49,297 nt of DNA from a virus: the IMG/VR virus record IMGVR_UViG_3300042305_000706, positions 1-49,297 of that record. One strand, written 5' to 3'. A model generated the notes under the pieces. It saw only the letters and a program-made list of their open reading frames with translations. It had not been told where the DNA came from and did not search any database. Shown piece by piece: positions 1-49,297 of this stretch. Within the stretch, counting starts at the first letter, position 1. Each line of letters starts with the position of its first letter. A program made the position numbers and the translations under genes.

Positions 1-74
1 CCAGCGGGGCCGCGCTCAACGATCTCAATAACCTCAATCTCCCTCTCTGTTACCTCAATGACTTCTTGGCTCAT
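1..74 (-). CDS. 5' end of a gene cut by the window edge, possible collagen-like fibre protein
   Basis: Only the first 24 codons lie in the window. They read MSQEVIEVTEREIEVIEIVE and then RGPAG. The start ATG (74-72) overlaps the stop of the upstream gene in an ATGA, so it belongs to the leftward terL/fibre operon. A short Glu/Ile/Val-rich lead followed by a Gly-Pro-Ala-Gly is how several phage collagen-like fibre proteins begin, but with so little sequence that is a guess. The rest of the gene lies to the left of base 1. Confidence 0.6.
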   Translation of the reverse strand, partial: MSQEVIEVTEREIEVIEIVERGPA

Positions 75-439
75 CGGGCAATCTCCTGATAGACCTTGGC
101 CTTGCCAGTTGCGAACGCGATGTAGGTATAACCAGAGTAGAGTTCGATCTCGTAGACGTTGTCGCCTGCCGTGAGGTTGGAGGCTTGTGTGGCGGTAATT
201 TCTATTTCAATTGTTCCAGCGGTTCCGCCAAGTGTAATCCCGCTTCCAGATGTCAGTGTAAGTAATGTGGCACTATCCTTGGCGCACTCCCGAATAACCA
301 TGTTGGCCCCGTAGCCCGAAAGATTGACGGGGATATTCGACTTCCCCTTGCAAGACTTGGTCAGATAACGAAACTTCGCCGTCCAAGTCTTTCCTTGAAC
401 GATTTCAATATCTCTTTCAAGTCTCCAGTAATTGGTCAT
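71..439 (-). CDS. Baseplate/fibre-type small protein (BppU N-terminal-like), copy 1
   Basis: 122 residues. It has the pattern of a widespread phage family placed next to tail fibres: an early 'xIxxxxGxTW' strand, a central 'VNLSGYGANMVIRE', a 'GTIEIEITATQASNL' strand and a closing 'YEIELYSG...GKAKVYQEIAR'. It is a diverged paralogue of the product at 2609-2983, with which it shares the NL-[SA]-G-[YF] turn, the TATQ/SATD strand and the C-terminal TR/AR ending. The family resembles the N-terminal domain of receptor-binding BppU, so a role in fitting fibres to the baseplate is inferred. Its ATG overlaps the fibre gene stop by one base (TGATG). Confidence 0.8.
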   Translation of the reverse strand: MTNYWRLERDIEIVQGKTWTAKFRYLTKSCKGKSNIPVNLSGYGANMVIRECAKDSATLLTLTSGSGITLGGTAGTIEIEITATQASNLTAGDNVYEIELYSGYTYIAFATGKAKVYQEIAR

Positions 440-2283
440 CAGGGAGGGGTGGTTGATCCGTATTTCAAGATACCGTTGGAGAAATTCATATAGGTATCTT
501 GGTTCGCGCTATTTTTAAGAATTAAGTTGGTAGTAATTCCTCCTCCAAGGCCGAGGTTGGTGCGGTTGACCCCAGCAACTGCGCTAATCGTAAAACTATT
601 GGTGTCTTCGATTAGCTCAATGCTTTGAAAGTTTGGTTCACTTGTCGCACCCAATCCCAAATTGGTTCTGCTTGCCGCCGCATTGGCTACTGCGTTGGTG
701 CCAGAGAAGTAGATGGGCTCAACAAATGCAACGTTATGGTCGAACTGCCACACATCATTGTAGTAGACAAACTGCACAGCCTCGTCAAAGCGGGTCAATG
801 TGATCAGGTTATTGGTCGATCCAGCCCGCTGAACCCGCGTCATGGAATTGGTTGGCCCCTTGTGGACAACAATGGCCACATCTCCCTCAAATGTTAGCGT
901 GTTAGTCGGGAGGACAATAGTGTTTGTTACATTTGCAATGTTGGTGGCCAGACTGTGGATATGGAGGAATCGGGCTGGGGTGATGTTGGTTGTGAAGTTA
1001 GTATTCGGCTGGGACTCAATAAATGTCGTTGTAATCGGGGCCGCTTGCCAGAAGTTGGTTGGGCTAACCACTTCTCCGTTGGTGTTGACCGAAACAAGGC
1101 TAGTGCCTGCGTTGCTATTAGTTAAGGCAGACCAGCCAAGGCCGAGGTTGGTTCGGGTAACGGAGGCGTTGGTGGAGTTGTCGAACGTGATAGGAGTTCT
1201 TATTTCTAGCAGCGCAGCCTCGATTATAAAATTGTCGTCGTCTAGCTCTATAGATGCGTTAGTGGTTGTTGATTGCAAAAAGCCAGCAGTTATTCTGCTA
1301 AACGTCACCTCATTCGTCGCCCCCAACTCAATCGCCGTGCGGAAATTTGTGACGTTGGTGTTCGTGAGCCAAGTGGCTCCGAGTCCCAAATTAGTTCTGC
1401 TTGCCGCCGCATTGGCTGTTGCGTTGGTGCCAGAGAAATAAACAGGATGGGCAAATGCTTGGTTTTCCAAAAGACTCCAAGATGTTGTGTAAATAAATTT
1501 TGCGGCTTCTTGGAAATTACTGATGCTTATTAGGTTTGTTATTTCTCCCTGCTGCCTAATAGCTGTTGTCGAATTGGTTAATCCGCGATGAACAACTGTT
1601 GCAATGTCACCAGAAGATGCGTTGGTCGGAAGCTGGATTGTGCTAACGACTCCAGAAATATTTGTTCTGCTGCTATAGACATAAAGATCTCTGCTATTTG
1701 TAACGGTGTTTGTTTCGCTTGAAACGAGATTTGTAAAGCTTTGAACTACTGTTGAAATTGGAGAATTTGCCCAAAAATTTGTCGGACTCACAACAACTCC
1801 GCTTGTGTTTACCAAAACTAGATTGGTATTAGTTCCAAATAACGCAGTTTGAAATGTAGAAGCACTGGAATTAGTCAGCCCAGACCAAGGAAGACCAAGA
1901 TTTGTTCTGGCTGTTTCGGCATTGGTTGCCCCCGTTCCTCCAGAAATAATTCCAAGAACTCCACTTAAATTTGTAAGCTCAATTGTTGGAAGGTTTGAGC
2001 TTGATATTTGTCCAACAAGATTTGTGGAATTCAAATTAGTTAAAGATCCACCATTACTTAAAGCAAGATTACTAAGAGATAAGCTAGAAGGCTGAAAGGC
2101 TGTTGCGGGGTTGGTAGCAGCGGTTCCAAGACCAAGTCCTGCGCGGGCATTGGATGCATCAACGCTCCAGAAGTTAGTCGGCTGAACCACTGTGTTATTA
2201 GTTCCAACAAGAACATTGCGAGTTTGCCCGAAGCCCGAAACAACCAAAGCTCCTCCGATAATAAGTGAGAGAATAAGTTTCAT
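439..2283 (-). CDS. Repetitive tail-fibre-like protein with a Sec signal peptide
   Basis: 614 residues from ATG 2283. A longer reading from a TTG at 2304 is open but would bury the signal peptide. The start was chosen because it follows the upstream stop by two bases and begins MKLILSLIIGGALVVSGFGQ, a textbook Sec signal with a likely cut after FGQ. The remainder is Asn/Thr/Leu/Gly-rich with recurring 'RTNLGLG' and 'SPTNFW' motifs and two near-identical 243-residue units (see repeat). The low-complexity, beta-type repeats and the position between two BppU-like genes suggest a fibre or host-recognition protein. A cleavable signal is unusual for a virion protein, so it may instead act in the host envelope. 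Function is inferred, not proven. Confidence 0.75.
   Translation of the reverse strand: MKLILSLIIGGALVVSGFGQTRNVLVGTNNTVVQPTNFWSVDASNARAGLGLGTAATNPATAFQPSSLSLSNLALSNGGSLTNLNSTNLVGQISSSNLPTIELTNLSGVLGIISGGTGATNAETARTNLGLPWSGLTNSSASTFQTALFGTNTNLVLVNTSGVVVSPTNFWANSPISTVVQSFTNLVSSETNTVTNSRDLYVYSSRTNISGVVSTIQLPTNASSGDIATVVHRGLTNSTTAIRQQGEITNLISISNFQEAAKFIYTTSWSLLENQAFAHPVYFSGTNATANAAASRTNLGLGATWLTNTNVTNFRTAIELGATNEVTFSRITAGFLQSTTTNASIELDDDNFIIEAALLEIRTPITFDNSTNASVTRTNLGLGWSALTNSNAGTSLVSVNTNGEVVSPTNFWQAAPITTTFIESQPNTNFTTNITPARFLHIHSLATNIANVTNTIVLPTNTLTFEGDVAIVVHKGPTNSMTRVQRAGSTNNLITLTRFDEAVQFVYYNDVWQFDHNVAFVEPIYFSGTNAVANAAASRTNLGLGATSEPNFQSIELIEDTNSFTISAVAGVNRTNLGLGGGITTNLILKNSANQDTYMNFSNGILKYGSTTPP
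656..1425 (-). repeat. Tandem repeat inside the fibre gene, about 729-bp period
   Basis: Two copies of a segment starting CCCAAATT(G/A)GTTCTGC, at 656 and 1385 on the plus strand, stay nearly identical for about 50 bases. The period is close to 729 bp, which is 243 codons. Weaker matches ('SPTNFW', 'PIST/PITT', 'TNLGLG') follow the same spacing from about 1030 to 1900. The arrangement indicates duplication of a whole structural module within the fibre and offers a substrate for recombinational variation. Confidence 0.8.
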
Positions 2284-2285
2284 TT

Positions 2286-2609
2286 TTACATTAATCGCTT
2301 CCAAACCCGCTTGGTTCCTGTTTGGCTATCATAGTCATTGGGTTGGACTACGAAAGGAAGATTTTGAGCATCGGTGCCGTTGGCCAGTTGATAGATGGCG
2401 GGGATTCCATCGATAACTAGAAAGATGACAATACCCACCGCATATGTTCCGCTCACCGTATTAAGTCCGTCGAGGTTGGTTGATCCCCCACCATCCAGCC
2501 CAGTAATCGATGGTTCCACCCGAAGGATGTTGACGCTGGGTGTTTGAATCGGGGTTGAGCTAACGCCAATAACACTGGAACTTGGGATGGGGATACAAAT
2601 CTTACTCAT
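2286..2609 (-). CDS. Hypothetical fibre-cluster protein
   Basis: 107 residues, not recognised. The N-terminal half is Ser/Pro/Thr-rich (IPIPSSSVIGVSSTPIQTP), followed by a short strand-rich segment with GIVIFLVIDGIPAIYQLANG and a basic end, KRVWKRLM. It could be a small virion accessory or a loop protein of the fibre. Its ATG overlaps the upstream stop by one base (TAATG), so it is translationally coupled to the second BppU-like gene. There is no signal peptide or cysteine motif. Confidence 0.65.
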   Translation of the reverse strand: MSKICIPIPSSSVIGVSSTPIQTPSVNILRVEPSITGLDGGGSTNLDGLNTVSGTYAVGIVIFLVIDGIPAIYQLANGTDAQNLPFVVQPNDYDSQTGTKRVWKRLM

Positions 2610-2983
2610 TATCGGGTTACCTCTGGAGAAATGATTACGTTACCTTGAAGAATGCGAGTTGTGACGGCCCCGTTGTATAACTCAAGGTCATATACGGCCT
2701 TATCACAGACCGAGAGAAGCGCCGTGTCAGTAGCCGAAATAAATAGTCGAATAGCCCCATTTTGAGATCCAGAATTTAAAGTGATTCTACCATTGCCAAC
2801 CGCCGTGGACAACTCAAGAATTACTGCCTTAGATTCGGGCTTTGAGCGGATCTGCATCTTGGCTGTAAATCCCGCAAGATTAACAGGTGTTGACGGTTCT
2901 CCTGTTTCATAAAACAAAGTCTGGTCAAAGGTTGCCCCTTGAAAAATACAAATGTCAGCTTCAGCAATAGGTAGTTGCGCCAT
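2609..2983 (-). CDS. Baseplate/fibre-type small protein (BppU N-terminal-like), copy 2
   Basis: 124 residues. It carries the family signature 'ICIFQGATFDQTLFY', 'PVNLAGFTAKMQIR', 'NGAIRLFISATDTALL' and 'VYDLELYNG', ending 'GNVIISPEVTR'. This is the better preserved of the two paralogues in the operon. Related proteins stand beside tail-fibre or head-closure genes in many phages and are usually called BppU-like or hypothetical structural proteins. The gene begins 21 bases after the terL stop. Confidence 0.8.
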   Translation of the reverse strand: MAQLPIAEADICIFQGATFDQTLFYETGEPSTPVNLAGFTAKMQIRSKPESKAVILELSTAVGNGRITLNSGSQNGAIRLFISATDTALLSVCDKAVYDLELYNGAVTTRILQGNVIISPEVTR

Positions 2984-3004
2984 AGAAAAAATCCAGCGTA
3001 GATT

Positions 3005-4846
3005 CTACCATTGCCTTCGCAAAGTCAAGGACTGTTTGAGTTTCTTGAAAGTCTCCTTATTAATTCTCTTCTTCTCTTCTATGGCTTCAGAACCAGCCAT
3101 GGCTCCGAAGACCTTACGAGCGACAAAGAGTCCTACAGCAAAGGAGTCGAATAAGTCGGGCGACTTCCCGATCCGCTTTTTCATGTCGGTTTTAGACTCA
3201 ATGATAATCTTTCTGGTTCGTCGGGCATATTTTCTTTGGGTCATCTCCCATGCCAGATCTGGGGTGATTCCTTTGAGTTGCTCGCATTCCAAGAAGTAGC
3301 GGGCGGCGAAACAGAGTTCACTAGCCATGTTGTGGAACAATTCCTTGCCAACTTGTGGTTTTCCTGTGACTTCGTTTCTCATGGCGTATTGGGCGCTCAC
3401 TGGTAGATCTGAAGCCGCTCCTGCAAAACTTACTGCGTGCCAACCCTTTAGGAGTTCCCTCTCTCCTATAGACCAGAAAATACCACCAGCCGAGGCGTCC
3501 ACTCCTATCCATTGGTTCGGGATTCCTAACTTGATAGACAGATCGCTGATCTGTTGTATCATTTCGTACTGGAAGTCCTCCTGAGATCCCGCCCTTCGGT
3601 TGAGAACATATTGCTTCTCTACGGCGATGGCCCACTTGCCCGATATCAACTTCCCGTATTTAAGGTGGGTAAAGACAAAGCGGTCTCCACCTTCTGTGTA
3701 GCTGGGATCGACTCCTGCTATATCTTTCGGGGTTCCATCCCAGATGGGTTTATCCAGCGCCCCATGGCGAGCTAGAAGAATATCCGAGACAATCGTGGAA
3801 TCATCTGCGTCTGCTGGTGGCCAGAAACCCCTGAACTTGCGCCAGAACTGGGGGTTGAGTTCTCCGAGTTCCTTTTTGGCCAGAGCCACATCATTAGGTT
3901 TGGGAAGAAATGGGTAGCGAAGTCCTTTGCCCTGCTCAAAGGCTTGCTGGTTGGGGTTGTCTTTTTCGGAGTCGAAGCGAATGCATATCCCCTCAATACC
4001 AGCCACCCGTATTTTCCAATTCGGGGTATCCTCATCCACGCTCATCCATCCCTTGATGGGTTCGCAGAATTTTCCGTGGGGGTCAAATATGGATGCGGGG
4101 TTACCTGCTCCGACAACATAAAGCTCTTGAGCGCCCTTAAATCCCCAGATTGCTTGGTTAATTACGGAAGACGCGCAGTCTTGTAACTCGTCCACAATCA
4201 ACACGATACGACGATTCTTCTTACCCTGAAGTCGTTTTTGGGCGTCATCTTTGTATTCGTCACCAGCCGCCAAAAGCATGATGGAGGAGGCATCGCTCAC
4301 CCCTGTTAGGGGATCGATAATGGCTCCCTCTTCTTCGGACAGCTTGATGATATCCATGGATTCGATGAGTCGGCCCGATGCGATTCCGAGGTTTCGGGCT
4401 TCGCGATACATCTTGACTAGCGCAGCCCAGATGCGCTGCTTGGCGTCGATCTTACTCGTAGACACCACAATGCACATCGTATTGATCGGGTCGCAGAACC
4501 AATTAACCAAAGCAAACGCCGCCATTCCGTAGGACTTTCCTGAGTCCGTCCCTCCTGCCAGTCCCGTGACGCTTCGGATGAACTTGTTGCCAGAAGCCTC
4601 GTCTTCTTCGTGGACTGAAGCACAGAAGGCTTGGGCGGCTAACTCTGCCCACTTGTGCCACTGGAAGGTTGGCCAGATTGCCGAAACGACATTGCGGTAG
4701 TGGCGGGCTTTGCCGAGCCCCCCTTCTTCGGGTGTCAACCCCATAAGAAATGCATCCATTTCGATACGCAGAGGCGTAATCGCCTGCCCATCCTTGGACA
4801 GCCACAGTCTTCCGTATTTTTCTATCCCCTGATCTTCTGTTGCCAT
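3005..4846 (-). CDS. terL: Terminase large subunit (packaging ATPase and nuclease)
   Basis: 613 residues from ATG 4846. A 28-residue extension to 4930 is open but would run through the divergent gene start. The N-terminal ATPase has a Walker A, GLAGGTDSGKS (95-105), a Walker B, RIVLIVDE (213-220), and a coupling motif, GAGNP (246-250). The C-terminal RNase H-like nuclease has acidic residues D380 (IAGVDPSY), D450 (WIGVDAS) and D564/D567 (SPDLFDSF). Order and length fit TerL, the motor that drives DNA into the procapsid and cuts it. It heads a leftward late operon with fibre genes behind it. No TTGAAC/GTC promoter element lies upstream, unlike the early operons. Confidence 0.95.
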   Translation of the reverse strand: MATEDQGIEKYGRLWLSKDGQAITPLRIEMDAFLMGLTPEEGGLGKARHYRNVVSAIWPTFQWHKWAELAAQAFCASVHEEDEASGNKFIRSVTGLAGGTDSGKSYGMAAFALVNWFCDPINTMCIVVSTSKIDAKQRIWAALVKMYREARNLGIASGRLIESMDIIKLSEEEGAIIDPLTGVSDASSIMLLAAGDEYKDDAQKRLQGKKNRRIVLIVDELQDCASSVINQAIWGFKGAQELYVVGAGNPASIFDPHGKFCEPIKGWMSVDEDTPNWKIRVAGIEGICIRFDSEKDNPNQQAFEQGKGLRYPFLPKPNDVALAKKELGELNPQFWRKFRGFWPPADADDSTIVSDILLARHGALDKPIWDGTPKDIAGVDPSYTEGGDRFVFTHLKYGKLISGKWAIAVEKQYVLNRRAGSQEDFQYEMIQQISDLSIKLGIPNQWIGVDASAGGIFWSIGERELLKGWHAVSFAGAASDLPVSAQYAMRNEVTGKPQVGKELFHNMASELCFAARYFLECEQLKGITPDLAWEMTQRKYARRTRKIIIESKTDMKKRIGKSPDLFDSFAVGLFVARKVFGAMAGSEAIEEKKRINKETFKKLKQSLTLRRQW

Positions 4847-4874
4847 CTGAGAAATTTCTATTACACTAGACCCG

Positions 4875-5642
4875 ATGGCCAAACCGTGCAAGCACAAGAT
4901 CGACTGGGACTTACCAGAGAATAGAATCAAGAAACAAAACGCCTTCCGACTTTATGTCGCTGGGCGGGGAACCAAAGAGATTATGACCGAGCTTGGTTGC
5001 ACTTCTCCTCCCCAACTATCCAAATTTGTTCATAGCGAGAAATGGGAGCAACATGCCGAGACTTGGAGGGCAAATCCCGAACAAGAAAACCTCTATCCTT
5101 GGGAAATTGAAAGACCCAGCCAACTGGTTCCCGCTCCGCCAAAGATGGAGGTTATGGAAAAAGAGAAGCGGATGCAATGCGTCAAAGCATTCTCTATGTT
5201 TTGCTCTGGGCGCAATGTTCCTGATATCGCCTCAGAAATCAAGGTTAGCGCGTCTACCATCAATCTTTGGAAAGAAACCCAGAGGTGGGTGGCGTGTAGG
5301 GAAAGGCTGGCCAACGACCAAAATCCCGCCCCTTGGGAAAACGACGATGTCCCGACCCTGCTTTCTGATATCACAGCTTCAATTGAAACCATGAAGAAAT
5401 CGATTAAGTTTTTGACTGGCAGGGTGTTGGTTAAGGCTGCTGATGCCGCGCAAGACCTAGATGGCATGGAGGCTCTGGGCATGATGAGAAACATCAAGCA
5501 GCTTGCCGAGGCTGCTTCTATCAACTTTAGTGATGGAAACCACCAGCAGAATGCGGTGCAGATCAATATCGCCACCAAACTTGAATCCTTGAAGATCCCA
5601 GAAAACAACACCTATGAGGCGGAACTTGTGATCAATGAGTGA
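4875..5642 (+). CDS. Probable terminase small subunit (two HTH segments)
   Basis: 255 residues. Two helix-turn-helix-like stretches are visible, at about 20-60 (FRLYVAGRGTKEIMTELGCT) and 100-135 (IASEIKVSASTINLWKETQ), followed by a helical C-terminal half with ITASIETMKKSIKF. DNA binding plus position, with its start only 28 bases from the divergent terL start, makes TerS the best guess. Head-to-head rather than tandem order with terL is unusual. It could instead be a transcription regulator of the late operon. Its last codons overlap the next gene. Confidence 0.6.
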   Translation: MAKPCKHKIDWDLPENRIKKQNAFRLYVAGRGTKEIMTELGCTSPPQLSKFVHSEKWEQHAETWRANPEQENLYPWEIERPSQLVPAPPKMEVMEKEKRMQCVKAFSMFCSGRNVPDIASEIKVSASTINLWKETQRWVACRERLANDQNPAPWENDDVPTLLSDITASIETMKKSIKFLTGRVLVKAADAAQDLDGMEALGMMRNIKQLAEAASINFSDGNHQQNAVQINIATKLESLKIPENNTYEAELVINE

Positions 5643-6231
5643 GGTGTTGAGATTCTGTTACCCCCGCAAAACCGATGTTCCCCCACGGGGGTGGTGGGTT
5701 AAATGTCCCGTGACTGGAGAAGAAATCTACGGGGGGGACTTTGGGGATATGGTTAAAAATTGCGAGAAGAAGATTCTGGAGCGGGGTTTGGTGCCGCCGC
5801 CCGACTTTATCGCCCAAGTCGAGAATGCCCTTTGCCAGCGTTTGGCGGGGTCTGCCAACTGCGTTCCCTGCTCAAGTGTTAAGCAGACCTTGGGATTTGG
5901 AGAAATCGTCCGCTGGGTTAGGGCCATGTACAACTTCGCCACCAAATCCCAATTCCAATTGGTAGACCAAGAAGAGGCTGAACGCAGAGCCAAGATCTGT
6001 GCCGCTTGTCCATACCAAATCTCCACCTCTGGATGCTGGGGGTGTAAAGGAATCGCAGGCATGCTTCCAGCTATCGCGGGAGCCCGCAAGACCAGCTATG
6101 ATAACCAGCTAAAAGCTTGTGGAGTCTGCGGGTGCTTTAATGCCGTGTCGGTTCACTTGCCAATTGAAATTCAGCAAGACTCCCATCTTAGTTTTCCCGA
6201 CCATTGCTGGAAGAAATCTCAAAGCGAGTAA
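5635..6231 (+). CDS. Cysteine-rich zinc-binding phage protein
   Basis: 198 residues starting inside the end of the previous gene. The C-terminal half has a dense metal-ligand pattern: ICAACPYQ, then GCWGCKG, then KACGVCGCFN and a late DHCW, which suggests two zinc sites. An earlier pair, NCVPCSS, sits near residue 80. Similar 'RAKICAxCP...CWGC...CGVCGC' proteins of unknown role occur in many phages. The 3' end overlaps the convergent helicase gene by 44 bases, so both stops lie inside the opposite gene. Confidence 0.75.
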   Translation: MSEVLRFCYPRKTDVPPRGWWVKCPVTGEEIYGGDFGDMVKNCEKKILERGLVPPPDFIAQVENALCQRLAGSANCVPCSSVKQTLGFGEIVRWVRAMYNFATKSQFQLVDQEEAERRAKICAACPYQISTSGCWGCKGIAGMLPAIAGARKTSYDNQLKACGVCGCFNAVSVHLPIEIQQDSHLSFPDHCWKKSQSE

Positions 6232-7522
6232 TTGCTTTGTTGAAGCTCATGGGAGCCACACCTGTCGGACCTTCCCTGTGCTTGGCTACAATAAATTCCA
6301 CGGTGGGATTCTGGGTATGATTCTTGGCGTCCTCTTCGTCGCAATGGAGGATAACCACCATGTCGCTATCTTGTTCAATCGCGCCCGATCCTTTGAGGTC
6401 TGAGAGGCTGGGTCTGCCTCCGCGTTTTTCGGGGTCGCGGTTCAACTGAGCTAGTACCAAAACTGGTACGCGCAAGGTCTTGGCTAGTTCCTTAATCCCG
6501 CCGCTAATCTCTTCGACTTCGTTAACGCGATTGTCTTTACTTCTCTTGCTGTCTCCGCGAAGCAACTGGAGGTAGTCGATAATGATAAGATCCAAGGGTT
6601 CTTTCTGGTGGGCTCTGCGAGCTACAGCCTTGATGTAGCCGATAGATTTGCCAGAAGTATCATCGCACAGGATGTGGGAGTCCCTTACTTCCGCGTAGGC
6701 TTTTGACAGACTTTCCTTCTGATACTTTGTAATGGATTGAGCAAGAATATCAGCCGCCCGCACCCGCGCACGACTCCGAATCATCCTCTCCATCAGACTC
6801 ACACTGGTCATCTCAAGTGAGAAGATTAAAACTCTCTTTTGAGCATCCAGTGCAACATTCTCCGCTATCTGCATAGCCGCGCTGGTCTTCCCAACTGCTG
6901 GTCTGGCCGCGAGCACAATCATGTCTCCTCCGCGCATACCAAACATCAGAAGATCATCAACTGGTACCAAGCCTGTGCGAACCCCAATCTTGGGCTCACC
7001 CCTCATCGTGGATTCAATGTTGTCCAGCGCCCTTTCGACCACGTTCTTAATCGATAGCTTCTCGCTATCATCGATCATGTAGTCAGCCCGCATGACTGAT
7101 GTCTCAGACCAGTTCTTAAGTTCTTCCAGCTTTAGTTCGCGGTCTCTGGCCTTGTGAACCATGTCCCCGCCCAACATCTCAATAGAGCGGCGGTAGCGGG
7201 CTTCCTCAAGCTGGGGGAAATACCTTCTCCAACTCTGGGAGTTCTGGCAGTAGGAGGCGATGTCTGCCAGCGTCTTGTCTCCTCCAGCGTCCTCCAAGGT
7301 TCCGTTGCCGTCCAGATCACTCTTGATAGAGATGTAGTCGGCATGGATAGACTTACCAACCACCCGAAGAAACGACTGAAAGATCAGCTTATGCTCGTAG
7401 AGATGGAAGTGATCCTCTCTGAGGGTCGATAGCATCTCCCTCTGTTCATCAAGTTGTGCGTGGAGAAAACAGGAAAGAACGGCGCTTTCCGACGATTGAT
7501 CGAAGATTGATTCGTTGTTCAC
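6188..7522 (-). CDS. dnaB: Replicative DNA helicase, DnaB family
   Basis: 444 residues, the usual DnaB length. The N-terminal helical domain (about 5-125) has 'SAVLSCFLHAQLDEQ' and 'HFHLYEHKLIFQSF'. The RecA-like C-terminal domain has a Walker A, ARPAVGKTS (206-214), a Walker B, LIIIDYLQLL (312-321), 'VLAQLNRDPEKR', 'DLKGSGAIEQDSD' (376-387) and an arginine-finger loop, AKHREGPTG. It unwinds DNA at the phage replication fork and normally works with a primase, which is not in this window. It lies at the end of a leftward operon. A second, stand-alone DnaB N-domain is encoded at 12430-12888. Confidence 0.95.
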   Translation of the reverse strand: MNNESIFDQSSESAVLSCFLHAQLDEQREMLSTLREDHFHLYEHKLIFQSFLRVVGKSIHADYISIKSDLDGNGTLEDAGGDKTLADIASYCQNSQSWRRYFPQLEEARYRRSIEMLGGDMVHKARDRELKLEELKNWSETSVMRADYMIDDSEKLSIKNVVERALDNIESTMRGEPKIGVRTGLVPVDDLLMFGMRGGDMIVLAARPAVGKTSAAMQIAENVALDAQKRVLIFSLEMTSVSLMERMIRSRARVRAADILAQSITKYQKESLSKAYAEVRDSHILCDDTSGKSIGYIKAVARRAHQKEPLDLIIIDYLQLLRGDSKRSKDNRVNEVEEISGGIKELAKTLRVPVLVLAQLNRDPEKRGGRPSLSDLKGSGAIEQDSDMVVILHCDEEDAKNHTQNPTVEFIVAKHREGPTGVAPMSFNKAITRFEISSSNGREN

Positions 7523-7528
7523 GAAGGG

Positions 7529-8713
7529 TTAGACAACGCCTTGGGCCTTTCGTTCAGCCTTTCTTGCGAGAATCGCCCTCATGGCGTCACTGCGTCTCCG
7601 CCTCTCTTCGGGAGAAAGGTTACGCCTCTTCTTTGCGGTCTTCTGTCGCTTTTTAACGGGTGGCGACTTCTTCTTTGATGCTTTGTTGCAAACCGTAGGA
7701 CTTTGTGAACAAGTGTCTACATTTTGTATCACTTTCTGCAATGTTGTGTCAGGCTCCCGAACGGGTATATGAACAATTTCAATTTCGTCTCCGACAGAGG
7801 CATTGGAAAAAGCCTGCTCCTGATCGGGTATACCATCCACCATCATAACATATTTTGGAAGGTCAGGGACGTTTTGTCCCCCTCCTTGCTCCATTCCCAT
7901 GGAATTCGATGGGATATCTAATCCCATGGAATCTGACGGCATTGGAAATCCCGCAATAGCCATCTTGTGGAGCGACCCATCCTTGCACCCATGGATTACT
8001 ACAGCTTGGCTGGATATGACTCTATCAGGACAGGTTACCCCTTGGACTGCTTGTGATTCGGGGTCTTCGGCAAAGAAGATGATCTTTCCGTCTTTCCATT
8101 GGTAGTTCACGCTCTTCCAGTAGGTGCGGAGTAGGGGGCAATCCCGCCCAACGGCCATGAAGTTCCATCTGCAACGAACATCCCAAGGTTCAGGAATAGT
8201 TCCAGCGGAGCGGTAGGCTAGGTTGTAGTTGTCTAAGCTTCGGGCGCTAGGGCAGAAGTCCAAGAAGTTTGGAGGATAGACAGCACTACCCACAATCATC
8301 TTGTAGATATTCTTTCCATTGGTGGCCATGCCCCCCTCGTATTGGTGGCCAAGGATGGCTGGTTTCTTTCGGAATTCGGCCTCAAGATCATCCACCCATC
8401 CGCTTTTCATCGGAACACAATCGGGCTCCCAGAACATCCAAGGTTCGTTAACTGAGTAGCATTGTGCCGCCGCGTCCGAGAACATTTGGTTCGGGCCAAG
8501 GGGCCAGCCATTGTAGCCATCTTGGGCCATGATTCTTCCGACTTCGGGGAAGCTTTTCTTCAACTCTTCGATAATATCGAATAGTAGGGCTGTGTCGTTC
8601 GTGGCACATACGGTGGCTTTATGTCGCATGTTGATACCAAAAGAGGTGATAGCTTTGGCCGAAAGCAAGGCCAACTCCGCATCCCCATTGTGGTAAGCAA
8701 AGACAATATTCAC
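7529..8713 (-). CDS. Glycosyltransferase-like protein with basic C-terminal tail
   Basis: 394 residues. The first 260 resemble a GT-A fold: MNIVFAYHNGDAELALLSAK at the start, an acidic WEPDCVP (95-101) in the place of a DxD, 'GSAVYPPNFLDFCP', and 'VIHGCKDG' near the end. The product of 29294-30079 shows the same landmarks (WETDMIP, GGAVYPSDVMAWCP, LIHRDKKG), so the two are paralogues. Unlike it, this protein adds a linker with two 'SMGxxxP/E' repeats and a Lys/Arg-rich tail from about residue 340 (KKKSPPVKKRQKTAKKRR) ending in a charged helix. The tail suggests nucleic-acid or virion binding. The sugar and target are unknown. Confidence 0.7.
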   Translation of the reverse strand: MNIVFAYHNGDAELALLSAKAITSFGINMRHKATVCATNDTALLFDIIEELKKSFPEVGRIMAQDGYNGWPLGPNQMFSDAAAQCYSVNEPWMFWEPDCVPMKSGWVDDLEAEFRKKPAILGHQYEGGMATNGKNIYKMIVGSAVYPPNFLDFCPSARSLDNYNLAYRSAGTIPEPWDVRCRWNFMAVGRDCPLLRTYWKSVNYQWKDGKIIFFAEDPESQAVQGVTCPDRVISSQAVVIHGCKDGSLHKMAIAGFPMPSDSMGLDIPSNSMGMEQGGGQNVPDLPKYVMMVDGIPDQEQAFSNASVGDEIEIVHIPVREPDTTLQKVIQNVDTCSQSPTVCNKASKKKSPPVKKRQKTAKKRRNLSPEERRRRSDAMRAILARKAERKAQGVV

Positions 8714-8901
8714 TGCGCGTCGAAGTTAAGAGGCCAGCTAGGATGGAGGGGGTCTTCCAGACGCACCCTGACATTTTTGTAGCCATGGGCCATGAGTCTT
8801 TGGGATTCTTGGTTGGCCTCCTCTTTACTCATGCCAAACCTGTCCAGTTCCACAATTTTTTCTCCGTGGCACACAATGTAAGTTTTATTACTTTCGCTCA
8901 T
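8710..8901 (-). CDS. Small hypothetical protein
   Basis: 63 residues, not recognised. It is soluble and mixed-charge, beginning MSESNKTYIVCHGEKIVELDRF and continuing with a helix, SKEEANQESQRLMAHGY, then a strand, KNVRVRLED. The stop overlaps the start of the glycosyltransferase-like gene in an ATGA, which supports real translation and coupling. Confidence 0.65.
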   Translation of the reverse strand: MSESNKTYIVCHGEKIVELDRFGMSKEEANQESQRLMAHGYKNVRVRLEDPLHPSWPLNFDAQ

Positions 8902-9122
8902 TTTTTCTTTTTTTTCTCTGATTGATTGATGTATTTGGTAAACTGTTCAGCGCATGTAGTGGCCATGTCGATTTCGGTGGCGGGGTCGAACCAGTAGCCG
9001 CCACGTTCAGCGTAGAGCGTTTCCATCGGCATGGGGGTTCCTCTACGAAACCGTGGGCCAACCACGAATGGGGAGACGGAGTCTTCATTGATTACGGTCA
9101 GGACTACTTTGAACTTGGGCAT
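8898..9122 (-). CDS. Small hypothetical protein with poly-lysine end
   Basis: 74 residues from ATG 9122 (MPKFKVVLTVINED); an upstream start at 9140 is possible. The fold appears strand-rich, with 'GTPMPMETLYAERGGYWFDP' and then a helix. The C-terminus is EKKKKK, encoded by an A-rich run that also serves as the leader of the next gene, whose ATG overlaps the stop. The run could allow polymerase or ribosome slippage, but nothing requires it. Confidence 0.6.
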   Translation of the reverse strand: MPKFKVVLTVINEDSVSPFVVGPRFRRGTPMPMETLYAERGGYWFDPATEIDMATTCAEQFTKYINQSEKKKKK

Positions 9123-9304
9123 TGCGGGTACTCTGCCCAATAGTTGATCAGGCGCTCAAGCGTATGTCCAGCCCCTGTCCACCCGTGGTTTGGAAAATAA
9201 TAACACGCCATTTTAAGAGAAGGATCGACATCCTCGTTGGCGACAAGATAAACTCCCGCCTTGACTGGCTTGGAGTCAGAGTATTTATTCCACTGTAATT
9301 GCAT
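9104..9304 (-). CDS. Small DUF551-like protein, first gene of a leftward transcript
   Basis: 66 residues with the DUF551-type layout: a Trp near the N-terminus (LQWNKYSDSKPVKAGVYLV), a tyrosine pair (ACYYFPNHGW) and a closing 'LERLINYWAEYP'. Such proteins are common and uncharacterised in phages. The ATG lies 11 bases from the GTC box of a TTGAAC-N17-GTC element, so the transcript leader must be very short. It overlaps the next leftward gene by 19 bases. Confidence 0.7.
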   Translation of the reverse strand: MQLQWNKYSDSKPVKAGVYLVANEDVDPSLKMACYYFPNHGWTGAGHTLERLINYWAEYPQCPSSK

Positions 9305-9308
9305 AAAG

Positions 9309-9338
9309 GTATGACAAGAAAAACGCCGTTACGTTCAA
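9309..9338 (-). promoter_or_regulatory. ECF-like promoter element driving the leftward helicase operon
   Basis: On the minus strand TTGAAC (9338-9333) is followed after exactly 17 bases by GTCATAC (9315-9309). The predicted start is within a few bases of the ATG at 9304, which would give an almost leaderless message. The element lies inside the first codons of the divergent HNH gene. It matches the class described in the findings. Confidence 0.65.
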
Positions 9339-9700
9339 AAACTCCCATTAAAAGATCGCAGGGACTCAAGCGCGGCGGAAGGTTGCGGAATGCATCCAGC
9401 AAACGCCAAGGTGAATACAATGAGTATGGCAAAGCAAAGAAGGCGTATCTTGCCCTCCACCCAAGCTGTGAGCGTTGCAAAAACAAAAAGAGTGAGGACA
9501 TCCATCACAAGGCGGGGCGCGTAGGACAGTGGCTCTGCCGCTATGAGTTCTTTGCCGCCCTCTGTCGCCAGTGCCATGATTGGTGCCACGCCAACGGAAA
9601 AGAGGCCAGACGATTGGGTTGGATCATTGATTCCCATACGATAAGTCCTGTTGGTAATTCCCCATTAGAGGATCCCAAATCTTTCCTTTCGGAGCAGTGA
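9311..9700 (+). CDS. HNH endonuclease
   Basis: 129 residues from ATG 9311, with a basic N-terminal 45 residues. The HNH zinc-finger core follows: CERC (53-56), DIHHKAGR (63-70), FFAALCRQCHDWCHANGKEARRLGW (81-104). Phage HNH nucleases of this size act in packaging or as homing nucleases. Here it is the only rightward gene between 6.2 and 11.6 kb, starts six bases from a divergent gene and overlaps the convergent lipoprotein gene by 77 bases. That placement suggests later insertion or an independent role. A TTG start at 9299 is possible but less likely. Confidence 0.85.
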   Translation: MTRKTPLRSKTPIKRSQGLKRGGRLRNASSKRQGEYNEYGKAKKAYLALHPSCERCKNKKSEDIHHKAGRVGQWLCRYEFFAALCRQCHDWCHANGKEARRLGWIIDSHTISPVGNSPLEDPKSFLSEQ

Positions 9701-9863
9701 GTCTTTTGTACATATCCACGGCGTTTTGCCAGCTTGTTTCAAACGGCTGATTCCATTCTTCCTCTGGGGGGAAGTTCCAAGGATAGGGCCTTGGATAGGA
9801 AACACAACCACTTGTAATAAGTAATGCAATTACTATCCCTGTTCCTTGAAGTCGTAGAACCAT
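9624..9863 (-). CDS. Small lipoprotein, possible outer spanin
   Basis: 79 residues. The N-terminus has a basic residue, a hydrophobic stretch (GTGIVIALLITSGC) and a lipobox-like TSGC with Cys at 20. The mature part is Pro- and Trp-rich early (SYPRPYPWNFPPEEEW) and then polar. A short proline-rich lipoprotein in a phage fits an outer-membrane spanin (Rz1 type), but no clear inner partner is fused to it. The 94-residue secreted coiled-coil protein at 10477-10761 is a weak candidate. The start lies within the end of the upstream gene (31-base overlap). Confidence 0.55.
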   Translation of the reverse strand: MVLRLQGTGIVIALLITSGCVSYPRPYPWNFPPEEEWNQPFETSWQNAVDMYKRLTAPKGKIWDPLMGNYQQDLSYGNQ

Positions 9864-10480
9864 AGCTCCTCCTCGCTTTCGCTGACCCAGCGGCTTCCTG
9901 TGGATTCACAGCTAAACTCCTGACTGAACACCTTCCAATCGGGCTTAGTGGCAAACTTCTTGGCGATAAACGATCCTCCGTCCATCCAAAGCACTCGGTT
10001 GTTGGGTTGGATAAAGAACTGACCATCGCCTTTGAACACATGCCCACACTTATGACCAGCAGCCAGTTCTCCGTAGCCAGACTGATACTGCGGGCCCAAG
10101 GCCCAATCCAGCGTAAACATATACTGAGCCTTCTCAAATGTGCGGTCTTTAAGCATAATATTCGCCGCACGGTTCTTACAGTAGTCAATAATACCAGAGG
10201 AACAGTAGTAGCTCATGGTATCCCAAAGCTGTATCCAGTCTAGAGGGTAGCTGGTTCCACCCTCTTCGTCTGTATGTAGGTAATGAATGGGAACCCTAGC
10301 ATGTTGGCTTCCATACTCGGTCATAACGCTAAACAACCCACACCTCTGTGGGATGGAGGTATAGTTGAATACCTCAACCACGATACGCTCTCTGGCAACG
10401 TTGGGTTCAAGGTCATAGAGAAACCCCGTGTCCAAAAAGGCAAAGAATACGGGGATGTTGACGTTGAGATAGTTGCTCAT
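9833..10480 (-). CDS. Hypothetical phage protein
   Basis: 215 residues, not recognised. It is aromatic-rich, with 'PVFFAFLDTGFLYDLEP', 'VEVFNYTSIPQRCGLFSVMTE', 'PLDWIQLWDTMSYY' and 'NNRVLWMDGGSFIAKKFATKPDWKVFSQEF'. No signal peptide or catalytic motif is evident; the fold may be mostly beta. Its ATG overlaps the upstream stop in an ATGA, so it is coupled to the secreted coiled-coil protein, with the lipoprotein gene behind it. Confidence 0.7.
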   Translation of the reverse strand: MSNYLNVNIPVFFAFLDTGFLYDLEPNVARERIVVEVFNYTSIPQRCGLFSVMTEYGSQHARVPIHYLHTDEEGGTSYPLDWIQLWDTMSYYCSSGIIDYCKNRAANIMLKDRTFEKAQYMFTLDWALGPQYQSGYGELAAGHKCGHVFKGDGQFFIQPNNRVLWMDGGSFIAKKFATKPDWKVFSQEFSCESTGSRWVSESEEELWFYDFKEQG

Positions 10481-10761
10481 TCTTTTTCGGCAATCTTGCG
10501 AAGGTATTCAGTCTGCATGCGGAGTTGGTGGGTCTGCTCGCGGGCTTCTGACTCAACCCTCATCTGAGCAATTCTAGCTTTAGTGTCGGCAATGATTTTT
10601 TTGTAGGCATCGATCTGGGGCTGGTAGGGTTTGTATTCGGGTTCGGTCTCCCCGCTAATGACCTGAATACGCCCTGTATTCACATCAAAGATAGTTCCAT
10701 TGAATTGCTGGCCATAGCTTACGCTGGCCCCAACTACTAGTAACGCTAGGTATTTTATCAT
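10477..10761 (-). CDS. Small secreted coiled-coil protein
   Basis: 94 residues from ATG 10761. Longer readings up to 10929 are open but are not protein-like and run through hairpins. MIKYLALLVVGASVSYGQQ is a probable Sec signal. A short strand region follows, then a charged helix from about residue 45 (IDAYKKIIADTKARIAQM to EYLRKIAEKE) with a heptad-like pattern. The product would sit in the periplasm or envelope. Together with the lipoprotein two genes on, it may form a lysis or envelope pair; this is inference. It is the first gene behind the leftward promoter at 10935-10964, with a leader of about 170 bases. Confidence 0.6.
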   Translation of the reverse strand: MIKYLALLVVGASVSYGQQFNGTIFDVNTGRIQVISGETEPEYKPYQPQIDAYKKIIADTKARIAQMRVESEAREQTHQLRMQTEYLRKIAEKE

Positions 10762-10930
10762 AAAGCAAATGGGAGCGAGGTGGCGCAAAACCCCAAGGGG
10801 CCCCTTAACTCCCCCCAAAGCCTCTCGCATTTGCATGCGGGTCTCCTCGCCCCCAAAAAAGGTGACGGGACTCAGGTCGCTGCACCCCGAATTTTCAGTG
10901 TGCCCCTCAGTGATCCCGCCATTAGTCATA
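10762..10930 (-). promoter_or_regulatory. Structured 5' leader of the leftward operon
   Basis: Between the predicted start near 10928 and the ATG at 10761 the minus strand has a perfect hairpin, CGCAT-GCAA-ATGCG (GCAA tetraloop), and a later CCCC-TT-GGGG followed by TTTT. The latter could work as an attenuator just ahead of the coding region. No convincing ORF fills the leader. Confidence 0.4.
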
Positions 10931-10934
10931 GATC

Positions 10935-10964
10935 AATAGACACTAGGTTTCGGGGTTTGTTCAA
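10935..10964 (-). promoter_or_regulatory. ECF-like promoter element, leftward
   Basis: TTGAAC (10964-10959), 17 bases, then GTCTATTG (10941-10934), preceded by an A/T-rich stretch (ACATAAAATAT). It would drive the leftward genes starting at 10761. It is the leftward counterpart of the rightward element at 11604-11633 across the divergent region. Confidence 0.65.
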
Positions 10965-11004
10965 ATATTTTATGTGTTATTTTTTATGGGAGCTTGCGTC
11001 ACTC

Positions 11005-11493
11005 GGCGGGGCTGGGGCCAGTCGCCCCGCCTTTAATAAGATTATTTTTATTAAGGAATTGATATCGTTTCTTTATTAAACGACTCCGTTACTTGAGAAC
11101 ACCGTATCGTCGCCTAAATCCCGTTGGATTAATAATTCCTTTGAGCTAGATTCTACCGACTGACTACACCTCGCCCCCGCAGGGGCAAAGGCAGTAGTCA
11201 AGATTTGGACTTCTCATTCCTTATGAGTGAGTTCCCCGCTCTATTCCACAGATCGTAGTCTAGGCTCCGAAGCCGCTATTAGACCATCAACAACTACAAT
11301 CGACCTCCGAGGGTATTATCCCTCGCGCTTACCAAATTACTTTGGATTCCCACGCCGCGTTTAATTTCAAGCGATGGGACGGATGACTGGCTGTAAGTGC
11401 GGCGGTTTGATCCTTGCATACCTCGTTACAGGTTCTGATGGCGTATGAAACCTCCATCCTAGGCTGGGTTGTCTGTCTAAGACCCACGGAGGA
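11005..11493. ncRNA. Candidate large structured noncoding RNA in the divergent region
   Basis: About 490 bases without a credible ORF, packed with inverted repeats: GGCGGGG/CCCCGCC (11006-11035); a nested pair TGACTAC/GTAGTCA (11161-11200) enclosing GCCCC-CGCA-GGGGC; CTCAT/ATGAG (11213-11227); GTCTA/TAGAC (11258-11284) enclosing GGCT/AGCC; CGAGGG/CCCTCG (11308-11325); and CCTCC/GGAGG (11451-11492) enclosing GGGT/ACCC. The density suggests a conserved RNA fold rather than spacer. The strand is undecided. A promoter-like element at 11478-11507 points leftward through it. It does not look like a tRNA, tmRNA, RNase P or SRP RNA. Large phage RNAs such as GOLLD or ROOL are possible classes, not claimed. 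Confidence 0.5.
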
Positions 11494-11507
11494 TATGCAG
11501 CGTTCAA
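11477..11507 (-). promoter_or_regulatory. ECF-like promoter element (18-base spacer), leftward
   Basis: TTGAAC (11507-11502) is followed by 18 bases and GTCTTAG (11483-11477). It is one base longer in the spacer than the other copies, so support is weaker. A TTTTT tract adjoins the first box. It would start a transcript running left into the structured region. Confidence 0.4.
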
Positions 11508-11520
11508 AAATAGTGCAAGC

Positions 11521-11583
11521 AAAAAAACGGGCGGGGCCCCAGAAAACGTCTTAGACAACGCCAGCCTGCAAGGAACCCCGCCC
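11521..11583 (-). terminator. Intrinsic terminator, leftward
   Basis: Read leftward, GGGCGGGG (11583-11576) pairs with CCCCGCCC (11536-11529) and is followed by G and seven T. The loop holds GTCTAAGAC-type sequence (11556-11548) that is the exact complement of 11475-11483, so an alternative long-range pairing exists. No leftward gene lies directly upstream, so its substrate is an antisense or read-through transcript. Confidence 0.5.
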
Positions 11584-11603
11584 AAAGTATTAATTGACCG
11601 AGA

Positions 11604-11633
11604 TTGAACACCATCCTAGCTTTGTTGTCAAAC
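11604..11633 (+). promoter_or_regulatory. ECF-like promoter element driving the rightward early operon
   Basis: TTGAAC (11604-11609), 17 bases, GTCAAAC (11627-11633). The ATG of the triple-HTH gene follows at 11642, so the leader is at most a few bases. The element is the reason the ATG was preferred over the TTG at 11594 as gene start. Confidence 0.65.
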
Positions 11634-11641
11634 CTCTCTTT

Positions 11642-12121
11642 ATGGAAACATTATCTATCCCTATCAACGAACTACTGGACAAAGCCCCGTCCCACACCAT
11701 TAGCGAATTAGCCACCATGTACCAGACCGACTATGGAACGGTCTACCGTATCCTAGCGAGATATAAAGTAGAGGCATTGAAAGCCCACGAACCCATCACT
11801 AAAGAAGTGTTGGAGGCGGTGTTTGAGGAGCCTACGACGATTGAGGAAGCTGCCGAGCAACTCCATAGCAACATTGGATCGGTTAGCTATGCCATCAAGA
11901 AGTTCGGGCTTTTTGGGGAAGGGAGGAAGCCGACGACCAAAGACAAGTTCAGTGGGTTTCGGGCTTTCAAGGTGCTGGGGTATATCTTCAACCACCCCGA
12001 AGAAAACCTAGCTTCTATCGGACGCCGCTTCAACTGCACCCGCGAATATGTGAGGCAGATCAAAGAAGCGGCTATTGCCGAAGGAATCATCAAGCGGGAG
12101 ATTGAGCCATATGAGCAATGA
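11642..12121 (+). CDS. DNA-binding regulator with three helix-turn-helix units
   Basis: 159 residues from ATG 11642. Three HTH segments follow one another: SHTISELATMYQTDYGTVYR (about 16-35), TTIEEAAEQLHSNIGSVSYA (about 65-84) and NLASIGRRFNCTREYVRQIK (about 121-140). The last resembles sigma region 4.2 (xxIGxRFxxTRExVRQIxxxA). No sigma region 2 is evident, so it is probably a transcription regulator or replication-origin binder rather than a full sigma factor. As first gene behind an ECF-like promoter it is a good candidate for the switch controlling the early operon. It contains no cysteine. Confidence 0.75.
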   Translation: METLSIPINELLDKAPSHTISELATMYQTDYGTVYRILARYKVEALKAHEPITKEVLEAVFEEPTTIEEAAEQLHSNIGSVSYAIKKFGLFGEGRKPTTKDKFSGFRAFKVLGYIFNHPEENLASIGRRFNCTREYVRQIKEAAIAEGIIKREIEPYEQ

Positions 12122-12410
12122 TGACTATGTGGTAGGGCGGGCTTATGGGGAGATGGCTCCGAATCAAAGCTCCATCTATGAAGCCTTGTTAGAGAGGGCC
12201 CAGCGAGAGAACGAAGAACAAGCCCGCCTGCTGGGTAGGGGCAGCGAGCGCGAGGCCCGACTCATAACCGAACGCGACCACTACAAGCAAGCCTTGGAGG
12301 AGATCGCGACAACCATCCAAGAATACAAAGACTCCATGATCCAAGAGCCAGCCGAAGACTTTATCTGGGCCATCAAGGCTTGGGCGGATAAGAAGTTGAA
12401 AGAAATTTAA
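12111..12410 (+). CDS. Small coiled-coil protein
   Basis: 99 residues from ATG 12111, with GGAG ten bases upstream and an overlap with the HTH gene stop. The middle is a charged helix (ALLERAQRENEEQARLLGRG to DHYKQALEEIATTIQEYKDS) likely to form a coiled coil. The end is FIWAIKAWADKKLKEI. Function is unknown; coupling to the regulator suggests a partner or an adjacent replication role. Confidence 0.7.
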   Translation: MSNDDYVVGRAYGEMAPNQSSIYEALLERAQRENEEQARLLGRGSEREARLITERDHYKQALEEIATTIQEYKDSMIQEPAEDFIWAIKAWADKKLKEI

Positions 12411-12429
12411 CCCGCTTTTTCTTTGGAAA

Positions 12430-12888
12430 ATGACTAGTCCACGCCGCAGCAAGGAAACCCCGCCTCCGAAACCAGAAATGATGCGGGTTCCCCAACATCC
12501 CACAGCAGAACAAGCAGCACTGGCTTGTCTGATGGATCAAGCCAACTTATCAGTCCCGCTTACAAGTTCCCACTTCTTCACCCCCGCCAACAGGATTGTT
12601 TTTGAGGTGATCAAGGAACTCCATGAGAAGAACCAGCCAGTCAGCATAATGACCGTCCGAGTCATGCTGGAGGCCAAGGGACTGCTCGACCAAGCAGGAG
12701 GCGACCCCTCCCGCTACTTCGACTTCGGTGGAGGTGGGGACGCTGTCCTTGACTACTACTACCACCATCTGGAAGATACCCGCCAAAACCGCGATGCCCT
12801 ACTATTTATCAATACCCACATGGAAGACCTGTCCAAATGCCGAATCAACGCCAAGGACTTCGTCGCCCAATTACAGGAGATTGTATGA
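12430..12888 (+). CDS. Stand-alone DnaB N-terminal domain protein
   Basis: 152 residues. After a Pro/Lys-rich lead, residues 20-95 match the DnaB N-terminal domain: VPQHPTAEQAALACLMDQAN, 'LTSSHFFTPANRIVFEVIKEL' and 'VSIMTVRVMLEAKGLLDQAGG'. The RecA-like motor, Walker motifs and linker are absent; the rest is a helical tail. In DnaB this domain forms the ring collar and contacts primase. A free copy could modulate the phage helicase at 6188-7522 or the host one, act as loader or primase adaptor, or be a remnant. It sits in the early operon between a coiled-coil protein and other small genes. Confidence 0.75.
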   Translation: MTSPRRSKETPPPKPEMMRVPQHPTAEQAALACLMDQANLSVPLTSSHFFTPANRIVFEVIKELHEKNQPVSIMTVRVMLEAKGLLDQAGGDPSRYFDFGGGGDAVLDYYYHHLEDTRQNRDALLFINTHMEDLSKCRINAKDFVAQLQEIV

Positions 12889-13166
12889 ATAAAGAACTAA
12901 TCAAAGACGCATACCATGATGCGGGGCACCGCCCCCGAAACACAGATAAAAGAAAAAGAAAAATGAAAACCAAAGAAGAAACACATAACTCTTTAGTCTT
13001 AACCACGGGAGCCAGTGGCATCAGTAAGGACAAAATCAATTTAATTGTGCAGATGTTTATCCAAGAGGTGGAATACCGCGCCGAAGAAAAAATGCTAAAG
13101 ACTGGCAAACTGGAAGGTTCGCATTACGCCGCCATGAAACAAGTAGCTGATGAGTGGAAGCAATGA
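12885..13166 (+). CDS. Small hypothetical protein
   Basis: 93 residues from ATG 12885, with AGGAG six bases upstream and an ATGA overlap with the previous gene. The N-terminal third is basic (HRPRNTDKRKRKMKTK). The remainder is helical, with 'SKDKINLIVQMFIQEVEYRAEEKML' and a final 'AAMKQVADEWKQ'. Not recognised; possibly nucleic-acid-associated because of the basic patch. Confidence 0.7.
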   Translation: MNKELIKDAYHDAGHRPRNTDKRKRKMKTKEETHNSLVLTTGASGISKDKINLIVQMFIQEVEYRAEEKMLKTGKLEGSHYAAMKQVADEWKQ

Positions 13167-13384
13167 AATACAGAATTCAAGAAGTAAAACAGGAGGCTTA
13201 CTTTCGCTACTTAGATAAAAAATGGCAGGAAATTACTGTTTACTACCCTCAATACAAAAAATGGTTATTTTGGAAAAACTTTGAAGAAGTTGGCATCGGG
13301 CCTAAGTGGATCTACAAATACGCACCTTATTTTAGATATAAAGAAGAGGCTGAAAAATACTTAAATGAAATCCCGAATCCATGA
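13163..13384 (+). CDS. Small aromatic-rich hypothetical protein
   Basis: 73 residues from ATG 13163, overlapping the previous stop (ATGA). Tyr/Trp/Lys-rich: 'MKYRIQEVKQEAYFRYLDKK', 'VYYPQYKKWLFWKNF' and 'KWIYKYAPYFRYKEEAEKYL'. It may be a small KTSC-like or RNA-binding fold, but no family was recognised. Confidence 0.65.
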   Translation: MKYRIQEVKQEAYFRYLDKKWQEITVYYPQYKKWLFWKNFEEVGIGPKWIYKYAPYFRYKEEAEKYLNEIPNP

Positions 13385-13758
13385 AGGAACTACCAGCGGG
13401 CTATGTGGAGGTAAGAAAAGGAGTCTATGAAAGAATCGACGTTGTCCAAAGAGCCTTTCTTGACCGTAAGAGTTCCGTCCGTAACCCCAAGCCTAAACGC
13501 CCTGTTCGCAATGAACCACTGGCAAAGGGCGAGTGCAAAAAAGAAAATACAGGCCGCATTCATATCCGCCTTACGGCAAGAAGAAAACGACTTATTGACC
13601 CCGACAATCTCATTTTCAAATACCACATTGACTGCCTCCGCTATGCTGGAGCGATTCCAGATGACCGTGAAGGCGATGTCACAATTGAAACTCGGCAAGA
13701 AAAAACTCGCGGCCAAGAGGAGACGTTGATAGAGTTGTTCCGCTATGAATCAGCGTGA
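13381..13758 (+). CDS. RusA-like Holliday-junction resolvase, catalytic half
   Basis: 125 residues in frame 1, starting with an ATGA overlap. Residues 60-120 match the RusA catalytic segment: LIDPDNLIFK (71-80; D73, D75, K80), 'HIDCLRYAGAIPDD' (82-95; acidic D94/D95) and a strand ending 'EETLIELF'. RusA dimers resolve four-way junctions in phage recombination. The first 50 residues do not look like RusA; the expected N-terminal strand and 'PSLN...HW' motif lie in the overlapping frame at 13427-13729. The two can be joined by a -1 shift at a slippery site at 13537. Frame 1 alone might be a different N-terminus. Confidence 0.65.
   Translation: MKELPAGYVEVRKGVYERIDVVQRAFLDRKSSVRNPKPKRPVRNEPLAKGECKKENTGRIHIRLTARRKRLIDPDNLIFKYHIDCLRYAGAIPDDREGDVTIETRQEKTRGQEETLIELFRYESA
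13427..13729 (+). CDS. Overlapping ORF carrying the RusA N-terminal segment
   Basis: 100 residues in frame 2 from ATG 13427, AAGGAG three bases upstream. Residues 11-45 read FLTVRVPSVTPSLNALFAMN then HWQRASAKKK, the usual RusA opening (strand, 'PSLN', 'xMxHW', basic helix). After the AAAAAAG at 13537-13543 this frame becomes Ser/Thr/Lys-rich and loses RusA character, while frame 1 takes up the catalytic part. It is probably the first part of a frameshifted RusA, or a separate overlapping gene. A sequencing error is a possible trivial cause. Confidence 0.5.
   Translation: MKESTLSKEPFLTVRVPSVTPSLNALFAMNHWQRASAKKKIQAAFISALRQEENDLLTPTISFSNTTLTASAMLERFQMTVKAMSQLKLGKKKLAAKRRR
13537..13543 (+). other. 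Slippery heptamer A AAA AAG, candidate -1 frameshift site
   Basis: In frame 2 the codons are GCA-AAA-AAG, which is the canonical bacterial -1 slippery sequence used by dnaX. A purine-rich AAAGGGCGAG lies just upstream, like the stimulatory internal Shine-Dalgarno of dnaX. A downstream GCCG/CGGC hairpin is weak. A -1 slip moves the ribosome from the RusA N-terminal frame into the catalytic frame. Confidence 0.5.
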
Positions 13759-13906
13759 TCTCGACAAAGATCTGACCATTCGCTTTGACGATACGGGAGC
13801 CCTGATGCCATTCCCAGAGCAGGAAGAAGGATTTGAGGATAACCCGATCAGACAATTGTTTGAACGAGTGGAGGATTTGGATGTCGAAGAAGAAGATGAA
13901 GACTAG
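13745..13906 (+). CDS. Small acidic protein
   Basis: 53 residues starting 14 bases before the RusA stop. Strongly acidic, ending FERVEDLDVEEEDED, with an amphipathic middle. The overlap with both neighbours and the absence of stops suggest translation. DNA-mimic or assembly-partner roles are possible for such acidity but unproven. Its last 26 bases overlap the next gene in another frame. Confidence 0.55.
   Translation: MNQRDLDKDLTIRFDDTGALMPFPEQEEGFEDNPIRQLFERVEDLDVEEEDED
13860..13889 (+). promoter_or_regulatory. Intragenic match to the ECF-like promoter element
   Basis: TTGAAC (13860-13865), 17 bases, GTCGAAG (13883-13889). It lies inside the acidic-protein gene and overlaps the first ATG of the metallopeptidase gene. 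A transcript from here would start near a second in-frame ATG at 13896. Being inside coding sequence it could be chance; of all exact copies it has the least positional support. Confidence 0.35.
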
Positions 13907-14474
13907 CCAAGGCGTTGTTAATTTCTTGGGCAGATCGATACTGAAGTATCGCAACCACAGGTTTACCTTTGTTCGTCAGAAGTACCTAATTACAGGAAAA
14001 GCCACCTCAGTAGGCTGGGCTGATGATAAGGAAGTCCGCATCGCCACTGATAGACCCCTCTCTACTTGGTTTGATGTGTTTGTCCATGAGACCTGTCACA
14101 TAGACCAACAGGTGCAAAGACCCCAATGGCACAAAGCCCGCGAAGACGCTCTGGGTAAAGTAGACGAATGGCTGGCTGGGAAGAATATCCACGATATCAA
14201 AAAGTATATACTTCTTGTGACAGAACTTGAGTGGGATTGCGAACGCCGCAGCATAACCAAGATCAAACGAAACAAACTTCCAACAAACATCAAGGAATAC
14301 GCTCAAATGGCCAACGCCTACATCCTTGGCTACCATTGGACTCTAGCCAACCGCAAGTGGTGCCGCAAGAGCTACGAGAACACAAAGGTCTGGAGCCGGA
14401 TGCCCGAAAAACTGATAAGTCGCAAGACCGCACTAAATCCTCCTAGCCAACTCACCAATCTCTACTATGATTGA
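13881..14474 (+). CDS. Putative zinc metallopeptidase (HExxH)
   Basis: 197 residues from ATG 13881 (an ATG at 13896 would also serve). The core is WFDVFVHETCHIDQQVQRPQ (63-82), with zinc-binding HETCH (69-73) on a helix. A downstream 'TELEWDCERRSI' may supply the third ligand glutamate. The C-terminal third is basic, with 'WTLANRKWCRKSY'. Such phage peptidases occur in early operons. The substrate is unknown; host regulators or phage structural precursors are possibilities. Confidence 0.7.
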   Translation: MSKKKMKTSQGVVNFLGRSILKYRNHRFTFVRQKYLITGKATSVGWADDKEVRIATDRPLSTWFDVFVHETCHIDQQVQRPQWHKAREDALGKVDEWLAGKNIHDIKKYILLVTELEWDCERRSITKIKRNKLPTNIKEYAQMANAYILGYHWTLANRKWCRKSYENTKVWSRMPEKLISRKTALNPPSQLTNLYYD

Positions 14475-14742
14475 TTTAATGAATGCTCTCAATGGCGGTA
14501 ACGGAAAAGAAGACTACATCCCATGCCCATCTTGTGCCGAGCTTGCTTCCATCAAAGAAGTTATTGAGGGCTACTCCACCTTTGACAACGAATCTCCCGC
14601 CGTCACTATCGACCTCCTAGTCTCCGAGGTAAAGATGTGGAGGAGCAAGGAATCTTACGAACGAAAGTTAAAATCCACCCTGATCGCCTCAACAGTTAAA
14701 AAGTTGCAGGCAGAAGGCTTTCAAATTGATGGAAACAATTAG
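14467..14742 (+). CDS. Small hypothetical protein with a CPSC pair
   Basis: 91 residues, starting eight bases before the previous stop. The N-terminus has one CPSC pair (residues 20-23) that could be half of a zinc site if the protein dimerises. The rest is helical (LVSEVKMWRSKESYERKLKS), ending 'QAEGFQIDGNN'. Similar short proteins are found in phage replication operons, with no known role. Confidence 0.65.
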   Translation: MIDLMNALNGGNGKEDYIPCPSCAELASIKEVIEGYSTFDNESPAVTIDLLVSEVKMWRSKESYERKLKSTLIASTVKKLQAEGFQIDGNN

Positions 14743-15172
14743 CGGCAAGTGGCAGGCTCGCTTTATCAAGCTGGCCGAAGAAATCTCGACTTGGAGCAAA
14801 GACGTTACCACCCAAGTGGGATCTGTCATTGTGCGGCCAGACCGAACCATCTGTTCTGTTGGGTTTAACGGGTTTCCCCGTGGGGTAGAAGACTCTCAGT
14901 CTGCTATCGCAAATCGCGATACCAAGCTACTTCGCACACTTCACGCCGAAGTTAACGCCGTGCTATCGGCCAAGGAGCCACTCAATGGTTATTCCCTCTT
15001 TGTCTGGCCCTTCCAGCCCTGTGCCCAATGTGCTGCTATTGTTATCCAAGCTGGCATCACTGAAGTGTATTGTCCTTTTAACGACCACCTAGCCCATGAA
15101 CGTTGGAGGGAGTCCTTCAAAACTGCTCTGCAAATGTTTGATGAGGCGGGAGTTAGAGTAATTTATTCTTGA
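14729..15172 (+). CDS. dCMP/cytidine-type deaminase
   Basis: 147 residues. Zinc-deaminase signature: HAE (72-74) with catalytic E74, and PCAQC (97-101), with a 'GSVIVRPDRTICSVGFNGFPRG' strand-loop typical of dCMP deaminases. It converts dCMP to dUMP, feeding thymidylate synthesis during phage replication. No thymidylate synthase or nucleotide-modifying gene is in the window. The start overlaps the previous gene by 14 bases. Confidence 0.88.
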   Translation: METISGKWQARFIKLAEEISTWSKDVTTQVGSVIVRPDRTICSVGFNGFPRGVEDSQSAIANRDTKLLRTLHAEVNAVLSAKEPLNGYSLFVWPFQPCAQCAAIVIQAGITEVYCPFNDHLAHERWRESFKTALQMFDEAGVRVIYS

Positions 15173-15174
15173 CA

Positions 15175-15423
15175 ATGAACATCCCAGCCGATTATGTGTC
15201 TAAGCCTAATATGAGCAATGGGCTTACCAGAGTCTTTGAATGGGTTAGCGGCTGGCGCGAATACTCAGACTTTGAACGCGACCACGAAGGCTACATCACC
15301 ACCGAACGTTGTGGGAAGGGAACGGCCATGTTTCTGTGGAGGGTTGACAAAGACCCCGCCCGCCTCGACCATATGTATCTTGACGGGCGCACACTGGTCA
15401 GATTTACTGACAACGCCCACTAA
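15175..15423 (+). CDS. Small hypothetical protein
   Basis: 82 residues from ATG 15175, two bases after the deaminase stop. Tryptophan-rich and probably a beta fold: 'VFEWVSGWREYSDFERDHEGYI', 'GTAMFLWRVDKDPARLDHMYLD'. No motif recognised. Confidence 0.65.
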   Translation: MNIPADYVSKPNMSNGLTRVFEWVSGWREYSDFERDHEGYITTERCGKGTAMFLWRVDKDPARLDHMYLDGRTLVRFTDNAH

Positions 15424-15454
15424 AAGATTAAACCAGATACAATAAATCAACTAT

Positions 15455-15706
15455 ATGAGCGAAGAACAGCAACCAAACGAAACAGCCCAACTGGTCAACA
15501 ATGAACTGACCGAGCGGGTTAACAGCGCATATCTTGCCAACAACTATACCCTCCTCAATGGCGGCACCGACAATGTGGTGATGATCAAGGGAGACAAGGA
15601 TGATAAGTCCATTGATGTCCTCCTTACCTTGGAAGGCATGGAAGAAGTTAGTAAAACCTTGCGTGAGGAAGTGGACAACAAAAAGCCCGAAGCAAGCAAT
15701 GAGTAG
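15455..15706 (+). CDS. Small acidic hypothetical protein
   Basis: 83 residues. Polar N-terminus (MSEEQQPNETAQLVNNEL), then a strand-helix segment 'NVVMIKGDKDDKSIDVLLTL'. It resembles the many small, conserved phage early proteins without known function. The stop overlaps the next gene's start. Confidence 0.65.
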   Translation: MSEEQQPNETAQLVNNELTERVNSAYLANNYTLLNGGTDNVVMIKGDKDDKSIDVLLTLEGMEEVSKTLREEVDNKKPEASNE

Positions 15707-15989
15707 CGAAACCTATCCCATCTACGAAGCACGGGTGGGAGCCTTGGGTCAGGTAGCGTTTTTCAAGGACCCCGAATCCCGCACCTACTGCTTTACTTAC
15801 TTTAACGGAGCCGATTATACCCCGCTTTTTCTCTCCGAAGACGCGGCCTACTTCACATGGCTCTTTATTGGGTGCGAACATCCTGACGCCACTATCTCGA
15901 CTTTTACTCTACCCAAGAAGGCTGGGAAGGGTAAAAAACCTAAAAAGCAGCCTTCAAAACCAACTAAAAAGAAAACGAAAAGCAAATGA
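15699..15989 (+). CDS. Small protein with lysine-rich tail
   Basis: 96 residues from ATG 15699, overlapping the previous stop. A globular first part ('IYEARVGALGQVAFFKDPES', 'CFTYFNGADYTPLFLSEDAA') is followed by a Lys/Pro-rich tail of about 27 residues (KKAGKGKKPKKQPSKPTKKK), suggesting nucleic-acid binding. Not recognised. Confidence 0.65.
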   Translation: MSSETYPIYEARVGALGQVAFFKDPESRTYCFTYFNGADYTPLFLSEDAAYFTWLFIGCEHPDATISTFTLPKKAGKGKKPKKQPSKPTKKKTKSK

Positions 15990-16213
15990 GCAAAGAAAAG
16001 AAAGACAACAGCGGAGCGGCGTTTATGCGTAACTCCGACAATCCCAAAGCACCTTGGTGCAGCGGTCCCGTAACTGTTGACGGAAAAGACTACGAAGTGG
16101 CCATCTGGAAACAGAAGAGCCAAAAGGGCGACCAATACTTGAGCCTCAAGTTTGGCCCTCCCTACGTTCCGAAAAACCAAAAACCCGAAACCAACGACGA
16201 TCCCGATTGGTAA
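15986..16213 (+). CDS. DUF736-like small protein
   Basis: 75 residues with ATGA overlap. 'CSGPVTVDGKDYEVAIWKQK' followed by 'SQKGDQYLSLKFGPP' is the pattern of small phage and plasmid DUF736-like proteins with an OB-like beta fold. A single-strand DNA-related role is sometimes assumed, but is unproven. Confidence 0.7.
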   Translation: MSKEKKDNSGAAFMRNSDNPKAPWCSGPVTVDGKDYEVAIWKQKSQKGDQYLSLKFGPPYVPKNQKPETNDDPDW

Positions 16214-16216
16214 GGG

Positions 16217-16363
16217 ATGGGCTTCATTGGCATAGCCATCTGTACGGTCTGCTACATTGCAACCGCAGTTGATTTCTATATCAAGGGGAATGTCCCCATG
16301 GCTATTGCCTTTGGAGGCTACAGCATTGCCAACATCGGATTCTTAATGATTGCAAGACAATGA
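16217..16363 (+). CDS. Tiny two-segment membrane protein
   Basis: 48 residues, 'MGFIGIAICTVCYIATAVDF' then a short loop (YIKGNVPM) and 'AIAFGGYSIANIGFLMIARQ'. The two hydrophobic stretches and the 'YxxANxGF' element match a recurrent small phage membrane protein of unknown role. First of four consecutive tiny membrane genes. Confidence 0.6.
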   Translation: MGFIGIAICTVCYIATAVDFYIKGNVPMAIAFGGYSIANIGFLMIARQ

Positions 16364-16473
16364 TCAACCCATTCTACATCGGTTTTTTTATTATCATGGG
16401 ATTACTCTTGGGAGTTTTCTTCTACACCCTAATCGTTGCTTCAGATGATGACCGAGACGATAGATTCGACTAG
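16360..16473 (+). CDS. Tiny single-pass membrane protein
   Basis: 37 residues with ATGA overlap. One hydrophobic helix (YIGFFIIMGLLLGVFFYTLI) and an acidic tail (ASDDDRDDRFD). Overlap with both neighbours and conservation of the membrane theme support translation. Function unknown. Confidence 0.5.
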   Translation: MINPFYIGFFIIMGLLLGVFFYTLIVASDDDRDDRFD

Positions 16474-16546
16474 CGCCATATTGTTGTGGCTTGTGGCCAC
16501 ATTCGTCATCCTCAAGGTTATCAAAGACTCAATTAACCCAAAGTGA
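16445..16546 (+). CDS. Tiny single-pass membrane protein
   Basis: 33 residues (32 from the second ATG). A hydrophobic segment, AILLWLVATFVILKVI, is followed by KDSINPK. It overlaps the previous gene by 29 bases and its stop overlaps the next gene's GTG start. Confidence 0.45.
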   Translation: MMTETIDSTSAILLWLVATFVILKVIKDSINPK

Positions 16547-16740
16547 GCAATAAACTAAACAATTGGATCAAAGTCCGCTCCGCCAACCACAATGAGGTTC
16601 TCAACGTCCTTCAGGAATACGGGGTCATATCAGACAACTGTGTGAACGTTGAAGATGTGGGCAATGATATGGAAGCCATGAAGTGGATGGCTTGCAACCA
16701 CAAGTTAATAAAGGATGATAACCCTAAATCTCTTTACTGA
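16543..16740 (+). CDS. Small hypothetical protein
   Basis: 65 residues from a GTG overlapping the previous stop. Soluble: 'NNWIKVRSANHNEVLNVLQE' and 'DMEAMKWMACNHKLIKDDNP'. Not recognised. Confidence 0.55.
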   Translation: MSNKLNNWIKVRSANHNEVLNVLQEYGVISDNCVNVEDVGNDMEAMKWMACNHKLIKDDNPKSLY

Positions 16741-16843
16741 TTTATTGACTTACGGAATCGGGGCCAATGTTGTATTTGCCCTGCTTTTCGTTTTCTTTCG
16801 GTTACGAAAACTTAACAAAGTTCTGCGTCGATCTTTGAAATAA
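16715..16843 (+). CDS. Tiny single-pass membrane protein
   Basis: 42 residues from ATG 16715, inside the end of the previous gene. 'MITLNLFTDLLTYGIGANVV' leads into FALLFVFFRLRKL and a basic end, so one membrane helix with the C-terminus probably inside. Function unknown. Confidence 0.5.
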   Translation: MITLNLFTDLLTYGIGANVVFALLFVFFRLRKLNKVLRRSLK

Positions 16844-16855
16844 ATTTTGCTATCT

Positions 16856-16883
16856 TCTCCTCCGATCTTTGAAAGGAGGTGAG
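16856..16883 (+). promoter_or_regulatory. Near-perfect ribosome binding site that can be hidden in a hairpin
   Basis: AAAGGAGGTGA (16872-16882) matches the 16S anti-Shine-Dalgarno over its whole core and lies five bases from the ATG at 16888. CCTCC (16859-16863) can pair with GGAGG (16875-16879), extended by two pairs past one mismatch, with an 11-base loop. The loop sequence CGATCTTTGAAA is a direct repeat of 16829-16840. This looks like translational control. Confidence 0.55.
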
Positions 16884-16887
16884 ATTA

Positions 16888-17022
16888 ATGATTTATACCA
16901 ACCACCTTGGTATCGTCTATGGCCCCTATGGATCAATTGGGTATGTACAGCGCACCACTTCGCGGAAGTTGTCTTTCAGTATTCGCGGACTATTGCGTTG
17001 GGTTACCTCCCTGTTTCCTTAA
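16888..17022 (+). CDS. Small basic protein with strong, hairpin-gated ribosome site
   Basis: 44 residues: MIYTNHLGIVYGPYGSIGYV then QRTTSRKLSFSIRGLLRWVT and SLFP. The C-terminal half is basic and amphipathic. Not recognised. The best Shine-Dalgarno of the window precedes it, in contrast to its neighbours, and a strong terminator follows 12 bases after the stop. That marks it as the last gene of the transcript and suggests it is made in quantity under some condition. Confidence 0.6.
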   Translation: MIYTNHLGIVYGPYGSIGYVQRTTSRKLSFSIRGLLRWVTSLFP

Positions 17023-17034
17023 GGCGCATACAAC

Positions 17035-17092
17035 TGGGGCGGGGTAACGTAAGGGTTCTTTATCAAGCGTTGCTCCGTCCCACTTTTTTTTT
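17035..17092 (+). terminator. Strong intrinsic terminator
   Basis: TGGGGCGGGGTAACG (17035-17049) pairs over 15 positions, with three wobbles, with CGTTGCTCCGTCCCA (17068-17082), followed by C and nine T (17084-17092). It ends the operon that starts at 11642. The T tract runs straight into the TTGAAC box of the next promoter. Confidence 0.85.
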
Positions 17093-17120
17093 GAACGCCC
17101 TACTCAACTAGCTGTCTGAT
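17091..17120 (+). promoter_or_regulatory. ECF-like promoter element behind a terminator
   Basis: TTGAAC (17091-17096), 17 bases, GTCTGAT (17114-17120); ATG at 17127. The first box shares two T with the terminator tail. GTCTGA with this spacing is the same as in known sigma-E promoters. Confidence 0.7.
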
Positions 17121-17126
17121 CTCTCT

Positions 17127-17618
17127 ATGGACATGACAATTGACCACGCTGACCACCTTACGTTTTTAAAACATCTTGATCAAAGCCATGAAGCTGTTTG
17201 GAGGGTGGCAAATTGGATAAACAAAAAAGGTTACTTTGTAACAATCCCCCCAACAACAAAAAGCGCCACCCATCAAGAGTGGGAAGAACACGCTGATAAC
17301 GGAGACCTTCTTATAACCAAATCACCTAATATTCAGCCACAGAGGGTTGAGGTTAAGCGTAGGGGGATAAACTTTACCGGATTTGAAGACTGGCCCCATA
17401 GAAATTTTATCGTATGCGCGGCCCATGCTTGGGATAGGGCGAATCCAAAGCCGTATGCAGTTGTGGTTTTAAGTAACGACATGAAGCACGCCGGAACGGT
17501 CAGGTCTGTAACTAAAGATAAATGGTATATTGAAAAAAAGAAAGACCATCGCTACATCGATTATACACAAGATTTTTATGTGATAGATCTTGAATATGTA
17601 GATTGGATCACTCTTTAA
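17127..17618 (+). CDS. PD-(D/E)XK-like nuclease-fold protein
   Basis: 163 residues. An N-terminal helix (HEAVWRVANWINKKG) is followed by 'DNGDLLITKSPNIQPQRVEV' and KRRG. D60 and E75-x-K77 have the spacing of the PD-(D/E)XK core. The C-terminal half is strand-rich, with 'PKPYAVVVLSNDMKH'. Probably a small DNA nuclease or a catalytically altered relative. It is the first gene behind its own ECF-like promoter. Confidence 0.65.
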   Translation: MDMTIDHADHLTFLKHLDQSHEAVWRVANWINKKGYFVTIPPTTKSATHQEWEEHADNGDLLITKSPNIQPQRVEVKRRGINFTGFEDWPHRNFIVCAAHAWDRANPKPYAVVVLSNDMKHAGTVRSVTKDKWYIEKKKDHRYIDYTQDFYVIDLEYVDWITL

Positions 17619-17625
17619 TACGACT

Positions 17626-17766
17626 ATGGCAGGTAGAAACAACAGACCCAACGGCAAAGGAGACCAACCCCGAAAGGTTAACGGCCCGAAGTATCGGGAT
17701 AACTACGACTCCATCAAGTGGGTGAAGAAAAAACCAGTTGACACAAAGAAGCCCGAACCCAAATGA
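17626..17766 (+). CDS. Small basic disordered protein
   Basis: 46 residues, Lys/Pro/Asn/Gly-rich: MAGRNNRPNGKGDQPRKVNG, then 'YDSIKWVKKKPVDTKKPEPK'. Likely unstructured and nucleic-acid-binding. The stop overlaps the next start in an ATGA. Confidence 0.55.
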   Translation: MAGRNNRPNGKGDQPRKVNGPKYRDNYDSIKWVKKKPVDTKKPEPK

Positions 17767-18041
17767 GCAAAAACCTCCACCTCCATAGAGACAGACTAAG
17801 CGGCAAAAACGTACCATTACCCCAAAACAGAGTACCAATGGATAAAATGAACAAACTCTTAAAGCAAGGAAGGCTACTTCCCATCTACAGGCCACTAGGA
17901 GAGGACTTGTGCTTAGTGGGCTACCGCCGCAAGCCAAGCTCAAGAAAGTCCCACCAGCGGCCCTTTATGCTCAAGCAACCCATAGCCTTGGGCAAGATTG
18001 ACCCAAATCCCGAAACACCATGCAAGTCTCCATCCGAATAG
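17763..18041 (+). CDS. Small basic hypothetical protein
   Basis: 92 residues with ATGA overlap. Arg/Lys/Pro-rich with 'DKMNKLLKQGRLLPIYRPLG' in the middle and a C-terminal 'KIDPNPETPCKSPSE'. The 3' end overlaps the next gene by 22 bases. Not recognised. Confidence 0.55.
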   Translation: MSKNLHLHRDRLSGKNVPLPQNRVPMDKMNKLLKQGRLLPIYRPLGEDLCLVGYRRKPSSRKSHQRPFMLKQPIALGKIDPNPETPCKSPSE

Positions 18042-18340
18042 GCTACAGAATAGTGAAGACAATAAGGGACGGCAAAACCTACTTTGTCCCCCAATACCAA
18101 GAAGAGACAGACTTGGAATGCACCTTCCACAACTTCCGAAAAAAAATCCACGGAAAATGCGGAGGATACAATGATATTTACTTCTCAAACATAGAGGACG
18201 CCAAGATCTGTATTGAAGCAGATAGGGCCATCCAAGACAAAATAGTATGGAGAGGCGGAACAGATAACTATCAAAATCCCGAAGAAGAGCCAGTTGCATG
18301 TGATTCCCCCGAAAGGTCTCAAAACAACATTAACGAATAA
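18020..18340 (+). CDS. Small hypothetical protein
   Basis: 106 residues. Strand-rich N-terminus (MQVSIRIGYRIVKTIRDGKT), two Cys near the middle, a helix 'IEDAKICIEADRAIQDKI' and an acidic end. It is not recognised but has ordinary codon patterns and an overlapping start. Confidence 0.55.
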   Translation: MQVSIRIGYRIVKTIRDGKTYFVPQYQEETDLECTFHNFRKKIHGKCGGYNDIYFSNIEDAKICIEADRAIQDKIVWRGGTDNYQNPEEEPVACDSPERSQNNINE

Positions 18341-18344
18341 TAGC

Positions 18345-18620
18345 ATGAAACTTACAGGCCACGAACTAATAGACTCCTGCATCAAAAGACACGTGGGAGA
18401 AGACGAAACAATCCTCCTAGCAGACGGACTAGAAAGCGCCTTCATGGCTATAGGCAGACAATTCACCCACCCCCTAGCCATCTACTCTTACAGGAAGACA
18501 ATCAAGATCCTCATGCGGGATCACAGGATGGACAGAGAAGAAGCCATCGAATACTTCGACTTCAACATCGCTGGAGCTTTCATTGGAGACCAAACCCCTG
18601 TATTCCTCCAAGATGAGTAG
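18345..18620 (+). CDS. Conserved phage hypothetical protein
   Basis: 91 residues from ATG 18345. 'ETILLADGLESAFMAIGRQF', 'AIYSYRKTIKILMRDHRMDR' and 'EEAIEYFDFNIAGAFIGDQT' match a family found in many phages near replication genes. All-helical; no known activity. Confidence 0.7.
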   Translation: MKLTGHELIDSCIKRHVGEDETILLADGLESAFMAIGRQFTHPLAIYSYRKTIKILMRDHRMDREEAIEYFDFNIAGAFIGDQTPVFLQDE

Positions 18621-18705
18621 TGGATATGTCGAAATAACCCCGAAATCTATACACATCGGTAGCCATATGTTTACAACGTAGACATATCTATGGTATAGGG
18701 TAGCT

Positions 18706-19254
18706 ATGGCAGAGGGACTACTAAGCAAAGCAACAGACCGCCTTAAATCGGCTCTAGGCGGGCTTTTTGAAGATCCTGCCCCCTCGACCCCCCGCTTCCC
18801 AGAAAGCGCCCCACAACCCCTCCCAGAGCCCACCATCACAGTGCGTAAGAGCAGGTCTGGCAACCCACCCCCCAAGCCCGAACCCAAAGAGCCATTCGGT
18901 AAGATAACCAGCTACAATTGGCAGGGAGACCCCTACACCGATAGCAATAGTAGAAACTGGATAGGAAGCTTCGGAAAAATAAGCCCCATAGGAATGGCAA
19001 TATCCCCAGATATAGAAAAGCAATTCAGAGAAGCGGGCATCAAACCCAAGGACAGGGTCAAGATAGTCCTGTCCGATGGAACAGAAATGGAACGAATCTG
19101 GGACAATCGTACCATGCAGGACAAACAAGCCATCCGCAAATTCGGCAAACCCCTCACAGGGCGCTTCGACCTCCACTTCCCAGAGGGTAAATCCCCCCAT
19201 GAGAAAGACGGAATCGCCGTGGTTGGATTCCAGAAACTGACATCAGCGGAGTAG
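18706..19254 (+). CDS. Protein with a possible 3D/RlpA-like barrel domain
   Basis: 182 residues. The first 65 are an amphipathic helix (MAEGLLSKATDRLKSALGGL) and a Pro-rich linker. The second part has 'GKITSYNWQGDPYTDSNSRN', 'IGMAISPDIEKQF', 'IKPKDRVKIVLSDGTEMERI' and 'GRFDLHFPEG', the order of a double-psi barrel of the 3D/RlpA type with Asp in WDNRT and RFDLHF. Such domains bind or cut peptidoglycan, so a role in entry or lysis is possible. No signal peptide is seen. An inverted repeat ATATGT/ACATAT and TTTACA-N18-TATAGG lie just upstream. Confidence 0.6.
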   Translation: MAEGLLSKATDRLKSALGGLFEDPAPSTPRFPESAPQPLPEPTITVRKSRSGNPPPKPEPKEPFGKITSYNWQGDPYTDSNSRNWIGSFGKISPIGMAISPDIEKQFREAGIKPKDRVKIVLSDGTEMERIWDNRTMQDKQAIRKFGKPLTGRFDLHFPEGKSPHEKDGIAVVGFQKLTSAE

Positions 19255-20167
19255 ATCGGGGACAATAGTCCAAGCCAAATTTGAACTACAGCGCATTCTC
19301 CATGCGTTAAGGGGGTCATGTGGCACAAAAGCGGCAAAAGCTTTCCATAGGGGATTGTGGCGCAATTACGCCCCCTCCAAGCCCGAAACATAGAGAGCAA
19401 AAAATATTTAAGACGGGGTAACGTCCCTTGAATAGGGGGTAGGGGGTAAGCGGAAGGAACGAAGACGGGGGGGTAGACCCCGCTTCCGACAGGATAACAG
19501 AGAGATCCAGCCACAAATAATGGGGTGTATTTCTGACAGAACCCAACGGGGTTAGATGGATGATAACGCGTTCTCTGGTTTACATTTTGCCAGATATTTT
19601 TTGAGGGGGGGGTATTTCAGGATAGCAGTATATTCGCCAGCGAAGGGGTGGGGCGGAGACGGGTGGGGTGGGAAGGTCTGTTACTGCGCCCCTGTGGCCC
19701 CTGTGGCGCGTCAGTCTCTCGGCCACCATGTCCCCGCTGCATGGCCCCATCGATCCCGCCTCTTGTGCCCTATGTACGCTGGCCCTCTTTGGCCCCCTGT
19801 TGCCCTCTGTGGCCTTGTCCCCCCGCGTCCGCTCCCCTCATGCCATCGGCCCGCAATCTCATGCCATAGGGCGAAATCCCGAAAGCAAACCCTTGAATAT
19901 CAATCGCCCACCTTGCCACCTGCTGGCTTTGTTTGCTCTGGCAATAGCATAACAGCGGAAAAATCATCTCTCATTCTGGCGCAACGTGGTGCAATTGAAA
20001 GGCATAGGACACCAATGTCTGACCCCCATCTTCCCGCACCATAGCAATCCCCTTCCCTCATTTATCGTGCCAACCTGTGGAAAAATGGCGGTTTTTATTT
20101 TCTACAAAGAAAGAATATATTGAAAATATCCCTTGCCAACCATGCGAGGAGGGATTAGTTTTCCCTT
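19255..20167. other. Gene-free, G-rich structured region of about 900 bp
   Basis: No ORF here is protein-like; the longest has an unnatural Cys/His/Pro/Trp composition. Hairpins are CGCAT/ATGCG near 19291, GGCG/CGCC near 19360, GACG/CGTC near 19412, and CGGAAG/CTTCCG (19451-19488) enclosing CGGGG/CCCCG. G runs at 19435-19446 and 19467-19473 and a G8 tract near 19605 could form G-quadruplexes. From 19690 to 19830 the sequence is rich in GGCC/CCCC words. The last 90 bases are A/T-rich. It separates two rightward clusters and could hold a replication origin or an RNA gene; neither is shown. Confidence 0.4.
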
Positions 20168-20446
20168 GTGAATAAATACTTCACCCAGCAGGAGGACGGA
20201 AGCTTCCGCCCTGTAACCTTCAATCAATCCAACCTCGCAGACATTATCGCTGACGTAATCGCGCACGAATTCAAATCCGCCTTGGCGGATAAGGTGCGCG
20301 GGCTCATCGATTCCGTGGACCTTGGCTCTCGCATCGAATCCGCCATCGACGGCGTGGACCTCGATGACATGGCAGAGGAAGCGGTGCGCGATGAGATCAA
20401 TAATCGCGTGGAGAACCTCGACATATCGGTTGACGTTTCAATCTGA
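20168..20446 (+). CDS. Acidic hypothetical protein, first gene of the small-gene cluster
   Basis: 92 residues from GTG 20168; a GGAGGG lies 14 bases upstream. Acidic and helical: 'NLADIIADVIAHEFKSALAD', 'VRGLIDSVDLGSRIESAIDG' and 'DDMAEEAVRDEINNRVENLD'. Repeating D-rich turns suggest a coiled or amphipathic bundle. Not recognised. Confidence 0.65.
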   Translation: MNKYFTQQEDGSFRPVTFNQSNLADIIADVIAHEFKSALADKVRGLIDSVDLGSRIESAIDGVDLDDMAEEAVRDEINNRVENLDISVDVSI

Positions 20447-20454
20447 TTACTGCC

Positions 20455-20661
20455 ATGGAAGCAATCCTCGCAAACGAAACCACTGGAAAGCTGCGCCGCC
20501 TTGGCGAAGACTTCGACAGCACTCCCACTGCCACATGGGTCGAAGAGTGGAAAAGGAACAAGTGGGACTGGGTATTAGCCACCAGCCAACCTTTCGCAGA
20601 GGTTTTGAAAGAGCACACTGGCACAGGCTGGTTTGTTCTGGCCGACTTGGAAGAGGAGTGA
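20455..20661 (+). CDS. Small hypothetical protein
   Basis: 68 residues. 'TPTATWVEEWKRNKWDWVLA' and 'FAEVLKEHTGTGWFVLADLE'. The start is GCC-ATGG with no purine-rich ribosome site. A UUCG hairpin follows immediately after the stop. Confidence 0.6.
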   Translation: MEAILANETTGKLRRLGEDFDSTPTATWVEEWKRNKWDWVLATSQPFAEVLKEHTGTGWFVLADLEEE

Positions 20662-20665
20662 ACAC

Positions 20666-20693
20666 GGAGGGATGCTTCGGCGTCCCTCCCTTT
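20666..20693 (+). terminator. UUCG-capped hairpin, weak terminator or processing site
   Basis: GGAGGGATGC (20666-20675), loop TTCG, GCGTCCCTCC (20680-20689), then C and TTT. Ten pairs with one G-U. The short T run makes it a leaky terminator or an RNA-stabilising element between genes. Confidence 0.65.
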
Positions 20694-20715
20694 CAACCCT
20701 CAACCACCACCACCC

Positions 20716-20976
20716 ATGACCATAAAGAAAACAAACCGAACGTGCCGTGAGTGCGGAAGCAGACAAACGGCGAGCAATGGCGACAAGGGAATGAACGAAA
20801 TTCTCCTCTGTCTTGACTGCGGAGAGCAATGGTTTCCCCTTGTGGAGATTGACTGCAAAGCATTCCTGCTCTGTGAGAATCCCGCCACCACCTATTTTGA
20901 CCACCCGACACTTGGCAAGGTTCCTGCCTGTGATCGTTGCATGGCGAAGAGGGAAGCTATTGAGGCACTGCCATGA
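20716..20976 (+). CDS. Small zinc-finger protein
   Basis: 86 residues with four cysteine pairs or singles: CRECG (10-14), CLDCG (32-36), a Cys in 'FLLCENPATTYFDHPT' and CDRC near the end. Zinc-ribbon plus a second site. The start follows an ACCACCACCACCC tract. Confidence 0.7.
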   Translation: MTIKKTNRTCRECGSRQTASNGDKGMNEILLCLDCGEQWFPLVEIDCKAFLLCENPATTYFDHPTLGKVPACDRCMAKREAIEALP

Positions 20977-21059
20977 TCGACCCGACCACACTGCAAACCC
21001 TGCTAGAACTAGGCGCAATTGCCTTTCTCACCACAACAGCCTTCCTCCTCTGGGAGTAA
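20973..21059 (+). CDS. Tiny membrane peptide
   Basis: 28 residues: MIDPTTLQTLLELGAIAFLT then TTAFLLWE. One hydrophobic helix. The ATGA overlap with the previous stop is the main support; it is short enough that chance cannot be excluded. Confidence 0.4.
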   Translation: MIDPTTLQTLLELGAIAFLTTTAFLLWE

Positions 21060-21066
21060 TCTTGCC

Positions 21067-21771
21067 ATGTATCTAATCCATCAAACCGAGTCCGTGGTGG
21101 TTATTGCCACAAAGAAAAGCCAGAATCGAAAGACAGGTGATTCTGTGCAACTTTGGATACTCGACGCCACCATGCATCCAGTGGAGTCTCGACGCACAGG
21201 ACATGACGCACAGAATCAGTGTCAAGGATGCCGCTTTGCTTCGGGCAATGGGTGTTATGTTAACGCCAATCCCCTCTCTTCTATCTGGCGAAAATATCGG
21301 TCTGGCGGATATCCTGCTTTGATAATGGGTTCTCCAGAGTGGGATTCGTTCTTCACGACAGACTTCGTGCGTTTCGGTGCTTATGGCAACCCCTCTCTGA
21401 TTCCCCTGCCCATGGTCAAGGACATTGCAAGCCGCGCCCGAAAGATCACTGGTTACTTCCACGATTGGCGCATGATGCGCCCAGAGGATGCGAAAGCTTA
21501 TGGTGAGTATTTTATGGCGTCCACGGAGGTTGATAACTTCACCGATGCTCAATCTCTCGGACTTCGGACGTTTTCCGTGGTTCCCTCTGCTTTTCCTGCC
21601 GCAGGTATTGAATGCCTCGCAGATGCCAAGGGGATGACTTGCAAGCAATGCGGTCTCTGTGATGGTAATCGACGCACAGCGTCACGGAGCAAACCCCTTC
21701 CCCATATTTTCATCACTGCCCATGGTTACCAAACCGCAAAGGCTAAGTTAGCTTCGGGCGGAGATGACTAA
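21067..21771 (+). CDS. Conserved phage/plasmid protein with cysteine motifs (DUF7227-like)
   Basis: 234 residues from ATG 21067. Characteristic order: 'KTGDSVQLWILDATMHPVES', 'NQCQGCRFASGNGCYVN', 'VRFGAYGNPSLIPLPMV', 'GYFHDWRM', 'LGLRTFSVVP' and 'MTCKQCGLCDGNRR'. Three Cys at the N-terminal and three at the C-terminal side suggest metal sites, perhaps Fe-S. The family is widespread in phages and plasmids and unassigned. Its neighbours here are the same small conserved genes that accompany it elsewhere. Confidence 0.75.
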   Translation: MYLIHQTESVVVIATKKSQNRKTGDSVQLWILDATMHPVESRRTGHDAQNQCQGCRFASGNGCYVNANPLSSIWRKYRSGGYPALIMGSPEWDSFFTTDFVRFGAYGNPSLIPLPMVKDIASRARKITGYFHDWRMMRPEDAKAYGEYFMASTEVDNFTDAQSLGLRTFSVVPSAFPAAGIECLADAKGMTCKQCGLCDGNRRTASRSKPLPHIFITAHGYQTAKAKLASGGDD

Positions 21772-22054
21772 ACAAACAAACCACAAAACCACAATGACAA
21801 CACTAAATCAAACCGAAAAACGTAGCCTCTCCACCATTGCAAGCGAGATTCGTCGTGACTGGGGAAGCAAGGTCAACTATGCCGCAAAGCCGTATCTGTC
21901 TGCCATGGCAGGTCTCGACTCAATCGATGACAACTATGGTTACGATTCTGCAAAGTCTATCGTGCTTTATTTCCTGTCCAATGCATCGTCTTGGAGGGGA
22001 GAGAACGCAAAGCGGATCAAAGCCGAGCTTAAGGCAATGGCGAATCGTCGGTAG
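21764..22054 (+). CDS. Conserved small phage protein
   Basis: 96 residues (86 if ATG 21794 is used, which follows an AAACCACA leader). 'VNYAAKPYLSAMAGLDSIDD', 'SAKSIVLYFLSNASSWRGEN' and 'AKRIKAELKAM' match a common phage family with no known role. Directly followed by a strong terminator. Confidence 0.75.
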   Translation: MTKQTNHKTTMTTLNQTEKRSLSTIASEIRRDWGSKVNYAAKPYLSAMAGLDSIDDNYGYDSAKSIVLYFLSNASSWRGENAKRIKAELKAMANRR

Positions 22055-22061
22055 TAGATTG

Positions 22062-22091
22062 GGGGAGCGGGATTCGTCCTGCTCCCCTTTT
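22062..22091 (+). terminator. Intrinsic terminator with UUCG loop
   Basis: GGGGAGCGGGA (22062-22072), TTCG, TCCTGCTCCCC (22077-22087), then TTTT. Eleven pairs with one G-U. The strongest terminator of the cluster. Confidence 0.85.
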
Positions 22092-22127
22092 CCCTTCCTC
22101 AAAATAATTCCAACAAAACCCCTTGAC

Positions 22128-22433
22128 ATGAAAACCACCACAACCGAACCTAGTCACATGGAAACCACCACAAGTCTGGAAGCGCAATATGCAGCAGCAG
22201 GAAGTCAAGACTTCCTCCGCGCTATCGATGGTCTGCAACTCCACGGATTCACCCTGCAAGCAATGCGGAAGGAAGATGGGGTTTTCCTGCTACGCAACGC
22301 CGATGCCAGTTGGACAATTGAAGTTACCCAGATGGGATTGGTCCGAACGTGGAATGAGTCGAATAACTGGTCTGACTTTTTCACTTGGCAACTTCACAAC
22401 CAATCTCGCCTTCTGTACACGGAGGAAGAATAA
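22128..22433 (+). CDS. Small hypothetical protein
   Basis: 101 residues from ATG 22128. N-terminus MKTTTTEPSHMETTTSLEAQ, so the second Met is an alternative start. Then 'DFLRAIDGLQLHGFTLQAMR', 'DASWTIEVTQMGLVRTWNES'. Not recognised. Confidence 0.6.
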   Translation: MKTTTTEPSHMETTTSLEAQYAAAGSQDFLRAIDGLQLHGFTLQAMRKEDGVFLLRNADASWTIEVTQMGLVRTWNESNNWSDFFTWQLHNQSRLLYTEEE

Positions 22434-22455
22434 ACCACAACAAGCCGCTACCCAT

Positions 22456-22632
22456 ATGAGAAAAAAATATATCTGCCAAACCTGCAAAAGTGACAACGTA
22501 AGATTGGACGCCTTTGCAACTTGGGACACGGAAAACCAATGTTGGGAGCTTGGTTCGATATTTGAACAGGCACACTGCGACGATTGCGAAAGAAATACGC
22601 AACTAGTCGAAATTCCCAATCTCTTGAACTAG
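22456..22632 (+). CDS. Small zinc-ribbon protein
   Basis: 58 residues. CQTCKSDNVRLDAFATWDTE then 'HCDDCERNTQLVEIPN'. Two CxxC knuckles with a Trp-rich middle match a frequent phage zinc-ribbon family. Confidence 0.7.
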   Translation: MRKKYICQTCKSDNVRLDAFATWDTENQCWELGSIFEQAHCDDCERNTQLVEIPNLLN

Positions 22633-22643
22633 AACAAACCACC

Positions 22644-22826
22644 ATGACTAACAACCTAACCAAACCAGCACAAGTCAGAAAATTCATCTTGGAATTAGCC
22701 AAGGCGAATCGCCACCACATATTCACCATAGTCAGACAGGAGAGTCTGGACAAAGTCGAGGCGGCGGCACGTTCTGCTGCTCGCTCCCTTGTCATGTCAG
22801 CACCTAGCAAAGGAAAGAAAATATAG
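22644..22826 (+). CDS. Small helical basic protein
   Basis: 60 residues from ATG 22644, preceded by AACAAACCACC. Helical: 'PAQVRKFILELAKANRHHIF', 'LDKVEAAARSAARSLVMSAP', ending SKGKKI. Possibly nucleic-acid-binding. Confidence 0.6.
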   Translation: MTNNLTKPAQVRKFILELAKANRHHIFTIVRQESLDKVEAAARSAARSLVMSAPSKGKKI

Positions 22827-22828
22827 TT

Positions 22829-23023
22829 ATGACCACCACAGAAAAAGTAGCAGAAGCAGTAACCAAAACCATCGACCTAACCCCAAGTTGGAAGGCATGC
22901 GTCCGTATCTATTGCGCTGTGCTGCAAAATCCTAAAGCCTCGGCAGAGGCAAAGGAACTAGCAGAAAGCGAGTTGATGCGCCTTGCCGCCCATGTTGACA
23001 AAATGCAGGAGGAAAACAAATGA
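22829..23023 (+). CDS. Small helical protein
   Basis: 64 residues, 'SWKACVRIYCAVLQNPKASA' and 'EAKELAESELMRLAAHVDKM'. Amphipathic helices. The stop overlaps the next start in an ATGA. Confidence 0.6.
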   Translation: MTTTEKVAEAVTKTIDLTPSWKACVRIYCAVLQNPKASAEAKELAESELMRLAAHVDKMQEENK

Positions 23024-23244
23024 CCACGCCTGTCAGCATGATCGAAGAGACGCGCAAAGCCTCGGAGCTAGTCAATGGCTTGCAGGATGTTTTGGAGCAG
23101 TGGGATTTGGACTATGGTCTGATCCCCGATCCCGAACGCGCAAAGATGGACTCACTCTGGAAAACTCTCAACACCCTCCGCAACGATTTGGCGGATGCGG
23201 CTTATGAGATGGAAGAAGAAAACCTCAACCTCCAAGCAAAGTAA
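23020..23244 (+). CDS. Small acidic coiled-coil protein
   Basis: 74 residues: 'EETRKASELVNGLQDVLEQW', 'WKTLNTLRNDLADAAYEMEE'. Likely a helical hairpin. Coupled to the previous gene. Confidence 0.6.
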   Translation: MTTPVSMIEETRKASELVNGLQDVLEQWDLDYGLIPDPERAKMDSLWKTLNTLRNDLADAAYEMEEENLNLQAK

Positions 23245-23249
23245 TTCCC

Positions 23250-23666
23250 ATGGAAACCACAACTAAAAACGAATCGTTCAAAGTAACCACCCAAGTCGAT
23301 ATCCCTCTGGAGCGAGTGGCAGACCTCCTCTGCTGTGCCTTTGAGGGAGGAAGCAACTACTGGTGCGTCATCAAAGAAAAGCGGAAACCAGACTCCCTTC
23401 TCTTCCGCTACATGCCAGACCTGTCTGACAAACCCACAAGCTACACTGACTACCCTCTCAATCGGGGTGGATTCTTGATGGTCGGGGACAACGAGGGAGA
23501 CATGCCAGATGGACTGCTCGACCTCGGAACCATCCGCAATGGCTTGCAAACCATGGCAGACAAGCATCCCCGCCACTGGCATGATTTCATCAACGACAAT
23601 GAAGATGCCGATACAGGGGACGTTTTCCTGCAATGCTGCCTCTGGGGAGAAGTAATCTTCGGTTAG
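23250..23666 (+). CDS. Conserved phage hypothetical protein
   Basis: 138 residues. 'LERVADLLCCAFEGGSNYWC', 'LGTIRNGLQTMADKHPRHWH' and 'DADTGDVFLQCCLWGEVIFG' are hallmarks of one of the commonest unassigned phage families. Four conserved cysteines in two CC pairs. Function unknown. Confidence 0.85.
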   Translation: METTTKNESFKVTTQVDIPLERVADLLCCAFEGGSNYWCVIKEKRKPDSLLFRYMPDLSDKPTSYTDYPLNRGGFLMVGDNEGDMPDGLLDLGTIRNGLQTMADKHPRHWHDFINDNEDADTGDVFLQCCLWGEVIFG

Positions 23667-23674
23667 CAGACACT

Positions 23675-23698
23675 CTGCTTTCCCTTCGGGGAAGGCAG
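23675..23698 (+). terminator. UUCG-capped hairpin between genes
   Basis: CTGCTTTCCC (23675-23684), TTCG, GGGAAGGCAG (23689-23698). Ten pairs with one G-U. No T run follows, so RNA processing or stabilisation is as likely as termination. Confidence 0.55.
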
Positions 23699-23726
23699 CA
23701 GTCTCTTAACAGAGAAACAAACCACC

Positions 23727-23906
23727 ATGAAAACAAAATATAGAATTAGGACAGGCCAAGCATCTTGGCATCAACAAAGGGCGGGACACTTCTTCTCTGA
23801 TGAGTTGATAGTATCTCTCACCCTTGAAGAATTGGAAACATTCAAACTTAATCATGCGAAACACTCGCCACATGATCCGATTCAAATTGAAAAGATTGAA
23901 AACTAA
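23727..23906 (+). CDS. Small hypothetical protein
   Basis: 59 residues: MKTKYRIRTGQASWHQQRAG then 'HFFSDELIVSLTLEELETFK'. Preceded by AAACAAACCACC. Not recognised. Confidence 0.6.
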   Translation: MKTKYRIRTGQASWHQQRAGHFFSDELIVSLTLEELETFKLNHAKHSPHDPIQIEKIEN

Positions 23907-23911
23907 CCACC

Positions 23912-24388
23912 ATGAATACCACCGAACAAGATCAAATCAAAGCCTATGAGCGCGACTACGATATCACGCTGGAGGCTATTCCCGAAACCATCAGAGTCAG
24001 AGGCAATGCCTTGGCATCTGGAGATGACGCACTGGACAAGGAGGCAGAGGATGAGATTATCGCTCGCCTTGAGTCTGGTGATGTTTGGGCATGGTTCACC
24101 GCAAAGGTGAGTGTGCGGGATTCCCATGGGCGGGAGGCATCCGATTATCTCGGAGCTTGCTGCTATGAGGATGGGGAGGACTTCAAGCGGGGAGGCTATT
24201 ACCTCGACATGATCCGCACCTGCATCGATGAAATCGAAGCAAACCCCAAAACCATAACAATAGAAGAGGATCAACTCATTAAACTGCTCGCTCTTGCCAG
24301 CAGCATGGCAGATGACCTTCGGGATTTTGGCAGTGAAAACGCCAACTACTACAACGAACAACTGAACAACTGGACTCAATACAAATAA
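23912..24388 (+). CDS. Conserved phage hypothetical protein
   Basis: 158 residues. 'DVWAWFTAKVSVRDSHGREA', 'SDYLGACCYEDGEDFKRGGY' and 'YLDMIRTCIDEIEANP' match a widespread phage family. The C-terminal 55 residues are an added acidic helical part. Confidence 0.75.
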   Translation: MNTTEQDQIKAYERDYDITLEAIPETIRVRGNALASGDDALDKEAEDEIIARLESGDVWAWFTAKVSVRDSHGREASDYLGACCYEDGEDFKRGGYYLDMIRTCIDEIEANPKTITIEEDQLIKLLALASSMADDLRDFGSENANYYNEQLNNWTQYK

Positions 24389-24394
24389 GCCACC

Positions 24395-24601
24395 ATGAAC
24401 GCGCAAAAACTAATCAACAAAATCAACCGCATCTGCAAAGACCACGGAATCACTCCCAAGGATCTTGATATCAACTATCGGTGGAGCAACAACTCTGACG
24501 TTTGGGACATCAAAGCAGTTTGGGAGGACTTGTTCGATGAGGAAACAAACTCCACCCTCACCAGCATCAGTCTAGTTACCACAACCAGAGACGATACATA
24601 A
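24395..24601 (+). CDS. Small hypothetical protein
   Basis: 68 residues. 'KLINKINRICKDHGITPKDL' and 'WSNNSDVWDIKAVWEDLFDE'. Start after GCCACC with no Shine-Dalgarno. Not recognised. Confidence 0.6.
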   Translation: MNAQKLINKINRICKDHGITPKDLDINYRWSNNSDVWDIKAVWEDLFDEETNSTLTSISLVTTTRDDT

Positions 24602-24602
24602 T

Positions 24603-24803
24603 TTACTTCCCCTTGGTTGCCCACTTCAATTCCCCTGCCCTCATGCGAGCGCCCTTCCCCTTCCTGTCTGGTCTGTTGCGGATGAGTTCAAACCTCTCTG
24701 CTGCGGTTAGCTTCCTCTGGGGAGCGTATTCAGTCTGGGGTGGCGGGATCGGGGTCTCGCCCTCGGCTGGAGGAAAGTCATGGATAGACCAAGATGATCT
24801 CAT
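24603..24803 (-). CDS. Possible small reverse-strand protein
   Basis: 66 residues from ATG 24803 (74 from 24827). Pro-rich then basic: 'FPPAEGETPIPPPQTEYAPQ', 'RKLTAAERFELIRNRPDRKG' and KGARMRAGELKWATKGK. The composition is protein-like and the only opposing plus-strand frame is not. It would be the only leftward gene between 11.6 and 30 kb. No ribosome site is evident. Confidence 0.45.
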   Translation of the reverse strand: MRSSWSIHDFPPAEGETPIPPPQTEYAPQRKLTAAERFELIRNRPDRKGKGARMRAGELKWATKGK

Positions 24804-24811
24804 ATAATCAT

Positions 24812-25030
24812 ATGTACACTGACGCACTAGGTAACACGCACTTTGAGTTTTGGGAAGGAATTAAGCTCGCAGGACGCACCTTCCAATCGGTTCCCCTCTA
24901 CCACCTATGCCAAAACTATGGTGATGCACAGGTGAGGGATGCATGTATCCACCTCGGTTGCATGCCCTATATCCAAGACCTCCGCGCTATTGCGGATGAA
25001 TGTGAACGAGTCGAAAAGAGCTTTGTCTAA
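24812..25030 (+). CDS. Small hypothetical protein
   Basis: 72 residues from ATG 24812 (78 from 24794). 'GNTHFEFWEGIKLAGRTFQS', 'YGDAQVRDACIHLGCMPYIQ'. Helical, three Cys. Not recognised. Confidence 0.55.
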   Translation: MYTDALGNTHFEFWEGIKLAGRTFQSVPLYHLCQNYGDAQVRDACIHLGCMPYIQDLRAIADECERVEKSFV

Positions 25031-25047
25031 ACCAACAACCCATACCA

Positions 25048-25347
25048 ATGAAAACCACAATAAAAGACGATAGAACAGAAGAACAGAAATCCACCCACTA
25101 CTGGGCAGTCACCGCCAAGGACAAAGCTATGTCCTACTGGGGAATGAGTAAGGGCGGGGTCAGTCGCGTAGCTTGGGCATGCAAGTCCCATGAGGATGCG
25201 AGCAAGGCTTATGACTGGGTCAAATCCCGATCAGAGATGAAGTATGTCAATATCGTTGACCTCCGCACCTACAACCCACCCAGAACAGACGCGCACTTCC
25301 ACGTTTATGTTTGCGATGGGAATCACATTGCCCTGCAAGACGAATAA
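25048..25347 (+). CDS. Conserved small phage protein
   Basis: 99 residues. 'HYWAVTAKDKAMSYWGMSKG', 'VSRVAWACKSHEDASKAYDW' and 'DAHFHVYVCDGNHIAL' match a family recurring beside the other conserved genes of this cluster. Unknown role. Confidence 0.7.
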   Translation: MKTTIKDDRTEEQKSTHYWAVTAKDKAMSYWGMSKGGVSRVAWACKSHEDASKAYDWVKSRSEMKYVNIVDLRTYNPPRTDAHFHVYVCDGNHIALQDE

Positions 25348-25351
25348 TGCC

Positions 25352-25531
25352 ATGAGCAATCTTATCCACGATATCTTACTCTGGTTCGGGCGAACCCCGA
25401 AAGAACCTTCGCTACTAGCCATGTCCGTCCACTGGTTCAACCATGCCAGTTGGCTGGATCGTCTGGTAGCCAATCGCCAGTTGGAAAACTGGATATCCCA
25501 CAAACACCATGAAAAAGAAAACCACCAATAA
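25352..25531 (+). CDS. Small hypothetical protein
   Basis: 59 residues: 'MSNLIHDILLWFGRTPKEPS', 'HASWLDRLVANRQLENWISH'. His/Trp-rich and helical. Overlaps the next gene by 23 bases. Confidence 0.5.
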   Translation: MSNLIHDILLWFGRTPKEPSLLAMSVHWFNHASWLDRLVANRQLENWISHKHHEKENHQ

Positions 25532-25646
25532 AAAGTCGGGCGTTTCACAACGCGAAAAACAAATCAAAAAGGCTCTCGTCAATCGCCTTGCTGAGAAGGG
25601 TATCAGCAAGGACTGGATGAAGAGCAACCTCGTAGTCATTTGCTAA
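25509..25646 (+). CDS. Small lysine-rich protein
   Basis: 45 residues: MKKKTTNKKSGVSQREKQIK, 'KALVNRLAEKGISKDWMKSN'. Basic with one HTH-like turn (LAEKGISKDWMKSN). Not recognised. Confidence 0.5.
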   Translation: MKKKTTNKKSGVSQREKQIKKALVNRLAEKGISKDWMKSNLVVIC

Positions 25647-25648
25647 CC

Positions 25649-25912
25649 ATGAGAAAGAAATACACTCATACCACCAAAGGGGTTCGTTACCCCTATGCAC
25701 AACGAGTCATAACACTCACCTCGGAGTCGGGGACAATGCGCCTCACCACCACACAAGGAGAGTTGTGGAAGTACGAACACGATACATTTGGAGGTGCTGG
25801 TTATTACGAGCAGACATACCCTGTATCAATACCAGACAACGACTTCGGAGACCTCCTCAAGGGATTGAGGGACGATGAAATGCTGGAAGAAGAATACCTA
25901 ATCCATGAGTAA
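25649..25912 (+). CDS. Small beta-rich protein
   Basis: 87 residues from ATG 25649. 'GVRYPYAQRVITLTSESGTM', 'TQGELWKYEHDTFGGAGYYE' and an acidic end. Not recognised. Confidence 0.6.
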   Translation: MRKKYTHTTKGVRYPYAQRVITLTSESGTMRLTTTQGELWKYEHDTFGGAGYYEQTYPVSIPDNDFGDLLKGLRDDEMLEEEYLIHE

Positions 25913-26081
25913 GACTATCCTTACCTCAATGGAAGCAGACCTTGCTTGGTCATTCCTCAAGCGGAACCAGATTGAATGGCGAAACTACCTTCGCCATTAC
26001 TTCGTCATCGACAAAGAAACTGCTGGAGAAATCACGGATGTGATCCTTCAGAAACTTGAACATAAAATCGACAACAAATGA
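25905..26081 (+). CDS. Small hypothetical protein
   Basis: 58 residues overlapping both neighbours. 'MEADLAWSFLKRNQIEWRNY' and 'LRHYFVIDKETAGEITDVIL'. Not recognised. Confidence 0.55.
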   Translation: MSKTILTSMEADLAWSFLKRNQIEWRNYLRHYFVIDKETAGEITDVILQKLEHKIDNK

Positions 26082-26644
26082 AAACAATCGATCCAAAAAA
26101 CATCACAGACTTCCAGCGCACAGATGCTGAACTGGAGTCATTCATGGTCTTCTCCATTGCAGTCGCGGGGAAGAACGCCAACCAGACCGCCAACCTCATT
26201 GGCAAGGTGCTGGGTGAAGCCAAATCAGACGAGAGTCCCTTCCAGTTTCTGCGGAGGATTCCTCTGGATGACCACCTCCGTTTCTGGAGGGTTGGGCAAT
26301 ATCGTCGCATCCTTCCCGCTTTAGAAGGCGTGATGAAACTCGACCTTCGCACCTGCACGATGGGAGACCTTCTCAAGGTTCATGGCATCGGGCCGAAGAC
26401 AGCAAATATGTTCCTGCTGCATTCCCGCCCGAACCACCAAGGCGCGGTCTTGGATACCCACATCCTTCGCTGGATGCGGGAAATCCATGGGATCAAAACC
26501 CCAAAGCAGACACCCAGTGGCAAGCGTTACGATGAACTGGAAAAGACCGCCAGAGAACTTATCTCGGAGTCATTTCCCCAGATGAGTCTGGCGGATGCCG
26601 ATCTGCTGATCTGGAAAACCATGAGTGGGAACAATGATGAATAA
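26078..26644 (+). CDS. HhH-GPD DNA glycosylase/AP-lyase-like protein
   Basis: 188 residues. Endonuclease III-like helices, a helix-hairpin-helix 'LLKVHGIGPKTANMFLLHSR' (98-117) with lysine K107, and 'VLDTHILRWM' with aspartate D126. K and D match the catalytic pair of bifunctional Nth enzymes (GxKTAN and VDTH). The four-cysteine Fe-S loop of Nth is absent. It may remove a damaged or modified base; whether from phage or host DNA is unknown. ATGA overlap with the previous gene. Confidence 0.8.
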   Translation: MKTIDPKNITDFQRTDAELESFMVFSIAVAGKNANQTANLIGKVLGEAKSDESPFQFLRRIPLDDHLRFWRVGQYRRILPALEGVMKLDLRTCTMGDLLKVHGIGPKTANMFLLHSRPNHQGAVLDTHILRWMREIHGIKTPKQTPSGKRYDELEKTARELISESFPQMSLADADLLIWKTMSGNNDE

Positions 26645-26819
26645 GATTGTTCTCAACATTGCAGGGGAGCAGGTTCCAGTGCTATTCGATGGCAGTCGGG
26701 TAACCTCTCCAGACTTCCCAGATATCGAAGTGGAGTTTGTCGCTGGATGTGGTCACAGAATCTCGCAGGAGATGCTTGTGGGCATATGCCATGACAAGCT
26801 GGAGGCACTTCATCAATGA
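26637..26819 (+). CDS. Small hypothetical protein
   Basis: 60 residues from ATG 26637 (one codon more from 26634). 'MNKIVLNIAGEQVPVLFDGS' then 'GCGHRISQEMLVGICHDKLE'. Two Cys and His. Coupled to the glycosylase gene. Confidence 0.55.
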   Translation: MNKIVLNIAGEQVPVLFDGSRVTSPDFPDIEVEFVAGCGHRISQEMLVGICHDKLEALHQ

Positions 26820-27019
26820 AAAACTATCGCACATCATTGGCAGCAAAGGCTATTCCAATGGACGTTGCGGTCATCTACAACGAGTCACAGACCTCGCAAC
26901 TATCCATCACCATGGGTGAACTGGAAGACTACGAGGCCCATAGCGGATTCGGAGTTGAGGACGTTACGCCCGATTGGTTATTCTTTGACCTGTTGATGTG
27001 GTGCAACCACATAGAATAA
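26816..27019 (+). CDS. Small hypothetical protein
   Basis: 67 residues with ATGA overlap. 'MDVAVIYNESQTSQLSITMG', 'VEDVTPDWLFFDLLMWCNHI'. Not recognised. Confidence 0.55.
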   Translation: MKNYRTSLAAKAIPMDVAVIYNESQTSQLSITMGELEDYEAHSGFGVEDVTPDWLFFDLLMWCNHIE

Positions 27020-27027
27020 AAACCACA

Positions 27028-27330
27028 ATGAAAAACCGAAAGAAGAAGCACAATGGAATCACCTTGGATTATGGGGTGATCAATACAGATGACTTCATAG
27101 ATGTTGAGGTTCTTGTAAGTCTTCCAACAAAAGAACAATATCTTGCAGTCATTTCAAAAGAGGTTGGAAACCACGCGATTGGTGAACCCATTTATTGCTA
27201 CGCTCCAACATCAGATCATGACTTTGAAAACGAGGAGGCAACTCCTCCGCTAGAGGTTTTCAATGCTTTGGATTCCGTAATAAAAGATATTGTTCTCATG
27301 ATTTACAATGCAGAAAAGGAGGCAGCATGA
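27028..27330 (+). CDS. Small hypothetical protein
   Basis: 100 residues from ATG 27028, which follows AAAAACCACA. 'YGVINTDDFIDVEVLVSLPT', 'NALDSVIKDIVLMIYNAEKE'. Beta then helix. Not recognised. Confidence 0.6.
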   Translation: MKNRKKKHNGITLDYGVINTDDFIDVEVLVSLPTKEQYLAVISKEVGNHAIGEPIYCYAPTSDHDFENEEATPPLEVFNALDSVIKDIVLMIYNAEKEAA

Positions 27331-27659
27331 GTCACAAAGTCTGGTTAGACCAAGAAGTCACCGAAGGTGGCATCACATACTCCATTCAACTTGAAGTGGA
27401 ACTGGAATTCCGAAACGAGGAAGACCCAGAATGCTGTCATGTTGAGATCACCAAAGCAGAGGTTGCGCCGATAGATGGCAAGCCTCTGAAGTTGGACTAC
27501 GAGGGACGGCAGATTGAAAAACTGATCGTCAAGGGCTATTCCACACTCACCGAAACCATTGATGGACTTCTGTGGTCTGAAATTCAGACCTATACGGAGG
27601 ACAACTATCGGGATCTGATGAGGTATCTGGAAGATGAAAAAGAAGACCATTATCTATGA
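27327..27659 (+). CDS. Small acidic hypothetical protein
   Basis: 110 residues with ATGA overlap and AAAGGAGG a few bases upstream, one of the few clear ribosome sites in the cluster. 'YSIQLEVELEFRNEEDPECC' and 'DGLLWSEIQTYTEDNYRDLM'. Not recognised. Confidence 0.65.
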   Translation: MSHKVWLDQEVTEGGITYSIQLEVELEFRNEEDPECCHVEITKAEVAPIDGKPLKLDYEGRQIEKLIVKGYSTLTETIDGLLWSEIQTYTEDNYRDLMRYLEDEKEDHYL

Positions 27660-27817
27660 AAAGCACACACCTAGCACTGGCGATCTGTCTCACTTGCTTC
27701 ATTGCATTTGTGGCGGCAGTCGAATCACCGCGCAAACCAAAGAAGAGCAAAGATAAAATCTATGTTCTTCCCTTGGTTGAGGAGATGGCAACCAACCCCA
27801 ATCCGTTGCAGTTCTAA
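27656..27817 (+). CDS. Small secreted or membrane-anchored peptide
   Basis: 53 residues. MKSTHLALAICLTCFIAFVA then AVESPRKPKKSKDKIYVLPL. Signal-anchor or Sec signal followed by a basic segment. Last gene of the cluster, followed by a terminator. Confidence 0.6.
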   Translation: MKSTHLALAICLTCFIAFVAAVESPRKPKKSKDKIYVLPLVEEMATNPNPLQF

Positions 27818-27845
27818 CTCAACCAGACAGGTTCGATTGCCTCAC

Positions 27846-27895
27846 ATCCCTCCTTCAGAGTAGCGAAAGCGAAATGGAGGAGGGATTATCTTTTT
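27846..27895 (+). terminator. Intrinsic terminator of the small-gene cluster
   Basis: ATCCCTCC (27846-27853) pairs with GGAGGGAT (27879-27886), with an inner GC-GAAA-GC hairpin in the loop, then TATCTTTTT. It separates the cluster from the methyltransferase gene. Confidence 0.75.
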
Positions 27896-27913
27896 GTTGG
27901 TTGATTACCCACT

Positions 27914-27950
27914 CCCCCTGTATTAGCTTGGTGCGAACCCAGTCAGGGGG
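27914..27950 (+). promoter_or_regulatory. Hairpin directly upstream of the FkbM gene
   Basis: CCCCCTG (27914-27920) and CAGGGGG (27944-27950) form a seven-pair stem around an inner CTTGG/CCCAG-like pairing. It ends eight bases before the ATG at 27959, covering the normal ribosome-site position. It could gate translation; no known riboswitch was recognised. Confidence 0.45.
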
Positions 27951-27958
27951 CCTAGAAT

Positions 27959-28615
27959 ATGATCAAGAAATTACCAAATGACATCTGGGTGTTGGAGAAG
28001 GATACCCATATTTCCAAGTGGGTCGAGGAACACAATAGTCTCAAGTGCGATCCCTGTCTGTTTGAATGGCTGCGCCCCAGATTAGTCGGGGCTTCTGTTG
28101 CTTGGGATATCGGGGCCAACATCGGAGACCATACTCGCTTCTATTTGGATTGTGGCATGGAGGTGGTGGCGTTTGAGCCCAACCCCGAAGCATTCCGCTG
28201 TCTCTGCCACAACTGTAGCGAGGCCACTTGCTACAATATTGCCGCCTCAGACGGGCAGAAAGAGCTAACTATGGCTCTGGAAGACAATGTTGGGGCATCC
28301 CATGTGGTTGATGGCGGGGCAGTTATGGTAATTGCGGCTCCTCTAGATAGTGTAGCCAAGCATCACAAGACTCCAGACTATATCAAGATTGATGTGGAAG
28401 GCTTTGAGGCCAAGACACTTGCAGGAATGGAGAAACTTCTGACTAACAATAAACCCAAGCTGTTTGTGGAATTCAATGATGGGGCATTGAAGCGCAATGG
28501 ATCAAGCTCTGTTGATCTGAAGAAACAAATTGAATCCTACGGCTATACCCAGTTTGAAATCTATCCACCGAATTGCAATTTAACCGATCCTCAGTATGAC
28601 CTCTTCTTCTTTTAA
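27959..28615 (+). CDS. FkbM-family methyltransferase
   Basis: 218 residues. SAM-binding motif I 'VAWDIGANIGDHTRFYLD' (47-64), acidic post-I 'AFEPNPEAF' (71-79), and the FkbM signature 'DYIKIDVEGFEAKTLAGM' (about 139-156). FkbM enzymes O-methylate sugars or small molecules. Two glycosyltransferase-like genes follow at once, so methylation of a glycan is the natural reading. The gene end overlaps the next by 20 bases. Confidence 0.85.
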   Translation: MIKKLPNDIWVLEKDTHISKWVEEHNSLKCDPCLFEWLRPRLVGASVAWDIGANIGDHTRFYLDCGMEVVAFEPNPEAFRCLCHNCSEATCYNIAASDGQKELTMALEDNVGASHVVDGGAVMVIAAPLDSVAKHHKTPDYIKIDVEGFEAKTLAGMEKLLTNNKPKLFVEFNDGALKRNGSSSVDLKKQIESYGYTQFEIYPPNCNLTDPQYDLFFF

Positions 28616-29297
28616 TCCCCATTACCTAATCCGCACCTACGAAAAGGATCGGGATTGGTTGATGTATTGCTTGGCCTCCATTCGCAAATGGGAGCCCGAC
28701 ATTTCAATTACGGCAGTAGCCCCAGTAGGCCATGATGTCGGATGTCCCGTGATCCACGTTGAACCCCGCAATCCAGACGGCTATGTAGACCAGCAGTATA
28801 CCAAACTCAACGCCGATCTCTATGTCCCGTCTTCTGCCACCCATGTGATCCACATGGATTCGGATTGCATGATGACAGGTAGGCTTTCGGATATGATGGT
28901 GGATGGTAAACCCATGATGCTCAAAACTCCATATAGTCAGTTGGATGATCAAGCCAAGGTGTGGCAGGGGGTAACCGCCCACTACATGGGGTTTAATCCT
29001 GACTACGAATACATGAGGCGGATGCCGCTTGTGTATCCCATCGGTATATACGCCAAAGTAAGGGATTATCTGGCGGAACGTCATGGCCCCTACGATGAGT
29101 GGTTCCCCAAGATCGAAGGCCGAAAACTAAGCGAGTTTAATATCCTCGGAGCCTATGCCGAACAATTCATGGCGGAAGAATTTCATTGGATCGATACGAG
29201 TAAAGAAGAATTGCCTCCATTGATTGTCAAACAGGGGTGGAGTTGGGGTGGTTTGGATGTGGTTAGAGCGGAGTGGAAGGCTATCATGGCGCAATGA
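28596..29297 (+). CDS. Glycosyltransferase-like protein (DxD)
   Basis: 233 residues. Opening 'HYLIRTYEKDRDWLMYCLAS', a nucleotide-sugar-type 'VIHMDSDCMMTG' with D88-S-D90, and a later 'LSEFNILGAYAEQFMAEEFH'. The layout is GT-A. It starts inside the methyltransferase gene and ends inside the next, so the three are made together. Confidence 0.75.
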   Translation: MTSSSFNPHYLIRTYEKDRDWLMYCLASIRKWEPDISITAVAPVGHDVGCPVIHVEPRNPDGYVDQQYTKLNADLYVPSSATHVIHMDSDCMMTGRLSDMMVDGKPMMLKTPYSQLDDQAKVWQGVTAHYMGFNPDYEYMRRMPLVYPIGIYAKVRDYLAERHGPYDEWFPKIEGRKLSEFNILGAYAEQFMAEEFHWIDTSKEELPPLIVKQGWSWGGLDVVRAEWKAIMAQ

Positions 29298-30079
29298 ATT
29301 CGGATTTGATGCGGGGGTCGCCCGTGTGTAGGACAGAACCTCCCGAAGGATACAAGTGGGAACCCCCACCATTTAATGTGGTGTTCCAGTTCTGCGCGAA
29401 GGACTACACTCAGGCTCTTCGGGTGATTAAGTGGGGTCGGGATTTAGCCCACCAACCCAACGAACTCCATCTAGTCACAGACGAGGGGTTTATGTGTGAT
29501 AGTTTGATTGATATAGCTCGCTCTTCTTGGGGGTCGGTTGTCTTGCATAGAGTCAAACCCTGTAGCTCGGCTTGGCCTGCTTGCAACAACCATGTGTTTG
29601 CCGAAACCTGCAAGCTGATGAAGGGAACAGGTAAGCCTTGGCTCCTTTGGGAGACCGATATGATCCCCGCAAGGCCAGACTGGCTACAGGCTCTGGAAAA
29701 CGAGTATAGCGAGGCTTCTAGGCCCTTTATGGGGGTTTGGGTGGAGGCTTACGATATCCTCAATGGGGGGGCGGTCTACCCCTCGGACGTTATGGCTTGG
29801 TGTCCCCAGTTTTTTGCGGGATCGGCTATTATCCAACCCGCTTTTGATTGTGCCATAGCTCCAGATATCATCTGGTTCACCCACCCCTGCAACCACCTGA
29901 TGGCAAATGTCTTCTTTACCAGACCCAACGGAAGACCATCCATTGCCACCCCGAATCTTCCCACTTGGAATAAGAGGCTATTCGACTGGACTGTGACCCA
30001 CAATACCTGCTTGATTCATCGGGACAAGAAGGGTGAGACCATCAAGTTTCTACGTGAGAGATTCGGTATTCGCGAATAG
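29294..30079 (+). CDS. Glycosyltransferase-like protein, paralogue of 7529-8713
   Basis: 261 residues from ATG 29294, overlapping the previous stop. 'FNVVFQFCAKDYTQALRVIK', 'LLWETDMIPARPDWLQALEN' (ETD 120-122), 'LNGGAVYPSDVMAWCPQFFA', 'LIHRDKKGETI'. The same landmarks appear in the leftward protein at 7529-8713, without its basic tail. The stop is three bases from the convergent end of the giant gene, with a 12-base palindrome TATTCGCGAATA there. Confidence 0.75.
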   Translation: MNSDLMRGSPVCRTEPPEGYKWEPPPFNVVFQFCAKDYTQALRVIKWGRDLAHQPNELHLVTDEGFMCDSLIDIARSSWGSVVLHRVKPCSSAWPACNNHVFAETCKLMKGTGKPWLLWETDMIPARPDWLQALENEYSEASRPFMGVWVEAYDILNGGAVYPSDVMAWCPQFFAGSAIIQPAFDCAIAPDIIWFTHPCNHLMANVFFTRPNGRPSIATPNLPTWNKRLFDWTVTHNTCLIHRDKKGETIKFLRERFGIRE

Positions 30080-30082
30080 CGA

Positions 30083-33000
30083 TTAGTAGGTAGACACTTC
30101 TCTGACGGCGCGGGCGCGGGCTCGCTCAAAGATTTGGGAGATGCGCCTCTTGCCACGCTCCCTCTCTTTTTCGGTGATCTCGGCATCGGGATCAAAGAGA
30201 TCATTGATGCGCTTCTTTACATCCTTGCCCACAATCTGGACAAACTTGTTGTATTGCTCCTCGGTCATTTGTGCCTCTTCGCCATCCACCAAAGCTTTGG
30301 CTCGCTGCGGACTGGGCATGTAGGGATAGATATCGTATTTGGCGAGGATGCGGGATTCGCGGCTGGGCTTGGTCGGGAAGGAAATAATCCTGCCAACCAC
30401 GCGATCCATCGTTGGCTTGTCTTCGCCAATCGGATCACCGAACAGGTTGACCCGCTGGGTTCCCAGTCGGCGGGCAAATGGCATTTGATCAATGATGATA
30501 CCCTTGATTCCTTGGGAATCATAGAGAGTAGGATCAAAGAAGCGATCAATCTGACGAACAAGGTTTGGATAAACCATGCCCATCTTGCCTTCGACATATT
30601 TGCCCAACGTAGCGACAGGATCTCCCCGCCTGCTTTGGATAGCTTGCATAAATTCCGCTGGGCCAGCAAAGAACGGAAGATCCATGATTACACTGGTTGC
30701 GGCGGTCATGGCAACAATAGCACGTTCGGCTCCGCTGGCATCATCTTTTGCATTGTATTGCTCCCAGTTCTGGTAGTTGGCCATCCAAGACAAGACGAGC
30801 GCCCAAGGTGTGAACTGATAGCTAATCTGAGGCCCGCCCATAAAGCTAAAGGTATGGGGGCGGTTGCGATCATCCAACCACTGCTTGCGCTCCTCTTCAT
30901 CTGACGGCCCCATCCCGCGCAGAGTCAGAAGTCCCGCCTTGACCAGACCAGCAGCAAGCCCCATCACCATGACGGAGGAACTTGCCTTGAGTGCCTGAGT
31001 ATAAAATTCAGACGAACCAACTTTTGGAGGAGCCACATAATACGGGGTATCCTTATCCAATAGGTTGCCACTACCATAGAACAGTCTCTTGTATCCATAG
31101 GGGGAGTAGTCTAGCCAGCGATTAAACAAGTTGGTAGGAGTGATAACGAAAGGCGCAGTGAATAGCTTGAAGGCATTGCGGAACCAAGGGTTGGCAATCC
31201 TCATGGTTAGATTGTTGAATTGCGCGGCAAGGAATCCCGCAAGACCTGTGGGCATATTGCGATACACATCAGTTAGTGCGCGGTCAAAGCTCTTATTACG
31301 AATCTCGGCGTCGATCTCGCCATCTTGAATCTCTATGGCTCGGAACTTGGCATCATTGCCTGTGTATCCCTCTTGCTCGGCTTGCTTGAGGGCCGCTTGG
31401 TATACATCGTCTCCCAAATTAAGAATCTGGTTGATTCGCTTTTGCTTGGCTTTTCCTTCCAGCCCCTCGTCTTTGGCCATCTTTGCCGCCTCGGCATAAC
31501 GCTGTCCCTCTGCGGATGCGGTATAGTTAAGGGCATCGGTGGCCTCCATGATGCGGGTCACATACTTCCATAGATTGAGAACTTTTGCTGGAGGCGACTC
31601 AAGCAGGGTCTTAGCAATGGCATTCATTCCCTCGGTGGATTCCAGAGCCACCCCGCCCTTGCGACCATAGTTGATCAATTCGACAGTCAGAGGGGTTTTC
31701 TCTTCTAGTCGGGGCATGTTAATGCGGAGACCAGTATTGAATACGTTAATCGCCTCCCTCCACCCCTTGCGGTAGCCAGCTATCAGTCCATTGAGGCGGG
31801 TGAAGTCTTTGTCTGCCACCGAACTTGCCAGTCCATTGACCCAGTTTCCAAGCAATGTGTCATTGAGGTTGATGAGGAAGGTTTCAACAGAAGATAGCAT
31901 ATTGCTGTAGAAGAATCCCGAACCCAAGTCGGACAGGCTAAATCCTTTACGGCGGGCAATCTCTGCCATCATGTTGCGGGTAAGTCTGCGGCGTTCCAAT
32001 CCCTCTGGCATGTCTTCGATGATCAGTGCCATCTCTTCGATTTGCTTGGCAAATTTTAAATCCCAAGTCGGAAGCTCAAAACGGTGGGCCATGACTTCGT
32101 AGGCATCCTTGTCGGTCAGGGCTCCAATGTTGACCAACTCAAAGAACTTCTTGAGCGGGCTTTGGGCTAAACGTTTTGTTTTTTCCTTTGGCTTTTTGAA
32201 TCGGGCAAGAGCTTTCTCGCGGCGTTCTTCAGCCTTGGCGCGGAAGTCTTTAATGATAGCGCGGGACAAATTGACGGCATCGGCATTGCTGACATTCATG
32301 TCGGCTACCAACTTCTCGGCAAGAGCCTTCTCAATCTCAATGCGAGTCTTCTTGCTGGAACGATACCAGTCATTGTATTTGCCGACAAGAGACTCGCCCA
32401 TAGCCTTCATCTTCTGGTTGACAAAGCGCATGACAAGTTTGTCGCTGACGGGGAACTGCTGGATGATGGGCTCTAGACGCTCCATGAACTCTTGCGCGGC
32501 TACAGCTTTTTTGTATGCGGCACTAGAAACCGTTTCTCCTCCACCCTGTTTAGCCTCCAGTTCCATCACCTTTAGAGAGATATCCTCTAAGGCTTTATTG
32601 AATGCCTCTTGGTATTTCTCCTTGTTGTTGAGGGCATCTTCAATGGCGGCTTGGAAGGAACGTTGGGTGGTAGTCTGACGCTTTGCTTCGGGCACAAAAC
32701 CCAAAAGGTTCTCAGTTAGTCTGTCGGTGAAGAGCAAAAGCGAAGGCGGGACTCTCTTCTTGGGATCGCGCATCAGGCGACGAGCCAGACGCTCGGAGAA
32801 CATCTGTTGGTAATCTTCCCAGATGGTTGGACGCTCTCCGTAGATGTATTTGTTTTCACGGGCCAATTCCTTCTTAACCCTCATGCGCTCGTCCTGCATT
32901 TCCTTGAACCGCTCTCGCTCGGCTTTGGCGGATTGGCGGGAATCCCGAAGCTTCTTGGCGGAATCTTCAATAGCTTGAGCAGTAACGGGGGACACTCCCA

Positions 33001-36000
33001 TGGCTGTAGCCTCGGCAATGAAGTTGGCGTTGTAGCGGCGGAGATGGCTATTAACCAAGTCAGATAGCGGGTCTGGTTGACGGCGGCGAACTTCTTCACC
33101 AGTTACTTTCTTGGCTGCACGAATGGCAAGCTTCTGTGCCTGCTCTTCGATGGTGAGCTTCTTAGCTTCCTGCTCTCCAGCCTTCTTTGCCGTCTTGTCG
33201 ATATTTGCCTTATTGGATTTGATGGCCGCATCGAAGGCGGAGTTATCAGCATCTTCCACATCCCGCTTGATCTTATCGATCTGCCCCTTGCGATTGGTGA
33301 TGTGTTTGGAGATAGCCTTGTCGATATCCCTGCGAACTTTCAAAAGAACCCCATCGGCCCCAAGGTCGGAGAATCGGGCAATGGCCTGTACACCTTGGCC
33401 CAACTCCTTGAAGTAGTCGTTTACGAAGTCTAGGAATTCTACATGGGCCTCCACCGCTGCTTTGTAGTCGGCTTCTTTGCCCTTCTTGTTCTTAGTGGAT
33501 TTGCGCTGGGCTATGATCTTGCGTAGGACAATCTGTGCCATCATGGAGCGGACTGGCATGGACACCCCATTGTCCATGGTGGTTGTGGCCTTGATTGCCT
33601 CGTCCACAGTAAGCCCGCTCATAACACGATTGGCTTCCTCAACGCTGACCTCATTGCGGAGAACTTCGTAGGCAAGGTTTATTTTGTTCTGCAATTCGCG
33701 AGGCAGTTCTTCCCTGATGCGCTCGGCAAAGCTGTAGGGTTTGACTTCGGGCTCCTCTTCTTTCTCGGCCTTGCGGCGGCTGGCCGCATCGGAGATCTCC
33801 ATGATTCCACGTTGGATCTCCACTTGCTTGCCAATGGCTTGGGCTAGGGTGGTTGCCGCTTCGGGCTCAAGGTTCGTATAACGAATGATGGCATTCTCAA
33901 GCGTTTCCACATCCCGCCCCGAATTCATCCACGCACTGGTGATGGTCTCAAGGGGGAGGGTTCCTTGCGGGGTTCCAGCGGCGGCACTTTGCTCGTTGGC
34001 CATCTGGAAGGCTTGCCCCATCACCTTAATGGTGGCGGCTTCGGGGGTTCCTTCTATCTGGTCTTCAACCTGTTCGGGGGTGATTTCAAATTCCTCTTCG
34101 GGCGCGAACAGGGGTTGGCCAACATCTGTAACAGACTCTTCCATTTCTGGAGTTATGTTAACTTTCCAATATTCTACGGAAGCCACACCCTCTAGCTCGT
34201 AATCTCCATTGTTTATTTCTGCGATGCGAAGGGCTTCTTGCACTGTTGTTATATTGCGAGATACCACATTGCCATCGGCATCGCGGACGGTATAAAGACC
34301 GCTGCCATCAGATGGGGAAATGGTAATGGGAAGCAGGTCTTTTTCTACTGTCGCTCCCCACTTCTTGACATACTTGCCAATTTCTTTCGGGAGCATTTCA
34401 TCATAAAATCCCTTCATTCCCTTGCCGCCAATCTTCAAGTCAAGACCGCGAAGTGCAAAAAATGCGGGATTTTCTTTGACGCCTTGCGGCCAAGGAGCGC
34501 CACGCCTTGCGTTGGCTCCTTCAATTAGTTTTGCGGCAACGTCTTTGCCAACAGTGTCTTCAAGTTCTTTTTCTGTGACTTTCTTCCCAGACCTTGCATA
34601 TGGTGCAATTTCTTGCCCATCTTTGCCCTCAATAACCAAATTGAACGTGCCATCGGCATTGGCAATAGCAGATGCCATGTTGATCTGGCGACTGAGATCG
34701 TATCTTTCATTTTGAGTTTCTCCAACAGTCCAGCCAATCCACTGCTTGCCGCTTGAAACGGCATCGACCAAAGCCCGCTTGAATAGCTGTAATCCCCAAT
34801 CTTTGCGGAACGGGGCATCAGAAACCGCCTGCATCCCCTCTCTTCTTGCCGCCTGTTTGAGGCGTCTGGTTACAATATCATATCTTTCTTGTCCTCGGAT
34901 TGTTTCGCGATTTTCTGGCTGAATATATTCGCGAACAATTGATTGCAAATCTCCAATCAGTGCTGTGTCTATATCAAAAATCTTTTGGGGTTCTGCCTCT
35001 AAAATAATATCCGTAAGTTCGCGAGGACTAAGAACATTGATAATTTCATTGGGAAAAAATTCTCCCTCATAACCATATTTTCTTCCTTGTTGGTGTAGGT
35101 CGGATTGAAATTCTTCGACAAGTGTCCCATCTCGTCCTTGACCGTCTTGCCTGTCTGTTGCTCTGTAGTGGGCCACATAATTCGGAGTGTCTGGGAAGTG
35201 ACTGGATGTGTATCCCTTCAGTGGTCTTGTCCTTACCGCTTTTACAATGGCCTCTTCTGGGCTCTTTGCCATAACGGCATTACCTAAAAACCTATTGTTT
35301 ACGGATACTTGATACTCTCCCACACCTTCGGCCATCTCTAAGAGATCTACCGTGAACACGCTAGATCCATAGTAATAAACCCCTAAATTGTTGGCTTCTG
35401 GTCTCTGTAGATCTTCAACGCGCAAATCCTGAATGGGTGTTGTAAGAACAACCTCACGATAGTTTTTGCCATTGGGAAGCACCAACTTTGGATCATTGTA
35501 TCTGGCTGGCCTTCCGCCCCTAGAACGAACTGATAAATTTTTTAGAAGTTCTTCTGCTTCTGTCTTTGCAATTCCTACCGCCTCATCTTTTGTGTCTGCA
35601 AGTATTTTCCACTCATAAAGATCTGAATCTTCGGAAATTCTTCCGCGAATAACCCACTCGCGACCATCTTTTGTTTCGATTGGATCTCCAACCCTCCAAT
35701 TAGTTGTATCTACCGAGACAACAACATCCTCTCCGCCCACAATGTCTTGAAGCCGAACTTCTTCAAATTGCATTGTTCCCTCATCCTGAATGTAGCGGAG
35801 GATTTGGTCTTTGGGGACCTTCCCATTGTTCTCCGAAGCTATGCGATCTATGGCGTCATTGATGCCGCTCCATTTGATTTCTTCGGGCTTGATCCCGCTG
35901 CCCTTGGAGGGATCAATAATTGCCTTAATCTGTTGTGGCGAAGACACATTGGGCATCTTTGCGCCTACAACCCGCTCTAACTGGGAGTAAAATGGAGCCG

Positions 36001-39000
36001 CTTCTGGCTCTGGGGCAAAATCGCCCTCAAATTCTTCTTCAAGGGCTGACTCTACAGCTTCGGCGCGAGCAATGCCCTCCTCGTTTATCTGTGCCTGATT
36101 CTCTACTAGAGAACTACTTAGGGCTTCTCCGAAAGAAATCCCCTCACCAGCGCCTGCGTCTTGTCTATCTCCAGCCGTGATGCTGCTTGGTAGATAGGCT
36201 CCAGTCTGCTCACCATCTTCTTCGCTTGTGGGTCGAGGGGAAACTTCTTTTGAAGGCTGTTGTACAAGACGATCACCTCCGACAACAGTTGTTCGGGGCT
36301 GTCCATCTGGCTCTTTAGAAGATCTTTCGTATTGTTCTCCAGTGAGTTCATTGTCGGTATCCTTTGTTTCGGCTGTTCGGAATTTGTTCTTGAGGCTAAT
36401 AATAGCATCGGGATGCTGATTTACAATAGGTAAAATTTTGTCAACCGCACTCTGGATGGCCCCAACCTCACCCAAATAAGCTTCGTTTTGTAGAATAAAG
36501 AACGTAAAATCAGATCCCTCATTCCTGTGGAGATGGTGGTTGATCTCGTGGATAAGGGTTTTGGCTATCGTTCTGGCCAGCATCCTGCGGCCAAACTCAG
36601 TCCTAGCATACTCATCCACCCTCTCTTCATAGATCGGGTTAACCAGAACGGACACGGGGTCGCGTGAGGTATTGACGCCTCCCCAGTTTTTGGAAATACC
36701 CACTCCATAGAAGTAATCCAGACTGTCCTCTTCGGACTTGCCAGTGGGAGCAACTGATCCCTTCTGGCTTTTCACTTTGTACCAAGTGTCCTCAAGGATG
36801 TTGTCTTCATTGCCCTTGCGGAGGGCTACAACCAAATCATCAGCAACATCAAAGACAGCCTTGGACAAATCCTCCAAGAATTTCTGTTCAAATGGCTGTG
36901 GAACAATGGTGGTATTGTTGTAAAGGGTTGGGGAATCCTTGCGCGGCTTGCCTCCACTTATATCCGTAAGCAGATTGAATTCTTGATCAAACTGCCTTTG
37001 GCGCTCCTTGATCCTGATGTCGTTTAGCAATTGATTAATATAATCCTTAACAACGCCATTCTGAAAATCCTCTCGACTGTTGGTGAATGGATAGGCCAAG
37101 GACGCCGCATCAAGACCGCCAGCATCAATATCCACAACAATGTTGTATGGAAGGGGATCTCCGCCCCAAAGCTTCAGGGGATCTATCTTTAGATTTTCTT
37201 TCTCAAACTGAAACAATCCGTTGCTGTATACGGACATGTTGTGGTTTTTTAAATTGCGAGTAGCGCCAGCAATCTCAATATCTTCATTCCACTTTGCTTT
37301 TCCGTCTTTTCTTTTAAGGCCAAGTCTTGATGATGCAACCCTTACTTTGATTGGTTTCTTAGCTCCAGCTATAACAAAATCCTGTTCAAACGTTTCTACA
37401 TTTGGAGCATCTTTAACGAAGTCTTCAAATGTATAAGGCTTTTTGCCTTGGCTTTTTTTAATTTCATCAAGAGTCCAAAGACCGGATGGCTCGTTTTGAA
37501 ATAGCCCAATAAGCTCATTTTGATATGAACCATAGTTATCATCAATAATCGTAAGATCATGGTGAATTAGTCTATCAAAGACTGTATATGGATTTTCAAA
37601 CTCAACAGTTTTGCCGTCAGAGCGTGTGATGCTTTTCTTGAATTCCAAGATAACCATTGTGCCATTCTGCCTGCTTGGATCTTCGGCAACATTCACGTTG
37701 AATTTCTTATCAACAAGTTCCTGCTTGGTAAGATCGGCCTTGGTAACAACACCATCGCGGACGGTTTCAACCATCACGCGATCAGCACTCATAAACATGC
37801 CAAGCTTGGCTAGACCAAATCCGCCAGATCCCTTACCAGAACGCTTAAATGTCCCACCAACCGTAAAGAATGCGTTTTGCAGAATTTCGGGGGTCATGCC
37901 TCCGCCATTGTCGGAAAACATCATCCTGACAATCTTCTCGCCATTAACCTCAAGCTCCTTGCGGGAATAACCAATTACACCACTGCCTCTCGGAATCTCT
38001 CCAGTTTCTTCGGCGTCCTTAATGGCATCAAAACTATTTTGGACGGTTTCTTTGACCACCACTTTGGGCAGTTCGGCAGTGTAAAGTCTTTCGCCTAGAA
38101 GCTGGAAGGTTCTTTCTTTCTCCATCTCCAAAGACATCTCTACCGTTTTGCTAGTTTCAGGCTCTGGAGCCATGTCAGGTTCTGGTTCTGGAGAAGGAGT
38201 GATGCCAGCCGCTCCGCGAGCCTTGACCCTAGCGGGCTCCACCAACATGCCAACATCAATAGATGCCTCAATGACTGCTGCCGCCATAGATCCCTTGGGA
38301 AGTTGCAGTATGCGCTGAATGGCATCCACGAAGGCTTGCCATAGGCTTTGCCTCGGATTGTTGGGATCTTTGAGTCCCTTGAGTAGTTCGCGGAACGAGG
38401 GCTCGGAAAAGGTCTGGGATACGAACTCCTCTATGTTTGCCAGTCCGTAGAGTTGTTCCGAATTAAGATCCTTGCGAAGCAGTCCCTTGGCCTGCAAATT
38501 CCTTGCCATGGCTTTGGAATTGTCGGCGGTTGGGGCTCCAGCGATTCCATTTTTCCCAAAGTATTGCTCGGTAATTCCAAGTTGTTCGATGGTGGAAACG
38601 TATAGAGAAAAAAGCCTACTGATGGGTTCGGGGGTTTTGGGATCGGCAACCAATTTATTGATGGCATCTAAATACGCCTTGCCGCGCCCCACTTTTTTGC
38701 GGGGCAGATATTCATACACTTGGTCTGCTGTAAGCGTGTGGCCAGCCTCATGCGCCAAAATTTCAACGGGCATTGGTATGGTAGATGGAAGCCCAATGAC
38801 GGATTTAACCCCACCCCATCGCCGCGCCCTTCCCCTCTTCTTTAGCGAGGAAAGACTTTGGATGGGCTCCAAATCCAAGATGGGCATATCCAACTCGGCA
38901 AGGATGGCCGCGACATCCTGCATCATTATTTCGTTGGGATCGGACTGGGCGATCTTGGAAAGATTAAGTCTGGATGCGGTCTTCAACGCCTCTCGCACCG

Positions 39001-42000
39001 TCTTGCCAATGGATTGTTTGGGAGGAATAGACTGCGGCCCCCAATCACTTCTTCCAATGGTTGGTGCGGGCTTACGGGCCCGCTCCTCTTGTGCCGCTCT
39101 GATTGCATTATTGGCCTGCTCTTCGGTGATGGCACCAGCAGTTGGCGCAACGGGCGGAGGCGTAACTGGCGGAACTACTGGAGGTGCGGGAGGAACATAG
39201 ATATCTCCATCCAGTGTCCAGCCTTGGGGCATGGTTACATTCGGGCCCACCTGATCCACTCCGATACGAAGGCCCTTGGAAATAGCTTCTGCCACTACTT
39301 CATTGGCTCCCGTGTCGATTTGGATCTTTCGGGCTTCAGGGGTCAGACGCGGGCGCTCGGCTTCAGGAATTATCGCAAGGCCAGCCTCAGTAATAACGGG
39401 CTGGTCTTTATAGATCTCAATCAATCCCGCCTCGGTCAAAGCCGTAACATCTTCAGGAGTTTGCTCCGTCCTCACAACTCGTAGCAGGGGTTCCAGATTT
39501 TCGACAGGCTCCCCAGCAGCACCACCACCAAATTCCTTTACCGCATTCTCCACTTCATCACCAAAGGTTCGCAAGGCATTGAGGGCCTGTTGTGGGTTTT
39601 CTTTGAATGCCTCAACCACCGTGGTGAAGGCTTGCTCTGGCAGGATGTTCTTGAACTCTCCCTGCTCAATCAAATCAATGTTGAACGTTCCCTTGTCGAT
39701 CTCTTGGGCAATGCTATTAATGACATCGCGGAAATTATTAATATCAATCGTTGCAGCCCGTTCTGCCGTGGGGATGATGGCCTCGCCAATGGATGAACGA
39801 AAGGATTCGATGAATCGTGTTTCTACCGCCCTTGCCACAGCCTCTTCACCAAGACGCGCAGCCTCTTCTTGCTCTTTGAGAAGTTGGGCCAGACGGGCAT
39901 TGGATTCTTTTTCGGGCGCGGGCGGCTGGACTGCGACTTGTTGCTTCAATGCTTCGGCAGACGCTGGGCCGTAGCGTTTGGCCTCTTCGGACTCTGCCGT
40001 GTCCTTGGCATCTTGCTGGGCCTTCCTTGCTTCGGCTTCGGCCACCACTCGCTCCATCTCTGCCTGTTTAGCTCTGGTGGTTTCAGAAAGCCCGATCATG
40101 CGAACAAGGGGAACCATGCCCACATTCTCCGCCATGAGTCGGCCAGCTTCGGTTACGGTAGCTTGTCCAACCTCGTTGACCTCCACCATCGGATTCTTGA
40201 TGCTGGGAAGAAACCGCCCCTCGCCCACACTGGTAATTCCAACAGCAACTCGCTCGCGACCAGTCAAAGATTCCGCGCCTAGCCCATTAGCAATCTTGGC
40301 CATGGCCGTAAGCCCGTCTTTGGTTTTAGGGGACACCGCCATTCCATCCAACTGATCCACCATCTGCTCGTTGACTACATTACGGCGCATGGGGGCCAAA
40401 ACTTCGTTGTAGTAAGATAGATCTGCGGATGCCAGTTTGCCCTCAAGTTGGTTGCGGGCAACTCGGCTGATTGTATCATCTTCTAAAAGTTCGGAGAGTT
40501 GCTGACGCTCCGCTTGCAGCGAATTCATCCTTGTGCGGTCAACGGCCACTCCACCCAAGTTCGCAGCCTCATCACTGGGCAATGTGGCGTCATATTCGCG
40601 TTGGAACTCTCCACCAATAGGAGAGCTTGCGCTGATGTTAGAAATATCCTGCTCTGCATCGGCAATGGACTGGCGGATGGATTCCATAGATGCTTCACGC
40701 CTTGCCATGGCCTTGGGAGCCTTCATGTAGTCAAAGCCGTATTTAAGTCCTTCAACCCCGCTACCCAACATGCCGCCAATAATCAAAGCCTTGAAGCCAT
40801 TGTTGACAATTTCAGATGTTGTTAAGTTCGGGTTAAAGGTTGCCTGTTCGACGAATCCCTGACCAATCTGCGCCACCAGTTCTTCAACGCCCTCCACAGT
40901 GCCTCCCCCTATAACATTTGGCATAAACCTGTCTAGTTGAGCCTTGTATGCTGGGGTGTTTAGCTTGGCCTTGATGGCGTCTGGCCCCTCTCTAAATGGA
41001 GACTCGGAGCCTCTTTTGCCACCAAGAATCGTAACAGTTCCCTCAATTAGTGCAGAGAGCGCGGCGGGAAGTTGGGCCTCTTTGATTGCTTCTGCCCTCG
41101 CTTGAGTAGGCTCCATGCCCCCATCGATCTTTTCTTTTTCCAAAGTCTGGATGGCCGAAGAGAGAACGCCGCCATAAGACTGGGCCATGACCGCACCGAC
41201 AGAAGACCCAAAGCCGATATTGCTAACGGTCTTGGGCTTAAATCCTGCCCTCTTGGCCCCAAAACCAACCGCACCACCAAAACCTACTTGCACCCCAACT
41301 TGAAGTGCGCCACTCGCAAGATCCTTAACAAGGGTTGGCCCGCCAATTTCTTGAGAAATGCGCTCAAGCCTATCAATCTCGTCACTGGTTTTGCTGGCTG
41401 CATCCAAGAAGGGATCAGCAAACTTTTGTGCCCCCAAAATAGAGGCTGTCGCCCCGACAATCGTTTGACCAGCACCAAGAAATCCAAGGGCTTGTTGCCT
41501 TAGTCCGACAACGGCTTGAACGCCAGCTTTGGGAATGTTGCTTAACCATCCGTCATTGCGCCCCTTCCATTCGGCAATTTGGCGTTCGGGTGAGACATTC
41601 TCAAGGTTGTTGTCTTTTACAAAACTGTTGAACTCACTGACATTTTCTTTCAGCCATGGATATTCAATTTTTGCTGCTTCTTTTTGTAACTGTGGAATAG
41701 CGGAAATAGCCGTGCGCTTTTTGGCATCGGAAATATCTAACGCATCAATTTCTCCCTTAATTCCTTCGGCATCCCACACATGGAGAGGAGAGATGCGGAT
41801 TTCGTTGTTGACGATCCCAACCTTGTTGGTTCCCTCGGCCAGATCCACCATGGCGCGGGCCTCGCGGAACAACCTCCCCTGCTCGGGGTTGTCCTGATTT
41901 ATTAGGGATTGGCGCAATTCATCATACTCTGGAGCGTTAGCATTGGACTCCAACAGGAACTGGTCTACTGACTGGCCACTGGCAAACGCTTGACCTATTG

Positions 42001-42745
42001 CCTCTGCCCCATTGTTGATCTTGGTCTCGCCCTCCTTGAACCGCTCGACATATTGGTTGGTAAGATCTTTTTCTTCCGCTTGATATTTGGCTTGGATAGC
42101 CGCCATGGCCTCCTTGCGTTTGTCAGTATCTTCAATGGTGCGAGCTTGGGCGTATTCCTGTTCGGCGCGAGCATCGATATCGTAGAGGGCCTCTGCTGCC
42201 TCATCCCCAAACACCCCACTCCCACGGCGATCTTCGATGTAATCGATGCGGGCCTTCTTTTGCCTTTCGTTGAATTTTTCAATCTGTGGCTGAAGCTCCG
42301 CCACCCTGTCTTGCGCCGATTGCGCCGAAAACCCTGAATTAAGAAGGCTGTTCCAAGTGGTTTGTAGTTCTTGCTCTTCTTCTGGAGTGCGAACTTCTTT
42401 AGCCCCAAGCTCTTGATACCTAGCCCCCAATTGTTCATAACCCCTGCGGGCCTCTTCAAATTCTTTGGTGGTTTTATCCCAGTCGGAAAGAAGTTGTTTG
42501 TTGGGATCTTGTTGGGGCTCGGTGGCGTTGGTTTTATATTTATCCCACCAATTGGCTTGCGGGGCCATCTCTGGTTCGGCCTCTGCGGGTACGGGCTCCA
42601 GTGTCGCTTCGGGCTCTGGCGCGGGTGTAGACTTGTATTTGTCCCACCAATTACCCTCTTGTGCTACTGGCTCGGCTTCCTCTTCTTCTGAAGCAACGGC
42701 AGCACCACCAGTTTTGTACTTATCCCACCAGTTGCCATTTGCCAT
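30083..42745 (-). CDS. Giant polyvalent virion protein with GHKL-ATPase and two HExxH domains
   Basis: 4220 residues, one quarter of the window. In order: three NWWDKYK motifs (5-11, 32-38, 65-71) on acidic Pro-rich linkers; coiled coil; Gly/Ala-rich hydrophobic stretches (about 420-620); Pro-rich linker near 1185; zincin HEAGH (1332-1336); GHKL ATPase with KETVQNSFDA (E1566, N1570), DNGGG (1612-1616) and GSGGFG (1639-1644); second zincin HEINH (2066-2070); a module starting FYSQLERVVG near 2252 and continuing to IGWTVGETQNERYDLS near 2672, as in phage polyvalent proteins; long coiled coils; a hydrophobic C-terminal part (about 3600-3950). Such proteins are packaged and ejected with the DNA, acting on host targets. 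Last gene of the leftward virion operon. Confidence 0.85.
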   Translation of the reverse strand: MANGNWWDKYKTGGAAVASEEEEAEPVAQEGNWWDKYKSTPAPEPEATLEPVPAEAEPEMAPQANWWDKYKTNATEPQQDPNKQLLSDWDKTTKEFEEARRGYEQLGARYQELGAKEVRTPEEEQELQTTWNSLLNSGFSAQSAQDRVAELQPQIEKFNERQKKARIDYIEDRRGSGVFGDEAAEALYDIDARAEQEYAQARTIEDTDKRKEAMAAIQAKYQAEEKDLTNQYVERFKEGETKINNGAEAIGQAFASGQSVDQFLLESNANAPEYDELRQSLINQDNPEQGRLFREARAMVDLAEGTNKVGIVNNEIRISPLHVWDAEGIKGEIDALDISDAKKRTAISAIPQLQKEAAKIEYPWLKENVSEFNSFVKDNNLENVSPERQIAEWKGRNDGWLSNIPKAGVQAVVGLRQQALGFLGAGQTIVGATASILGAQKFADPFLDAASKTSDEIDRLERISQEIGGPTLVKDLASGALQVGVQVGFGGAVGFGAKRAGFKPKTVSNIGFGSSVGAVMAQSYGGVLSSAIQTLEKEKIDGGMEPTQARAEAIKEAQLPAALSALIEGTVTILGGKRGSESPFREGPDAIKAKLNTPAYKAQLDRFMPNVIGGGTVEGVEELVAQIGQGFVEQATFNPNLTTSEIVNNGFKALIIGGMLGSGVEGLKYGFDYMKAPKAMARREASMESIRQSIADAEQDISNISASSPIGGEFQREYDATLPSDEAANLGGVAVDRTRMNSLQAERQQLSELLEDDTISRVARNQLEGKLASADLSYYNEVLAPMRRNVVNEQMVDQLDGMAVSPKTKDGLTAMAKIANGLGAESLTGRERVAVGITSVGEGRFLPSIKNPMVEVNEVGQATVTEAGRLMAENVGMVPLVRMIGLSETTRAKQAEMERVVAEAEARKAQQDAKDTAESEEAKRYGPASAEALKQQVAVQPPAPEKESNARLAQLLKEQEEAARLGEEAVARAVETRFIESFRSSIGEAIIPTAERAATIDINNFRDVINSIAQEIDKGTFNIDLIEQGEFKNILPEQAFTTVVEAFKENPQQALNALRTFGDEVENAVKEFGGGAAGEPVENLEPLLRVVRTEQTPEDVTALTEAGLIEIYKDQPVITEAGLAIIPEAERPRLTPEARKIQIDTGANEVVAEAISKGLRIGVDQVGPNVTMPQGWTLDGDIYVPPAPPVVPPVTPPPVAPTAGAITEEQANNAIRAAQEERARKPAPTIGRSDWGPQSIPPKQSIGKTVREALKTASRLNLSKIAQSDPNEIMMQDVAAILAELDMPILDLEPIQSLSSLKKRGRARRWGGVKSVIGLPSTIPMPVEILAHEAGHTLTADQVYEYLPRKKVGRGKAYLDAINKLVADPKTPEPISRLFSLYVSTIEQLGITEQYFGKNGIAGAPTADNSKAMARNLQAKGLLRKDLNSEQLYGLANIEEFVSQTFSEPSFRELLKGLKDPNNPRQSLWQAFVDAIQRILQLPKGSMAAAVIEASIDVGMLVEPARVKARGAAGITPSPEPEPDMAPEPETSKTVEMSLEMEKERTFQLLGERLYTAELPKVVVKETVQNSFDAIKDAEETGEIPRGSGVIGYSRKELEVNGEKIVRMMFSDNGGGMTPEILQNAFFTVGGTFKRSGKGSGGFGLAKLGMFMSADRVMVETVRDGVVTKADLTKQELVDKKFNVNVAEDPSRQNGTMVILEFKKSITRSDGKTVEFENPYTVFDRLIHHDLTIIDDNYGSYQNELIGLFQNEPSGLWTLDEIKKSQGKKPYTFEDFVKDAPNVETFEQDFVIAGAKKPIKVRVASSRLGLKRKDGKAKWNEDIEIAGATRNLKNHNMSVYSNGLFQFEKENLKIDPLKLWGGDPLPYNIVVDIDAGGLDAASLAYPFTNSREDFQNGVVKDYINQLLNDIRIKERQRQFDQEFNLLTDISGGKPRKDSPTLYNNTTIVPQPFEQKFLEDLSKAVFDVADDLVVALRKGNEDNILEDTWYKVKSQKGSVAPTGKSEEDSLDYFYGVGISKNWGGVNTSRDPVSVLVNPIYEERVDEYARTEFGRRMLARTIAKTLIHEINHHLHRNEGSDFTFFILQNEAYLGEVGAIQSAVDKILPIVNQHPDAIISLKNKFRTAETKDTDNELTGEQYERSSKEPDGQPRTTVVGGDRLVQQPSKEVSPRPTSEEDGEQTGAYLPSSITAGDRQDAGAGEGISFGEALSSSLVENQAQINEEGIARAEAVESALEEEFEGDFAPEPEAAPFYSQLERVVGAKMPNVSSPQQIKAIIDPSKGSGIKPEEIKWSGINDAIDRIASENNGKVPKDQILRYIQDEGTMQFEEVRLQDIVGGEDVVVSVDTTNWRVGDPIETKDGREWVIRGRISEDSDLYEWKILADTKDEAVGIAKTEAEELLKNLSVRSRGGRPARYNDPKLVLPNGKNYREVVLTTPIQDLRVEDLQRPEANNLGVYYYGSSVFTVDLLEMAEGVGEYQVSVNNRFLGNAVMAKSPEEAIVKAVRTRPLKGYTSSHFPDTPNYVAHYRATDRQDGQGRDGTLVEEFQSDLHQQGRKYGYEGEFFPNEIINVLSPRELTDIILEAEPQKIFDIDTALIGDLQSIVREYIQPENRETIRGQERYDIVTRRLKQAARREGMQAVSDAPFRKDWGLQLFKRALVDAVSSGKQWIGWTVGETQNERYDLSRQINMASAIANADGTFNLVIEGKDGQEIAPYARSGKKVTEKELEDTVGKDVAAKLIEGANARRGAPWPQGVKENPAFFALRGLDLKIGGKGMKGFYDEMLPKEIGKYVKKWGATVEKDLLPITISPSDGSGLYTVRDADGNVVSRNITTVQEALRIAEINNGDYELEGVASVEYWKVNITPEMEESVTDVGQPLFAPEEEFEITPEQVEDQIEGTPEAATIKVMGQAFQMANEQSAAAGTPQGTLPLETITSAWMNSGRDVETLENAIIRYTNLEPEAATTLAQAIGKQVEIQRGIMEISDAASRRKAEKEEEPEVKPYSFAERIREELPRELQNKINLAYEVLRNEVSVEEANRVMSGLTVDEAIKATTTMDNGVSMPVRSMMAQIVLRKIIAQRKSTKNKKGKEADYKAAVEAHVEFLDFVNDYFKELGQGVQAIARFSDLGADGVLLKVRRDIDKAISKHITNRKGQIDKIKRDVEDADNSAFDAAIKSNKANIDKTAKKAGEQEAKKLTIEEQAQKLAIRAAKKVTGEEVRRRQPDPLSDLVNSHLRRYNANFIAEATAMGVSPVTAQAIEDSAKKLRDSRQSAKAERERFKEMQDERMRVKKELARENKYIYGERPTIWEDYQQMFSERLARRLMRDPKKRVPPSLLLFTDRLTENLLGFVPEAKRQTTTQRSFQAAIEDALNNKEKYQEAFNKALEDISLKVMELEAKQGGGETVSSAAYKKAVAAQEFMERLEPIIQQFPVSDKLVMRFVNQKMKAMGESLVGKYNDWYRSSKKTRIEIEKALAEKLVADMNVSNADAVNLSRAIIKDFRAKAEERREKALARFKKPKEKTKRLAQSPLKKFFELVNIGALTDKDAYEVMAHRFELPTWDLKFAKQIEEMALIIEDMPEGLERRRLTRNMMAEIARRKGFSLSDLGSGFFYSNMLSSVETFLINLNDTLLGNWVNGLASSVADKDFTRLNGLIAGYRKGWREAINVFNTGLRINMPRLEEKTPLTVELINYGRKGGVALESTEGMNAIAKTLLESPPAKVLNLWKYVTRIMEATDALNYTASAEGQRYAEAAKMAKDEGLEGKAKQKRINQILNLGDDVYQAALKQAEQEGYTGNDAKFRAIEIQDGEIDAEIRNKSFDRALTDVYRNMPTGLAGFLAAQFNNLTMRIANPWFRNAFKLFTAPFVITPTNLFNRWLDYSPYGYKRLFYGSGNLLDKDTPYYVAPPKVGSSEFYTQALKASSSVMVMGLAAGLVKAGLLTLRGMGPSDEEERKQWLDDRNRPHTFSFMGGPQISYQFTPWALVLSWMANYQNWEQYNAKDDASGAERAIVAMTAATSVIMDLPFFAGPAEFMQAIQSRRGDPVATLGKYVEGKMGMVYPNLVRQIDRFFDPTLYDSQGIKGIIIDQMPFARRLGTQRVNLFGDPIGEDKPTMDRVVGRIISFPTKPSRESRILAKYDIYPYMPSPQRAKALVDGEEAQMTEEQYNKFVQIVGKDVKKRINDLFDPDAEITEKERERGKRRISQIFERARARAVREVSTY

Positions 42746-42747
42746 GA

Positions 42748-43929
42748 TTAAGGAATAGTTATAACAGTTATTCCATCGGGAGCAAGAACTCTATCTCCGC
42801 TATTGTAGTTCTGAAGGTCATCCTCATTGGCCACCTTGGGAATCTTCAAAACAGCAGCGGCACCACGAACGGCGGCGCGGGCCTTGGCTACATCTTCTGG
42901 TTCGGCCCCTTTATCGCCAGCCATGCCTTCATATGTGGCAAGAGCCTTGTTGTAGTCATCAAACCTTGTTTCGGACTCTTTCTCCGTAGCTTTAGTTTCC
43001 TTCCTTCCCTCAATAGCTTTTTCTGCTTCGGCAATGATGGGCTTGGCCTTATTGGGATCAAACTTAACAACCCCAGCGGGAAGATTAGGAACAAGCATTC
43101 TGGCCTGTTGTTCTGGAGTTAGATTGTATTTTACAATATCTGCATTTATTTGCGCCTGCTCTTCCCCCTCTTCTTCCATTGAGATGGTGCGATCTTTTTC
43201 TGCCGCCACCCTTGTATTGTAAATATCGTCCATCGCGGCGATAATTGGGCTTACTTCTTCATTTTTTGTTGCTAGAGGGAAGTCGCGAATAAGTTGTGAT
43301 CTGCGTTGAAGATATTCTGGCGACTCTGGATCAAGTGGCGGAATTGTATTTCCCGCTGAATCAACCCCGCCGCCATTTAGACCAGCCAAAAATCCCGAAA
43401 CATGCTGATTGGTTCTATGTTTTATATCCTGTGCTGTTCTGCGTGTTTCGCGCTTTAACTCTAAATCTTCTTCTTGTAGTTGCCTGTCTCGGAGCGAGTC
43501 TTCTATTTCTCTTTGTTCTTTGGCGGCTTGTCTGGCGGCTTCTTGCTGATCAATAAGCATTTTGTATTGCGCGTCCCAATCCTCTTGCATCCTTATCGCT
43601 CTACGACCAGCGCCAGTAGGTTCCCCTGTGGAAAAGAATGCAGTTTTAGGAAGTTTGGGCCTTTCGCCTATTCCTCCGTAAGCCTTGGGAAGATCCATCG
43701 GGTCGCGCTGGCCAGCCATAACTTCAGAAGCAACCCAAGCATCTTTTTCTGATCTACTAGCCATCGGTGAAATGCGGCGACCTTCGGCAAGTCTGGTAAT
43801 ATTTTCACCAGAAAGAGGCGATTCTCCCGCTGCGGCAAATCGTTTGCGCTCTTCTGTCGAGGACAATGGAGACGCCCCCCATCCGCGTTCTATGCGCCAA
43901 ACGTCAGATGATGTCAGTGGTTCAGCCAT
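42748..43929 (-). CDS. Coiled-coil internal virion protein candidate
   Basis: 393 residues, highly charged. A central long helix (KEQREIEDSLRDRQLQEEDL and onward) and a C-terminal Ala/Glu/Lys helix, with no membrane segment or enzyme motif. Its stop lies two bases before the giant gene's ATG. Comparable proteins precede ejection proteins in podovirus-like genomes, so a core or ejection-complex role is inferred. Confidence 0.7.
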   Translation of the reverse strand: MAEPLTSSDVWRIERGWGASPLSSTEERKRFAAAGESPLSGENITRLAEGRRISPMASRSEKDAWVASEVMAGQRDPMDLPKAYGGIGERPKLPKTAFFSTGEPTGAGRRAIRMQEDWDAQYKMLIDQQEAARQAAKEQREIEDSLRDRQLQEEDLELKRETRRTAQDIKHRTNQHVSGFLAGLNGGGVDSAGNTIPPLDPESPEYLQRRSQLIRDFPLATKNEEVSPIIAAMDDIYNTRVAAEKDRTISMEEEGEEQAQINADIVKYNLTPEQQARMLVPNLPAGVVKFDPNKAKPIIAEAEKAIEGRKETKATEKESETRFDDYNKALATYEGMAGDKGAEPEDVAKARAAVRGAAAVLKIPKVANEDDLQNYNSGDRVLAPDGITVITIP

Positions 43930-43932
43930 AAA

Positions 43933-44955
43933 TCAAACACCATAACCAAAATTAAAACTCATTGGATTTCCGATGCGGTTATTATCAAGAATTGGAGTTA
44001 AAGCATTAAAATTCATTCCTGTATTAAAGCCAGATGCCTGATATGGCTGGGGGCCTCCGGTTGGAATATTAAAAGAACTTCTAATTCCAGCAACACTGCC
44101 TCTTTGCGCCATAGGAGTTCCAAACTGTGGAACCATTGATTGAAATTGTTTTTGGATGCCAGCAATAGATGAGGGCTGTTGAGATGTATATTCGTTTCTG
44201 GCCTGTCTGATTGATTGCGGACTCATTCCTGATTTATAAGCTTCTTGAGTGGCCCCAGCCAACGCTGCTCTTTCTGCTCTTTTTTGTTTAAAAAATTCTT
44301 CCTGTTGCGCGATTTTATTTTGGGCCATTTGCAGGCCTTGTGATCTAATTTGCGCCAACAATGCCTGTTGCTGTTGCGGGGATCTAGAGCTTTGCTGATC
44401 TATGGAGCGGGGCGCGGCCATATTGGCTTGCTGTTGATCGGTGGCAAAAATTGTTCCACGCGGAGTCTGGATGGCGGTTCTTCCCATTTGCCCCGCCGTC
44501 TGGGCTCGATTAATTCCCACCGATAGAGCCCCACCCTCAATCGGAATTGAGGTTTGTGGAGCTAATGCCATGCTATTAAGCGGCTGACGGAAGCTATAAC
44601 CCTCACCACGAAACCCTCCCCCTCCCGTAAAAGAAGCTGGCTGACCGAAACCGAAGGCTTGTGCCTGCGGCAGTCCTAAAGATCCAAAGTCTCTTGATCC
44701 CATCTCCCTTGATCCAAAAGCGCCACCAGAAAGTCCAAGCGAAGATGGATATGCGGAATTTATACCACCAACTCCGATTGTTGCGGGCACCTTGCTGGTA
44801 AACCTAGTTGAACCCGCCTTCTGTTCTGATGGTCCGATATTTGAAAAATTAGAAGGAAAAGCAGAAACGCCCTGCATTCCCAAGCCCCAACCGAATTGGT
44901 TGGGCATAACCATTCCTCGCTGGTTTGAAATCCTGTCTTTTTCTTCTTGTGTCAT
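43933..44955 (-). CDS. Gln/Gly/Ser-rich internal virion protein candidate
   Basis: 340 residues. Low-complexity, with many FG, GxQ and SR runs (SLGLSGGAFGSREMGSRDFG), a helical 'QQALLAQIRSQGLQMAQNKI' segment and a disordered end. It resembles the second small internal virion protein of podoviruses in position and composition only. Ends three bases before the coiled-coil gene. Confidence 0.65.
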   Translation of the reverse strand: MTQEEKDRISNQRGMVMPNQFGWGLGMQGVSAFPSNFSNIGPSEQKAGSTRFTSKVPATIGVGGINSAYPSSLGLSGGAFGSREMGSRDFGSLGLPQAQAFGFGQPASFTGGGGFRGEGYSFRQPLNSMALAPQTSIPIEGGALSVGINRAQTAGQMGRTAIQTPRGTIFATDQQQANMAAPRSIDQQSSRSPQQQQALLAQIRSQGLQMAQNKIAQQEEFFKQKRAERAALAGATQEAYKSGMSPQSIRQARNEYTSQQPSSIAGIQKQFQSMVPQFGTPMAQRGSVAGIRSSFNIPTGGPQPYQASGFNTGMNFNALTPILDNNRIGNPMSFNFGYGV

Positions 44956-44956
44956 A

Positions 44957-45937
44957 TTATCGCATGTTAATCATTTGTCGGGTTAGCCAAGGTGCAACTT
45001 GCATAACCCCTTCTTGGCCCGCGTTATATTCTTTTAGTTCGGCGTTGAGAAGGAGAATCGCACGATCCATGTAGTATTGGCCGCGTTCGACATCGGCCTT
45101 CTCTTCGGCGTTCAGAGCCATGAGACCAAGCTTGATGGCTTCCAGAGAGTCGGGATAGAGGGGGTCGTTGTCGGAGATAGCCCAGCAATGGCGGCGTTTG
45201 AAGATGCCTTGAACAGCGTCCCAATTACGATCCACGATGTAACGCCGATAGCTTATTGCCCGCTCCCCAGCCTCGTATTTGGCCAGAGTAACCGAACCCG
45301 TGGTTGCCGATAGCGTGATGGTGCCCGTGGTAGGGGTTTTCTCGACACTATAGATTTCCTTGAATGTCTGACTGGTGGTTTGGGTTCCGTTTCCAAGGTC
45401 AAGACGAATGCCCTCCACTCGTTCACCATCCACTGTAGAAAAGATCTTATCTCCATTGTTGTCCTTTCCGCGAATCCAGATGTAGCTTCCAGCACACTCT
45501 GTTTCACTGCTACTCAGGGTCAGGGTTGAGGCGGTCTCAATGTCCCTGAATGTGACGTAGCCTTCCCCGATATCCTGCAACGGCCCACTGTAGGCTTGGT
45601 CTGCTTTGCGGATGCCGCGTCCTTGGGGCAAATACTGGTACCACTCGCTCTGAACTGCGGTGGTCTTGTAGCCCGCCTTGCCCCCTCGGATACAGGTCTC
45701 TAGATGGCGGGGGAGGGTAATGAACTTGTTGTCGTTGGCGTCCTCGTAGGCTGTAATCGTGGCCTGTTGAATGAGGCCAGCCCATTTGCCCTCGCTGTAT
45801 AGCCTCTCCAAAACCCGATTGATATTGTTTCGGAGTTCGGCTTGCGCGTCAAATCCCGCCAGATCGGGGGGATCAGGGACGGGAACAACCGAGTTCGGTA
45901 ATCGCTCTACGCAGAGGCCAAGGGTCAATGAGGACAT
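44957..45937 (-). CDS. Head-tail connector or tail-tube adaptor candidate
   Basis: 326 residues from ATG 45937 (an upstream start at 45976 is less likely). An N-terminal helical part 'LRNNINRVLERLYSEGKWAG' leads into strands with 'ITLPRHLETCIRGGKAGYKT' and 'SEWYQYLPQGRG', then 'AISYRRYIVDRNWDAVQGIF' and a closing helix 'EEKADVERGQYYMDRAILLL'. This order matches tail-tubular-A-like adaptor proteins that close the portal. It lies directly ahead of the internal virion genes, as in T7-like orders. Confidence 0.65.
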   Translation of the reverse strand: MSSLTLGLCVERLPNSVVPVPDPPDLAGFDAQAELRNNINRVLERLYSEGKWAGLIQQATITAYEDANDNKFITLPRHLETCIRGGKAGYKTTAVQSEWYQYLPQGRGIRKADQAYSGPLQDIGEGYVTFRDIETASTLTLSSSETECAGSYIWIRGKDNNGDKIFSTVDGERVEGIRLDLGNGTQTTSQTFKEIYSVEKTPTTGTITLSATTGSVTLAKYEAGERAISYRRYIVDRNWDAVQGIFKRRHCWAISDNDPLYPDSLEAIKLGLMALNAEEKADVERGQYYMDRAILLLNAELKEYNAGQEGVMQVAPWLTRQMINMR

Positions 45938-45985
45938 TTTGCCCGCAAAGCTACCACCCTTCCAAAGGAAGGTCAATAGTAGAGA

Positions 45986-46207
45986 TTACAAACCCTCCCA
46001 AAGTTCTCCGCGCCCCAACTTATCCAGATACTCACCAAAGGTTATTTGATCATGCTCATTGTAGATGTAATCAAATAGATAATCTTCGGCCTCCTTTGGG
46101 AGATCTAGCTTCTTGCAAAGCTTCTTGAAATACCGATCCTGCACCTTGGACAACTCATTGATGAAGTCTTTGGCAGCAAAGATGCGGTCATCTGGGTGGC
46201 GGCTCAT
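45986..46207 (-). CDS. Small helical protein
   Basis: 73 residues: 'AAKDFINELSKVQDRYFKKL', 'LPKEAEDYLFDYIYNEHDQI'. Acidic-basic alternating helices, with no motif. The ATG overlaps the previous stop. Confidence 0.65.
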   Translation of the reverse strand: MSRHPDDRIFAAKDFINELSKVQDRYFKKLCKKLDLPKEAEDYLFDYIYNEHDQITFGEYLDKLGRGELWEGL

Positions 46208-46338
46208 TCCTTGAACTTACCCTTCTTGGCTTTCATCTTCTTGTAGACCTTCGGGTCGATAGTGGATTTGGATTTCGGGCGGCTAGTGCCAGCTTTTTTC
46301 CGTGCGTTGATGTTATCGTATAGTCCTTTTTTCTTCAT
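46204..46338 (-). CDS. Tiny lysine-rich phage protein
   Basis: 44 residues from ATG 46338: MKKKGLYDNINARKKAGTSR, then 'KSTIDPKVYKKMKAKKGKFK'. A 'KKKGLYxNIxxRKK' start is frequent in short phage genes beside structural genes. Its leader AAATAATACT-ATGAA is almost identical to that of the next upstream gene. Confidence 0.65.
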   Translation of the reverse strand: MKKKGLYDNINARKKAGTSRPKSKSTIDPKVYKKMKAKKGKFKE

Positions 46339-46342
46339 AGTA

Positions 46343-46579
46343 TTATTTTCCTTTCTTAACTGATTTGCTTCCACTGCATCCCCACTTTTTGCGGGAAAGT
46401 TTGTTAGGAGAATTGGGATCACTCCGCCAATCACCTTTAATTTTATTACTGCGGGCACAGTAGGCATCCGCTCTGGGACTGCCAATCGGCCCAATCTTGC
46501 TTCCTTTAGCCCCATACTTCACGGTTTTCTTGCGCCCTGTTTCGGGGTTAGTTACTGTTTTGCTGAATTTCTTTTTCAT
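46343..46579 (-). CDS. DUF6321-like small basic protein
   Basis: 78 residues. 'SPRADAYCARSNKIKGDWRS' followed by 'DPNSPNKLSRKKWGCSGSKS' matches DUF6321. Basic, two Cys, role unknown. Shares the leader AAATAATACT with the following gene, suggesting a duplicated translation start. Confidence 0.75.
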   Translation of the reverse strand: MKKKFSKTVTNPETGRKKTVKYGAKGSKIGPIGSPRADAYCARSNKIKGDWRSDPNSPNKLSRKKWGCSGSKSVKKGK

Positions 46580-46583
46580 AGTA

Positions 46584-47456
46584 TTATTTAGTTGTTAGAT
46601 TTCTTCCATAGCCGCACCACTGACGCACCTGACAGAAGTGGAGGCAACGCGTATCCTCCCCGTCCCTTCTCTCGACGGCACCACCGATTCTTTTGGCGTG
46701 TGCAAGAGCCTCAGATTCAAGCTGATAGATCCCTCCATTGACGGCACGTTTCGCTCCTTTTTCTTTGAGGACAGCCCACGTTGTGGGTTTGGCCCAACGC
46801 TCTTCCTCGGTGCAGACTGGTATGTCATCTTCCTTTTCTACCATCTTTGCCGCGTTGTGCAAGGCGATACGAGAGCGGATGTATGCCATTGTCTCGGCCT
46901 CATGCCAAATCTGGAGTGGGATTTCTTGGATGGCGCATTTAGGATAGTCGGCCTTGAATTCGGCGTCCTTGCGCTTCCAGTCCTTACAGACAAGCAGGAT
47001 GGCAAGTTTCTTGGGGTGGATGCCATTGTGTTCGCAGAGGAGCTTGTTGACATTGGCTTGCTTTGTCCACTCAAGCTTGTCATCGCTCATGGCCTTGTAG
47101 ACGCTGGAGACCTTGTAGTCCCACAAGGTTTCGGTCTCGCGGTCAAACAAGTCGATCTGTCCTCCCAGCTTGACGCCGTCCACATCGATATAAAAACGTT
47201 GCTCGCAGACGTAGCGTTCGGGATTCCGCTTCGCTATCTGTTCCAAAACGTAGTGGTTGGCTGTCCCCAACATCGTCCATACTTTCTCGGAACAGTCCAT
47301 GGTGATCTCGTTGCTGTGGCGTTTCCAGAGTTCGGAGATCTTTGGAGGTTGTGCCAAACCTGTAGTGGTGATGTCTGACTCCCCTTTGCTGTAGGTGTCC
47401 TCGCTGACAAGGTCTACGAAAGGCTGGGGTAAAGAAAATCGGTTGGTTATGATCAT
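46584..47456 (-). CDS. PD-(D/E)XK exonuclease (RecB/Cas4-like)
   Basis: 290 residues. H68 in 'MLGTANHYVLEQI', D102 in 'LGGQIDLFDRET', D113-Y-K115 in 'LWDYKVSSV' and Q133 in 'TKQANVNKLL' give the full motif set. Three cysteines near the end (CLHFCQVRQWC) recall the Cas4/AddB iron-sulphur region but lack a clear fourth partner. Probably a DNA exonuclease for recombination or genome processing; an ssDNA-binding candidate is encoded upstream. First gene behind the promoter at 47469-47499. Confidence 0.85.
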   Translation of the reverse strand: MIITNRFSLPQPFVDLVSEDTYSKGESDITTTGLAQPPKISELWKRHSNEITMDCSEKVWTMLGTANHYVLEQIAKRNPERYVCEQRFYIDVDGVKLGGQIDLFDRETETLWDYKVSSVYKAMSDDKLEWTKQANVNKLLCEHNGIHPKKLAILLVCKDWKRKDAEFKADYPKCAIQEIPLQIWHEAETMAYIRSRIALHNAAKMVEKEDDIPVCTEEERWAKPTTWAVLKEKGAKRAVNGGIYQLESEALAHAKRIGGAVERRDGEDTRCLHFCQVRQWCGYGRNLTTK

Positions 47457-47468
47457 AGTGTTGTTATG

Positions 47469-47499
47469 AATCTGACGCTGTTTTTATAACAACGTTCAA
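47469..47499 (-). promoter_or_regulatory. ECF-like promoter element of the exonuclease gene
   Basis: TTGAAC (47499-47494), 17 bases, GTCAGATT (47476-47469); ATG at 47456. An eight-base inverted repeat GTTGTTAT/ATAACAAC spans the promoter and the leader, suitable as an operator. Confidence 0.7.
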
Positions 47500-47581
47500 A
47501 GAAAGTAGCGGGGCTGGGCGATCCCATATTTGGCTGAACCTGACGGTTAGATGTAAGATCTGCCGTTTTCGGCCACCCCGC
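47500..47581 (-). terminator. Branched stem ahead of the exonuclease promoter, terminator-like
   Basis: Read leftward, GCGGGGTGG (47581-47573) pairs with CCCAGCCCCGC (47518-47508, one bulge), closing three small hairpins: CCG-AAAA-CGG, AGAT-CTTAC-ATCT and AACC-GTCA-GGTT. TACTTTCTTT follows. It probably ends the upstream transcript. The multi-branch junction is more elaborate than a simple terminator and could be a sensory leader. Confidence 0.5.
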
Positions 47582-47588
47582 CAAAGGA

Positions 47589-47753
47589 TTATTTGCCCTT
47601 CTTCTTTTTGCTCATGCCAGCTTCCGACATAGCAATAGCCTTCGCTTGGGCTGGTTTGGTTACCTTCTGGCCCGAACTACTCTTGAGTTTTCCCTTGGAG
47701 TATTCGCGCATTACAGTTCCAATTTTCTTTTGTGCTTTAGTTTTCTTCTTCAT
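47589..47753 (-). CDS. DUF6496-like small basic protein
   Basis: 54 residues: 'KKIGTVMREYSKGKLKSSSG' and 'AQAKAIAMSEAGMSKKKK' are diagnostic for DUF6496, a common phage and bacterial family of unknown function. Strongly basic. Confidence 0.8.
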   Translation of the reverse strand: MKKKTKAQKKIGTVMREYSKGKLKSSSGQKVTKPAQAKAIAMSEAGMSKKKKGK

Positions 47754-47755
47754 AT

Positions 47756-47992
47756 CTATGCTGCTTTTTCTAGTTGGTTGTTGGTTGCTTGCGGCGTTTT
47801 GATGCCCAAGAGTTTACAGATGTATCGGATGTGGAAGCACTCCTTGCGGAATTGATAGCTTGGACAAGTGCAGGTAATTGGGGCTTCTCCAACGTCAACG
47901 AGGTAGAAATCTTCTTGGTGGGTGCGTGACTGGATAAGAAATGTTCCCTGATCGTGCGGCAAAATCTTAATGCCCTTTCCATAGCTAGTCAT
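47756..47992 (-). CDS. SWIM zinc-finger protein
   Basis: 78 residues from ATG 47992, overlapping the previous stop by eight bases. C41-x-C43, then C52-x-H54 ('CTCPSYQFRKECFHI') is the SWIM pattern CxC-xn-CxH, used for DNA or protein binding. Coupled to the ssDNA-binding candidate. Confidence 0.75.
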   Translation of the reverse strand: MTSYGKGIKILPHDQGTFLIQSRTHQEDFYLVDVGEAPITCTCPSYQFRKECFHIRYICKLLGIKTPQATNNQLEKAA

Positions 47993-48647
47993 TGGCCTCC
48001 TCTGGTTGCGGGGTTTTGAGGGACTCAGCCTTGCTTGCCCCATAGCCCAATTCTTCGGGACTGTAGGGTTGGATGGGCATCTTGAAGGTATGGCCAGAGC
48101 GGTCTGCTTGGATGAAGAGCGAGGTGGCTATGCCTTGCCTATGTTCGTTGGGAAGGTCTAGCTCGACAGCAATGTCGTTGGCCTTCTTCACACACAACCT
48201 CATAAGGTTTGCCGCCTGACAGAGGAAGACTTTGACTTCGCGGTCTTTGGGCTCGGGGTTCTTGATGGCCTCTCCTGCGGGCTTCTGGGGCTCGCGGGGG
48301 ATATCCTGTTGCTTGTCCTGCCCCAATTCCGAAGCCTTGACCATGGCAGCTTGGATCTCCATCGTAGCAGTTCCCTGCTTGTCGTTGCCCGAAGCAATCA
48401 AGACTACTGTCTTGCCGACATGCTCTTTGAATCCATCTTCGATATCTTTATTCGGGATGAAGTAGGTATGGTCTACTCCTCCGACTTCCACTGTTACCAG
48501 ATGGAACTTTTTCTGATCGGCTTTACGAACGATGACCTTGGGAACCGATTTGATTGTGACCAGCTTCGGGCCGTTTTTGACGAGGTCGCCATGGTGGAGG
48601 CTGGGTGTTTTATCGTAGTTCTTTTGGTTGGGTTTTTGGAATGACAT
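47985..48647 (-). CDS. Candidate single-strand DNA-binding or recombination protein
   Basis: 220 residues from ATG 48647. The first 100 have OB-like strands: 'LVTIKSVPKVIVRKADQKKF', 'HLVTVEVGGVDHTYFIPNKD', 'GKTVVLIASGNDKQGTATME'. A Pro/Lys/Glu linker and a helical 'QAANLMRLCVKKANDIAVEL' follow. No family was recognised. The context (first gene before SWIM protein and exonuclease) suggests DNA recombination or repair. Confidence 0.6.
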   Translation of the reverse strand: MSFQKPNQKNYDKTPSLHHGDLVKNGPKLVTIKSVPKVIVRKADQKKFHLVTVEVGGVDHTYFIPNKDIEDGFKEHVGKTVVLIASGNDKQGTATMEIQAAMVKASELGQDKQQDIPREPQKPAGEAIKNPEPKDREVKVFLCQAANLMRLCVKKANDIAVELDLPNEHRQGIATSLFIQADRSGHTFKMPIQPYSPEELGYGASKAESLKTPQPEEAND

Positions 48648-48667
48648 ATGGTTTTGGTATTCTCTAT

Positions 48668-48697
48668 ATCCGACACTCGGCTTTGTCAAACGTTCAA
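48668..48697 (-). promoter_or_regulatory. ECF-like promoter element of the leftward recombination operon
   Basis: TTGAAC (48697-48692), 17 bases, GTCGGATA (48674-48667); ATG at 48647. A TTGACA lies within the spacer and a TATAGA behind it, so an overlapping sigma-70 promoter with a short spacer is also possible. An A/T-rich tract precedes the first box. Confidence 0.65.
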
Positions 48698-48707
48698 AGT
48701 ATTTTTT

Positions 48708-48752
48708 AAAAAAAGGGCGGGGGGCAGGAAAAACCACTAACCTACCCCCCGC
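48708..48752 (-). terminator. Intrinsic terminator upstream of the recombination operon
   Basis: Leftward: GCGGGGGGTAGG (48752-48741), 12-base loop, CCTGCCCCCCGC (48728-48717), CC, then seven T. One mismatch-like wobble in the stem. It ends transcripts from the promoter at 48788-48817. Confidence 0.8.
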
Positions 48753-48784
48753 GATCATACACATGAAAACGAGGGAGAACACAT
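48708..48784 (-). ncRNA. Predicted small RNA or attenuated leader, about 75 nt
   Basis: Bounded by the promoter-like element at 48788-48817 and the terminator ending at 48708. Near its 5' end an ATG opens a nine-codon ORF (MCSPSFSCV) that ends inside the terminator's left flank, as in leader-peptide attenuators. Read-through would enter the recombination operon. Confidence 0.5.
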
Positions 48785-48787
48785 ACC

Positions 48788-48817
48788 CTCAGACCGCAAT
48801 CTACCAGATTCGTTCAA
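48788..48817 (-). promoter_or_regulatory. ECF-like promoter element of the small RNA
   Basis: TTGAAC (48817-48812), 17 bases, GTCTGAGG (48794-48787). A nearby inverted repeat GCAAGG/CCTTGC (about 48822-48842) lies between it and the divergent rightward gene and may be an operator. Confidence 0.6.
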
Positions 48818-48879
48818 TCTTGCAAGGGTAAAATGACCTTGCTAGGATCGGGCTTTTAGAGTAGGTTGACTCGCAATCT

Positions 48880-49297
48880 ATGGCCGAAAACCCGCCCCTG
48901 AATCGTATCTATGTCCTTGGCTACTCCGCCAATGATCGCGATTACCCAATTGTAAGCCTAAATGCCGACCCAAGGGTGGCTGGGTACAAGGTTCCTGAAG
49001 ACCTCTCAACCTGTCCCGACAAACGCTATCCTAACCATGTATTTACGGGGGCCCAGCCCCTTTCTGGGGATGAACGGGTTCGCCATGTGTGGGAGATTCT
49101 TCCCTCTCCTTGGGTGCCATTTACCCGCTATGATGACGATCTAGGCCCGATTCAGGGTCGGCGCAGAGCGGTTAAAAATGAAGGACAACAAGCCAGTTTG
49201 TCGTCTGATAAAAAGATATCATATGAAGGGCGGGACGGATCGGCCATTGTTTCTCTAGAAATAGAAGAGATTTGGTCTATAAAGACCGACGAAGATG
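48880..49297 (+). CDS. Rightward gene cut by the window end, probable virion protein
   Basis: 139 codons lie in the window. MAENPPLNRIYVLGYSANDR, 'RYPNHVFTGAQPLSGDERVR', 'HVWEILPSPWVPFTRYDDDL' and 'GPIQGRRRAVKNEGQQASLS'. The 'HVWEILPSPW...YDDDLGPIQ' style occurs in large phage structural proteins, but no firm family was recognised. Its start is divergent from the small RNA; TTGCAA-N17-TAGGAT upstream is a weak promoter candidate. Confidence 0.65.
   Translation, partial: MAENPPLNRIYVLGYSANDRDYPIVSLNADPRVAGYKVPEDLSTCPDKRYPNHVFTGAQPLSGDERVRHVWEILPSPWVPFTRYDDDLGPIQGRRRAVKNEGQQASLSSDKKISYEGRDGSAIVSLEIEEIWSIKTDED

Follow-up and report, generated by a model that had tools for sequence, protein, structure and literature searches.

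A conserved structured RNA of uncultivated phages and an adjoining hairpin with a co-evolving complementary loop, possibly its antisense regulator

Comparison of related phage contigs shows that the noncoding block at 10965-11583 of the window (the whole stretch of DNA that was analysed, a virus record of 49,297 bases) harbors a conserved structured RNA on the minus strand, here called Y. Just upstream of Y lies the sequence of a predicted small hairpin RNA, called X. The predicted X loop and the 5' end of Y are complementary, hypervariable and co-evolving, and the substitutions indicate that the pairing is between two RNAs. We favor, with moderate confidence, the explanation that X is a type-specific antisense RNA which controls Y, the two being separate noncoding RNAs of the minus strand.

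The window encodes a terminase, a DnaB-type helicase, an exonuclease and a protein of 4,220 amino acids, and the block sits between divergent gene sets. The first gene of the rightward set, its ATG read at 11642, has a sigma-70 region 4-like domain; the leftward set opens with a 150-aa gene (10929-10477, minus) followed by a PurM-like gene. The motif TTGAAC-N16/17-GTC, likely a phage promoter with the look of an ECF-type promoter, occurs in 8 copies in the window as compared to 0.9 expected, two of them directly before both flanking genes. The sites are 9313-9338 (-), 10939-10964 (-), 11604-11629 (+), 13860 (+), 17091 (+), 47474 (-), 48672 (-) and 48792 (-); at several genes the motif is so near the start codon that mRNA there would be almost leaderless. 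The rightward gene (11642-12121, plus) encodes a protein of ~159 amino acids with helix-turn-helix and sigma-70 region 4-like matches, which is a candidate for the factor acting on this motif.

The block contains 20 inverted repeats of at least 6 nt and a perfect 8-bp GC hairpin stem at each end, with arms GGCGGGGC/GCCCCGCC within 11005-11031 and GGGCGGGG/CCCCGCCC within 11529-11583. In addition, GTCTAAGAC (11475-11483) and GTCTTAGAC (11548-11556) are complementary and grow to a perfect 10-nt inverted repeat. The stems, the bracketing GC hairpins and the long-range complement from which the original prediction started are all present where it had placed them. When compared with dinucleotide shuffles, the minus strand of the block folds with z = -4.1 (0/20 shuffles as good) and the plus strand with z = -2.3 (1/20 as good). 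The long-range pair and the GC hairpins at the two ends appear to contribute much of this energy excess. For the Y core by itself z is only -1.4, so that fold energy is weak evidence and the structure is proven by covariation. The features of the locus, in the direction of minus-strand transcription, are:

11603-11631, minus: candidate X promoter, TTGACA-N17-TTCAAT; a like motif is at the same place in 22/24 X-bearing loci
11521-11596, minus: X, predicted hairpin RNA of ~75 nt; stem GGGCGGGG (11583-11576) / CCCCGCCC (11536-11529), T-run 11527-11521
11548-11566, minus: X loop A, GGCTGGCGTTGTCTAAGAC, complementary to the Y 5' end; duplex of -36.3 kcal/mol in the window
11490-11518, minus: sigma-70-like candidate Y promoter, TTGCAC-N17-TATCCT (TTGACT-N16/17-TAGNNT in relatives)
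11478-11508, minus: overlapping second promoter-like motif, TTTGAACG...GTCTTA, 18 nt from TTGAAC to GTC; the motif recurs before other phage genes
11452-11483, minus: segment B, GUCUUAGACAGACAACCCAGCCU..., the initial ~30 nt of Y and loop A target; hypervariable among phages
11080-11483, minus: Y, structured noncoding RNA of ~400 nt (nhmmer homologs, 33 distinct sequences; covariation; covariance model matches)
11437-11458, minus: Y helix 1, 11458-11454 / 11441-11437; double changes in 5/5 pairs
11392-11430, minus: Y helix 2, 11430-11426 / 11396-11392; double changes in 5/5 pairs
11349-11378, minus: Y helix 11378-11374 / 11353-11349; 100% of cells paired, double changes in 2 pairs
11308-11325, minus: Y hairpin CGAGGG-AUAAUA-CCCUCG; compensated in other groups, as read from the sequences
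11251-11301, minus: Y helix 11301-11293 / 11259-11251 around conserved UCGGAGCC; double changes in 7/9 pairs
11164-11197, minus: Y helix 11197-11188 / 11172-11164, cap GCCCC...GGGGC; double changes in 5/9 pairs
11005-11031, minus: 3' GC hairpin, GGCGGGGC...GCCCCGCC, perfect 8-bp stem; GGCGGGC...GCCCGCC equivalents in many relatives
10939-10964, minus: promoter-like TTGAAC-N17-GTC of the next gene (10929-10477, minus), separating Y from that gene

Searching IMG/VR with the PurM-like protein as query identified 80 loci. Iterative nhmmer searches identified a homologous noncoding block of ~500 nt in 39 fetched loci, located 5' of the PurM-like gene on the same strand, and two DNA pattern scans provided extra contigs. 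The resulting 33 distinct Y sequences, 28 of them at <97% identity, come from dozens of related uncultivated phage contigs and fall into a main clade and the deep groups L029/L014/L065, L045/L059 and L121 at about 45-60% identity, with L127 as an additional divergent type. The same phage proteins are encoded in the Y flanks looked at, which confines Y, as far as seen, to one uncultivated phage lineage. The searches made in named phages, plasmids and GTDB genomes returned no Y homolog: in named phages, a blastn search with the block retrieved nothing beyond a 33-nt piece from Bacillus phages (E 0.2), and one divergent Y searched against phages and the window block against plasmids gave no match. 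In bacterial genomes the conserved core had a sole match, in L126 (a Bacteroidetes MAG); this match covers 23/132 model positions within a protein gene and was rejected as chance. Protein coding is ruled out on both strands. The original prediction had described the block as gene-free and had named a conserved protein in one frame as evidence against an RNA; no frame is open throughout the homologs, and none is kept in Y.

Y is a well-supported family of large structured phage RNA that is new to Rfam. Neither the window nor three divergent Y homologs matched an Rfam family, a relaxed E-value included, in agreement with the earlier statement that the block could not be assigned to a known large phage RNA. 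The tRNA and tmRNA searches of the window (ARAGORN, Rfam) likewise gave no match and revealed no tRNA-like or tag features in Y. Matches to mir-611 and H19_3 in the block score far under the Rfam gathering score and are due to chance. The covariation analysis proposed with the original prediction revealed abundant compensatory changes. In an alignment of 20 Y sequences, for which RNAalifold derived a consensus structure of 52 pairs, 28/52 pairs show double compensatory changes and 95.7% of cells are paired. The 28 pairs with changes on both sides compare with 12.8 in shuffles (0/500), a control inflated by relatedness, and with no more than 12 in versions of the structure shifted by 1-3 columns; the shifted control retains relatedness and the margin is still large, although it is somewhat flattered by deriving the structure from the same alignment. 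G.U pairs are common in the Y helices when read in the minus-strand sense, which favors the minus strand for Y. The claim that the block folds like a large RNA therefore survives as regards a large structured phage RNA, but the RNA is on the minus strand and the block comprises two units, X and Y, rather than one.

Within Y, helix 2 encloses the near-invariant AGGUAUGCAAGGAUNAAACCGCCG (11423-11400), which is almost unchanged in all homologs. The CGAGGG/CCCUCG hairpin is misplaced by the alignment and was recognised by eye in five groups; its counterparts are ACAGGG/CCCUGU in L029, CCAGA/UCUGG in L045, CCAGC/GCUGG in L121 and CGAGAA/UUCUCG in L127. Similarly, the helix 11301-11293 / 11259-11251 corresponds to GUUCACUA/UAGUGAAC in L045 and to GAGAUAAUU/AAUUAUCUC in L121. 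The 3' GC hairpin, which is without a clear U-run behind it, is a possible end of the Y unit.

The predicted X hairpin has an MFE of -32.5 kcal/mol (z -3.1). A GC hairpin with a T-run is found upstream of Y in 24 distinct loci and in L130, and at least 7 T among the first 9 bases behind the stem are present in 23/23 loci listed. Promoter-like hexamers 16-17 nt apart precede Y; together with the T-run these are the signals that point to separate transcripts. The X and Y promoters are consensus-like only. The candidate X promoter has the form TTGACA/TTGACT-N16-17-TANNCT or TATTTT, with TTCAAT in the window, and is not evident in two of the 24 X-bearing loci (L006, L014). In the window, a promoter-like TTGAAC-N17-GTCAAA of the plus strand (11604-11632) overlaps it in the opposite orientation. 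In front of Y, the TTTGAAC of the second motif is retained wherever upstream sequence is available.

Complementarity between the X loop and the first ~30 nt of Y extends over 20-30 bp in 25 distinct loci. The long-range exact complement of the original prediction is real but is only one section of this covarying RNA:RNA pairing. In 13/13 types the duplex starts at the identical GTC of Y, which lies 7 nt past the -10-like TATCCT/TAGNNT and is the predicted +1 of Y. Mean pairing energies are -37.6 kcal/mol for cognate and -24.9 kcal/mol for non-cognate combinations, and 0/200,000 permutations match the observed value (13 types). Across the 49-kb window, the Y 5' end pairs best with its own complement and next best with the X loop. 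The paired segments vary much more than the rest of the RNA: among Y cores that are at least 97% alike, the 5' ends average only 73% alike, and L001 and L002 combine identical Y cores with unrelated B segments, so that the paired segments seem to be swapped together, as one unit. Non-Watson-Crick positions in the 25 distinct pairs comprise 61 G.U vs 13 A.C, a scoring which treats both transition kinds equally and in which related sequences are counted rather than independent events; the excess of G.U argues for RNA:RNA pairing of minus-strand transcripts. It also bears on the idea that the block is a DNA element, such as an operator, a recombination site or a cruciform site, that folds by chance. 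Inverted repeats at a divergent promoter hub would fit this, but a preference for G.U over A.C in X:Y and frequent G.U in the Y helices are not expected of DNA pairing; largely refuted by this strand asymmetry, the idea is hardly tenable.

X and Y could also form one RNA of ~500 nt, in which the X hairpin, together with the pairing of its loop with the Y 5' end, builds a pseudoknotted domain at the 5' side, and what looks like a promoter between X and Y is a spacer. X, where present, always adjoins Y on one strand, a loop paired with downstream sequence is an ordinary pseudoknot, and the whole block, folded as minus strand, has a stability far beyond that of its shuffles. However, a T-run right behind the X stem and hexamers before Y are present in nearly all loci, the TTGAAC...GTC motif is also found before protein genes, the predicted +1 of Y is where the duplex begins, and several lineages possess Y without X, which makes a single RNA rather unlikely. 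Alternatively, X might be an activating or guide RNA, a functional partner with the X:Y duplex as the working complex. The 20-30 bp of complementarity are maintained as carefully as a structural helix, and the unrelated RNA Y2 (see below) shows the same partner layout. Since several Y lineages manage without X, and a hypervariable paired segment typifies specificity determinants rather than fixed assembly helices, we consider such a partnership unlikely.

In the antisense control that we favor, Y would be a free-standing folded RNA of ~400 nt with its own promoter, and X would be an RNA of ~75 nt made just upstream of it, with a terminator-like hairpin end and a loop of ~35 nt whose antisense target is the initial ~30 nt of Y, counted from the predicted +1. 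X would meet the Y 5' end by a loop contact first and an extended duplex next, and may limit Y in one of three ways: the contact could prevent Y from folding, terminate Y synthesis prematurely or make the duplex a substrate for a double-strand RNase. It would act on Y of the same type only, as in RNAI/RNAII or c4/ant, because loop and target change together, apparently exchanged as a block. A type-specific X could serve timing control inside one phage and type-specific immunity between co-infecting relatives. We infer from the sequences that X and Y are separate transcripts, that X is a repressor with a role in immunity, and that Y acts as an RNA and not as a leader. The same layout in the unrelated X2/Y2 pair of sister phages, again covarying, and the precedent of c4 RNA in P1 and P7 count in favor of antisense control; the existence of Y types without X, the tandem position of X to its target and the consensus-like promoters count against it.

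An upstream X hairpin is lacking in Y types L108, L121/L117, L127, L045, L059 and L065; Y can thus do without X. G009 is one of these X-less genomes, and no site in it stands out as a substitute for X. Sister phages that lack Y bear an unrelated short RNA-like element, Y2, at the same place, behind a long near-perfect hairpin, X2 (L007 5051-5271 and L055 5302-5543; same place in L015, L019, L022, L024, L032, L037, L049 and L054). A covariance search of the sister loci without a Y match found no remote Y. The X2 loop sequence complements the start of Y2, and loop and target covary in two sequence types. A phage tmRNA with the tag GTNQLALAA and a tRNA-Ile are found upstream of the PurM-like gene in L071 (5263-5617) and likewise in L072 and L070, and a tRNA-Met adjoins Y in L045 and L043. 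The occurrence of Y, Y2, tmRNA and tRNA at one site identifies it as a seat for accessory RNAs.

These replacements bear on the possibility that Y is a replication pre-primer at a phage origin, with X as copy-control RNA, like RNAII and RNAI of ColE1. Antisense pairing at the 5' end and variable loops are hallmarks of ColE1-type control, and the locus is near the DnaB helicase gene, between divergent transcription blocks. GC skew, however, is without a clear extreme at Y in the window, G001 and G009, and Y2 or tmRNA replaces Y in sister phages; we regard a pre-primer as quite improbable. A function of Y as a riboswitch- or attenuator-type leader, acting in cis on the 150-aa and PurM-like genes downstream, would suit its usual position upstream of the leftward gene block on the same strand. 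Since the next gene starts right at a promoter-like TTGAAC-N17-GTC of its own and the downstream neighbors vary, with a tRNA-Met in L045 and, in L117, L127 and L130, no PurM-like gene detected in the vicinity of Y, a leader is very improbable.

Among known systems, ColE1 RNAI pairs with the 5' part of the large structured RNAII, and its variable loops define specificity groups. RNAI and other plasmid-type antisense RNAs are encoded opposite their target, which makes complementarity automatic. The predicted X:Y pairing resembles this in that the antisense contact likewise involves the 5' region of a large folded RNA, whereas X is in tandem to Y on the same strand, so that complementarity must be maintained by selection. 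X:Y shows the covariation-maintained complementarity to a target RNA that marks an antisense regulator. To our knowledge, no adjacent antisense hairpin RNA is known for GOLLD or ROOL, the large ornate RNAs of phages and prophages. Like these RNAs, Y is a long phage noncoding RNA with extensive covarying structure and sometimes lies beside tRNA genes (PMC12286853), but it measures ~400 nt, whereas GOLLD is often >800 nt (PMC12286853), adjoins a putative antisense hairpin RNA and matches neither the GOLLD/ROOL models nor any other Rfam family. The c4 RNA of P1 and P7, which is linked to heteroimmunity, is a small phage RNA with loops complementary to its target RNA and is type-specific (PMC12197685), as proposed for X. 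Unlike c4, which blocks translation of ant mRNA, X would act on an RNA without a conserved reading frame, and it has its own terminator-like 3' end and precedes a separate promoter-like sequence. True tmRNA holds the equivalent site in L070-L072, whereas Y has no tRNA-like domain, tag frame or Rfam match.

Y is a well-supported addition to the few large structured phage RNAs, the function of which is a long-open question, and its predicted built-in, sequence-specific antisense partner gives a handle on what such RNAs do and when. X:Y suggests RNA-only specificity types in uncultivated phages, akin to plasmid incompatibility groups. Tentatively, there may be a class of phage RNA pairs in which a frameless large structured RNA that works as RNA is under the control of an antisense hairpin encoded in tandem, with loop and target hypervariable and co-evolving, providing RNA-only self/non-self recognition among co-infecting relatives, with the layout built on at least two unrelated RNAs (Y, Y2) at one site. 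No tyrosine-recombinase domain was found in G000, G001, G006, G008, G009 and G010, a small sample of incomplete records; as the searched Y-bearing records lack a recognised tyrosine integrase, an immunity role would need lytic co-infection. Such a domain was seen only in Y-less sisters (G002, G003, G007). The PurM-like gene (9833-10480, minus) carries the PHROGs label 'ferredoxin' and is labeled 'PurM/phosphoribosylaminoimidazole synthetase' in cyanophage and Pelagibacter phage records. The 4,220-aa protein (30083-42745, minus) has a match to a GHKL-type (HATPase_c_3) ATPase domain at residues 1561-1684, which is odd for a giant phage protein.
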